DNA of 35,544 nucleotides. It comes from a virus. The notes under the pieces are model-generated. The model was not told the origin of the DNA. It ran no database searches and worked only from the letters and a program-made list of their open reading frames with translations. The stretch spans positions 1-35,544 of IMG/VR virus record IMGVR_UViG_3300042691_013763; one strand, given 5' to 3'. The translations under genes were made by a program, and so were the position numbers. This document shows, one piece after another, positions 1-35,544 of the stretch (positions are counted from its first letter, which is position 1; each line of letters starts with the position of its first letter).

Positions 1-208
1 GTAATCATACAATATCTGTTACGGGAATAACTGGGGGGTCAACATTTACTGGAGGAACTGTAACAGGTGCAACATCATTTACAAATGGTTTAACTGCAAA
101 TACAATATCAGCGACTACATACCAAAATTTACCTGTAAGTGCATTAACCGCCGGTACAAATATCTCAATAACAAATACAAGTGGTAATCATACAATATCT
201 GTTACGGG
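1..208 (+). repeat. 25-bp exact direct repeat, period 183 bp, inside fibre-like gene
   Basis: The same 25 nucleotides, beginning gtaatcatac, occur at 1-25 and 184-208. The spacing of 183 bp is 61 codons, so the repeat is in frame and duplicates the peptide GNHTISVTG. More copies may lie left of the window. Confidence 0.85.
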
Positions 209-563
209 TGTTACAGGTGGTTCTTCAGTAAATCCCTATAACAATTCTGGTAGTGGATCAACAATAAATTGGGACGTATCTGGAACATCAACAAATTATG
301 AAGCAACACTAACGGCAACAACAACGCTGAATTTAACAAACGTTAGAAATGGTGATTTCGGAACTATCATAATTAGACAAGATGGTGTTGGTGGAAGGAC
401 ATTAACACTAGGAACTGTAAATGGTTCGTCAACAACACATAGAGTTGCGAATGGTGGTGGTGGTTCTATTATATTAACATCAAATGCGAGTGCCATTGAT
501 ATTTTAACATTCACATATAATGGTTCAATAATGTTCTGGACTGTTGGTAACGATTACGCTTAA
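1..563 (+). CDS. Fibre-like structural protein, C-terminal part (5' truncated)
   Basis: The frame is open from the left edge to TAA at 561-563, so the start lies outside the window. About 186 residues are visible. They are very rich in Thr, Ser, Gly, Asn and Ile and contain a repeat: GNHTISVTG occurs twice, 61 codons apart, encoded by identical 25-nt stretches at 1-25 and 184-208. After the second copy comes a non-repetitive beta-rich end with FGTIIIRQDGVGGRTL. This composition and ending resemble C-terminal parts of tail fibre or appendage proteins of Bacteroidetes phages. The exact role is inferred only from composition and from the LRR protein immediately downstream (10-nt gap), which may belong to the same appendage. 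Convergent or antisense ORFs here are shadows. Confidence 0.7.
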   Translation, partial: NHTISVTGITGGSTFTGGTVTGATSFTNGLTANTISATTYQNLPVSALTAGTNISITNTSGNHTISVTGVTGGSSVNPYNNSGSGSTINWDVSGTSTNYEATLTATTTLNLTNVRNGDFGTIIIRQDGVGGRTLTLGTVNGSSTTHRVANGGGGSIILTSNASAIDILTFTYNGSIMFWTVGNDYA

Positions 564-573
564 AAACTAAAAT

Positions 574-2295
574 ATGAGTAGACAACAATTTGCTGCAAGA
601 AATAATATTGGAAGTGTTTTAACATTTCAAAAGAGTGGGGCAACAAGTTCTTTTGATCCCAACATTTCGTTTAGTAGTGGTTCAAGACAAGTTTCTTGGA
701 GGTTGGATAATGGTTCAGGAATTACTCAAACCGCAGGAAATTTAATAACATATACCGGATTTACTTCAGATACCGGAATTAGAACGATTGAAATGAGGGG
801 TAATAGTTTTACGAACATTTCTGTTTTACGTTTAGATGATGATAATCTATTTGGTCATGTGGATTTACGTCCTCTTAAAAATTTTATTAACGGTTCAGGG
901 ATTTTTTTAGGTACGAACCCAATGCTAACTGGTGTTACAAACCCAAATGTGTCAAACACACTTGGTAATTATCAAATTATTAACACCGGACTTGTTGGTA
1001 ACTTAGATATGATACCGATTAGCGGTAATATTCAATCGTTTGTTGTAAATAATAACCCGTTATTAACTGGAATTACACACAACACAACATCAAGAATTAC
1101 TAGTAGTTATGCCGCATATTCTTGTGATCTAACAGGAAATTTAAATTTACCTTACACGGGAATGTCAGGTACTTTTCAAGTTTTTTCGAACCCCAATTTA
1201 ACAGGTATAACACACGCATCATCATCACAAAACATCACCTTATATTTTGCAAATAGTTGTAACCTAACAGGAAATTTAGATTTAACACCATTATCCGGTT
1301 TAGGCGGATCGTTCACCGTTCATGTTAACCCAAGCTTAACAGGAATAACACATTCACCGTCGCCAAATAATTTTACAACATATTACGCAAACAATTGTAA
1401 CCTAACAGGAAATTTAAATTTAACACCGTTATCTGGTCTTGGTGGTGACTTTAGGATTCAGAGTAATAGTGGTTTAACAAATGTAACACATTCAGTGTCA
1501 CCAAATAATTTTACAAGATATTTTGCAAATAGTTGTAATCTAACAGGAAATTTAGATTTAACGCCATTATCTGGTTTAGGAGGACAATTCCAAGTTAATA
1601 ATAATCCAAATTTAACAGGAATTACACACGGACCATCATCACAAATTTTTACATCATATTTTGCAAATAGTTGTAATCTAACAGGTAATTTAGATTTAAC
1701 GCCATTATCGGGGTTGGGTGGGTCATTAACCTTCTATTCGAATAGTGGGTTGACTAACGTTACTTTCACATCAAGTACCCAAAATATAACACAACTTGAT
1801 ATCTATAGTTGTCAATTATCGGGGACGTTGGACTTATCTCCACTAACAAAATTGGGGGGGTCAAGTAGTGGTATAACACTTAGTGTTGTGAGATTACAGA
1901 ATAACCCAAATTTAACTAAGATAATATTTCCATCCTCAACACAATTTTTTAGAAATGTGTTAAACGTTAGCGGAAATTACGCATTTTCACTATCTAACTG
2001 TGACTTAAACTACGTTGATTTCACACCATTATCAGGAGCAACAATGGTGTCTGGATTAACCCAAGGTAGTGCAACAATTGAATTACAAGATAACAATATG
2101 TCTGTAGCAGACGTTAACCATATATTAGTTGATTTCAGTGGAAACACAACATATAATCCAACGGGGTGGTCAAATGTAAATTTAAATATTGGAGGAACAA
2201 ACGATCCCCCAGACTCAGGTTCGGGTGGATATGATGGTTTAGCCGCAATAAGTTTTTTAACGGGTTCTCCACGTAATTGGATTATAACAACGTAA
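574..2295 (+). CDS. Leucine-rich-repeat protein, probable tail fibre/adhesin component
   Basis: This is a 573-residue protein. From about residue 185 to 430 it is a tandem array of 46-residue units with the core CNLTGNLDLTPLSGLGG followed by NPxLTGITH. The regular Leu spacing is that of leucine-rich repeats: two short LRR strands per unit. Degenerate LRR-like units continue on both sides, and the C-terminus (about 505-573) is non-repetitive with a Gly/Ser-rich stretch. No signal peptide or membrane segment is visible. LRR proteins commonly bind protein or glycan ligands, so a receptor-binding role next to the fibre-like gene upstream is plausible but inferred. It ends one base before the stop of the convergent gene at 2296. 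A bacterial-type LRR surface protein is an alternative, but the lack of a signal peptide argues for a virion part. Confidence 0.75.
   Translation: MSRQQFAARNNIGSVLTFQKSGATSSFDPNISFSSGSRQVSWRLDNGSGITQTAGNLITYTGFTSDTGIRTIEMRGNSFTNISVLRLDDDNLFGHVDLRPLKNFINGSGIFLGTNPMLTGVTNPNVSNTLGNYQIINTGLVGNLDMIPISGNIQSFVVNNNPLLTGITHNTTSRITSSYAAYSCDLTGNLNLPYTGMSGTFQVFSNPNLTGITHASSSQNITLYFANSCNLTGNLDLTPLSGLGGSFTVHVNPSLTGITHSPSPNNFTTYYANNCNLTGNLNLTPLSGLGGDFRIQSNSGLTNVTHSVSPNNFTRYFANSCNLTGNLDLTPLSGLGGQFQVNNNPNLTGITHGPSSQIFTSYFANSCNLTGNLDLTPLSGLGGSLTFYSNSGLTNVTFTSSTQNITQLDIYSCQLSGTLDLSPLTKLGGSSSGITLSVVRLQNNPNLTKIIFPSSTQFFRNVLNVSGNYAFSLSNCDLNYVDFTPLSGATMVSGLTQGSATIELQDNNMSVADVNHILVDFSGNTTYNPTGWSNVNLNIGGTNDPPDSGSGGYDGLAAISFLTGSPRNWIITT
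1126..1860 (+). repeat. 138-bp in-frame tandem repeats encoding 46-aa LRR units
   Basis: The segment encoding xLTGNLDLTPLSGLGG recurs at 1126, 1261, 1399, 1537, 1675 and 1813. Steps are 135 bp once and then exactly 138 bp four times. The central copies are near identical at DNA level (for example gcaaatagttgtaa before aacctaacagg), implying recent duplication or recombination. The first and last copies are more diverged. Confidence 0.9.
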
Positions 2296-2787
2296 TCATA
2301 AAGAATAGTTTAATTCAAAATACATTCTTTCTTTAGTACCAACCATTTGTTTATACCACAAACCTTTATCATCCATCCACACATACGGATCATCAGGATT
2401 ATCAGTCCACCCGTGTTTTGAATAATAATCAAAATCTTTACGTAATAGATTGGATCTATGAGATAAGTGAAATTCTTCGTTACCCAACCAATGAGGTAAT
2501 ACAAATTCACCCTCAATAGTCTCATATTCCATATTGTTTTTAAATCCACGAGATTTCCACACATCAATACAATCATTATAGTACTGTTTAAGGGCGTTTA
2601 CATAGTCTCTCCACATAACAGAACAAGGGTGAGATGTCCAACCTTTATATGGTTCTCCATTCTTTTTTGGTCTACCTGTAATTGCACTAATTATTTGGTA
2701 AGCTTCTACACGTTGTTTACCTAAACGTTTGTTATCTAATGATTCTAATGATTTTTTAAAATCTGAATATGGAAGAAATGTTTGCAT
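2296..2787 (-). CDS. MSMEG_6728-family protein (pyrimidine-dimer glycosylase-like)
   Basis: This 163-residue protein starts MQTFLPY and carries the signature of the MSMEG_6728 family: SLxxLDNKRLGKQRVEAYQI near residue 15-35, a GWTSHPCSVMWRDY block, then LGNEEFHLSHRSNLLRKD and a C-terminal PDDPYVW. That family is usually annotated as related to pyrimidine dimer DNA glycosylase (T4 endonuclease V type), a repair enzyme, but activity for this subfamily is uncertain. The conserved KRLGKQRVE and HRSxLxRKD blocks are what I recognise. It is convergent with the LRR gene and divergent from the gene at 2863. Its start codon lies only 4 nt downstream of a host-type TATATTTG box, implying a leaderless or nearly leaderless mRNA. 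Confidence 0.85.
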   Translation of the reverse strand: MQTFLPYSDFKKSLESLDNKRLGKQRVEAYQIISAITGRPKKNGEPYKGWTSHPCSVMWRDYVNALKQYYNDCIDVWKSRGFKNNMEYETIEGEFVLPHWLGNEEFHLSHRSNLLRKDFDYYSKHGWTDNPDDPYVWMDDKGLWYKQMVGTKERMYFELNYSL

Positions 2788-2791
2788 AAGA

Positions 2792-2820
2792 CAAATATAA
2801 TGAACTTTTTTATTTTACAA
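2792..2820 (-). promoter_or_regulatory. Host-type promoter of the MSMEG_6728-like gene
   Basis: Read on the minus strand: TTG (2818-2820), 18-nt spacer, TATATTTG (2792-2799), then 4 nt to the ATG at 2787. This fits the Bacteroidetes consensus TTG-N17-23-TAnnTTTG. The expected transcription start coincides with the start codon. Confidence 0.65.
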
Positions 2821-2821
2821 T

Positions 2822-2830
2822 ATATTTATA
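2822..2830 (+). promoter_or_regulatory. Putative late promoter motif ATATTTATA
   Basis: The recurrent motif lies 32 nt before the ATG at 2863, in an AT-rich 75-bp divergent intergenic region. It is one of about 14 sense-oriented copies in the window. Confidence 0.5.
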
Positions 2831-2862
2831 TGTAAAGAAAATAAAAATAAATTTAAAAAACT

Positions 2863-3321
2863 ATGAAAAAAATAATTAGATTAACAGAATCTGATCTTGC
2901 AAGAATCGTAAGACGTGTTATTAAAGAACAAGAAAGTGGTGGATACACACAAAACGCAAAAAAAGCAATTAAATTAATTGAGGATGGTATTGCGTATATG
3001 GGTGGTACAGATGAAGAGATGATTGCTAGAGGTGTTTATACAATAAAAACCAAAGAAGATTATAACAGTGTTTTAGATCACTGTAAAAGAAAGGGTTTTA
3101 AAAGTGTAATGGCTTGGATTAATACTGATTGGGAGTACACACCTAAAGAGGCAGATTCTCAATTTGGTTTGGGAAGTACTCAAGAATTAAATAATATGAT
3201 TATGGATATTACAAGACATTTAAAACAATTTAACCCAAGCGAGTCAGTATCATCATTTACAACGATGGGTAAATCACCAGGAAGAACTTTTAATGACGGT
3301 ACATTTAAACCAAGAAATTAA
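2863..3321 (+). CDS. Hypothetical protein with N-terminal capsid-targeting-like tag
   Basis: This is a 152-residue protein that I cannot assign to a family. Residues 1-22 form a basic amphipathic helix (MKKIIRLTESDLARIVRRVI then KE). This matches the kind of N-terminal peptide seen on several otherwise unrelated genes here and ends at IKE22, a possible prohead-protease site of the (I/L)xE type. The remainder (about residues 28-120) is globular, with GGTDEEMIARGVYTIKTKEDYNSVLDHCKRKG, and the C-terminus is loose and Ser/Thr rich. It sits alone between divergent and convergent minus-strand genes, has its own late-type motif upstream, and ends at a strong bidirectional terminator. A role as a packaged internal head protein is inferred from the tag only. 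Confidence 0.75.
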   Translation: MKKIIRLTESDLARIVRRVIKEQESGGYTQNAKKAIKLIEDGIAYMGGTDEEMIARGVYTIKTKEDYNSVLDHCKRKGFKSVMAWINTDWEYTPKEADSQFGLGSTQELNNMIMDITRHLKQFNPSESVSSFTTMGKSPGRTFNDGTFKPRN

Positions 3322-3327
3322 ATAATA

Positions 3328-3357
3328 AAAAAAGGGGAAAATTAATTCCCCTTTTTT
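3328..3357. terminator. Bidirectional terminator between 2863 gene and rhomboid gene
   Basis: The stem AAAAAAGGGGAA pairs with TTCCCCTTTTTT around a 6-nt loop, giving a T-run on both strands. It lies between the convergent stops at 3321 and 3342, overlapping the latter. Confidence 0.85.
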
Positions 3358-4067
3358 ATTGTCAAATAAATTGAATAAAGTAATCCACAAACAAGACCCC
3401 CAATGTGACCAACTGATGGACCACTCCGATTAAAATCATATGGGAATAATGGTTCTAAAGTAAAATACAATATATAACTTGAAATAACATACATCAATAT
3501 TATTTTTATCTTTTTTAAGTTCTGTAAGTTAAAGAAGATGAATGAAGCAACAAACCCCAATAACGCTCCTGACGCACCAACACCATAACGGAATGTTTCG
3601 TCATATTTATTAACTAATATTTGTTTATTGTTATCTAAACTATCGTACATATCAGAATTCAATTTCTCAATAAAAATACCATTATCAATTAATACCTGTT
3701 TATAAACTTTATTCTCATAATTTTTAAGTGTGTTGAAAGACATAACACAGAAAATACTAGACAAAACATACATTAAAAAATAATTCTTTAACCCAAATTT
3801 ATTTTCAAATGATACTGAAAAAAATAAAAGAAGAATTAAATTTACTGTAATATGTATTGGGTCGTATGTATGTGTGAACATAAATGTAAACAACTGATAG
3901 AATTTGAACTCACCAGAATGTGTTGGATGAAAACCAAGAAGATGGTTTACATCAAATGAGAATATAAATAGAGAAATACAACTTACCAAATAAAAGAATA
4001 AGTTGATACCAACTATAGTTTTTACACCGATTGGTAAATTTGTTAGGTATGTTTTGATTGTTTTCAT
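3342..4067 (-). CDS. Rhomboid-family intramembrane serine protease
   Basis: This is a 241-residue membrane protein from the start at 4067 (MKTIKTYLTN). A longer frame to 4139 exists, but it would read through the tmRNA terminator and a promoter box, so I reject it. Rhomboid landmarks are visible. There is a first membrane helix after residue 15, a HxTVN segment (HITVNLILLLFF), the catalytic serine in GVGASGALLG, and the catalytic histidine in GHIGGLVCG of the last helix. Rhomboids cleave membrane proteins within the bilayer. A roughly 60-residue insertion before the GASG helix is longer than usual. The substrate is unknown. It could process a host envelope protein or the phage's own membrane proteins. 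It is transcribed alone from a host-type promoter. Confidence 0.9.
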   Translation of the reverse strand: MKTIKTYLTNLPIGVKTIVGINLFFYLVSCISLFIFSFDVNHLLGFHPTHSGEFKFYQLFTFMFTHTYDPIHITVNLILLLFFSVSFENKFGLKNYFLMYVLSSIFCVMSFNTLKNYENKVYKQVLIDNGIFIEKLNSDMYDSLDNNKQILVNKYDETFRYGVGASGALLGFVASFIFFNLQNLKKIKIILMYVISSYILYFTLEPLFPYDFNRSGPSVGHIGGLVCGLLYSIYLTIKKGN

Positions 4068-4071
4068 ACTA

Positions 4072-4100
4072 CAAATATACAATTTTTTTAACGATATCAA
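4072..4100 (-). promoter_or_regulatory. Host-type promoter of the rhomboid gene
   Basis: On the minus strand TTG (4098-4100, within GTTTGA), an 18-nt spacer and TATATTTG (4072-4079) precede the ATG at 4067 by 4 nt. The geometry is identical to the promoter at 2792-2820 and again predicts a leaderless transcript. Confidence 0.6.
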
Positions 4101-4120
4101 ACTTTTTCTTGACTTTTTAA

Positions 4121-4156
4121 AAATAAAAAATCCCACCATAATTAAATAGTGGGATT
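4121..4156 (-). terminator. Rho-independent terminator of the tmRNA gene
   Basis: On the minus strand AATCCCAC pairs with GTGGGATT around a 12-nt loop (4129-4156), followed by a run of T interrupted by one A. It begins 3 nt after the CCA end of the tmRNA. Confidence 0.8.
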
Positions 4157-4159
4157 AGT

Positions 4160-4572
4160 TGGTGGATCTAGAGGGCTCTGACTCCCTCGTCCGGCTCATC
4201 TTGTTTAAAAGACAACTACATGTTTAGGTTGGTATTTTCTAATACCCCAAAATATTTGGTTTTATATTTGACCAAAAACAAAGTTAGTCTGTTCTTCACC
4301 ATCGTAAACTAACAACCAATGGACAACTCGATTTCGGGTTCAGTTGTATTCCACCTTTTTAAAGACTTCTGTTCCTAGGTTATATGTCCGTCGACCCGCG
4401 TTTCCGTAAACTTATTAAGCTACAGTCACTTCTTGAGTTGAGATTAATCCCAAAGTCTCAAGGTTGTTTAGCACATTGCCAGTTGTTTTGTGAATCAGTT
4501 TTTAAAGAGATTAATTCAGTCCCTACATGCTTCTTTTATTCAACCAATGCCCGTCAATTCCAATATAGACCC
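4160..4572 (-). ncRNA. ssrA: Transfer-messenger RNA (tmRNA), phage-encoded
   Basis: This 413-nt RNA gene ends in an encoded CCA. The 5' GGGTCTA (4566-4572) pairs fully, with one G-U, with the 3' TAGATCC before ACCA (4160-4170). The D-arm region TTGGAATTGACGGG closely matches the CTGGATTCGACGGG of bacterial tmRNA. GCATGTAG and, near the 3' end, CTAAACATGTAG and GGACGAGGG also match tmRNA. The tag reading frame ends in GTAGCTTAATAA (double stop at 4412-4417), like GCAGCTTAATAA in E. coli. The T-arm stem GAGGG/CCCTC encloses AGTCAGAG, an 8-nt loop lacking the usual TTCRANY. The apparent tag ends STQEVTVA, not the common LAA. The resume codon is not certain; GGC at position 93 of the RNA would give a 21-residue tag. 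The gene has its own promoter and terminator. tmRNA rescues stalled ribosomes and tags nascent proteins for proteolysis. Confidence 0.9.
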
Positions 4573-4605
4573 ATATATCGTAATGTTATTTTCAAAGAAC
4601 TTATA

Positions 4606-4636
4606 CAAACATAACGTATTTCTTTTGGATATACAA
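4606..4636 (-). promoter_or_regulatory. Host-type promoter of the tmRNA gene
   Basis: On the minus strand TTG (4634-4636), a 20-nt spacer and TATGTTTG (4606-4613) match the Bacteroidetes promoter consensus. Transcription would begin near 4600, leaving a leader of about 27 nt before the mature 5' end at 4572, to be removed by processing (RNase P in known tmRNAs). Confidence 0.65.
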
Positions 4637-4637
4637 C

Positions 4638-4646
4638 ATATTTATA
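4638..4646 (+). promoter_or_regulatory. Putative late promoter motif ATATTTATA
   Basis: The sense-oriented motif lies 5 nt before the ATG at 4652. It supports that start rather than the longer frame running back over the tmRNA. Confidence 0.5.
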
Positions 4647-4651
4647 TAAAT

Positions 4652-5818
4652 ATGTTTAAAAAAAGATTTTTATACGAACAAGAAGAGGAAGTTGAGTTGA
4701 ATGACTTTCAAAAAATCCTCGCACTTAATAAAAGAAGAATACACCCTTCAGATGTTGAATTTTATAACTCAGAGGGTAAAGATTTTTCAGAATACATAGA
4801 TATAACTTATGACGGGATATTATTTACTTTTGATGGGTTAAAAGATTTTTTACAGTTCTTTTTTCCTGATTATTATGAAGAGGGTAGTGAAGGTGAATAT
4901 GAAGCTAGTAGTTATAACTATATGTATAGTGGTTATTACGATTGGTACGATGAATTTTATGATAGAGCATCAGATGATTGGAGAGAGGGGTATATGATTA
5001 ATTCGATGAAAAGTGAAAGTTTAATGAGATTAAAAGAAATTTTAAATTATGTTGCTCCACATCTTAGTAAATATATTGAAGTAAATGAAGGGACATATAG
5101 TATCTCTGATACTGATACTTCTGAAATTGTTAATTTTTTATCAACATTGGGGTTTGAAGATAATATCTCGGAAGCGTATGTCGATGCACAAGTAGCTTCG
5201 GTAAGGGATAGTGCTCCTAAATATATTTCAGAAACCTACTGTAATTGTTTAACGGATGTCGGTATAGAAAATTATTCACAAAGACACTGTTTTTGGAAAT
5301 ATGAAATGGATTGGGGTTCTGCAATTTTATTATTTGCTCGTTTTGGTACTGAAAATGATAAATTTTTAGATTTATTATTTGAGGGGATAAAAAATTCTAA
5401 CGTTAAACATCTTCCAGAATATTATGAAATACAACATTACTGTTGGGATCAAGACGAATTTAATAAAACTTACGTTAGGGAATTAGATTACGTTTTTGAT
5501 AAAATTGAAAAATCTATTGGGGATAGTGATTCGTATAATGAAGAATACCTTGAAGTCATTAATAAGGTAAGTGCCATAGGAGGTTTAAATGAATGGATTG
5601 AGTCAAAAAATAAAAAATTCCAAATTAAACTTAATAGAATTGATCCAGAAACTTTAAAAATAGATTTTTTTGTTGCAGGAAAGACTTATTACTACCAATC
5701 GAAAAGAGGTAGGTCAACTATAGATAATATAATTAACCTACTTAATAATGAAAGTCTGTTTGATGTCCAAGATTTTAGAGAACACTATTTAAAACTTACT
5801 CAAAAGTCTGTTCTTTAA
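4652..5818 (+). CDS. Hypothetical acidic protein
   Basis: This is 388 residues from MFKKRFLYEQ. The open frame extends upstream to 4490, but that part is antisense to the tmRNA and has no support, whereas the promoter-like motif sits directly before 4652. The protein is acidic and Tyr-rich. Residues about 70-115 hold a cluster of Asp/Glu/Tyr (DYYEEGSEGEYE, YYDWYDEFYDRASDDW). The middle part, about 180-320, contains Cys/His-containing stretches (ETYCNCLTDVG, QRHCFWKYEMDWG, IQHYCWDQDEF) that could bind metal but do not form a motif I know. No signal peptide or membrane helix is visible. Its end overlaps the convergent peptidase gene by 30 bp. I do not recognise a family. Confidence 0.75.
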   Translation: MFKKRFLYEQEEEVELNDFQKILALNKRRIHPSDVEFYNSEGKDFSEYIDITYDGILFTFDGLKDFLQFFFPDYYEEGSEGEYEASSYNYMYSGYYDWYDEFYDRASDDWREGYMINSMKSESLMRLKEILNYVAPHLSKYIEVNEGTYSISDTDTSEIVNFLSTLGFEDNISEAYVDAQVASVRDSAPKYISETYCNCLTDVGIENYSQRHCFWKYEMDWGSAILLFARFGTENDKFLDLLFEGIKNSNVKHLPEYYEIQHYCWDQDEFNKTYVRELDYVFDKIEKSIGDSDSYNEEYLEVINKVSAIGGLNEWIESKNKKFQIKLNRIDPETLKIDFFVAGKTYYYQSKRGRSTIDNIINLLNNESLFDVQDFREHYLKLTQKSVL

Positions 5819-6835
5819 GATTTCAAAAAGGTAAGGTAAATCATCATCAGTAATGAAAAGTGACGCACCATCATAAATATCTGAAATTGTAATGCCATCT
5901 TTTTCTTCAATCACATCAACACTCTCCAATTGGTGAATATCTTCTTCTGAATAGTTATCGTCATCATCAAAATCAATCAATGAGTTCATAACTGTTTGTT
6001 GTGTGTAAACAATTGGTTTGTAAACATATTCATATTTTTTATAACCAAGTTCTTTTACCATATTTTTACCAATTTCGATTGAGTTTTTAACATCTTCAAT
6101 TGAAATGAACTCTTGGTTTGAATGCATATTGTAATAACCACAAGACATATTAATACAAGATACGTCAGATTTTTTTTTCAACTGAGAAACGTCAGTATAT
6201 GGGTGTGACTGTATCATCATTTCATTTCCAAATGTATCTTCAATAACTTTTAACGTTTTTGTAAAAAATTCACCATCACGTTCAAACAAACGAACACCCG
6301 AGCAAATCTCGGAAATTAAATGGTTTCCTGGTGCATCGTACTGCGTAATATAACCAACATCTTTTAAGAAGTTTTCATCACATTTTGATGATCCGTGACA
6401 ACCCGTTTCTTCTGAAACAAATAATCCTATTTTAACTTTGTCTAATGACTTTAAAAGTTCCAAACAAATAAATATACCACATTTATCATCACCACCAATA
6501 CCTGTTGGTTTCCCGTCTTCAGTATATGCTTTTAGACACGGCACCATTTTATTATTAAATTGTTTACCAAAAGTATTGGGTCTAATTAAGTTTTCTTCTT
6601 TGACGATTATCTTATCAACTTTTTGGTGAACGGTGTCTGTATGAGCAATAAACATCGGGTATGACTCTCCTTCTGAAAGTTTTCCTTTTGTTGCATATAC
6701 GTTCATCATTTCGTCTCTGTAGTAAGTTACTCCTTCGATATTATCCAATTCAGAACAAATGTACTCCACCATATCTTCTTCTTGATATGTTTTTGATGGT
6801 ACCGATAATAATTCTTTAAATTTGTCTAAATTCAT
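5789..6835 (-). CDS. M20/M42-type metallopeptidase
   Basis: This 348-residue enzyme has the metal ligands and catalytic residues of M20/M42-clan dipeptidases and aminopeptidases. These are HTDTV (H65, D67), a GIGGDDKCG block with D116/D117, the SEETG pair (E142/E143) and a late NMHSNQE histidine. The order and spacing resemble peptidase T-like enzymes. An Asp/Glu-rich insertion (DFDDDDNYSEED) sits near residue 290. Such enzymes release amino acids from short peptides in the cytoplasm. In a phage it could recycle peptides made by Clp proteolysis, though that is inference. It is transcribed from a good host-type promoter with an 18-nt A-rich leader containing AGGAAA. It overlaps the end of the convergent 4652 gene by 30 bp. 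Confidence 0.85.
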   Translation of the reverse strand: MNLDKFKELLSVPSKTYQEEDMVEYICSELDNIEGVTYYRDEMMNVYATKGKLSEGESYPMFIAHTDTVHQKVDKIIVKEENLIRPNTFGKQFNNKMVPCLKAYTEDGKPTGIGGDDKCGIFICLELLKSLDKVKIGLFVSEETGCHGSSKCDENFLKDVGYITQYDAPGNHLISEICSGVRLFERDGEFFTKTLKVIEDTFGNEMMIQSHPYTDVSQLKKKSDVSCINMSCGYYNMHSNQEFISIEDVKNSIEIGKNMVKELGYKKYEYVYKPIVYTQQTVMNSLIDFDDDDNYSEEDIHQLESVDVIEEKDGITISDIYDGASLFITDDDLPYLFEILKNRLLSKF

Positions 6836-6853
6836 AATTTCCTTTTTTTTTTA

Positions 6854-6883
6854 CAAAGTTACGATATTTATAATAAAAACCAA
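6854..6883 (-). promoter_or_regulatory. Host-type promoter of the peptidase gene
   Basis: On the minus strand TTG (6881-6883), a 19-nt spacer and TAACTTTG (6854-6861) match the consensus exactly. It overlaps the plus-strand late-type motif at 6864-6872, so use of one could hinder the other. Confidence 0.65.
6864..6872 (+). promoter_or_regulatory. Putative late promoter motif ATATTTATA
   Basis: It lies 16 nt before the ATG at 6889, inside the spacer of the divergent host-type promoter. Confidence 0.5.
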
Positions 6884-6888
6884 ATTTA

Positions 6889-7644
6889 ATGAAAAATATA
6901 TTATCAAGTTTAACTCAAAATGAAAAAAGTAGAATTTTGGAAATGCATAGATCGGCAACTTCAAGACAATATTTAAGTGAGCAAACTACACCACCAACGG
7001 CACCTGCTCAACCTGCAGGAGGTACACCACAGAGTGGTGCTACCCAAACAAACAAAACGTTAGATCGTTTAAATCAAATTATGGGTACATCGTTACCTCA
7101 AAACGCAAGAAACGAAGACATAATTAATGCGTATAAATCATATTTAGGTGGTGATATTAATAGTATGGTTGGTAAAACTATTGTTGTTTTTAACGATGCC
7201 GCAAAACAAACAAATCCCTCAATTTTAGGTTCCACTATACAATCGGAATTTAAAGTGGGTTCGGCTTATTTTAATGGTATTGGTACAATATGGGTTTGGA
7301 ATACACCGATTTACACTAATTTTGACGAAAGTAAACAAGACGATAGGTTCACCGTTACAGATGGTGTTAACGCAATAACTAGAGGTGTAAGTTTATTCAC
7401 TCTCCGCAGTGGTGAGATAACAAACTTAGAAAACCTTGGTTATGTAAAACAAAGATTATACCCGAATAGCGGTACTTTTGGTATGGTTGCAAAAGATCAG
7501 ACACCATACTCAAGTTGGGTAGTTAGAAAAGACGGGACAACAAACACAGGATTTTTCACTATCAATCCGTCTATTAGTGGACAAGGACCACAATTATCAT
7601 CAACTATTAGTATAATTCCATCTACTAAACCATCAAAAGGATAA
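6889..7644 (+). CDS. Hypothetical protein with N-terminal targeting-like peptide
   Basis: This is a 251-residue protein. Its N-terminus (MKNILSSLTQNEKSRILEMH and on to QYLSEQ) is a short helical tag ending in LSE31, a possible prohead-protease site. It is followed by a Pro/Ala/Thr/Gln-rich linker (residues about 33-55) and a globular domain (about 60-250) with no motif I recognise. A helical segment DRLNQIMGTSLPQNARNEDIINAYKSYLGG follows the linker and may be a small separate fold. The rest looks beta-rich. No membrane helices are visible. It ends at a strong terminator. The tag-linker-domain layout suggests cargo packaged in the head, but function is unknown. Confidence 0.75.
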   Translation: MKNILSSLTQNEKSRILEMHRSATSRQYLSEQTTPPTAPAQPAGGTPQSGATQTNKTLDRLNQIMGTSLPQNARNEDIINAYKSYLGGDINSMVGKTIVVFNDAAKQTNPSILGSTIQSEFKVGSAYFNGIGTIWVWNTPIYTNFDESKQDDRFTVTDGVNAITRGVSLFTLRSGEITNLENLGYVKQRLYPNSGTFGMVAKDQTPYSSWVVRKDGTTNTGFFTINPSISGQGPQLSSTISIIPSTKPSKG

Positions 7645-7650
7645 AATAAA

Positions 7651-7680
7651 AAAACCCACATTAACGTGGGTTTTTTTATT
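7651..7680. terminator. Bidirectional terminator
   Basis: The stem AAAACCCAC (7651-7659) pairs with GTGGGTTTT (7666-7674) around ATTAAC, with T-runs on both strands. It separates the convergent genes ending at 7644 and 7679. Confidence 0.85.
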
Positions 7681-8107
7681 AATTCTCACCTAATATTTGT
7701 AAATCGGTAATTACCATAACATTGGTGAATGAATCCTCTTCTATTCTAAAAGATAACGTAGGATTTAAAGTGTCGGGGTACAATTCAAATGAAGACCAAG
7801 GGAACTCAACGTAATTAACCATAAAGGTACCTTTAGGTGTTTTCACTATCTTTACTTTAAGGTCTAAATAAGTTAAACCATTTTTTTCCATCTTTACAGT
7901 ACTATCAGTAAAGTTAATAGTAATTATTGTAGTCATTTTGATGTTCAATTCCTTTTCATCGGGATCTGAAACAATTTCATCATTTGTTTGGTTTAAATAG
8001 TTGTAAACATAGTAGTCGTTAGCCTTGTGCATTTTAACTTTTAAAAGTTGGCTATTTGTAACAAATGACGTAAATAAAACTACAAAGAATAAAATTAAAT
8101 TTTTCAT
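7679..8107 (-). CDS. Small secreted protein, unknown function
   Basis: This 142-residue protein begins with a clear Sec signal peptide (MKNLILFFVVLFTSFVTNSQ), probably cut near the SQ. No lipobox cysteine is present. The mature part is about 120 residues with alternating hydrophobic and polar positions, suggesting an all-beta fold. It contains no cysteine after the signal. This style (signal peptide ending in SQ, small beta protein) is common in Flavobacteriia and suggests periplasmic location in the host. It has its own host-type promoter with a 32-nt leader and lies downstream of clpC on the same strand. A role in modifying the host envelope or excluding other phages is possible but not shown by the sequence. 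Confidence 0.75.
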   Translation of the reverse strand: MKNLILFFVVLFTSFVTNSQLLKVKMHKANDYYVYNYLNQTNDEIVSDPDEKELNIKMTTIITINFTDSTVKMEKNGLTYLDLKVKIVKTPKGTFMVNYVEFPWSSFELYPDTLNPTLSFRIEEDSFTNVMVITDLQILGEN

Positions 8108-8139
8108 ATCGGTTTTTTTATTGGTTAAAGATTATGTTA

Positions 8140-8169
8140 CAAATATATAGTATTAGTCTTAATTGCCAA
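8140..8169 (-). promoter_or_regulatory. Host-type promoter of the secreted-protein gene
   Basis: On the minus strand TTG (8167-8169), a 19-nt spacer and TATATTTG (8140-8147) fit the Bacteroidetes consensus. The ATG is 32 nt further on. Confidence 0.65.
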
Positions 8170-8178
8170 AACTTTTAA

Positions 8179-10218
8179 CTAACTTTTTTTTCTTTTTGTT
8201 GGTTTTTTTATCTTAACGTCAGTTTTCTTTTCCGTTTCGTTATATGAAAGAATGAATTTAGAACCTTTCTCAGGGTTATCTGATAATATTTTTTCAGTTA
8301 TCGCATCATCAACCCACTTTTGAACTGTACGTTTTAGAATACGTGCCCCAAACCTTGTGTCGGTACCAACCAAAATTAAATGTTTCTTTAAGGTATCGTC
8401 AACCTCAACATCAAATTCAATATTATTTACCCTTTCAAATACTTTTTTAAGTTCAAGATCAACAATTTTTAATAAATCACCCTCATTTAAGTCTTTAAAA
8501 TAAATTATCTCATCAAATCGGTTAATAAACTCAGGTGCGAATTTTTTAAATAACTCTTTCTCCAATACAGATTTTAACTCTTCTTCCTTCTTTTCTATTT
8601 TAGTGTTTGTTGAAAACCCAACACCAGTACCAAAATCTTGAACAACTTTTGTACCTACGTTTGATGTCATCAATATTATACAATTTTTAAAATTGATTTT
8701 TCTTCCGTGTCCATCAGTTAAAAACCCTTCATCTAACATTTGTAAAAATACGTTAAATATCTCTGGGTGTGCCTTTTCTATTTCATCTAACAATATTACC
8801 GAGTATGGTTTGTTTTTAATTTTATTTAAAAACGGAGATCCGTCTTCATAACCAACATATCCAGGAGATGTTCCTGTAAGTTTTGATGTTGATATTTTAT
8901 CTGAAAATTCACTCATATCTAATCTGATAAGTGCGTCCTCACTGTTAAACATATGTTTTGCAAGTTGTTTTGCTAACTCCGTTTTACCAACACCTGAATT
9001 ACCTATCAGTAACCCACTAAATATTGGTTTTTTTGGATCATTTAAACCAACTTTATTTCTTTGTATTGATCTAGCAATCTTAGTAACAGCATCATCTTGA
9101 CCAATAACTTTAGTACATAAAGTTTCTTTAAGTGTTCTTAGATGTTCTGTTTCGTCAGTGTTGATTTTAGATATAGGAATTTTAGTCATTAAAGAAACCA
9201 CATCATAAACCACGTCTTCAGTTACCTCTCGTTTATTAAGGTTCCTATTTTTTTCAAAATTTTCTTTTTCTTTTTGTAAGTCTGACAATATCTTTCTTTC
9301 TTTATCTCTAAGGTTTGCCGCCTCTTCATATCTTTGGCTATTAATTACTTTAACCTTTTCCTCTTTGATGTCTTGAACTTGTTTTTTAAGATTCTCGATA
9401 ATCTCAGGTAATTTAATTTCAACCTGTGATCTAGCTCCAACCTCGTCAATAATATCAAAAGCCTTATCGGGGAATTCTCTATCGGTAATGTATCTATCTG
9501 CCAACTCAACACATAATGTTAATATCTCATCGGTATATTTTACTTTGTGGTGTTCTTCATATCTATCCTTTGAATTTTGAAGTATTTGTAAAGTTTCTTC
9601 TTTTGTGGATGGGTCTACCATCACTTTTTGGAATCTTCTTTCAAGGGCACCATCCTTTTCGATGTTTTTTCTATATTCTTCTAAAGTCGTCGCCCCAATA
9701 CATTGTAACTCTCCTCTTGAAAGTGCGGGTTTAAAGATATTAGACGCATCCATAGAACCTGAAGCATTACCTGCACCAATCATAGTATGTATCTCATCGA
9801 TAAAAATAATGATATCAGGGTTTGCATATAGTTCTTCAATAATAACTTTCATACGTTCTTCAAATTGACCTCTATATTTTGTACCAGCAACGATAGATGT
9901 CATATCTAATGACACAATTCTTTTACCTGATAAGTTCTGAGGACAATCACCCTCAAATATTTTTTTAGCCAATCCTTCAACAATAGCGGTTTTACCACAA
10001 CCAGGTTCTCCTAATATGATTGGGTTATTCTTTTTTCTTCTTGAAAGAATTTGTGCGATTCTATTAATCTCATCTTCTCTACCAACTACAGGATCCAATT
10101 TACCCTCTTCAGCCAACTTAATTAAGTCTCTTGAAAAGTTATCTAATACAGGGGTTTTTGTTTGTCCGTCTTGGTTTTTATTTTTTGGTTTTTCACTTCC
10201 GTCTACAGATTCTATCAT
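8179..10218 (-). CDS. clpC: ClpC-type AAA+ unfoldase (Clp protease ATP-binding subunit)
   Basis: This 679-residue protein has two AAA+ modules. Module 1: Walker A GEPGCGKT (70-77), Walker B IIIFIDEIH (D141/E142) and an arginine-finger region ALERRF. A middle coiled segment contains a UVR motif (RYEEAANLRDKERKI, about 296-310), as in ClpC. Module 2: Walker A GNSGVGKT (406-413), Walker B VILLDEIE (D478/E479), and the sensor region TRFGARILKR near the end. A VGF tripeptide at 533-535 matches the ClpP-docking loop of ClpC, so partnership with host ClpP is likely. The family's usual N-terminal adaptor-binding repeat domain is missing: the protein starts in the linker before DNFSRDLIKLAEEGK. That predicts altered substrate choice. 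No clpP is in the window. It is divergent from a UVR-motif gene. Confidence 0.95.
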   Translation of the reverse strand: MIESVDGSEKPKNKNQDGQTKTPVLDNFSRDLIKLAEEGKLDPVVGREDEINRIAQILSRRKKNNPIILGEPGCGKTAIVEGLAKKIFEGDCPQNLSGKRIVSLDMTSIVAGTKYRGQFEERMKVIIEELYANPDIIIFIDEIHTMIGAGNASGSMDASNIFKPALSRGELQCIGATTLEEYRKNIEKDGALERRFQKVMVDPSTKEETLQILQNSKDRYEEHHKVKYTDEILTLCVELADRYITDREFPDKAFDIIDEVGARSQVEIKLPEIIENLKKQVQDIKEEKVKVINSQRYEEAANLRDKERKILSDLQKEKENFEKNRNLNKREVTEDVVYDVVSLMTKIPISKINTDETEHLRTLKETLCTKVIGQDDAVTKIARSIQRNKVGLNDPKKPIFSGLLIGNSGVGKTELAKQLAKHMFNSEDALIRLDMSEFSDKISTSKLTGTSPGYVGYEDGSPFLNKIKNKPYSVILLDEIEKAHPEIFNVFLQMLDEGFLTDGHGRKINFKNCIILMTSNVGTKVVQDFGTGVGFSTNTKIEKKEEELKSVLEKELFKKFAPEFINRFDEIIYFKDLNEGDLLKIVDLELKKVFERVNNIEFDVEVDDTLKKHLILVGTDTRFGARILKRTVQKWVDDAITEKILSDNPEKGSKFILSYNETEKKTDVKIKKPTKRKKS

Positions 10219-10382
10219 ATTAGTCTTTTTTTTAAAGTTTAATTATAATTAGAATAATAATCAATTATTATATTCTATTTTGTGATGGTATTATATTAAA
10301 CTGACAAAATGTCATAGTTTTAATTTTTGGCATTTATTTGGTAATAAAATATACCAAAATAAACTTATAAAAAAAATAAATT
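10219..10382. promoter_or_regulatory. Divergent clpC/UVR-gene control region with two inverted repeats
   Basis: This 164-bp AT-rich region between divergent starts holds the palindrome TGACAAAATGTCA (10302-10314) and the inverted repeat TTTGGTA-N8-TACCAAA (10337-10358). Both could bind a dimeric repressor. No exact TAnnTTTG box or ATATTTAT motif is seen in either direction, so this pair may be controlled differently from its neighbours. Confidence 0.4.
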
Positions 10383-10793
10383 ATGTTATTTAGAAATTTT
10401 AATCGTTTTTTTAATGATTTTGATATCTTAAACGAACTATTATTATCAGAATTAAAACCTAATGGTAAAGAAAAAACAGAAAGGGGTTCTGACGAGAATG
10501 GAGAATGGGTAAGAACCACGTTTATGTCCCCTGATGGTTCATTAACATACTCTTATCTAACAAGACAACCTAAACAGAAGGGTAATGAATTGCAATCATT
10601 AAAAAATAAACTTGAGTTGTCAGTTAAAAATCAAGACTTTGAGATGGCTGTGGAGTTACGGGATAAGATTAAAAAGATTGAGGAAAATAAAGAGGAGTTG
10701 TCTAAATTAGAAAAGGAACTATCCGAATGTGTTAAGAACCAAGATTATGAATCAGCAATAAAACTCAGAGATAAAATAAAAGAGTTAAAGTAA
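10383..10793 (+). CDS. UVR-motif protein, candidate ClpC adaptor (McsA-like)
   Basis: This is a 136-residue protein. The C-terminal half has two UVR motifs in tandem: NQDFEMAVELRDKIKKIE (about 80-97) and NQDYESAIKLRDKIKEL (about 118-134), joined by a charged coiled coil. The N-terminal part (residues 1-65) contains NGEWVRTTFMSPDGSLTYSY and no zinc-finger cysteines, unlike McsA. UVR motifs mediate contacts in UvrB/UvrC and in the ClpC/McsA pair. Here the neighbouring divergent gene encodes a ClpC with its own UVR motif, which makes a ClpC partner the simplest reading. This is inferred from context and motif, not from a full-length family match. A strong terminator follows. Confidence 0.75.
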   Translation: MLFRNFNRFFNDFDILNELLLSELKPNGKEKTERGSDENGEWVRTTFMSPDGSLTYSYLTRQPKQKGNELQSLKNKLELSVKNQDFEMAVELRDKIKKIEENKEELSKLEKELSECVKNQDYESAIKLRDKIKELK

Positions 10794-10796
10794 TCT

Positions 10797-10822
10797 AAAC
10801 CCACCAATGGTGGGTTTTTTTA
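10797..10822 (+). terminator. Rho-independent terminator after the UVR gene
   Basis: AAACCCACC pairs with GGTGGGTTT around AAT and is followed by a T-run. The upstream ATG at 10807 lies inside this hairpin, so the next gene more likely starts at 10843. Confidence 0.85.
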
Positions 10823-10830
10823 TTTCACGT

Positions 10831-10839
10831 ATATTTATA
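10831..10839 (+). promoter_or_regulatory. Putative late promoter motif ATATTTATA
   Basis: It lies 3 nt before the ATG at 10843, directly after the preceding terminator. The very short gap would give a leaderless message. Confidence 0.45.
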
Positions 10840-10842
10840 AAA

Positions 10843-11136
10843 ATGGAGTCATGGAAAAAATTTATAGATGAATTAAAACTAACTGAAAAATTAGAAGAGA
10901 TTTATTTTAGAATTAGATTAGTATTACAAAGAGAAGGGTGGTCCGACAAAGATTTAGAAAAACCACCATATTACCCACAAGATTTAATGAGTCTTTTTCA
11001 TAAGTTTCAAAATGAACGAGATAAAACAATTAAAACCATAGAAGACTATGGGTTTGAAATTGACATTAATGACTTAACGGATTATATTCAAATAAAACTT
11101 AAATCAATAGATAATATAACCCCATTAAATAATTAA
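10843..11136 (+). CDS. Small hypothetical protein
   Basis: This is 97 residues from MESWKKFIDELK. The frame could start at 10807, but that codon lies within a terminator hairpin. The protein is helical and charged, with LEEIYFRIRLVLQREGWSDKDLEKPPYYPQDLMSLFHKF in the middle. No family is recognised. It is followed after 2 nt by the KTSC gene, so the two are probably cotranscribed. Confidence 0.7.
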   Translation: MESWKKFIDELKLTEKLEEIYFRIRLVLQREGWSDKDLEKPPYYPQDLMSLFHKFQNERDKTIKTIEDYGFEIDINDLTDYIQIKLKSIDNITPLNN

Positions 11137-11138
11137 TT

Positions 11139-11387
11139 ATGGCAATTAAAAGAACAACAATAGACGGTACAAAAATTACTTGTGAAATAGATTCGAGCAA
11201 TATGAAGACAACCATATATGATAGTGAATTAAACTCTCTTGTGGTTGAATTTAAAAATGGTATTAAATATGAATACGAGAAAGTACCCCATAACGTATAC
11301 GCCCAATTTAGGTTGTCAGAATCACAAGGTAAGTTCTTTAACTCTAACATTTCCAAAACATACAAATATAAAAAATTGGATAATTAA
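11139..11387 (+). CDS. KTSC-domain protein
   Basis: This is an 82-residue single-domain protein. The pattern SSNMKTTIYDSELNSLVVEF followed by KNGIKYEYEKVPHNVYAQF and SQGKFFNSNI matches the KTSC domain: a short strand with a Ser, a Y-x-Y-x-x-V-P turn, and G-x-F-F-N. The domain is widespread in phages and bacteria. Its biochemical role is not firmly established; some relatives are fused to lysyl-tRNA synthetase-like or nucleic-acid proteins. It lies 2 nt after the preceding gene and 24 nt before the nucleotidyltransferase. Confidence 0.8.
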   Translation: MAIKRTTIDGTKITCEIDSSNMKTTIYDSELNSLVVEFKNGIKYEYEKVPHNVYAQFRLSESQGKFFNSNISKTYKYKKLDN

Positions 11388-11397
11388 ATAGTCCGTT

Positions 11398-11406
11398 ATA
11401 TTTATC
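11398..11406 (+). promoter_or_regulatory. Putative late promoter motif ATATTTATC
   Basis: It lies 5 nt before the ATG at 11412, just after the KTSC stop codon. Confidence 0.45.
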
Positions 11407-11411
11407 TTTAT

Positions 11412-12164
11412 ATGGATAACACTGAAAAAATCATTAATAGTTTTTATCTTCAAGATGAATTAAACCCTGATATATGGGATTCACCTGAAGATGCGAAATC
11501 GGCAAACCTAAAAAAAGAAATCAGAGAAAGATTATTAAAAGTAGCTCAAATATTCATAGATTACTTGGATAAAGATTTTTTTGTACACGATATAATTTTT
11601 ATCGGATCATTAGTTGGTTATAATTGGAGTGAGTTTTCCGATTTTGATATTCACGTAGTGTACGATTCATCCGAGTTTGAGGGTGAGGTGGAATTACATA
11701 AAGAATTATTTAGACTTAAAAAGACGGTATTCAACGCCGCTCACGACATTAGAATAAAAGGGTTTGAAACCGAATTATATGTCCAAGACATTAATGAACC
11801 CGAAGAAAGTGCCGGATCCTATTCAATACTAAATAATGAATGGATAAGAATTCCAGAAAAAAATAGTTTTAAAATAGATAAAAAAATATTAAAACAAAAA
11901 TCACAACAATGGATGGACATTATTGATGGTGTTTTGGAAAATGCTGAGGACGAAGATTTAGAAAGTGCGATTAGTCTTGTTAAAAAATACAGGGAAAAAT
12001 TAAGAAAATATAGAACTTGTGGATTAAAGAAAGAAGGTGAATTTTCTTATGAGAATTTGGTGTTTAAATTTTTGAGAAGAAACGGTTATATTAATAAATT
12101 AGAGAACTTCAAAAACGAAATTGTTGATAAAAAATTGTCTTTAGAACAAGAAAATTTCGAATAA
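11412..12164 (+). CDS. Nucleotidyltransferase-fold protein
   Basis: This is a 250-residue protein with the DNA polymerase beta-type nucleotidyltransferase signature: GSLVGYNWSEFSDFDI, with G65-S66 and the metal-binding D77 and D79. A third acidic residue is probably in the strand ETELYVQD near residue 125. The C-terminal half (about 150-250) is helical and charged. Such enzymes transfer a nucleoside monophosphate to RNA, protein or small molecules. The substrate cannot be told from the sequence. Candidates include tRNA, a toxin-antitoxin-like target or a host protein. It has an ATATTTATC motif upstream. Confidence 0.8.
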   Translation: MDNTEKIINSFYLQDELNPDIWDSPEDAKSANLKKEIRERLLKVAQIFIDYLDKDFFVHDIIFIGSLVGYNWSEFSDFDIHVVYDSSEFEGEVELHKELFRLKKTVFNAAHDIRIKGFETELYVQDINEPEESAGSYSILNNEWIRIPEKNSFKIDKKILKQKSQQWMDIIDGVLENAEDEDLESAISLVKKYREKLRKYRTCGLKKEGEFSYENLVFKFLRRNGYINKLENFKNEIVDKKLSLEQENFE

Positions 12165-12187
12165 TTAGTAAATTACTAAATTACAAT

Positions 12188-12196
12188 ATATTTATA
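12188..12196 (+). promoter_or_regulatory. Putative late promoter motif ATATTTATA
   Basis: It lies 11 nt before the ATG at 12208, at the head of the structural gene run. Confidence 0.5.
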
Positions 12197-12207
12197 TAAA
12201 AAAAATT

Positions 12208-12393
12208 ATGCCAACAACAGCTTGTACATCATATTATACGACAGTAGTAACGGGTATTGCCAATAACGTTACTGGTGGGACAGCAATTGTAACTTTTGCA
12301 ACCCCTAAACCTGAGTGGACTGATGCCAATGGACAACAAGCAAAACAATGTAATGCTGTTGCTATTGGTGGATTTAACGGACTAAACAATTAA
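12208..12393 (+). CDS. Small hypothetical protein, possible virion component
   Basis: This is a 61-residue protein rich in Thr, Ala, Val, Gly and Asn, with two or three predicted strands (YYTTVVTGIANNVTGGTAIVTF) and two cysteines. There is no signal peptide. It is the first gene after a late-type motif and lies 18 nt before the large Pro/Asp-rich protein. Its composition resembles small capsid or decoration proteins, but that is a weak inference. Confidence 0.6.
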   Translation: MPTTACTSYYTTVVTGIANNVTGGTAIVTFATPKPEWTDANGQQAKQCNAVAIGGFNGLNN

Positions 12394-12411
12394 AAATAAA
12401 ATAAAATAAAA

Positions 12412-13659
12412 ATGGGAGATTTAAGACCTTTAGGTAGTGAGAAATTACAAGGTATGGACAAAATAAATCGTATAATGGAAATTGCTCGTTATAACGAAGT
12501 ACCTAAAAACGAAACTAACGAACTTTCAACTACAAACTATACTATTAAATTATCTGATGGTAATACATACGGAATAGTAAAAGAAAAATTAGGATATATT
12601 ATTAAAAGCGGTTTAAATGAATCGTCTCTTGATTATTCTGATTCTATTAGACATAGAAAATATTACCGTTCATATTCTGAGGCGATGAAAAAACTAAATT
12701 TAGTGGTTTCTGAAATTAATAGAAATACAGGGTTTGAAGAAAACGTACCACTTATCGGAGAACAAGGTGATGTAAAAAAAAAATTCATTTTAAAAACACC
12801 TAAACCAAAAACCGATGTTGCAACTCCACCTATGGATACAGCAACACCTCCACCACCACCTCCACCTCCAAGTCCTGACACGACAATGGCTCCACCTGCG
12901 GACGATATGGGTATGACTCCCCCACCAGTAGATGATATGGGTTCAACACCTCCATCCGACGATATGGGGATGCCACCTGCTGATGATATGGGAATGCCAC
13001 CTGCTGATGATATGGGAATGTCACCTGCTGATGAAATGGGTGACGACATTTCAGATGACGAAGAACAACAAGGTCCAATTGGTTTAAAATCAATCCAAAA
13101 ATTAACAGGAAGATTAAGTCAAAAAATTAGAGCGTTTGATAAAGAAAAAGGGTTAGATTCCCAAGACATTAAATACGTTTTAAATTCAATTATATCGGCA
13201 TTAGATTTAGAGAATTTAGATGAGGACGACAAAGATGATGTCCTTTCTAAATTTGATGAGTCAGATGAGTATGGTGAAGAAGGTCCTGGAGATTTAGATT
13301 TTGAGGATAACGATATGGATATGGGTATGGAAGAAACACCTGAAGAGATGCCTCAACCACCAGTAACCGAATCGTCAGTTGATAAAGTATTAAAAAGTTA
13401 TTTCATTGTTGAGGACAACGAAAAACCAATACTTGAGGAGAAAAGAAAAAAAGATTTTTTAAAAAACAAATTAAATAAATTATCAGTTAAATCTGAAATA
13501 GAATCTCTTAGTGAAAGTAAAATCCAATCAGAAAAAGGTATGTCTATTTTAGAAAACTATAAAAACGCAAAGTTTATCGGAAAAACAAATAGAGAGAACT
13601 TAATTTTTGTTATTGAAGGTAAACAATATAAAGTAACACCAAGAGGAAGAATTTTATGA
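12412..13659 (+). CDS. Acidic Pro-rich structural protein, possible head core protein
   Basis: This is a 415-residue protein. An N-terminal globular part (about 1-120) is followed by a long disordered stretch (about 135-225) of poly-Pro and PPADDMGM repeats. Then comes a helical part (about 225-275: LKSIQKLTGRLSQKIRAFDKEK, DSQDIKYVLNSIISAL), an acidic run, and a C-terminal domain (about 325-415) ending in VIEGKQYKVTPRGRIL. The highly acidic, low-complexity middle resembles scaffold or prohead core proteins. Position immediately upstream of the terminase and portal supports a head role. I cannot assign a T4 counterpart. Its stop overlaps the next start (ATGA at 13656-13659), so translation is probably coupled. 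Confidence 0.7.
   Translation: MGDLRPLGSEKLQGMDKINRIMEIARYNEVPKNETNELSTTNYTIKLSDGNTYGIVKEKLGYIIKSGLNESSLDYSDSIRHRKYYRSYSEAMKKLNLVVSEINRNTGFEENVPLIGEQGDVKKKFILKTPKPKTDVATPPMDTATPPPPPPPPSPDTTMAPPADDMGMTPPPVDDMGSTPPSDDMGMPPADDMGMPPADDMGMSPADEMGDDISDDEEQQGPIGLKSIQKLTGRLSQKIRAFDKEKGLDSQDIKYVLNSIISALDLENLDEDDKDDVLSKFDESDEYGEEGPGDLDFEDNDMDMGMEETPEEMPQPPVTESSVDKVLKSYFIVEDNEKPILEEKRKKDFLKNKLNKLSVKSEIESLSESKIQSEKGMSILENYKNAKFIGKTNRENLIFVIEGKQYKVTPRGRIL
12892..13044 (+). repeat. 24-bp tandem repeats encoding PPADDMGM
   Basis: The unit ccacctgctgatgatatggg plus aatg occurs at 12973-12996 and 12997-13020, with a diverged copy at 13021-13044 and a further related copy at 12892-12915. All are in frame and give a flexible acidic/Pro spacer. 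Confidence 0.85.
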
Positions 13660-14075
13660 TTTTAGTATATGTAAACGAATTGGGACCAAACTATAAAGGT
13701 GATAATATATATGAATTTATATTTTCAGATTTAGATGATGTTTGGGGTGACGACTGGGATGCCGAACCGGCAGCTGGAAAACCTTTACCTCCTGATGTAA
13801 ATTACATAAAAAAAGTTGGAGTTTTAAAAAACTCTGAAATAGAACTTAACCTAATACAAAATTCTGATTTTTTTGGTGTTTATGATGCTATTGATGGTGT
13901 TATATCCTTGGCTTGGGAAAAGTCTGATAGTGATGACATATTAATACACAAAAGAAAACGACTAGTGTTTCAATACGGAGATAGTGTTGATTCTGTAGAA
14001 AATAAATTATACGAAAGAGATGTCGTATTAAAATGGGAAAAAAATTTAGTACAAGATGAATCATATGAATCCTAA
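13656..14075 (+). CDS. Hypothetical protein in head operon
   Basis: This 139-residue protein is translationally coupled to the upstream gene by ATGA. The N-terminus MILVYVNELGPNYKGDNIYEF continues into an acidic loop (SDLDDVWGDDWDAEPA). The C-terminal half is beta and charged. It has the look of a conserved structural or assembly protein of marine T4-like phages located before the terminase, but I recognise no domain. It overlaps the next gene by 20 bp, reinforcing tight operon packing. Confidence 0.75.
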   Translation: MILVYVNELGPNYKGDNIYEFIFSDLDDVWGDDWDAEPAAGKPLPPDVNYIKKVGVLKNSEIELNLIQNSDFFGVYDAIDGVISLAWEKSDSDDILIHKRKRLVFQYGDSVDSVENKLYERDVVLKWEKNLVQDESYES

Positions 14076-14586
14076 AATGGTATCCCTTCTTAGAGAGGGA
14101 TTTTCAATTAATACCCTTGAAAATTTGAGCGAGTCTCAAATAAACGTTTTATATAGAAAATTAAACGAACAAAAGGGATCAGTAAAAATGAAAACTGGAT
14201 CAACTCCGGAACAAATAAAACAATACACAGATAAAGGTGTAAATGTAGAAATTGGAGAAGAGGAAGAGGTAACAGAAAAATCTGTATCTAAAAAACAACA
14301 CGGTTTAATGGGTGCTGCATACTCAGTAGAAAAAGGGGATAAAGAATTAAAAGATATTCCAAAAAGTTATAGAAACAAAGTAAAAAAAGTGGTAGACTCA
14401 ATGTCTAAAAAACAAGTAAAAGACTTTGCGAAAACTAAAACAAGTAAACTACCTGAAAAAGTAGAAACCAAAGAGAACGACGAAATTAAAAAATTAGAAG
14501 AAAGTATTTTAAAACTAATCGAAAATCACTTACCACCACACACAACTAAAGGAGAACTTTTAAAAGTTATCAACAAAAAAAGATAA
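14056..14586 (+). CDS. DUF3008-like protein with N-terminal tag
   Basis: This is a 176-residue basic protein. Residues about 20-40 (LENLSESQINVLYRKLNEQ) form a helical tag like those elsewhere in the window, ending at LNE38, a possible prohead-protease site. The middle (about 75-135) matches what I recall as DUF3008: KKQHGLMGAAYSVEKG, then SMSKKQVKDFAKTKTSKLPE. This small motif is frequent in phage proteins with unknown function. The C-terminus is again helical (IKKLEESILKLIENHL). The start at 14056 overlaps the upstream gene by 20 bp; later Met codons at residues 4 and 8 are also possible. Nothing points to an enzyme. Being basic, it could bind DNA in the head. Confidence 0.75.
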   Translation: MNHMNPKMVSLLREGFSINTLENLSESQINVLYRKLNEQKGSVKMKTGSTPEQIKQYTDKGVNVEIGEEEEVTEKSVSKKQHGLMGAAYSVEKGDKELKDIPKSYRNKVKKVVDSMSKKQVKDFAKTKTSKLPEKVETKENDEIKKLEESILKLIENHLPPHTTKGELLKVINKKR

Positions 14587-14589
14587 TGA

Positions 14590-16368
14590 ATGAGTTTAAC
14601 AAAGGAACAGGCGTTATTAGAATATGCGAGATGCATAAAGGACACGCCGTACGCATTAAAAACGTATTTACAAACATACGATAATACCCAATCACAATAC
14701 GTTCCTTTAGAACTTTTTAATGATCAAGTAACACTAGTAAAAGATTATGACGAGTGTGAAGAAAATATTGCGTTAAAATATCGACAAGCTGGTGTGTCTA
14801 CCGTAACCTCCGCTTGGGCTTCTAAAAGATTGATATTTGCAAACAAAAAGAAACCTGAAAAAATTCTAATTATTGCAAACAAAATGGATACCGCCGTTGA
14901 GATGGCAAATAAAGTCCGTGCGTTTGTTGATCAATGGCCTAAATGGTTAGGTGTTGGTTTTTCATCGGAAAAAAATTCACAAAGACATTTTAAACTAACT
15001 AATGGATGTGAGGTTAAGGCGGTTGCAACATCAAAGGATGCTTTACGTGGGTATACTCCTACGATTCTTATTTTTGATGAGGCTGCATACATCAACGCAG
15101 ATGAAGATTTTTGGTCTGCATGTATGGCGTCCCTATCCACAGGAGGTAAAGTAATCGTCATTTCAACACCAAACGGATTCGACCCAATCTACTACTCAAT
15201 TTATAGTGAAGCAATAAAAGGTAGGAATGACTTCAGAATTACTGAAATGTATTGGTTTAGGGATCCTAGATATTCTAAAGATTTAAAATTAATTAAATGT
15301 GATGACATTGTTCATTATATGTTAAACCGAGCAGATTATAAAGATGATGAAATAACAATTGACTATAGTGAAATCAAAGTTAGTGATCGTAATTTTCAAG
15401 ATATAAAACAAAAAATTGAGAATGGTGGGTACAAAGCATACAGTTCTTGGTTTGAAGCAATGGCTAAAAAATTAAAATTCGACAAGAGAAAAATTTCTCA
15501 GGAGTTGGAGTGTAACTTTTTAGGTTCAGGGGATAACGTAATACCACCTGAAACAATGAAATCTATAAAGGAAAAACATATTAAAGAACCCGAAAACAAA
15601 TTAATGGGTGGTGCTCTTTGGCAGTGGAAGGAACCCGTTGCTGGACACAAATACATATTAGGTATGGATGTTTCTCGTGGGGATAGTGAGGATTTTACCA
15701 CGTTTACAATTATTGACTTTGACGAGAAGGAACAAGTAGTTGAGTATATAGGTAAGGTTCCTCCCGATGTTGTTGCTGAAATTGCGTATAAATGGGGGAT
15801 AATGTATAGTGCCTTTATTGTAACGGATATTACTGGAGGTATGGGTGTTGCGACATCAAGAAAATTACAGGAACTTGGGTATAAAAACCTATATGTTGAT
15901 GGAATTAATCCTGCAGATAAATGGAAGTGGGACCCAAAAGCAAATGATAAAATTCCTGGAATTAACTTTAATTCTAAACGTGTACAAATAGTGGCGGCTT
16001 TTGAGGAATGTCTTAGACACGATTTTAAAGTTAGATCACAAAGACTTTTCAATGAATTAAACACGTTCGTTTATGTGAATGGTAGACCTGATCATCAAAA
16101 AGGACAACACGATGATTTGATTATGGCTATGGCTATGGCGATTTACGTTAGTGAAACATCGTTTTCTAAATTAGAAAAGGCAACAGAACAAGCAAAGGCG
16201 ATGATTGAATCTTGGACAACAGACACTAAGGTGTTTGCAGATTCACATCAAAATTTTAACCCCGGAATACCCGTATCGACGTACGGTAGTTATGGTCAAG
16301 AAAGAAACACAGTCACTAAAAGTGATTATGAACAGTATTTATGGTTATTCGGAAATAGAAGAGTTTAA
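14590..16368 (+). CDS. Terminase large subunit (gp17-like)
   Basis: This is the 592-residue DNA-packaging motor ATPase and nuclease. ATPase part: a Walker A-type loop RQAGVST (65-71) in place of classical GKT/S, as in many T4-like terminases, Walker B ILIFDEAAYI (D163/E164), and a coupling motif ISTPNG (about 191-196). Nuclease part (RNase H fold): MDVSRGDSEDF near residue 358, TDITGG near 417 and QHDDLIMAMAMA near 510, supplying the metal-binding aspartates. Length agrees with T4 gp17 (610). It starts 3 nt after the upstream stop in a dense operon and precedes the portal gene, the usual gene order. A small terminase subunit is not obvious in the window. Confidence 0.96.
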   Translation: MSLTKEQALLEYARCIKDTPYALKTYLQTYDNTQSQYVPLELFNDQVTLVKDYDECEENIALKYRQAGVSTVTSAWASKRLIFANKKKPEKILIIANKMDTAVEMANKVRAFVDQWPKWLGVGFSSEKNSQRHFKLTNGCEVKAVATSKDALRGYTPTILIFDEAAYINADEDFWSACMASLSTGGKVIVISTPNGFDPIYYSIYSEAIKGRNDFRITEMYWFRDPRYSKDLKLIKCDDIVHYMLNRADYKDDEITIDYSEIKVSDRNFQDIKQKIENGGYKAYSSWFEAMAKKLKFDKRKISQELECNFLGSGDNVIPPETMKSIKEKHIKEPENKLMGGALWQWKEPVAGHKYILGMDVSRGDSEDFTTFTIIDFDEKEQVVEYIGKVPPDVVAEIAYKWGIMYSAFIVTDITGGMGVATSRKLQELGYKNLYVDGINPADKWKWDPKANDKIPGINFNSKRVQIVAAFEECLRHDFKVRSQRLFNELNTFVYVNGRPDHQKGQHDDLIMAMAMAIYVSETSFSKLEKATEQAKAMIESWTTDTKVFADSHQNFNPGIPVSTYGSYGQERNTVTKSDYEQYLWLFGNRRV

Positions 16369-16407
16369 TTTTTAATTTTCAATACTACTTTTAAAAAAAA
16401 AACAATT

Positions 16408-18231
16408 ATGGCACAAGAAAAATATACGGTTTGGCAAAGGTTGGGTAAAGTCTTCGGACCAAACGCAACTTTAGATCAACAAGCACCAGTATTTAAATTT
16501 GATAAAAAGGAATTACTAAAAACAACAAATAAGCAAGAATTTGAAACTGAGAAATTACAGGCACAACAAACAGTATATATCGGTAAACAATGGCAGAAAG
16601 TAGAAAGTAACTTATATCAACAGGCGGTTTATTACGAACCAACAAGAATGGCGTCATATTATGATTATGAATCTATGGAATACACTCCAGAAATTTCAGC
16701 AGCGCTTGATATCTATGCTGAGGAATCAACAACTCCAGATCAAGACGGACACATTATTAAAATATTTTCGGAGTCAAAAAGAATAAAACAAGTATTAACT
16801 GATTTGTTTGTAACAAAATTAGATATAAATACAAACTTAGCTATGTGGACAAGAAATACCTGTAAGTTTGGGGATAATTTTGTTTACTTAAAATTAGATC
16901 CTGAGAAAGGTATTGTAGGGTGTCAACAATTACCAAATATCCAAATAGAAAGACTTGAGAAAGGGATGAGGTTCCAACCTGATAAATATTCTCAAGAAAC
17001 TGAAAATGACGCATTAAAATTCGTATGGAAAGAAAAAAATATGGAATTTAATACGTGGGAAATTGGACATTTTAGATTATTGGGTGATGATAGAAAATTA
17101 CCTTATGGTACTTCTATGTTAGAAAAGGCTCGTCGTATTTGGAAACAGTTATTATTATCTGAAGATGCGATGTTAATATATAGAGTTTCAAGAGCACCTG
17201 AAAGAAGAGTATTTAAAGTTTTCGTTGGTAATATGGATGATAAAGATGTTGACCCATACGTACAAAGAGTTGCGAACAAATTTAAAAGAGATCAAATCGT
17301 TGATAACAAAACGGGTAATGTTGATATGAGATATAACCAAATGGCTGTTGATCAAGATTACTTTATCCCTGTTAGGGATGCGTCAGCAACGAACCCAATT
17401 GAGACACTTCCAGGTGGTACTAACTTAGCAGAAATTGCAGATATCGAATATATCCAAAAGAAATTGGTAACGGCATTGAGAATACCTAAAGCGTATTTAG
17501 GGTTTGAAGAGGCTGTAGGTGATGGTAAAAACTTATCTTTACTTGACATTCGATTTGCAAGAACAATCAATAGAATTCAAAAATCTATGTTGGCTGAGTT
17601 AAATAAGATTGCAATTATTCATTTATTTCTATTAGGGTTTGAAGATGAGTTAACAAACTTTACCTTATCGTTAAACAACCCATCTAAACAAGGTGAGTTA
17701 TTATCTCTTGAGATATGGAAAGAAAAAATCGTCCTTTACAAAGATGCGTGTGCAGAAGTAGCTAATTCAGTGGCTCCTGTATCGGCGTCTTGGGCTAAAA
17801 AACATATTCTTGGGTTCTCAGACGAAGAAATAAGATTAGACATACAACAACAAAGAATTGAAAGAGCAGTTTCTGCAGAATTAGCTAAAACTGCCGAAGT
17901 GATTACTAAAACAGGTTTGTTCGATAATATAGATAAGCTTTACGGTAATAACACATCTTCAGATCAAGCAGCAGCACCTTCAGAGGAAGGTGGGGCACCA
18001 CCACCTGATATGGGAGGAGGAGCACCACCTGATATGGGAGGAGGTCCTGAACTAGGTGGAGGAGCACCACCACCTGAAGGGGGTTTAACTCCTGAAAGAT
18101 TAGTTAGAAACGATTTAGATTTAATATTGGAGGAGACATTTATTAATGGTTCCGGTTATATGGATTTATCTAAAGGTAGGGTATCTTTAAATTTGATCGA
18201 CAAAAAATTGAACGATTTGATAGATAAGTAA
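16408..18231 (+). CDS. Portal vertex protein (gp20-like)
   Basis: This is a 607-residue dodecamer-forming portal subunit by homology to T4 gp20. Recognisable stretches are YYEPTRMASYYDYESMEYTP, EISAALDIYAEEST, the wing/stem region PYGTSMLEKARRIWKQLLL, SRAPERRVFKVFVGN and DYFIPV followed by IETLPGG. The C-terminal tail (about 520-570) is a Gly/Pro/Met linker (GGGAPPDMGGG type) followed by a short folded end. That low-complexity tail is longer than in T4 and probably flexible. The gene lies 39 nt after the terminase with an A-rich leader and no late motif. Confidence 0.95.
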   Translation: MAQEKYTVWQRLGKVFGPNATLDQQAPVFKFDKKELLKTTNKQEFETEKLQAQQTVYIGKQWQKVESNLYQQAVYYEPTRMASYYDYESMEYTPEISAALDIYAEESTTPDQDGHIIKIFSESKRIKQVLTDLFVTKLDINTNLAMWTRNTCKFGDNFVYLKLDPEKGIVGCQQLPNIQIERLEKGMRFQPDKYSQETENDALKFVWKEKNMEFNTWEIGHFRLLGDDRKLPYGTSMLEKARRIWKQLLLSEDAMLIYRVSRAPERRVFKVFVGNMDDKDVDPYVQRVANKFKRDQIVDNKTGNVDMRYNQMAVDQDYFIPVRDASATNPIETLPGGTNLAEIADIEYIQKKLVTALRIPKAYLGFEEAVGDGKNLSLLDIRFARTINRIQKSMLAELNKIAIIHLFLLGFEDELTNFTLSLNNPSKQGELLSLEIWKEKIVLYKDACAEVANSVAPVSASWAKKHILGFSDEEIRLDIQQQRIERAVSAELAKTAEVITKTGLFDNIDKLYGNNTSSDQAAAPSEEGGAPPPDMGGGAPPDMGGGPELGGGAPPPEGGLTPERLVRNDLDLILEETFINGSGYMDLSKGRVSLNLIDKKLNDLIDK

Positions 18232-18239
18232 TATTTATA
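18231..18239 (+). promoter_or_regulatory. Putative late promoter motif ATATTTATA
   Basis: It begins in the last base of the portal stop codon and lies 11 nt before the ATG at 18251. Confidence 0.5.
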
Positions 18240-18250
18240 TTTAAAACCGT

Positions 18251-18985
18251 ATGAACACTTTTGGTACAATTAAAACAAAAATAGAAAATACCGCTATTGA
18301 ATTAGCGAAAGAACCATCATTCAAAAGATTTATGTTTGAATTCAAACATATTGTTTTAGAAAATAAAGACCTATCTGAGTTGTATTATATTTATGATGAT
18401 TTATCATCAAATAAAGGACTTCCTAATGATATTATTAACGATTATATAAACGAGTCGGTTGAGTATTCACAAATTTTAATAGAGAGTCAATCTAAAAGAT
18501 TGGACGAAGTTAATGTTTGGATTAATTCTTGGAATAAAGGAACCTCTAACAATTATTCCGATATAGATAATGCTATATACAAAACAGGAATAAAAAATTT
18601 AGAAAGTGTTTTAGAATCTAAAAATAAAATTAAAAAAACATTAATTTCTGAAAGTAAGAAATTAAACGAGTCTTCTCACACAAGTAACTTACCAATATCA
18701 TCAATGGTTAAAATCGCAAACGAAACTCTAAAAAATGAGTTTTCAAGTTTAAACGAATCTGATAGATCAGAATTAAACTCAATTTTAACGTTAACTCTTG
18801 ATGAGGTAAAAACCGAAATGGTGGGACTTAAAGAAAATGTTATTAAAGGTTTAAAAGGAACTTTAAATGAAGAAAAAGACTCTGAGTTAGTTGGAGCAAT
18901 AGAAAGTACAATTAAAAAAATTAATGAATCTAAAGAAGATCATTATAATTTATATAAACTAAGAAAATTAAATTTGGGACTATGA
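18251..18985 (+). CDS. Hypothetical helical protein, possible head core/assembly protein
   Basis: This is a 244-residue, almost entirely alpha-helical, charged protein with many Ser-Glu-Ser-Lys stretches (for example ESKNKIKKTLISESKKLNESS). Motifs such as SLNESDRSEL resemble the tag peptides seen in cargo proteins. Its position between portal and protease is where T4 has small core genes (67, 68), but I see no direct match. It overlaps the membrane-protein gene by 4 bp (ATGA). Confidence 0.65.
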   Translation: MNTFGTIKTKIENTAIELAKEPSFKRFMFEFKHIVLENKDLSELYYIYDDLSSNKGLPNDIINDYINESVEYSQILIESQSKRLDEVNVWINSWNKGTSNNYSDIDNAIYKTGIKNLESVLESKNKIKKTLISESKKLNESSHTSNLPISSMVKIANETLKNEFSSLNESDRSELNSILTLTLDEVKTEMVGLKENVIKGLKGTLNEEKDSELVGAIESTIKKINESKEDHYNLYKLRKLNLGL

Positions 18986-19233
18986 AAAAATTTTTGTTAG
19001 GTATCGGTAAGTTATTTAAAGACTCAAACGGTAACGCATCATCTAAACGTTTTATTGGTATTCTATGTGGTGTTTCTCTTTGTGCAACACTATATTTTAA
19101 TAGTTATACACACGGAGACATTAAACCGTCAGATACATTAGTAAACGCAGTAGCAATGTTGGCGTTTGGTTGTTTAGGATTAACGTCGACTGAAAAAATC
19201 TTTGGTAAAAAATCTGAAGAGAAAAAGGACTAG
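18982..19233 (+). CDS. Small two-helix membrane protein, possible holin
   Basis: This 83-residue protein is basic at the N-terminus (MKKFLLGIGKLFK). It has two membrane segments (FIGILCGVSLCATLYF, about 25-41, and LVNAVAMLAFGCLGLT, about 54-69) and a charged C-terminal tail (KKSEEKKD). This is the class II holin layout, and similar phage proteins are often annotated as holins. It is equally consistent with another small inner-membrane protein. No endolysin gene is adjacent. Start overlaps the upstream stop (ATGA), so its level is tied to that gene, and a strong terminator follows. Confidence 0.6.
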   Translation: MKKFLLGIGKLFKDSNGNASSKRFIGILCGVSLCATLYFNSYTHGDIKPSDTLVNAVAMLAFGCLGLTSTEKIFGKKSEEKKD

Positions 19234-19279
19234 TTATTTGAGTGATTTTTCTTTTTAAATTAAGACTATTTTAATTACT

Positions 19280-19305
19280 ACCCCCCTATTAACGGGGGGT
19301 TTTTA
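19280..19305 (+). terminator. Rho-independent terminator after the holin-like gene
   Basis: ACCCCCC pairs with GGGGGGT around a 7-nt loop (19280-19300), followed by TTTTAT. Confidence 0.85.
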
Positions 19306-19334
19306 TTATTTTGACAACCGATAAAAGTTTTTTT

Positions 19335-19361
19335 ATATTTAACTTAACAATAAACGATTAA
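19335..19361 (+). promoter_or_regulatory. Late-type motif variant plus conserved leader
   Basis: ATATTTAAC (19335-19343) followed by CTTAACAATAAACGATTAA. The leader AATAAACGATTAA (19349-19361) recurs at 20898-20910 upstream of the scaffold gene, each time after a late-type motif. ATG follows at 19372. Confidence 0.45.
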
Positions 19362-19371
19362 GTTATGAAAA

Positions 19372-19821
19372 ATGAAAAAAGGAAAAACATCAAAATTAAA
19401 TCTTTTTGATGATGCAAAATGTTACTACGGTACTGTTGACTCTAAAGAGTTAAAATCAATTTATTTAGTGTTACAAACGTGGGTAGAACCAACAGATGAC
19501 TTTGAGAGGTGGGATAGGATTATTGGTGAAATTAAAAGACAAATGTTACATACCCTTTTAGAGGTGGTGGATAGAACAACTTTCGAAAGAAAACAAATTG
19601 TTGATTTAGATTTAAGAACCAGTGGTATACAAAAGAATAAAAAGAGTTTTTTAAATTTAGAAATAACCCTATTTGTTAACGATAAAACAACAGACTTCAA
19701 ATCATTAATTTTAAGAAGTAAAATTAAGAATATTTTACAGGCAATTTATAAAGATGATTTAAAAAATTCAAAGTATTTTGCTTTAAGTAAGACTAAAATG
19801 AAAGAAACGACAAGTATCTAA
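19372..19821 (+). CDS. Hypothetical protein between portal and protease
   Basis: This is a 149-residue basic protein. Features: KCYYGTVDSKELKSIYLVLQ near the start, WVEPTDDFERWDRIIGEIKRQM in the middle, and RSKIKNILQAIYKDDL toward the end. The mix of strands and helices suggests a compact fold, and no domain is recognised. Position suggests a head assembly or completion role. An out-of-frame ATG at 19365 precedes the chosen start by 7 nt. Confidence 0.7.
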   Translation: MKKGKTSKLNLFDDAKCYYGTVDSKELKSIYLVLQTWVEPTDDFERWDRIIGEIKRQMLHTLLEVVDRTTFERKQIVDLDLRTSGIQKNKKSFLNLEITLFVNDKTTDFKSLILRSKIKNILQAIYKDDLKNSKYFALSKTKMKETTSI

Positions 19822-19829
19822 TATTTATC
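19821..19829 (+). promoter_or_regulatory. Putative late promoter motif ATATTTATC
   Basis: It overlaps the last base of the upstream stop codon and lies 12 nt before the protease ATG at 19842. Confidence 0.5.
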
Positions 19830-19841
19830 TTAAAAAACAAT

Positions 19842-20552
19842 ATGAAAATATTAGGACCTAACGATATAGGAAAAGGAATTTTAGTTGAATGGGATTCAGG
19901 AATAATCAACCCTAACGACACAAGAAATAGTTTAGTATTAAAAGAATCTTACGGACAATTGGATCATTCAAAACCATTTGTGTTTTATGCAACATTACAA
20001 AAGTATGGAGTACCAAATAGAAATGGTAGAGTTTACCCCGAAAAGATTCTAAAAAGAGAAGCTGAAAAATATAAAGAAATGATTAATCGAGGGATGGCGA
20101 TTTCCGAACTTAATCACCCAGAATCCTCACTTATAGATTTAGATAGGGTTTCCCATACAATAACTGAAGTGTGGTGGGAAGGTAACGTACTGATGGGTAA
20201 AATTCAATTGTTAACTACACCAGGTTTTCACGAAAGAGGTATCGTTTCATCAAAAGGTGACGTTGCGGCAAATATGATGAGACAAGGTGTAACTATGGGG
20301 GTATCATCTCGTGGTGTTGGTTCATTGGTTAAAAAGGGGGAACAAAATGAAGTTCAAGAAGATTTTGAACTAATATGTTTTGATTTAGTCTCTTCTCCAT
20401 CAACTCCTGGCGCATATCTTTATTTAAATAAAGATGATAGATCGAAATACGAAGAAAAATTAACTGAAAACGAAAAAACTGATAATACATCTAATCCTTT
20501 GAGTAAATCTGTTGACTTAATGAATAGATTATCCGATTATTTAGGTAAATAA
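19842..20552 (+). CDS. Prohead core protease (gp21-like, peptidase S77)
   Basis: This is the 236-residue head maturation protease. Visible family marks: GRVYPEKIL (about 62-70), catalytic histidine in ELNHPESS (H92), the HTITEVWWEGNVLMGKI strand region, catalytic serine in GVTMGVSSRG (S155), and the acidic residue in FDLVSSPSTPGAY (D near 185). In T4 this enzyme degrades the core and trims head proteins after (L/I)xE. The capsid protein downstream has a fitting site (INE60 before Ala), as do several tagged small proteins here. The C-terminal 30 residues are polar and probably removed or flexible. It carries its own late-type motif. Confidence 0.93.
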   Translation: MKILGPNDIGKGILVEWDSGIINPNDTRNSLVLKESYGQLDHSKPFVFYATLQKYGVPNRNGRVYPEKILKREAEKYKEMINRGMAISELNHPESSLIDLDRVSHTITEVWWEGNVLMGKIQLLTTPGFHERGIVSSKGDVAANMMRQGVTMGVSSRGVGSLVKKGEQNEVQEDFELICFDLVSSPSTPGAYLYLNKDDRSKYEEKLTENEKTDNTSNPLSKSVDLMNRLSDYLGK

Positions 20553-20564
20553 AATTATTAAGAA

Positions 20565-20774
20565 ATGGATGAAAAGTATTTTGTAGCAAGAGTCACCACA
20601 GATATGGTAGACGAAAACTCAGGTAAAGTAAAAAAAATTAAAGAGGAAAAGTTGGTAAAGGCATACTCACCAACGGATGTTGAAGCTAAAGTTACGGAGG
20701 CGTACCAAACCTACACATTACCTTGGAGAATCACGGCAATTGTGGAAAGTAAAATTGACGAGGTTTTTGAATAG
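20565..20774 (+). CDS. Small hypothetical protein (DUF4494-like)
   Basis: This is a 69-residue protein. The pattern YFVARVTTDMVDENSGKVKK, then EEKLVKAYSPTDVEAKVTEA and a final strand, resembles the N-terminal part of DUF4494 proteins of Bacteroidetes (a strand, a KV-x-EE-x-LV turn, an S-x-T-E/D-AEA helix). It is shorter than that family. Function is unknown. It lies 12 nt after the protease and before a terminator. Confidence 0.6.
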   Translation: MDEKYFVARVTTDMVDENSGKVKKIKEEKLVKAYSPTDVEAKVTEAYQTYTLPWRITAIVESKIDEVFE

Positions 20775-20790
20775 TTAAAAACTTAAACGA

Positions 20791-20822
20791 AAAAAGATAC
20801 ACTAAGGTGTGTCTTTTTTTTT
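20791..20822 (+). terminator. Rho-independent terminator
   Basis: AAAAAGATACAC pairs (one G-U) with GTGTGTCTTTTT around TAAG, followed by more T. It closes the protease transcript. Confidence 0.85.
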
Positions 20823-20884
20823 GCCTATTAAAATAAAAAATTACCCCAATTTACCAAATAACTAAACTTTTTTCAATTATCAAC

Positions 20885-20910
20885 ATATTTATCTTAAAAT
20901 AAACGATTAA
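20885..20910 (+). promoter_or_regulatory. Late-type motif plus conserved leader upstream of scaffold
   Basis: ATATTTATC (20885-20893) then CTTAAAATAAACGATTAA. The last 13 nt match the leader at 19349-19361. The ATG at 20926 lies 32 nt after the motif. Confidence 0.5.
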
Positions 20911-20925
20911 CGTATTGCTTTTTAG

Positions 20926-22404
20926 ATGAATACTGAAAATAACAAATCGATAGTGGAGAATGCTTTATTACAAATTAAAGCAGTTGAAGACGCTATTAGT
21001 GAAAACGCAAAAGGAATACTTGCTTCGACGATGAAGGAAGAAATCAGTGAATTAGTTAGAGAATCACTTGTTGGTTCTAAAAAAACAAAATTACGTGAAC
21101 AAGAAGAACAAGACCCAGAAATTGAGGTGGATGTAGAAGATGAAGTTGACGTAGAAGAACCCGAAATGGAACCTGAAGATATGGATGTAAATCCTGAAGA
21201 AGAGGTACCAGCAATTGACGATTTTGAATTGTCAGATGAGGGTGATAATGAAGAAATGCCTCCGTTAAATTTAACAAAAGCACCTATGTCTGATGTACTT
21301 AAAGTATTCAGAGCGATGGGTGATCAAGATGGAATCATTGTAGCCAAAGATCAAGATGATATATATCTTAAAGACGGTGAAAATGAATACATTATTAGAA
21401 CGGGAGCGGATGAAACAAATACTCAAGATTTTATGGGTGACCAAATGAATGAGAATATTTTGTATGAGTTGAGTTTTGATGACGAACAAGATGAGGAATA
21501 CTTAGACGAACAAGACGAAGAAGACTTAGACGAACAAGACGAAGAAGACTTAGACGAACAAGACGAAGAAGATTTAGACGAAAATATTTTCGATAAATTT
21601 AAATTCGATGAACCCAATTTTGACGAAGAAGAAAATGTTTACGAATTAGATGTTAACGAACTTGAATCTGTTATGGAATCTTTTAAAGCAAAAGGTGTCG
21701 GAATGGGTAAAGCAGGTAACGGTATGACTAAAACATCAGTTAACGTTAAAGGATTTAAAGACAGTATGTCTAATGGTACGAAATCTGAAAAAACAGGTAA
21801 AGGTCCAAAATTCAAATATCCTTCAATTAAACACGGAGTTACCGAAACAGAAATGGATGAGGAAGAATTCAACGAGTGGGAAGAAGAAAATAACGAAGGG
21901 ATGATGGATACTGCTGAAACTACTGAAGCTTCAAGAACTATGACATATAGAAGAAGAGCCGAAAGAGACAGAGTAGCAGCACCAAGTCAATTAAGAAAAG
22001 AATCTGTTAATAAAGAAATTAATTTGTTAAAAGAGAAAAATGAAGAATACAAAAAAGCTTTAGATTTCTTTAGAACAAAATTAAATGAAGTTGCAGTATT
22101 CAACGCTAACTTGGCGTATTCAACAAGATTGTTTACTGAAAACACAACAACAAAACAAGAAAAATTAAATATTCTTAGAAGATTCGACACGGTTGATTCT
22201 TTGAAAGAATCTAAAAATCTTTACCAATCAATCAAAAAAGAATTAGACGGAAAAGGTGTGGGAAGTGATGTAGTTACTGAATCTATTCAAAGAAAAGTAA
22301 TTAAAACTCCACAAACCGGATCAGCATCTAATTTGATTGAAAGTAAAACGTACGAAAATCCACAATTTATGAGAATGAAGGATTTGATGACAAAAATAAA
22401 ATAA
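20926..22404 (+). CDS. Acidic prohead scaffold/core protein (gp22 position)
   Basis: This 492-residue protein has an N-terminal helix (about 1-60: SIVENALLQIKAVEDAIS and on to ISELVRESL), then long Asp/Glu-rich stretches (about 60-105 and 185-245). A basic Gly/Lys segment follows (about 255-305: GMGKAGNGMTKTSVNVKG), and a helical C-terminal third with coiled-coil character (INLLKEKNEEYKKALDFF). Acidic composition, coiled coil and position between prohead protease and capsid gene are those of the T4 scaffold gp22, though it is nearly twice as long. Possible (I/L)xE protease sites fit degradation during maturation. No sequence-level identity to gp22 is claimed. Confidence 0.8.
   Translation: MNTENNKSIVENALLQIKAVEDAISENAKGILASTMKEEISELVRESLVGSKKTKLREQEEQDPEIEVDVEDEVDVEEPEMEPEDMDVNPEEEVPAIDDFELSDEGDNEEMPPLNLTKAPMSDVLKVFRAMGDQDGIIVAKDQDDIYLKDGENEYIIRTGADETNTQDFMGDQMNENILYELSFDDEQDEEYLDEQDEEDLDEQDEEDLDEQDEEDLDENIFDKFKFDEPNFDEEENVYELDVNELESVMESFKAKGVGMGKAGNGMTKTSVNVKGFKDSMSNGTKSEKTGKGPKFKYPSIKHGVTETEMDEEEFNEWEEENNEGMMDTAETTEASRTMTYRRRAERDRVAAPSQLRKESVNKEINLLKEKNEEYKKALDFFRTKLNEVAVFNANLAYSTRLFTENTTTKQEKLNILRRFDTVDSLKESKNLYQSIKKELDGKGVGSDVVTESIQRKVIKTPQTGSASNLIESKTYENPQFMRMKDLMTKIK
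21481..21576 (+). repeat. Four 24-bp tandem repeats encoding DEQDEEDL
   Basis: Units gacgaacaagacgaagaaga plus ctta lie at 21481-21504, 21505-21528, 21529-21552 and 21553-21576. The middle two are identical and the outer two differ slightly. In frame, they expand an acidic tract of the scaffold. Confidence 0.9.
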
Positions 22405-22437
22405 ATAAACAAATAAACTCAAATTAAAAAAATAAAA

Positions 22438-24243
22438 ATGGGAGCATTATTAGAATCAGGTCTTGTTGGTAACATCGGGTTAAAACACTTGAAAGTTATC
22501 AAAGAAGATACAATTAACAAATGGGATAGATTAGGATTCCTAGACGGTCTTAAAGGACACATTAAAGAGAATATGGCACAGTTGTATGAAAACCAAGCTT
22601 CTCACCTAATTAACGAAGCGGCATCTACTGATAGTTCAGGTTCATTCGAAACTGTAGTTTTCCCTATCGTTAGACGTGTATTCTCTAAATTATTGGCTAA
22701 TGATTTAGTATCTGTACAAGCTATGAACTTACCTATTGGTAAATTGTTCTACTTTGTACCTAAAATCCAAGGATACCAAGCGGCTGAATCAAATCAAATC
22801 GCACACTACGGACCTATTGGTGCTGTTGGTGGACCAACTCAAGCACAATCACAAGCGGCTTATGGAGCTAATGATAAAAACCTTTACGATAGATTCTACG
22901 AAGGTAACGAAGCTGGATTAGATCCTGCAGGACTTTTTGATTACTCTAAAGGTGCTTATACCGCTATCACTACAACGGCAGTTGGTACTGTTGCTTGGAT
23001 AGGTGGTACGTTAAGTTCTTCAGGTTACTCAGCAGGTGAATACAGAAAAGTATTAATCGGTATGTCAGGATTCTCTAATGCAGGTGCTGGTAAATTAATC
23101 GGACCTGACGGACAAGAAATGGACAACGAAGCGTTCCTTTCTGACTTGAAAGTTAATGCAGTTACTACTGCGGGCGGTGCTTTCTCAGGAGCGGGTAATG
23201 GTGACTTGTTATTTAGAGTTGTAACTCAAAAATATGGTAAAGGTATCGTACAATATGGTACACAATCTAATACTACTTGGTCTTCAACAGGTAATGGTGG
23301 AGCTTATGACAATCTTTGTTCACAAGATGGTATTATCTATTTAGAAGTTGATTTACAAGTTCCTTGTTCTCTTGGAGCTAACTCAATCGACGGATATTCT
23401 GGATTAACAACTACAATCGCAGGTTCTGCAACTGCAGGAACACAATTTACTTGTAATTTCAGAAGATATAAAGAGTTGGAATTTGAAGACCAAATTGGTG
23501 AGGTTTCTTTCGATTTAGAATCAGTAACTGTTTCTGTAACTGAAAGAAAACTAAGAGCACAATGGTCTCCTGAATTAGCACAAGACGTTTCTGCATTCCA
23601 TAACATCGATGCTGAAGCTGAATTAACAGCTTTATTGTCTGAACAAGTGGCGGCAGAAATCGACCGTGAAATTTTACGTGACTTACGTAAAGGAGCAGCT
23701 TGGAACTTACGTTGGGATTACAACGGATGGAAAAGAGGTACTTCTTCTAACCCATTAACTCAGTACACTCAGAAAGATTGGAATCAAACTTTAGTTACTG
23801 CGATTAACCAAATTTCAGCACAAATCCACAAATCTACATTGAGAGGTGGGGCTAACTGGATCGTAGTTTCTTCTGAGATTTCTGCAATCTTTGATGATTT
23901 AGAATACTTCCACGTATCTAACGCATCTCCTGAGCAAGATCAGTACAATATGGGTATTGAAAGAGTTGGTACATTAGCAGGAAGATACCAAGTGTATAGA
24001 GACCCTTACTTCCCACCAAACACAGTATTGTTGGGTCACAAAGGTTCTTCATTGTTAGACACAGGATATGTTTACGCACCGTACGTACCTCTACAATTAA
24101 CACCTACAATGTATAACCCATTCAACTTTACTCCGATTAAAGGTATAATGACAAGATACGCTAAGAAAATGGTTAACAACCGTTTCTACGGACGTATCAC
24201 AGTTGATGGTGTTAGAACATTCGATTTAAGAGAATTGAGATAA
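22438..24243 (+). CDS. Major capsid protein (gp23-like)
   Basis: This is a 601-residue HK97-fold capsid subunit, somewhat longer than T4 gp23 (521). Its N-terminal 60 residues are a helical propeptide (DTINKWDRLGFLDGLKGHIK, ENMAQLYENQASHLINE) with a predicted cut after I58-N59-E60 before A61, the gp21 protease rule. After it come FETVVFPIVRRVFSKL and NDLVSVQAMNLPIGKLFYF, the counterpart of the conserved gp23 start. Later conserved parts include ELEFEDQIGEVSFDLESVTV, RKLRAQWSPELAQDVSAFHN and GRYQVYRDPYFPPNTVLLGHK. Gly/Ala-rich insertions around 150-300 probably form extra surface loops. Its codons use more C-ending forms (AAC, TTC, TAC) than its neighbours, as expected for the most abundant protein. 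The leader is A-rich without a Shine-Dalgarno. Confidence 0.96.
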   Translation: MGALLESGLVGNIGLKHLKVIKEDTINKWDRLGFLDGLKGHIKENMAQLYENQASHLINEAASTDSSGSFETVVFPIVRRVFSKLLANDLVSVQAMNLPIGKLFYFVPKIQGYQAAESNQIAHYGPIGAVGGPTQAQSQAAYGANDKNLYDRFYEGNEAGLDPAGLFDYSKGAYTAITTTAVGTVAWIGGTLSSSGYSAGEYRKVLIGMSGFSNAGAGKLIGPDGQEMDNEAFLSDLKVNAVTTAGGAFSGAGNGDLLFRVVTQKYGKGIVQYGTQSNTTWSSTGNGGAYDNLCSQDGIIYLEVDLQVPCSLGANSIDGYSGLTTTIAGSATAGTQFTCNFRRYKELEFEDQIGEVSFDLESVTVSVTERKLRAQWSPELAQDVSAFHNIDAEAELTALLSEQVAAEIDREILRDLRKGAAWNLRWDYNGWKRGTSSNPLTQYTQKDWNQTLVTAINQISAQIHKSTLRGGANWIVVSSEISAIFDDLEYFHVSNASPEQDQYNMGIERVGTLAGRYQVYRDPYFPPNTVLLGHKGSSLLDTGYVYAPYVPLQLTPTMYNPFNFTPIKGIMTRYAKKMVNNRFYGRITVDGVRTFDLRELR

Positions 24244-24265
24244 TCAAAACCTTAAAATAACCTAC

Positions 24266-24297
24266 AAAGGAGACAAGAAATTGTCTCCTTTTTTTGT
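24266..24297 (+). terminator. Strong terminator after the capsid gene
   Basis: AAAGGAGACAA pairs with TTGTCTCCTTT around a GAAA tetraloop, followed by a T-run. It separates capsid transcription from the T9SS-like gene. Confidence 0.9.
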
Positions 24298-24356
24298 TAT
24301 ATAATAATTTTATTAATCTTTTTATTAATTTGATTTAAATTAATAAATTAATTCAA

Positions 24357-24365
24357 ATATTTATT
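24357..24365 (+). promoter_or_regulatory. Putative late promoter motif ATATTTATT
   Basis: It lies 19 nt before the ATG at 24385, downstream of the capsid terminator in a very AT-rich stretch. Confidence 0.4.
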
Positions 24366-24384
24366 ATATATAATCACAATTTTT

Positions 24385-26511
24385 ATGAAAAAATACTTAA
24401 TAATTCTTTTATCTTTCTTTATTACGTTTATAGTAAACGGGCAAGTTAGATATTACACTTTTAGTGAAACTACGGGAACATATACACCTATAGTTGGTGG
24501 TACACAATTAGTGACGACAACCGCAGGTGCAACCTCTTACGATGCGGACGGTAGTTATTTTACAATACCTTCAGGTTCACAATTTATTTTTAATGGTACC
24601 ACAATCACGGCCGTTAATATGACTGCTGATGGTGCCATTTGGTTAAATCCTGCAACCACAACAACGGGAAATGGTACTACCGGTGCAATATCATCCACAG
24701 CAAGTGCTTCAGGTATTATTTGTGGTATGAATATGGATTTAAGAAGTACCGCCTTAGCAACACAAGTATATGAAAGAAGATGGCAAGATGTTGGTACCGA
24801 AGTTGTTTTTCAGTGGCAAAATGTTGCAAGATTTTCACAAAGTACTGTTGAAAGATTTTCATTTCAAATAAGAATAAATAAATCAACCCGTGTCGTTCGT
24901 ATAATATATGGTAATATGACCACAATTGCTAATAATACCACGTATCAACCTATGGTTGGTTTGAGAGGTTCGGTAAATACGGACTTTAATAATAGAAGAT
25001 TAACTAATAGTGTGCCAGATGCAACACCAAATTGGGGAGCACCGAATGGTACAACTGCAGGAACATCAATAGCACACACCGTTAGATTTACATCTGCGGC
25101 TTCTTGTTTTCCATCGTCAGGATTGACGTTTGTATGGACACCACCTGCGGTACCGTCAAACGACGCTTGCGCTAACGCCACTTTATTATCATTACAATGT
25201 CCTGGTTCATCCACAGGAACTGCGGGGACAACTATAGGTTCTATTACCACAGATGGGTTATCTAATCCCACTTGTGATGCCACAGGAACAATTAGAGACG
25301 TTTGGTATACCTTTACGACAGGTAATAACACTGAAGTTAATTTATATGCGACTTTAGGAACCGCAACTTGGATTGGGGTAGAAATATACACAACGTGTGG
25401 GACTTTAGCAACAGGATTAAATACTAATTGTGATTTTAATATTATCACACCAAACCCAACAAATATTACAGGATTATCAATGAATACAACGTATAGATTA
25501 AGAATTTTTACAAATGTTACGTATGATACTCCAGGAACATTTACAATATATCTTAATACCGTAAATAACACGTCTACGTTATCGTCTTCTGCTGGTACAA
25601 ATAATCAAACTTTATGTCAAAATACCCCAATAACTAATATTACTTACAATACTAAAGGGGCTACAGGTTCCACTTTTTCAAATTTACCTACGGGGGTTTT
25701 GGGTAATTGGGATAATAATGTTGTTACAATTACGGGGACTCCTTCAGTTTCAGGAACATTCAATTACGTTGTAACTCTTACGGGTGGATGCGGTACAGTA
25801 ACATCAAACGGAACGATTACAGTAAACCCTACGGTTTCTTCAATATCTTCTATTACGGGTAATTCAGTTATTATTGCTGGAACAACTGAAAATTACTCAA
25901 TACCTTTAGATCCAAACGCAACATCATACCAATGGGATTATAGAGAAAGTAGTACGTCAAGTTGGGTTACGAATATATCAAACACTAACTCGGTTGATTT
26001 GACTTGGCCTACAACAACTACGGATGGTGAAGTTTTAGTCACAGTTTTAAATAGTTGTAACACAGTAAATAAAAATTTATTAATAACTGTCGATGGTATT
26101 TTACCTGTTGAGTTATTATATTTTGAGGGTCGTCAATACCCTGCGTTTAATTTTTTAACTTGGTCAACAGCTTCAGAACATAACTCAGACTACTTTAATA
26201 TAGAAAGAAGTGATGATGGTGAATCGTGGGTTTTAGTGGGGGTTAAATCGGCTATGGGTTATAGTGACAGTAAAATTGATTATAGTTTTTCAGACTTTTT
26301 CCATAATAGTGTGATTAACTATTATAGATTAGTTCAATATGATTACGACGGAAAATATAAAATATATGGACCAATAGTATTAGATAATATAAAATACACC
26401 AAAACTATTGTCAAATATATAAACTTAATGGGTCAACAAGTAAGTAATGACAGTGACTGGTTAATATTTGGTGTATATGATGATGGTACTGTTAGAAAAA
26501 TAATTAAATGA
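24385..26511 (+). CDS. Secreted multidomain surface protein with T9SS-like C-terminal domain
   Basis: This 708-residue protein has a Sec signal peptide (MKKYLIILLSFFITFIVNGQ). The N-terminal domain (YYTFSETTGTYTPIVGGTQL and on) is of a kind common in flavobacterial secreted proteins. Next come a VPSNDACANATLL domain (about 255-390), an Ig-like domain (NQTLCQNTPITNITYNTKGA to about 485) and a PKD-like domain. Then follows LPVELLYFEGRQ with WSTASEHNSDYFNIERS, the module preceding many T9SS sorting domains. The last 35 residues (INLMGQQV and YDDGTVRKIIK) resemble a type A T9SS sorting signal. Such proteins are exported through the outer membrane and anchored or released. In a phage genome this looks like a host-derived cargo gene shown on the infected cell, or possibly a virion protein. 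Next start overlaps its stop (ATGA). Confidence 0.8.
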   Translation: MKKYLIILLSFFITFIVNGQVRYYTFSETTGTYTPIVGGTQLVTTTAGATSYDADGSYFTIPSGSQFIFNGTTITAVNMTADGAIWLNPATTTTGNGTTGAISSTASASGIICGMNMDLRSTALATQVYERRWQDVGTEVVFQWQNVARFSQSTVERFSFQIRINKSTRVVRIIYGNMTTIANNTTYQPMVGLRGSVNTDFNNRRLTNSVPDATPNWGAPNGTTAGTSIAHTVRFTSAASCFPSSGLTFVWTPPAVPSNDACANATLLSLQCPGSSTGTAGTTIGSITTDGLSNPTCDATGTIRDVWYTFTTGNNTEVNLYATLGTATWIGVEIYTTCGTLATGLNTNCDFNIITPNPTNITGLSMNTTYRLRIFTNVTYDTPGTFTIYLNTVNNTSTLSSSAGTNNQTLCQNTPITNITYNTKGATGSTFSNLPTGVLGNWDNNVVTITGTPSVSGTFNYVVTLTGGCGTVTSNGTITVNPTVSSISSITGNSVIIAGTTENYSIPLDPNATSYQWDYRESSTSSWVTNISNTNSVDLTWPTTTTDGEVLVTVLNSCNTVNKNLLITVDGILPVELLYFEGRQYPAFNFLTWSTASEHNSDYFNIERSDDGESWVLVGVKSAMGYSDSKIDYSFSDFFHNSVINYYRLVQYDYDGKYKIYGPIVLDNIKYTKTIVKYINLMGQQVSNDSDWLIFGVYDDGTVRKIIK

Positions 26512-26987
26512 CATTAAATTTTGATTTTTTTAGAAGGTTGTTTGTTATAGTTATCGCCATACTACAACCTTTTATTATTTATTTTTATTGTGGAGAATTA
26601 AGTTCGATATCACAGGTATGGGAAACTAATCTACAGTTTTTATTTATTATCACAAACGCGCTTGTTAGTTATTTTTTTTTTGAATTAGACGAATGGAAAA
26701 TACCTTCGTCTTTTTTATTATTGTTAACATCATTTTCAGTGATAGATCATTTTTGGTTACATAATATATTTGCCATACTTTTTTTTATATCTTGTTTAAT
26801 ACCATTATACCTAACAAAACGATTAAAGTTTTACTTACCAATTTATTTTGTGTCCGTTTTATTATGGATAACTAATGGATTTTTTTGGATGGAGACTTGG
26901 GGTATATTAACATTATGTTCATACCACTTACATTTAATGATATACAGATATTTATTATTAAGAAAAAGAAATAATGAACATACGTGA
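26508..26987 (+). CDS. Multi-pass membrane protein, unknown
   Basis: This 159-residue, very hydrophobic protein has about five predicted membrane helices (LFVIVIAILQPFIIYFY; FLFIITNALVSYFFF; FLLLLTSFSVIDHFW; IFAILFFISCLIPLYL; FVSVLLWITNGFFW) and a basic C-terminal end (RYLLLRKRNNEHT). It contains many aromatic residues. No family is recognised. Its ATG overlaps the stop of the T9SS-like gene (ATGA), so translation is coupled and a joint role is likely. It overlaps the next gene by 14 bp. An inner-membrane exclusion or immunity-type protein is one possibility without direct evidence. Confidence 0.7.
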   Translation: MTLNFDFFRRLFVIVIAILQPFIIYFYCGELSSISQVWETNLQFLFIITNALVSYFFFELDEWKIPSSFLLLLTSFSVIDHFWLHNIFAILFFISCLIPLYLTKRLKFYLPIYFVSVLLWITNGFFWMETWGILTLCSYHLHLMIYRYLLLRKRNNEHT

Positions 26988-27921
26988 AATCATAAAAAAA
27001 GTACTAAATGAAGCTACCTCAACATCAACTAACGGTAGAGGTTCATACATTGCCCCAGTGTCTTTTGGGATACGAGAATTTGAAGACGAGGCTAATCAAC
27101 CATTCACCATACAGGTTTCTAAATACGACTCACCTTTTTTGGAGTATGATAGTTACGACGGTAAAATGGATACCCCAAAAAAACAAATTAAAAAAATAGA
27201 AAATAAAGCAAAAAAAGATACTAACTATATAAAAAATCACTCACACGCAACTTTTAGTGATGAGGAAGGTAATGTGATTAATCAGTATCCAGGTAAGGGT
27301 AAAACGTTTGTACCAATTAAAGAAAATTATAACATAGATGAAGCATCGTCAACATCCGTAACTGCAGGGACATATAATGGACCAATAGGTGTAGGATTAA
27401 AAAAGTGGAAAAAAAATGAATTAGAACCTTTTACTGAATTTGTTGATAGTGAGTTTAATCACAATAAAAAACAAAAAACATTAAAAAATAATGTAAAAGG
27501 AAATGTAGGTGTTTGGGAAAAAAATAAAGACGGATCTTACGATCTTGATATTCACGACGCTCACACAATTAATGAAGATTTGGCGGTTTGGTTTGGAACA
27601 AAGAAAAAACCAAAAGGTTCAAAACAACCAAAAGGTCCTTGGGTTAACATTTGTAGGAAAGTCGACGGTAAACACCCCCCTTGTGGTAGACCTGACGCGG
27701 ATAGTAAAGGATACCCAAAATGTAGGGCAGTAGGGGTTGCATCAAAAATGTCAGATTCAGCAAAAAAATCGGCGTGTCAACAAAAAAGACGAGCAGAGAA
27801 AAAAGACACACAATCAGGTAAAGGTCAAAAACCTGTAATGACTCATTACGAACCAAAAAAGAAAAAGACTCAAAATGAGTCTTTAGATGTTTTAGTTAAA
27901 CAAATTTTAGATAATATTTAG
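26974..27921 (+). CDS. Cargo-type protein with several possible prohead-protease sites and a Cys-rich basic domain
   Basis: This is a 315-residue basic protein. The N-terminal tag MNIREIIKKVLNE is followed by Ala, the same (L/I)xE-Ala site as in the capsid protein. A second site IDE123-Ala precedes an approximate copy of the first segment (compare ATSTSTNGRGSYIAPVSFGI and ASSTSVTAGTYNGPIGVGLK), and a weaker INE201 site precedes the last domain. That domain (about 203-270: VWFGTKKKPKG, WVNICRKVDGKHPPCGRPD, GYPKCRAVGVASKMSDSAKK) is a Cys-containing basic module seen in phage proteins. I recall it as DUF5872, unverified. The layout suggests a precursor cut into DNA-associated pieces inside the head. 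The end overlaps the convergent HNH gene by 15 bp. Confidence 0.75.
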   Translation: MNIREIIKKVLNEATSTSTNGRGSYIAPVSFGIREFEDEANQPFTIQVSKYDSPFLEYDSYDGKMDTPKKQIKKIENKAKKDTNYIKNHSHATFSDEEGNVINQYPGKGKTFVPIKENYNIDEASSTSVTAGTYNGPIGVGLKKWKKNELEPFTEFVDSEFNHNKKQKTLKNNVKGNVGVWEKNKDGSYDLDIHDAHTINEDLAVWFGTKKKPKGSKQPKGPWVNICRKVDGKHPPCGRPDADSKGYPKCRAVGVASKMSDSAKKSACQQKRRAEKKDTQSGKGQKPVMTHYEPKKKKTQNESLDVLVKQILDNI

Positions 27922-28395
27922 TAATTTTATAAACTCTAACCAAGTGTCTAAATCATTTTCATTTCTACCTATATTTGCAGAATAACAACATAGTACCACA
28001 TTATCCTTTGTATACCCTTTATGCCTATCTAATCTGTCTAATGATGGTTGTTGGGGGTGTTTATGTTTATTAGACGGTATTAAAGGTATTTTAAACCAAT
28101 AACATAAACCGTTTTGTTTTTCTAACATTTCATTAATATCATTAATCGTTAAAGTATGTTCGATTTTTCTATGTTTAGAATCGTGTAGTAATGTGTTTTG
28201 CCACAACCTAACTCTTCTTTCTTTTTGTTTTTTACTTTCTGTTTTTCTGTGTTCAGGATTAAGTCTTTTTTTTCTTTTATAATTTCTAGTAACTTTTAAT
28301 AAACATTCTTTACACCTATTACCTCGTTGTGTTAGATAAAAATCGTTAACACTTTTTAATTCACCACATTTACTACATTTTTTGTGTGTTTCCAT
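27907..28395 (-). CDS. HNH-like endonuclease (free-standing, homing type)
   Basis: This is 162 residues from METHKKCSKC. A frame start at 28419 exists but includes the promoter-like motif. An N-terminal zinc ribbon (CSKCGELKSVNDFY, then RCKECL) is followed by a basic linker and an HNH-like core: GLCYWFKIPLIP, PSLDRLDRHKGYTKDNVVLCC, then NIGRNENDL. The DR-D pair and the Asn of DNVV fit phage HNH nucleases of the type found as free-standing homing endonucleases. One canonical His of the motif is not obvious (QQPSLDR), so activity is uncertain. It lies between convergent structural blocks, a common insertion site for mobile nuclease genes. Confidence 0.75.
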   Translation of the reverse strand: METHKKCSKCGELKSVNDFYLTQRGNRCKECLLKVTRNYKRKKRLNPEHRKTESKKQKERRVRLWQNTLLHDSKHRKIEHTLTINDINEMLEKQNGLCYWFKIPLIPSNKHKHPQQPSLDRLDRHKGYTKDNVVLCCYSANIGRNENDLDTWLEFIKLLNII

Positions 28396-28398
28396 ACA

Positions 28399-28407
28399 TA
28401 TAAATAT
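28399..28407 (-). promoter_or_regulatory. Putative late promoter motif ATATTTATA (minus strand)
   Basis: Reads ATATTTATA on the minus strand, 3 nt before the ATG at 28395. Confidence 0.45.
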
Positions 28408-28426
28408 ATGGATAAACACTAAAAGA

Positions 28427-28453
28427 GAAAAAAGAATTAATTATTCTTTTTTC
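28427..28453 (-). terminator. Terminator after the 28441 gene
   Basis: GAAAAAAGAAT pairs with ATTCTTTTTTC around a 5-nt loop, overlapping the stop codon of the gene at 28441. A T-rich stretch follows on the minus strand. Confidence 0.6.
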
Positions 28454-28968
28454 CATTTACCCCCTTTTGAGTTGTATCGTTTTACGGCGGCACCATTACA
28501 ATAAGCACTTGGACAAACGTCGTAACGTTGTTTAGCCCACGATAAACATTGTTGCCATAGAGATGGGTTAGTAGGTTTGTTCTTTTTCTTCTTTTCGGTT
28601 ATCTCTTCAAATTCCTCATTCATATCTGACATCGCCAAACCCAAATCAGGATTTTTTAAACTAATCGCCAAGGATTCATCATTTTCCTCGTCACTATCTT
28701 CATCAATAATCTCATCATAATTTTCACTTTTTGTTTCATTCATTAGAAAATCAAACACTTGATCCATATTATTTTTTGCTTCTGAGATGTGATCTTGAGC
28801 CCAATCGTGTCCGTTTTCTAATATAGATTCAATTTCATCTTGATCCATATCTAATAACATTTCACATTGTCTTTTCATTTGTTCTAAGTTTGAAAAAAAC
28901 ATATATCTTGAAGAGTGTTTTTCTGATTCCTCCGATAAAACTTTTTTAATTATTCTATTTAAATTCAT
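28441..28968 (-). CDS. Acidic protein with N-terminal tag and C-terminal Cys-containing phage module
   Basis: This is a 175-residue protein. The N-terminus MNLNRIIKKVLSEE is nearly identical to that of the 26974 protein (MNIREIIKKVLNEA), with a possible cut after LSE13. The middle is acidic and helical (about 15-125). The C-terminal 45 residues hold NPSLWQQCLSWAKQRYDVCP, then SAYCNGAAVKRYNSKGGKW. This matches a small module, usually written with YPSAYANGWA in marine phage proteins, of unknown function. Here Tyr/Ala positions are Cys, giving three cysteines (in QQCLSW, DVCPSA and AYCNG). It is downstream of the structural gene at 28975 by 6 nt and probably cotranscribed. Confidence 0.75.
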   Translation of the reverse strand: MNLNRIIKKVLSEESEKHSSRYMFFSNLEQMKRQCEMLLDMDQDEIESILENGHDWAQDHISEAKNNMDQVFDFLMNETKSENYDEIIDEDSDEENDESLAISLKNPDLGLAMSDMNEEFEEITEKKKKNKPTNPSLWQQCLSWAKQRYDVCPSAYCNGAAVKRYNSKGGKWKKE

Positions 28969-28974
28969 AACAAA

Positions 28975-30456
28975 TTATTTTTTATTTACTATTTGAAATT
29001 GTAACTCCCTTTTATAGGTGTCAGTATTTTTATCTGTAATTACTTTTATATCAACAAAATACTCATTAGGTATTTTATCTGTTGTGTCAAATACAAAGTA
29101 ATATCCATCAGTTGTTTTATTTATTTTAGTCCAATCTTGAACTTGTACCTCAGTTTTCCCACCTTCCTTAACGTATATTCTATAATACGCATCAACTTTA
29201 TTAATTGGTTGGTTTGCCGTATATGCCTCCTTAATAGTAACATTAACCTTTCTAATATCAGTATTTAATATTTTTTCATTTTGTTTAATTCCATCAAAGT
29301 TAAATCCATAAATTTTAGGTTTAGAATCACTAGAACCTATTTGGAAATTTCCCCCTGTTTGTAACAACACGAATTCATTTTCCACATCTGAAATCGTCAC
29401 TCCGTTAATTGATAATCCCTTCCATAAATCGTTATATAAACAAGGAATTGATGTTGATGACAATCCGTTTATTTCTACTTTATAAACCCCCTTAGTAACT
29501 AAACAAGTAGTTAATGCTGTCATACCTGAAACGGGGTCACCGTTAATGTCTAATATATCAACAGTTGGGTTTGAATCTAAATTAATCGGGTTACCGTTAT
29601 CAAACGCATATAAATAAAGATTGTTATTATTTCCTGCGTAGAAAGTATTTCTATCATCAACAATTAAATCATTGTAATTTGTTTCTAAAAATGGTTCATA
29701 AAAGGTTTGTGTATGAGGAGAGAAAAACCCAACAGAATAATTTTCAGTTAATCCCGAAAGATTCTCAATTTGTGGATAATACGCAATACCCCAACCTGTC
29801 GTCCCTGTTGTACCACCACTCAAGATTGAGTTAATTTCATTAGTCATATCAAATTCAATATCCTCATCTCCGAATTCAAAGTGTTGGACATCAACAATTG
29901 TTAACCCCGAGTAATTAACTCCCGAACCTGTAATTGAATTATCGTTACGATAAATCCCATTTGTCGACCACCCACTTATGGTTGTTCTTTCAAACCAATT
30001 TGTTGGTCTTTGTGAGAACGCCCTATCATTAAGATTTGTAATACCAAAATCATAATAATCATATCCAACACCACTGTCCCAAATTTGTGGAGATCCGGTT
30101 GAACCTGAAGTTTTTGGTATTCTAAAAAGAATCAAATCAAATGATGTTGCTCGTCTTCTTCCTTGTGATGTTTTATCGTTTAATAAATCTTTATCAAAAA
30201 ATGACGTATTAGTCATTCTAAGGGTGTGTGATAACCCTGAATACCCATAACAATCTGTAGATATGGTACCGTCATTTATTTTGGTATAAAGTGATGTTAA
30301 ATCGATATCAAAAATATACCTACTATACCCTAAAGGTGTTGCGATATTATCTAACCTTCCGTAAAATAATTCAACAATTGGATTTCTTCCCGTATTCGTA
30401 TACGAGTTATAAATTAATGTATTTGATTTGTTAAAATATGATTTGTGAACTGACAT
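28975..30456 (-). CDS. Structural (tail/baseplate) protein, unknown T4 counterpart
   Basis: This 493-residue beta-rich protein has many Gly, Asn, Thr and Tyr residues and no signal peptide. The N-terminal half (NPIVELFYGRLD, SRYIFDIDLTSLYTKIND) looks like a jelly-roll type domain. The middle has DLIVDDRNTFYAGNNNNLYL and an Ig-like segment (about 285-345). The C-terminal third (about 375-493) resembles another Ig-like domain (VNVTIKEAYTANQPINKVDA). It is upstream of a tagged protein and follows the gp5-like gene in transcription order, so a baseplate or tail-associated role is likely. The ATG is preceded by a GTATTTATA motif. Confidence 0.7.
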   Translation of the reverse strand: MSVHKSYFNKSNTLIYNSYTNTGRNPIVELFYGRLDNIATPLGYSRYIFDIDLTSLYTKINDGTISTDCYGYSGLSHTLRMTNTSFFDKDLLNDKTSQGRRRATSFDLILFRIPKTSGSTGSPQIWDSGVGYDYYDFGITNLNDRAFSQRPTNWFERTTISGWSTNGIYRNDNSITGSGVNYSGLTIVDVQHFEFGDEDIEFDMTNEINSILSGGTTGTTGWGIAYYPQIENLSGLTENYSVGFFSPHTQTFYEPFLETNYNDLIVDDRNTFYAGNNNNLYLYAFDNGNPINLDSNPTVDILDINGDPVSGMTALTTCLVTKGVYKVEINGLSSTSIPCLYNDLWKGLSINGVTISDVENEFVLLQTGGNFQIGSSDSKPKIYGFNFDGIKQNEKILNTDIRKVNVTIKEAYTANQPINKVDAYYRIYVKEGGKTEVQVQDWTKINKTTDGYYFVFDTTDKIPNEYFVDIKVITDKNTDTYKRELQFQIVNKK

Positions 30457-30470
30457 TAAAGTACTTTTAT

Positions 30471-30479
30471 TATAAATAC
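30471..30479 (-). promoter_or_regulatory. Putative late promoter motif GTATTTATA (minus strand)
   Basis: One-base variant of the common motif, 14 nt before the ATG at 30456, between two structural genes. Confidence 0.4.
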
Positions 30480-32057
30480 TTAGTTAATTCGAATATTACT
30501 ATTTAAAACTTTTATATATGCTTCTTGCATTTTTTTAAGAACGTCGTCTGTTGAAATTCCCGATCCTCTACTTATTGGGCTTGGTGGTAACATTGGGTAT
30601 GGGTGATCGTGAGTTATTAAAAAATTAACAATTAATTGTAGTAATTCAAATAACTCTTCACCTCTAACCATTGATGAGGTATTAGGTTCTATAATGTCAT
30701 TAAACGTTTCTCCTGTTATACCATATATGGAATTGTCTAAAACTATTTGATCCTTTCCTGGTATACTTGTTTTATGACTTAATAGGTATAATTGATCAGC
30801 GCCTAAAGTTGCAACAGTATTATCCAATTTTTCAAACCTAACGGGAACAATAACCTCTTCTATTTTATCAAAAGGTGGTGGTGTTTTAAAATTTTTATAA
30901 ACTAACCCATAACCCGGTGTTAAATCAGTGGAACTAACTAATACTTCATTAATTAAACGTGACATGTTTTGGACCGCAGTAAAATCAATATTACCTGAAA
31001 GGTTTGTTAAAATGTTTCTTATTTGTTCGTTTGGTCTATAATAGAATGGGAATTGTTGATCTTTTTGTATGTTACATAACTTAGTCGGATTATCGTGAAA
31101 CTGTCTAATTGTGCTGACTATTGTATTTTTAAAATCATCAAATGATAATGCTTGGATGTTTAGATTATAAATAATCCCATAAGAACTTTGTCCCGTCAAT
31201 ACTGTGTCATAATCAAAAAAATCTGTTGCAGTTTCATATGAGTTAGTGGTTGGTAATTGTATTATCCTAACCCCTCCACTATATACGTCTACTTGTGTGT
31301 TTGTTGTTGTACAGTAATACTCAATTAAAAATTGGATTTGATCCTTTCTATCAACAAGTTTAGTAAACGATTCTGGTTCACCATATTTTTGTATTTTATC
31401 TAATTTAGATAATTGTAAGAAAGCTCTATTATTATTAACCACAGGGACTTCACCTCTTTGTGCGTCAAAATGTTTTCCTGCTCTTATAAGAACGTCATCC
31501 TTTTTAATGATAATATCTGCAGTATCCCTACCTTGTATCGATATATCTATCGGTTCAGCAAAAACACCCGCTTTAGACGGATCCTTATATGTTCCACCAG
31601 TATTTTTAATGTTTGGTATACTTTTTAAAGAGTTGTCATAACCATCATCTAAATGTGTTTTAGATGAACGATAATCCTCCTCTAAAATAGTCATAGGGGA
31701 TGAAAATGGACCAACCATATAGAATTTATTTCTACCTGTTGTTCTTTTTCTATCGAAATATAAAATCATCACCCTTTCGTTTTTTTTGGGTACCTGATTT
31801 ATAAAATAAGGTAAGAAGGGTAAAAATATGAAAGGATCTTTAGATGACCAAGGACCATCCTTTTCTGAAGTACTATCAGGTTTAAATCCATTTTTTTCGG
31901 CAGATTTAGTTACTTGATCGATATTTTTAATCAAAGGTTTAACCCTAACCCTACCAATCATTAACGGATCTTCATTATCTGAACAGACACCCCAATAAAA
32001 ATTTTGTGTCATATCCTGAGAAAATGAATCTGATGTTTGTATTTCGTTTTTAGACAT
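30480..32057 (-). CDS. Baseplate hub protein with gp5-like OB-fold domain
   Basis: This is a 525-residue protein. Residues about 17-130 form a gp5/VgrG-type OB-fold: YWGVCSDNEDPLMIGRVRVK, PFIFLPFLPYFINQVPKKNE, RVMILYFDRKRTTGRNKFYMVGP. The middle (about 165-420) is unique. The C-terminus (about 475-525) contains HDHPYPMLPPSP, a motif I associate with hub proteins of marine T4-like phages. There is no lysozyme domain, unlike T4 gp5, so cell-wall digestion must be done by another protein. It forms an overlapping cluster with the genes at 32050 and 32255 (8-bp overlap, then 1-nt gap). Confidence 0.8.
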   Translation of the reverse strand: MSKNEIQTSDSFSQDMTQNFYWGVCSDNEDPLMIGRVRVKPLIKNIDQVTKSAEKNGFKPDSTSEKDGPWSSKDPFIFLPFLPYFINQVPKKNERVMILYFDRKRTTGRNKFYMVGPFSSPMTILEEDYRSSKTHLDDGYDNSLKSIPNIKNTGGTYKDPSKAGVFAEPIDISIQGRDTADIIIKKDDVLIRAGKHFDAQRGEVPVVNNNRAFLQLSKLDKIQKYGEPESFTKLVDRKDQIQFLIEYYCTTTNTQVDVYSGGVRIIQLPTTNSYETATDFFDYDTVLTGQSSYGIIYNLNIQALSFDDFKNTIVSTIRQFHDNPTKLCNIQKDQQFPFYYRPNEQIRNILTNLSGNIDFTAVQNMSRLINEVLVSSTDLTPGYGLVYKNFKTPPPFDKIEEVIVPVRFEKLDNTVATLGADQLYLLSHKTSIPGKDQIVLDNSIYGITGETFNDIIEPNTSSMVRGEELFELLQLIVNFLITHDHPYPMLPPSPISRGSGISTDDVLKKMQEAYIKVLNSNIRIN

Positions 32058-32253
32058 TATTTGTTCGTTTATTAATTTCTCCTAATATTTTATTATAACT
32101 ACTTTCAGTAGAATCTAAATGATATGTTAATTTTACTATTAGATCTTTTGTTTTTTCAAAATCTTCACTTAAAAAATCTAACGTACTAACTAAATCCTTA
32201 TTTGACTTATTTTTATAGTCTTTAAGTATTTCTAAAACTTCTTCACTTTTCAT
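32050..32253 (-). CDS. Small coiled-coil protein
   Basis: This 67-residue, highly charged, fully helical protein (EEVLEILKDYKNKSNKDLVS, FEKTKDLIVKLTYHLDSTES) probably forms a coiled coil. It is squeezed between two structural genes, overlapping the gp5-like start by 8 bp and beginning 2 nt after the upstream stop, so translation is coupled. It might be a tail or baseplate assembly chaperone or connector. No family is recognised. Confidence 0.7.
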   Translation of the reverse strand: MKSEEVLEILKDYKNKSNKDLVSTLDFLSEDFEKTKDLIVKLTYHLDSTESSYNKILGEINKRTNNV

Positions 32254-32254
32254 T

Positions 32255-34270
32255 TTAATATGATTTACCGTATGATTTAACAGGTTTTGTTATCCCTGGA
32301 CCCGCACCAAATGGTGGTACAAATACCGTTAATGGTGGAATATAAACCTCTGTTTTACCATTTTCCGCCTGTTCTTTATTTTGTCCTTTTATCATTGAAC
32401 TCATAGCTAAATTCATCAAATTTGGGGATCCGTCAGCATTTGTATCTGTTGGGAGTCCCGCTTTTTGGAGATTCTCTATTGTGTTTGATAATGATCTAGT
32501 ATCCGACACCCCACCTAAAAACTTTGATCCTGCTAATACAAACATAGGTAACCCTAAATTAAGTTGACTTAACCCTAAGTTTAAAAGTTTTAGTAGTTCA
32601 TCGATAACGCTTTTACAATTTCTATAATCAACAATAGTTTGACCAACTATCATTAATATGTAAATTATTGTTGAGTACATAGCTAATTGTTTATTTTTTG
32701 CTTCTTTTGCGATATCAAATAAAATTGATTCGACAAGATGTGAAATATTCTTTTTAATCAAAGAGAAGATTTCCTCAATAAATAATGAAATAATTTTTCT
32801 TCCAAAGTTTACCACAAACTTTTTAAATTTTTTAAAAAATTCAGTAATGTCTTCAAACAATAAATCTAAAAAGGTCCCCCCATTATTTATTGTTGCTTTA
32901 ATCATTATTATAAACCCTAACATAACTTTTGGTGAAAGGATTGTTTTAATTAGTATCATTGGTAATTTAGAAAGTAAGTCAGTAATAACTGAATAATTTA
33001 TATTTATGTCAGGACCTAATAACCCTCCCCATCTTGGATCGTTAGTAAGATTATCTATACCATTAAAAAATAAATTAACTTTTTCTTGTGCCTTATTTTC
33101 TTTAATAACATCGTCTAATATCTGAGTTGTTGCTTGAACGTTTAATGGTAAATTTACCTCATCACAATCCTCAAAAGTTACTAAACCATTTACTGTTTTT
33201 TCACTTTTTTCTTGCATCATACTTAGTTCTTGTGATGATATTTCAAAAAAAGAATCATCAATTAAATCTAAATCACTAAATTTTCCCGAACCTGAAATAT
33301 CAATTTTTTTAGATGGATCAGAACACAAACCCATAATTCTTTTCATAAATCTTACAAACTTTTCAATCTCCGTTAAGTCTTCAAGTGGTTTATTCATCGC
33401 GAACTCAATTGCCCCAAACAATTCTGATAAAATGTTTTGGATTAAAGAGTCTAATGAAAAAACGTCGATACTCATAAAATAATCCCTTAAAAAATCACTA
33501 ACCTTTGTTTTACCGTTTGCTTGGTTAAGTAGTGTTATTTTAAAAAAATCACCATACTCAGGTAAATTGGTTAATGGATTTACGTAGTTGTCGACATATT
33601 GTATATTCATTAATTGGGCTCCCGACGCACCAATGTATGATTGTCCGTATTGTTGTTGAAAAGATTGGGGTGATGTTAATCTTGTATATAACTCCCGATT
33701 CATCGAATAGGGTACCTGTCCGTTTGTTGTTGTTGTACTCTCGTAACCATACTTACCATATTGATCTTCAAACGATACTTGTAAAATTTTAAATAAATCT
33801 ATATGTTTTAACTTAACGAATATATCGACATTTACCATATTTTCATAGGATTGTTCTTCCGAACAACCAATCGTCGTGATTATTTCGTCAACAAGTATTT
33901 CTGAAATTTTATTTTTGGTGTTCTCAACAGCCATCATAAAAATGTTACCTAAGACACTAAAAGACTGTGAGTTTTGTTCTGTAGAGAGGGATTTATTATT
34001 TTTAATTTTGGTTTGTAAAGTTGTTTTATATAAATCCAATAATTGATCAAAAAGCCCTGTTGTACTATCTTTTATTTTAGTTTGTAGGTCTTTGTTTTTG
34101 TTTTTTAAGTCTTTAATTTGTTTTGTTACATCACTCTTTTTTTTGTCTATTTTTTGGCGTGACTTCTCCTTCTGTTTTTTTAATTCTGCATCTTTGTTTT
34201 CAATAACCGTTTGATATGCTGATATTTTACCTTTAACTTGATTAATACCATCTTCATTATCTATACTCAT
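32255..34270 (-). CDS. Large structural protein, probable baseplate/tail component
   Basis: This is a 671-residue protein. The N-terminus (about 1-70) is a long Lys/Asp coiled coil (KKQKEKSRQKIDKKKSDVTK). A mixed domain follows (about 90-300) with YGQSYIGASGAQLMN. Hydrophobic helices lie at about 430-470 (LLSKLPMILIKTILSPKVML, GFIIMIKA) and 530-600 (MYSTIIYILMIVGQTIVDY), and the C-terminus is a Pro-rich end (YIPPLTVFVPPFGAGPGITK). Coiled coil plus amphipathic or hydrophobic helices fits a tape-measure or hub protein that contacts membranes, but the size is small for a tape measure. Location beside the gp5-like gene supports a baseplate hub function. No T4 homologue can be named with confidence. 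Confidence 0.7.
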   Translation of the reverse strand: MSIDNEDGINQVKGKISAYQTVIENKDAELKKQKEKSRQKIDKKKSDVTKQIKDLKNKNKDLQTKIKDSTTGLFDQLLDLYKTTLQTKIKNNKSLSTEQNSQSFSVLGNIFMMAVENTKNKISEILVDEIITTIGCSEEQSYENMVNVDIFVKLKHIDLFKILQVSFEDQYGKYGYESTTTTNGQVPYSMNRELYTRLTSPQSFQQQYGQSYIGASGAQLMNIQYVDNYVNPLTNLPEYGDFFKITLLNQANGKTKVSDFLRDYFMSIDVFSLDSLIQNILSELFGAIEFAMNKPLEDLTEIEKFVRFMKRIMGLCSDPSKKIDISGSGKFSDLDLIDDSFFEISSQELSMMQEKSEKTVNGLVTFEDCDEVNLPLNVQATTQILDDVIKENKAQEKVNLFFNGIDNLTNDPRWGGLLGPDININYSVITDLLSKLPMILIKTILSPKVMLGFIIMIKATINNGGTFLDLLFEDITEFFKKFKKFVVNFGRKIISLFIEEIFSLIKKNISHLVESILFDIAKEAKNKQLAMYSTIIYILMIVGQTIVDYRNCKSVIDELLKLLNLGLSQLNLGLPMFVLAGSKFLGGVSDTRSLSNTIENLQKAGLPTDTNADGSPNLMNLAMSSMIKGQNKEQAENGKTEVYIPPLTVFVPPFGAGPGITKPVKSYGKSY

Positions 34271-34277
34271 AGATTAA

Positions 34278-34643
34278 TTATAATTTATAGGTTTTATTGT
34301 CGTTATCTATATCTTTTTTAATTAACGTCTGTAACATATCATCGTCCATATCTGATAAGGTGAAACTCTCTTCTTTAGATGATGATTGTTTTTCCCATAT
34401 TGTTGATTGTAACTTGGATAAGGTTAGTTTTTTTTCTATTGTGTCGTTAATTATTTTTTGTTGTTCTTTAATCACCGGACCAATTAATGTCATATCTTCA
34501 GGGTCTTTCAGCATAGCTAACATCTTATTTTGAATTCTAATTGCTGTTGATCTCTGTTCTACAAGTTCATTATATATTTCTTGCATTAACGATAATACAG
34601 AATCCTTATTTAAGGATATTTCTTTTTTTCTAGTTCTATTCAT
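34278..34643 (-). CDS. Small helical protein in baseplate operon
   Basis: This 121-residue charged alpha-helical protein has the segments DSVLSLMQEIYNELVEQRST, AIRIQNKMLAMLKDPEDM and IKEQQKIINDTIEKKLTLSK. It is probably a coiled-coil assembly factor or structural connector. No family is recognised. It lies 7 nt before the large structural gene and 21 nt after the sigma-factor gene in transcription order, with an ATATTTATT motif directly upstream. Confidence 0.7.
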   Translation of the reverse strand: MNRTRKKEISLNKDSVLSLMQEIYNELVEQRSTAIRIQNKMLAMLKDPEDMTLIGPVIKEQQKIINDTIEKKLTLSKLQSTIWEKQSSSKEESFTLSDMDDDMLQTLIKKDIDNDNKTYKL

Positions 34644-34647
34644 AATA

Positions 34648-34656
34648 AATAAATAT
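34648..34656 (-). promoter_or_regulatory. Putative late promoter motif ATATTTATT (minus strand)
   Basis: It lies 4 nt before the ATG at 34643, at the point where the sigma-factor gene ends and the structural genes begin. Confidence 0.45.
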
Positions 34657-34664
34657 TTGAGGAA

Positions 34665-35411
34665 TCAGTATTCGTTATTTATTTTTCTTATCGTTTCTAA
34701 ATATAAAGTTTTATATTTTTTTAAATAGATTCTAATCTCTTTGGTGTTTAAATTAGTCATTTCTCTTAGAGAGAGTAAAACAATGTTTTTATTAAATTTA
34801 TTATTGTCATTACCGATAAAAATATTTCCGTAGTTATCAAAAAGTTCAATTAATGCACACCCCAATTTAAATTCATTCTCGTTTAATTTGGTGTCGTTAA
34901 CATATTCTTTTAAATCTTCCAAAAAAATGTCTATGATTTTTTCGGCATCCATCTTTTCAAATTCCAAATAATATATCATATCTGGACGGTTTTCTAAGGT
35001 TGCTGAAATATCTTCGTATGAGACTTTTCTGTTGGTGTCTTTTTGATCCTTTTGGATTTGTCCCATTAGGTAATTTTTACATATGGTACCAAAATAGGAA
35101 TAAGCCTTTTTGTTTTTAGCGGGTTTAAACTTATCGACTTTTGTCATAAGAAATGAATGGGTATCTGAATGCACATCATTATAATCCATATCTTTTCTAT
35201 ATAGTTTATACCTTCTAATGATAGACTCTATCATCTTATCTAGAGGTTCTTTAAGAAATTTGTTATAAATTTCTTCTTTTTCTTCACTTGATTCGGCGGT
35301 GATATATCGTTTCACCGCCTCCTCCTCACGGACATCAAAGTAATTTGTTTTATTTTTTTTTACCGTCTTTTGCGTTGTATTGTCTAAGTCTTCAGATAAT
35401 GATAAAAACAT
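34665..35411 (-). CDS. Late-transcription sigma factor (gp55-like, sigma-70 region 2)
   Basis: This is a 248-residue protein. Residues about 60-130 carry a sigma region 2 pattern: DKMIESIIRRYKLYRK, then DVHSDTHSFLMTKVDKFKPA, KNKKAYSYFGTICKNYLMGQ and IQKDQKD, comparable to core-binding and -10-recognition helices of sigma-70 family members and to T4 gp55. The C-terminal part (about 200-248: LREMTNLNTKEIRIYLKKYK) is helical and could be a short region 4 or coactivator-binding tail. T4 gp55 directs late transcription at TATAAATA boxes. Here ATATTTAT motifs stand before late genes. It starts within the stop of the partial upstream gene (TAATG). Confidence 0.85.
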   Translation of the reverse strand: MFLSLSEDLDNTTQKTVKKNKTNYFDVREEEAVKRYITAESSEEKEEIYNKFLKEPLDKMIESIIRRYKLYRKDMDYNDVHSDTHSFLMTKVDKFKPAKNKKAYSYFGTICKNYLMGQIQKDQKDTNRKVSYEDISATLENRPDMIYYLEFEKMDAEKIIDIFLEDLKEYVNDTKLNENEFKLGCALIELFDNYGNIFIGNDNNKFNKNIVLLSLREMTNLNTKEIRIYLKKYKTLYLETIRKINNEY

Positions 35412-35544
35412 TAAACATTTTGTAGTTCGTATTTTATATTTCTATCGGTTGTGAAGAAATGTTCTTTTTTTGCTGACTCTAACCAAAACGTAACTTCATC
35501 ATCTGAGATTTTTTCCTCACCAAACTTGTAATTCCAAAAAATTG
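35411..35544 (-). CDS. Partial hypothetical gene upstream of the sigma factor (5' truncated)
   Basis: The open minus-strand frame from the right window edge gives 43 residues ending SAKKEHFFTTDRNIKYELQN followed by V, with TAA at 35411-35413. The stop overlaps the sigma-factor ATG by one base (TAATG), a clear sign of operon coupling and that the frame is real. The fragment is too short to assign. Confidence 0.7.
   Translation of the reverse strand, partial: IFWNYKFGEEKISDDEVTFWLESAKKEHFFTTDRNIKYELQNV

What the first reader, a model, noticed from the sequence alone, without database searches (positions are those of the whole stretch)
24385..26511. T9SS-style surface protein carried by a phage, next to the capsid gene
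The protein has a Sec signal peptide, Ig/PKD-like Bacteroidetes modules, an LPVELxxFEG segment and an end resembling a type A T9SS sorting domain. Export through the type IX system would place it on the surface of the infected cell. That suggests superinfection exclusion, altered adhesion, or aid in phage spread. It has a late-type motif and its own transcription unit after a strong terminator. If it is instead in the virion, it would be an odd decoration protein. Phage cargo using T9SS is, as far as I know, not well described.
Basis: partly seen in the sequence, partly recalled or inferred. Interest (0 to 1): 0.8.

Follow-up and report, generated by a model that had tools for sequence, protein, structure and literature searches.

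The report
Phage surface protein with minimal T9SS tail
A T4-like virus of Bacteroidota bacteria carries, right behind its shell-protein gene, a swappable secreted binding protein whose very short tail probably sends it through the host's own type IX secretion system onto the infected cell's surface, which suggests these phages routinely remodel the cells they infect.

Summary
The ORF is real (24385-26511, 708 aa) and directly follows a genuine T4-like gp23. It has a Sec signal peptide with Gln at +1, a 235-aa N-domain, a Pfam GBD_T9SS_assoc domain, Ig-like repeats and an LPVEL domain that models as FnIII. The ending is not a recognised type A sorting domain (TIGR04183: 0 of 47 relatives). It is a ~36-41-residue, three-stranded tail with an invariant motif-B-like Gly and a basic C-terminus, resembling short T9SS CTDs shown to work in Prevotella intermedia. 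In a bacterial genome the same FnIII module is directly followed by TIGR04183 in 54 of 57 cases; in these phages the short tail takes its place. Tail matches lie at the extreme C-terminus in 80 of 80 phage loci, with a signal peptide in 76 of 78. There is one copy per record (20 of 20), usually behind gp23, with exchanged binding domains. Best reading: late-expressed T9SS cargo displayed on, or released from, the infected cell; surface masking or superinfection exclusion is inferred. Caveats: this copy has Trp where 46 of 47 have Gly; tail homology to bacterial CTDs is not statistically significant; phage T9SS cargo was reported before (2019, 2020).

The parts
24385..26511 (+). the gene: secreted modular protein with FnIII module and short CTD-like tail, 708 aa
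   Evidence: 24 related viral loci, 17 to 80% identical
22438..24243 (+). gp23 major capsid protein (context)
   Evidence: PF07068 E 6.1e-73; phrog_138
24266..24291 (+). intrinsic terminator after gp23, followed by T-run
   Evidence: kept in most relatives
24358..24364 (+). TATTTAT box, probable late-type promoter element
   Evidence: 11 of 37 upstream regions against 1.4 expected; present in most relatives
24385..24441 (+). signal peptide, residues 1-19, Gln20 at +1
   Evidence: sequence; signal peptide in 74 of 77 C-module relatives and 76 of 78 tail relatives
24442..25146 (+). N-domain, residues 20-254, no known fold match
   Evidence: A6, AF2 pTM 0.83 but mean pLDDT 73.6, no PDB match
25156..25548 (+). 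GBD_T9SS_assoc (PF23759), residues 258-388
   Evidence: E 2.8e-7, 31.3 bits over cut-off 27
25600..26094 (+). Ig-like repeats, residues about 406-570 (the second one inferred)
   Evidence: repeat 406-489 matches immuto gp206
26101..26400 (+). LPVEL FnIII-like domain, residues 573-672
   Evidence: AF2 model, FnIII matches Z up to 11; clade with 44 other phage modules
26401..26508 (+). short CTD-like tail, residues 673-708; motif-B-like Gly683, Trp692 at the motif-D Gly position, basic end
26508..26987 (+). small membrane protein overlapping the stop codon; often adjacent in relatives

Best explanation
The gene encodes a late-expressed, secreted, modular binding protein that uses the host's type IX secretion system through an abbreviated C-terminal signal. 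Steps: transcription with the virion genes (inferred from the shared TATTTAT box); Sec export and signal peptidase I cleavage before Gln20 (inferred, well supported by sequence); recognition of the three-stranded tail by the host PorV/SprA machinery (inferred by analogy with experimentally proven short CTDs); then display on, or release from, the infected cell. There its glycan-binding-type modules most likely coat or cross-link the surface. Of the possible effects I favour masking of receptors, so that infected cells and their debris do not capture progeny or competing phage; adhesion of infected cells is the second choice. The effect itself is inference only (about 0.35 on its own); T9SS export of the family is about 0.75.
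For: Tail-only scan: 80 of 80 phage matches end within 2 residues of the stop codon and 76 of 78 complete ORFs have a signal peptide. In bacterial genome G001, 54 of 57 copies of the same FnIII module are directly followed by TIGR04183. The bacterial homologue of the N-domain (L027) has signal peptide + N-domain + LPIVL module + TIGR04183. Huge-phage relatives carry long CTDs on this module, one over the TIGR04183 cut-off. The AF2 tail has three strands and the motif-B Gly is invariant in 47 of 47, matching published short CTDs that are cleaved and glycosylated in P. intermedia (PMC11969387). The last 22 residues of HBP35 are required for surface localisation (PMC3120885). PF23759 is a T9SS-associated domain.
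Against: No TIGR04183 hit in any of 47 relatives. Profile comparison of phage tails with bacterial long CTDs is not significant (probability 1.2%, E 0.042). Motif D is GxI/V/L, not GxY or GxN, and this copy has Trp instead of Gly. The host and its T9SS are unknown. No experiment on this protein exists.
Confidence: 0.66

Rival explanations
1. Virion decoration protein: an Ig-rich, Hoc-like head protein encoded next to gp23, with the hydrophobic N-terminus retained or trimmed by the prohead protease and the tail serving as a capsid anchor.
For: Position directly after gp23 in most relatives; virion-gene promoter box; Flavobacterium phage immuto has an Ig-repeat protein without a signal peptide near gp23.
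Against: Canonical cleavable signal peptides with Gln at +1 are kept across relatives with unrelated N-terminal halves; the FnIII module and N-domain belong to T9SS cargo in bacteria.
Confidence: 0.14
2. Sec-exported protein whose tail is not a T9SS signal: it stays in the periplasm and is released by lysis, the tail serving oligomerisation or folding of the FnIII domain.
For: No significant sequence match of the tail to known CTDs; the tail follows the FnIII domain closely.
Against: The same module carries genuine CTDs in bacteria and in huge phages at the same place; the tail is strictly C-terminal; a bacterial secreted GH16 enzyme without the FnIII module ends in a similar tail.
Confidence: 0.13
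3. The family uses the T9SS, but this copy is a decaying member that is no longer secreted.
For: Trp in place of a Gly kept in 46 of 47 relatives; FnIII and tail are less constrained against L002 than the other domains (pN/pS 0.36 and 0.40 versus 0.08-0.21).
Against: Intact 708-aa frame; a tail pN/pS of 0.40 still suggests purifying selection (few sites, dS near saturation).
Confidence: 0.07

Closest known systems
Short T9SS C-terminal domains of Prevotella intermedia (PMC11969387)
   Same: About 40 residues, one three-stranded sheet, invariant motif-B Gly, basic C-terminal strand, extreme C-terminal position, signal peptide at the other end
   Different: Motif D is GxI/V/L rather than GxY/GxN; Gln follows the motif-B Gly in place of the preferred basic residue (44 of 47); cleavage and glycosylation not shown; carried by phages
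Type A T9SS cargo (TIGR04183 / Por_Secre_tail) with LPVEL module, as in Chitinophagaceae UBA1930
   Same: Signal peptide, binding modules, LPVEL FnIII module in the same order; the N-domain too in L027
   Different: Bacterial proteins end in a 70-80-residue CTD with a PNP motif; here that is replaced by a tail of about half the length
Cryophage T9SS cargo (Bellas 2020, PMC7468147) and BACON-phage T9SS proteins (PMC6949934)
   Same: Phage-encoded, variable proteins with T9SS export signals; superinfection exclusion already proposed there
   Different: Those are recognised type A domains in other phages, on enzymes, PA14 or BACON proteins; here a short tail in a single-copy gene mostly linked to gp23 of T4-like phages
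Flavobacterium phage immuto gp206
   Same: Second gene after gp23; Ig repeats 54% identical to residues 406-489
   Different: No signal peptide, FnIII module or tail

Membership tests
T9SS type A sorting domain (TIGR04183) | score over the curated cut-off | tested here: not met
   no hit for the window protein or 47 relatives; positive controls L146 and L027 hit
T9SS type A sorting domain (TIGR04183) | long CTD of about 70-80 residues with PNP motif | tested here: not met
   tail of 36-41 residues without PNP
Short T9SS CTD (P. intermedia type) | N-terminal Sec signal peptide on the cargo | tested here: met
Short T9SS CTD (P. intermedia type) | 40-51 residues at the extreme C-terminus, one three-stranded sheet | tested here: met
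   41 residues after the last FnIII strand, three strands in the AF2 model; 80 of 80 matches at the C-terminus; borderline length
Short T9SS CTD (P. intermedia type) | invariant Gly in motif B | tested here: met
   47 of 47
Short T9SS CTD (P. intermedia type) | motif D GxY or GxN | tested here: not met
   Gly in 46 of 47 but third residue I/V/L; Trp for Gly in this copy
Short T9SS CTD (P. intermedia type) | basic residue in motif E | tested here: met
   Lys or Arg in 46 of 47 at the penultimate-strand position (alignment column 46), plus basic last residue in most
Short T9SS CTD (P. intermedia type) | sequence-profile similarity to T9SS CTDs | tested here: inconclusive
   hhalign probability 1.2%, E 0.042, motif B in register; P. 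intermedia sequences could not be obtained
Short T9SS CTD (P. intermedia type) | T9SS-dependent secretion, cleavage and attachment | not testable with these tools
   needs experiment
T4-like phage head cluster (genomic context) | terminase, portal, prohead protease and gp23 in order upstream of the gene | tested here: met

The most novel reading that the evidence does not exclude
T4-like phages of Bacteroidota share a dedicated surface-display cassette: one late, mostly gp23-linked gene per phage, made of an exchangeable binding half and a constant FnIII module plus minimal sorting tail that is rare in bacteria (1 of 395 Bacteroidota genomes with the phage tail profile), which hijacks the host T9SS to recoat the infected cell.
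Probability: 0.5. Interest if true: 0.75.

Novelty: new variant of a known kind. Interest (0 to 1): 0.62.

Why it matters
If the tail works, it is a minimal T9SS signal kept by selection in many phages, useful for asking which features PorV/SprA really read, and invisible to the models now used to count T9SS cargo. A single-copy, mostly gp23-linked cassette whose binding half is swapped also points to an arms race at the surface of infected Bacteroidota cells, and makes superinfection exclusion by secreted phage proteins testable.

Tried and rejected
Type A sorting domain as such: no model hit in 47 relatives. Chimeric contig: rejected by repeated synteny. Tail homology by profile-profile comparison: only suggestive. 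Solved relatives: none at E up to 10 for the tail profile, none for the whole protein, none convincing with Foldseek for the N-domain (model of middling confidence); the viral library gave two hits under E 0.001, one an uncharacterised uncultured phage protein and one without a name. The structural look-up of the C-module lists only FnIII-type matches for residues 573-672; the tail was barely tested by it. A seed recalled from memory, meant to fetch real Prevotella-type short CTDs, found nothing in 395 genomes; this shows nothing, since it is unknown whether suitable genomes were sampled. A viral scan with the diverse tail set A5 could not be run. The sigma-70 scan found no excess of sites. 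No proteomics of immuto virions was found in the papers searched. The permissive genome search with A5 gave mostly weak hits, several on the motif-B strand of long CTDs; because of its loose threshold and the small number of loci read, I use it only as a hint.

Full report
What is there. The window is a 35.5-kb IMG/VR virus record with a T4-like head block: terminase (14590-16368), gp20 portal, gp21 protease and gp23. The gene of interest, 24385-26511, follows gp23 after an intrinsic terminator and a TATTTAT box. That box lies within 45 nt upstream of 11 of 37 window genes against 1.4 expected from shuffled upstream regions (none of 2000 shuffles reaches it), so late co-expression with virion genes is a fair inference. 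The shuffles keep only base composition, not dinucleotides. Most relatives keep both terminator and box.

Anatomy. Signal peptide 1-19 with Gln at +1, as in the Bacteroidetes Q-rule (PMC5837995, title and abstract only); N-domain 20-254; PF23759 GBD_T9SS_assoc 258-388; Ig-like repeats about 406-570; FnIII-like LPVEL domain 573-672 (AF2 mean pLDDT 89.9 for FnIII plus tail; FnIII matches up to Z 11); tail 673-708 with three strands.

The tail. NCBIfam gives no T9SS hit for the window protein or for any of 47 relatives, while the positive controls L146 and L027 are found. In the 47-row tail alignment the motif-B-like Gly683 is invariant, one Asp is invariant, Gly stands at the motif-D position in 46 of 47 (Trp in this copy), and the end is basic. 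P. intermedia short CTDs have this size, strand count and motif order, and are cleaved and glycosylated (PMC11969387). [quoted passage not shown] Changing the motif-B Gly of RgpB to Arg hinders secretion (PMC11285876).

Why the tail is probably a sorting signal. (a) In Chitinophagaceae genome G001, 54 of 57 LPVEL modules are directly followed by TIGR04183. (b) The bacterial homologue of the N-domain (38% identity, L027, same genome) reads signal peptide + N-domain + LPIVL module + TIGR04183. (c) A scan with the tail alone found 126 viral relatives, of which 80 loci were kept and read. In all 80 the match ends within 2 residues of the stop codon; 76 of 78 complete ORFs have a signal peptide by a simple hydrophobicity rule, the two exceptions looking like a truncated and an over-extended frame; all keep the FnIII module (six differ only within the LPVEL string). 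Many of these are the same contigs as, so the two counts are not independent. (d) Huge-phage relatives carry long CTDs on the same module, one over the TIGR04183 cut-off, and one virus record with a short-tail gene also carries a separate TIGR04183 protein. (e) The only bacterial hit of the tail profile among 395 Bacteroidota genomes is a signal-peptide-bearing GH16 enzyme. Against: the direct profile comparison is not significant.

Family and context. A search with the C-terminal module (FnIII plus tail) gave 240 related viral stretches, of which the best 80 were kept and read; 79 of 80 reach the end of the tail and show the short form, one contig stops inside it; 44 are distinct at 88% identity. 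Of the 47 aligned phage modules 45 form one clade (99/89) apart from the modules of the one bacterial genome sampled. Of 52 loci with a gp23 match, 42 have the cargo ORF within about 300 nt of it. The N-terminal halves differ (CUB, GEVED, GBD, the N-domain here). Twenty of 20 longer virus records carry exactly one copy.

Function. A constant export module with an exchangeable binding half, one per phage, expressed with late genes, fits a protein that acts at the outside of the infected cell. I favour receptor masking or superinfection exclusion over adhesion; nothing here tests it.

Novelty. Phage-encoded T9SS cargo was reported for Cryophage (PMC7468147) and in BACON phages (PMC6949934), and Q-rule signal peptides were noted in P. 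gingivalis phages (PMC10367356). What I did not find described is the short-tail form and the mostly gp23-linked, single-copy, exchangeable cassette in T4-like phages. The literature searched is open-access PMC only.

Limits. The host is unknown and no T9SS has been shown in it; this copy departs from the family at motif D, so I do not file it as a member of the short-CTD family but as something that probably works like one; the effect on the infected cell is inference; the bacterial comparison rests on one genome for the module and 395 for the tail.

Noticed in passing
window upstream regions, e.g. 6865, 18232, 19822, 24358, 26949; minus strand 30472, 34645: A TATTTAT box 12-40 nt before 11 of 37 start codons looks like the phage's late promoter element; it is the reverse complement of the core of T4's late TATAAATA box (T4 box from general knowledge).
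   Followed up: partly
26508-26987: A small protein with several hydrophobic segments starts inside the stop codon of the cargo gene; homologues sit next to the cargo gene in many relatives, in L078 and L109 even on the opposite strand. Possibly a functional partner.
   Followed up: partly
L146 2422-3555 and L144 2503-3525: Huge uncultured phages (462 and 636 kb records) carry the LPVEL module with long CTD-like ends; only L146 passes the TIGR04183 cut-off.
   Followed up: partly
L142 382-1635: A bacterial secreted GH16 glucanase without the LPVEL module ends in a tail similar to the phage tails; short CTD-like tails may exist unrecognised in bacteria.
   Followed up: partly
L197 (virus record G397): A 1851-aa open frame with a full-length TIGR04183 CTD in a virus record that also has a short-tail gene.
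   Followed up: partly
L026 10861-12501: Flavobacterium phage immuto has a signal-less protein of tandem Ig repeats two genes after gp23, related to the Ig repeat here; a candidate capsid decoration protein.
   Followed up: partly
8179-10218 and 34665-35411: The phage encodes a Clp-type ATP-dependent protease (phrog_4871, E 1e-224) and a weak match to a late sigma factor (phrog_234, E 0.005).
   Followed up: no
12412-13659: A protein with a Pro/Met/Asp repeat stretch (DMGMPPADDMG...), function unknown.
   Followed up: no
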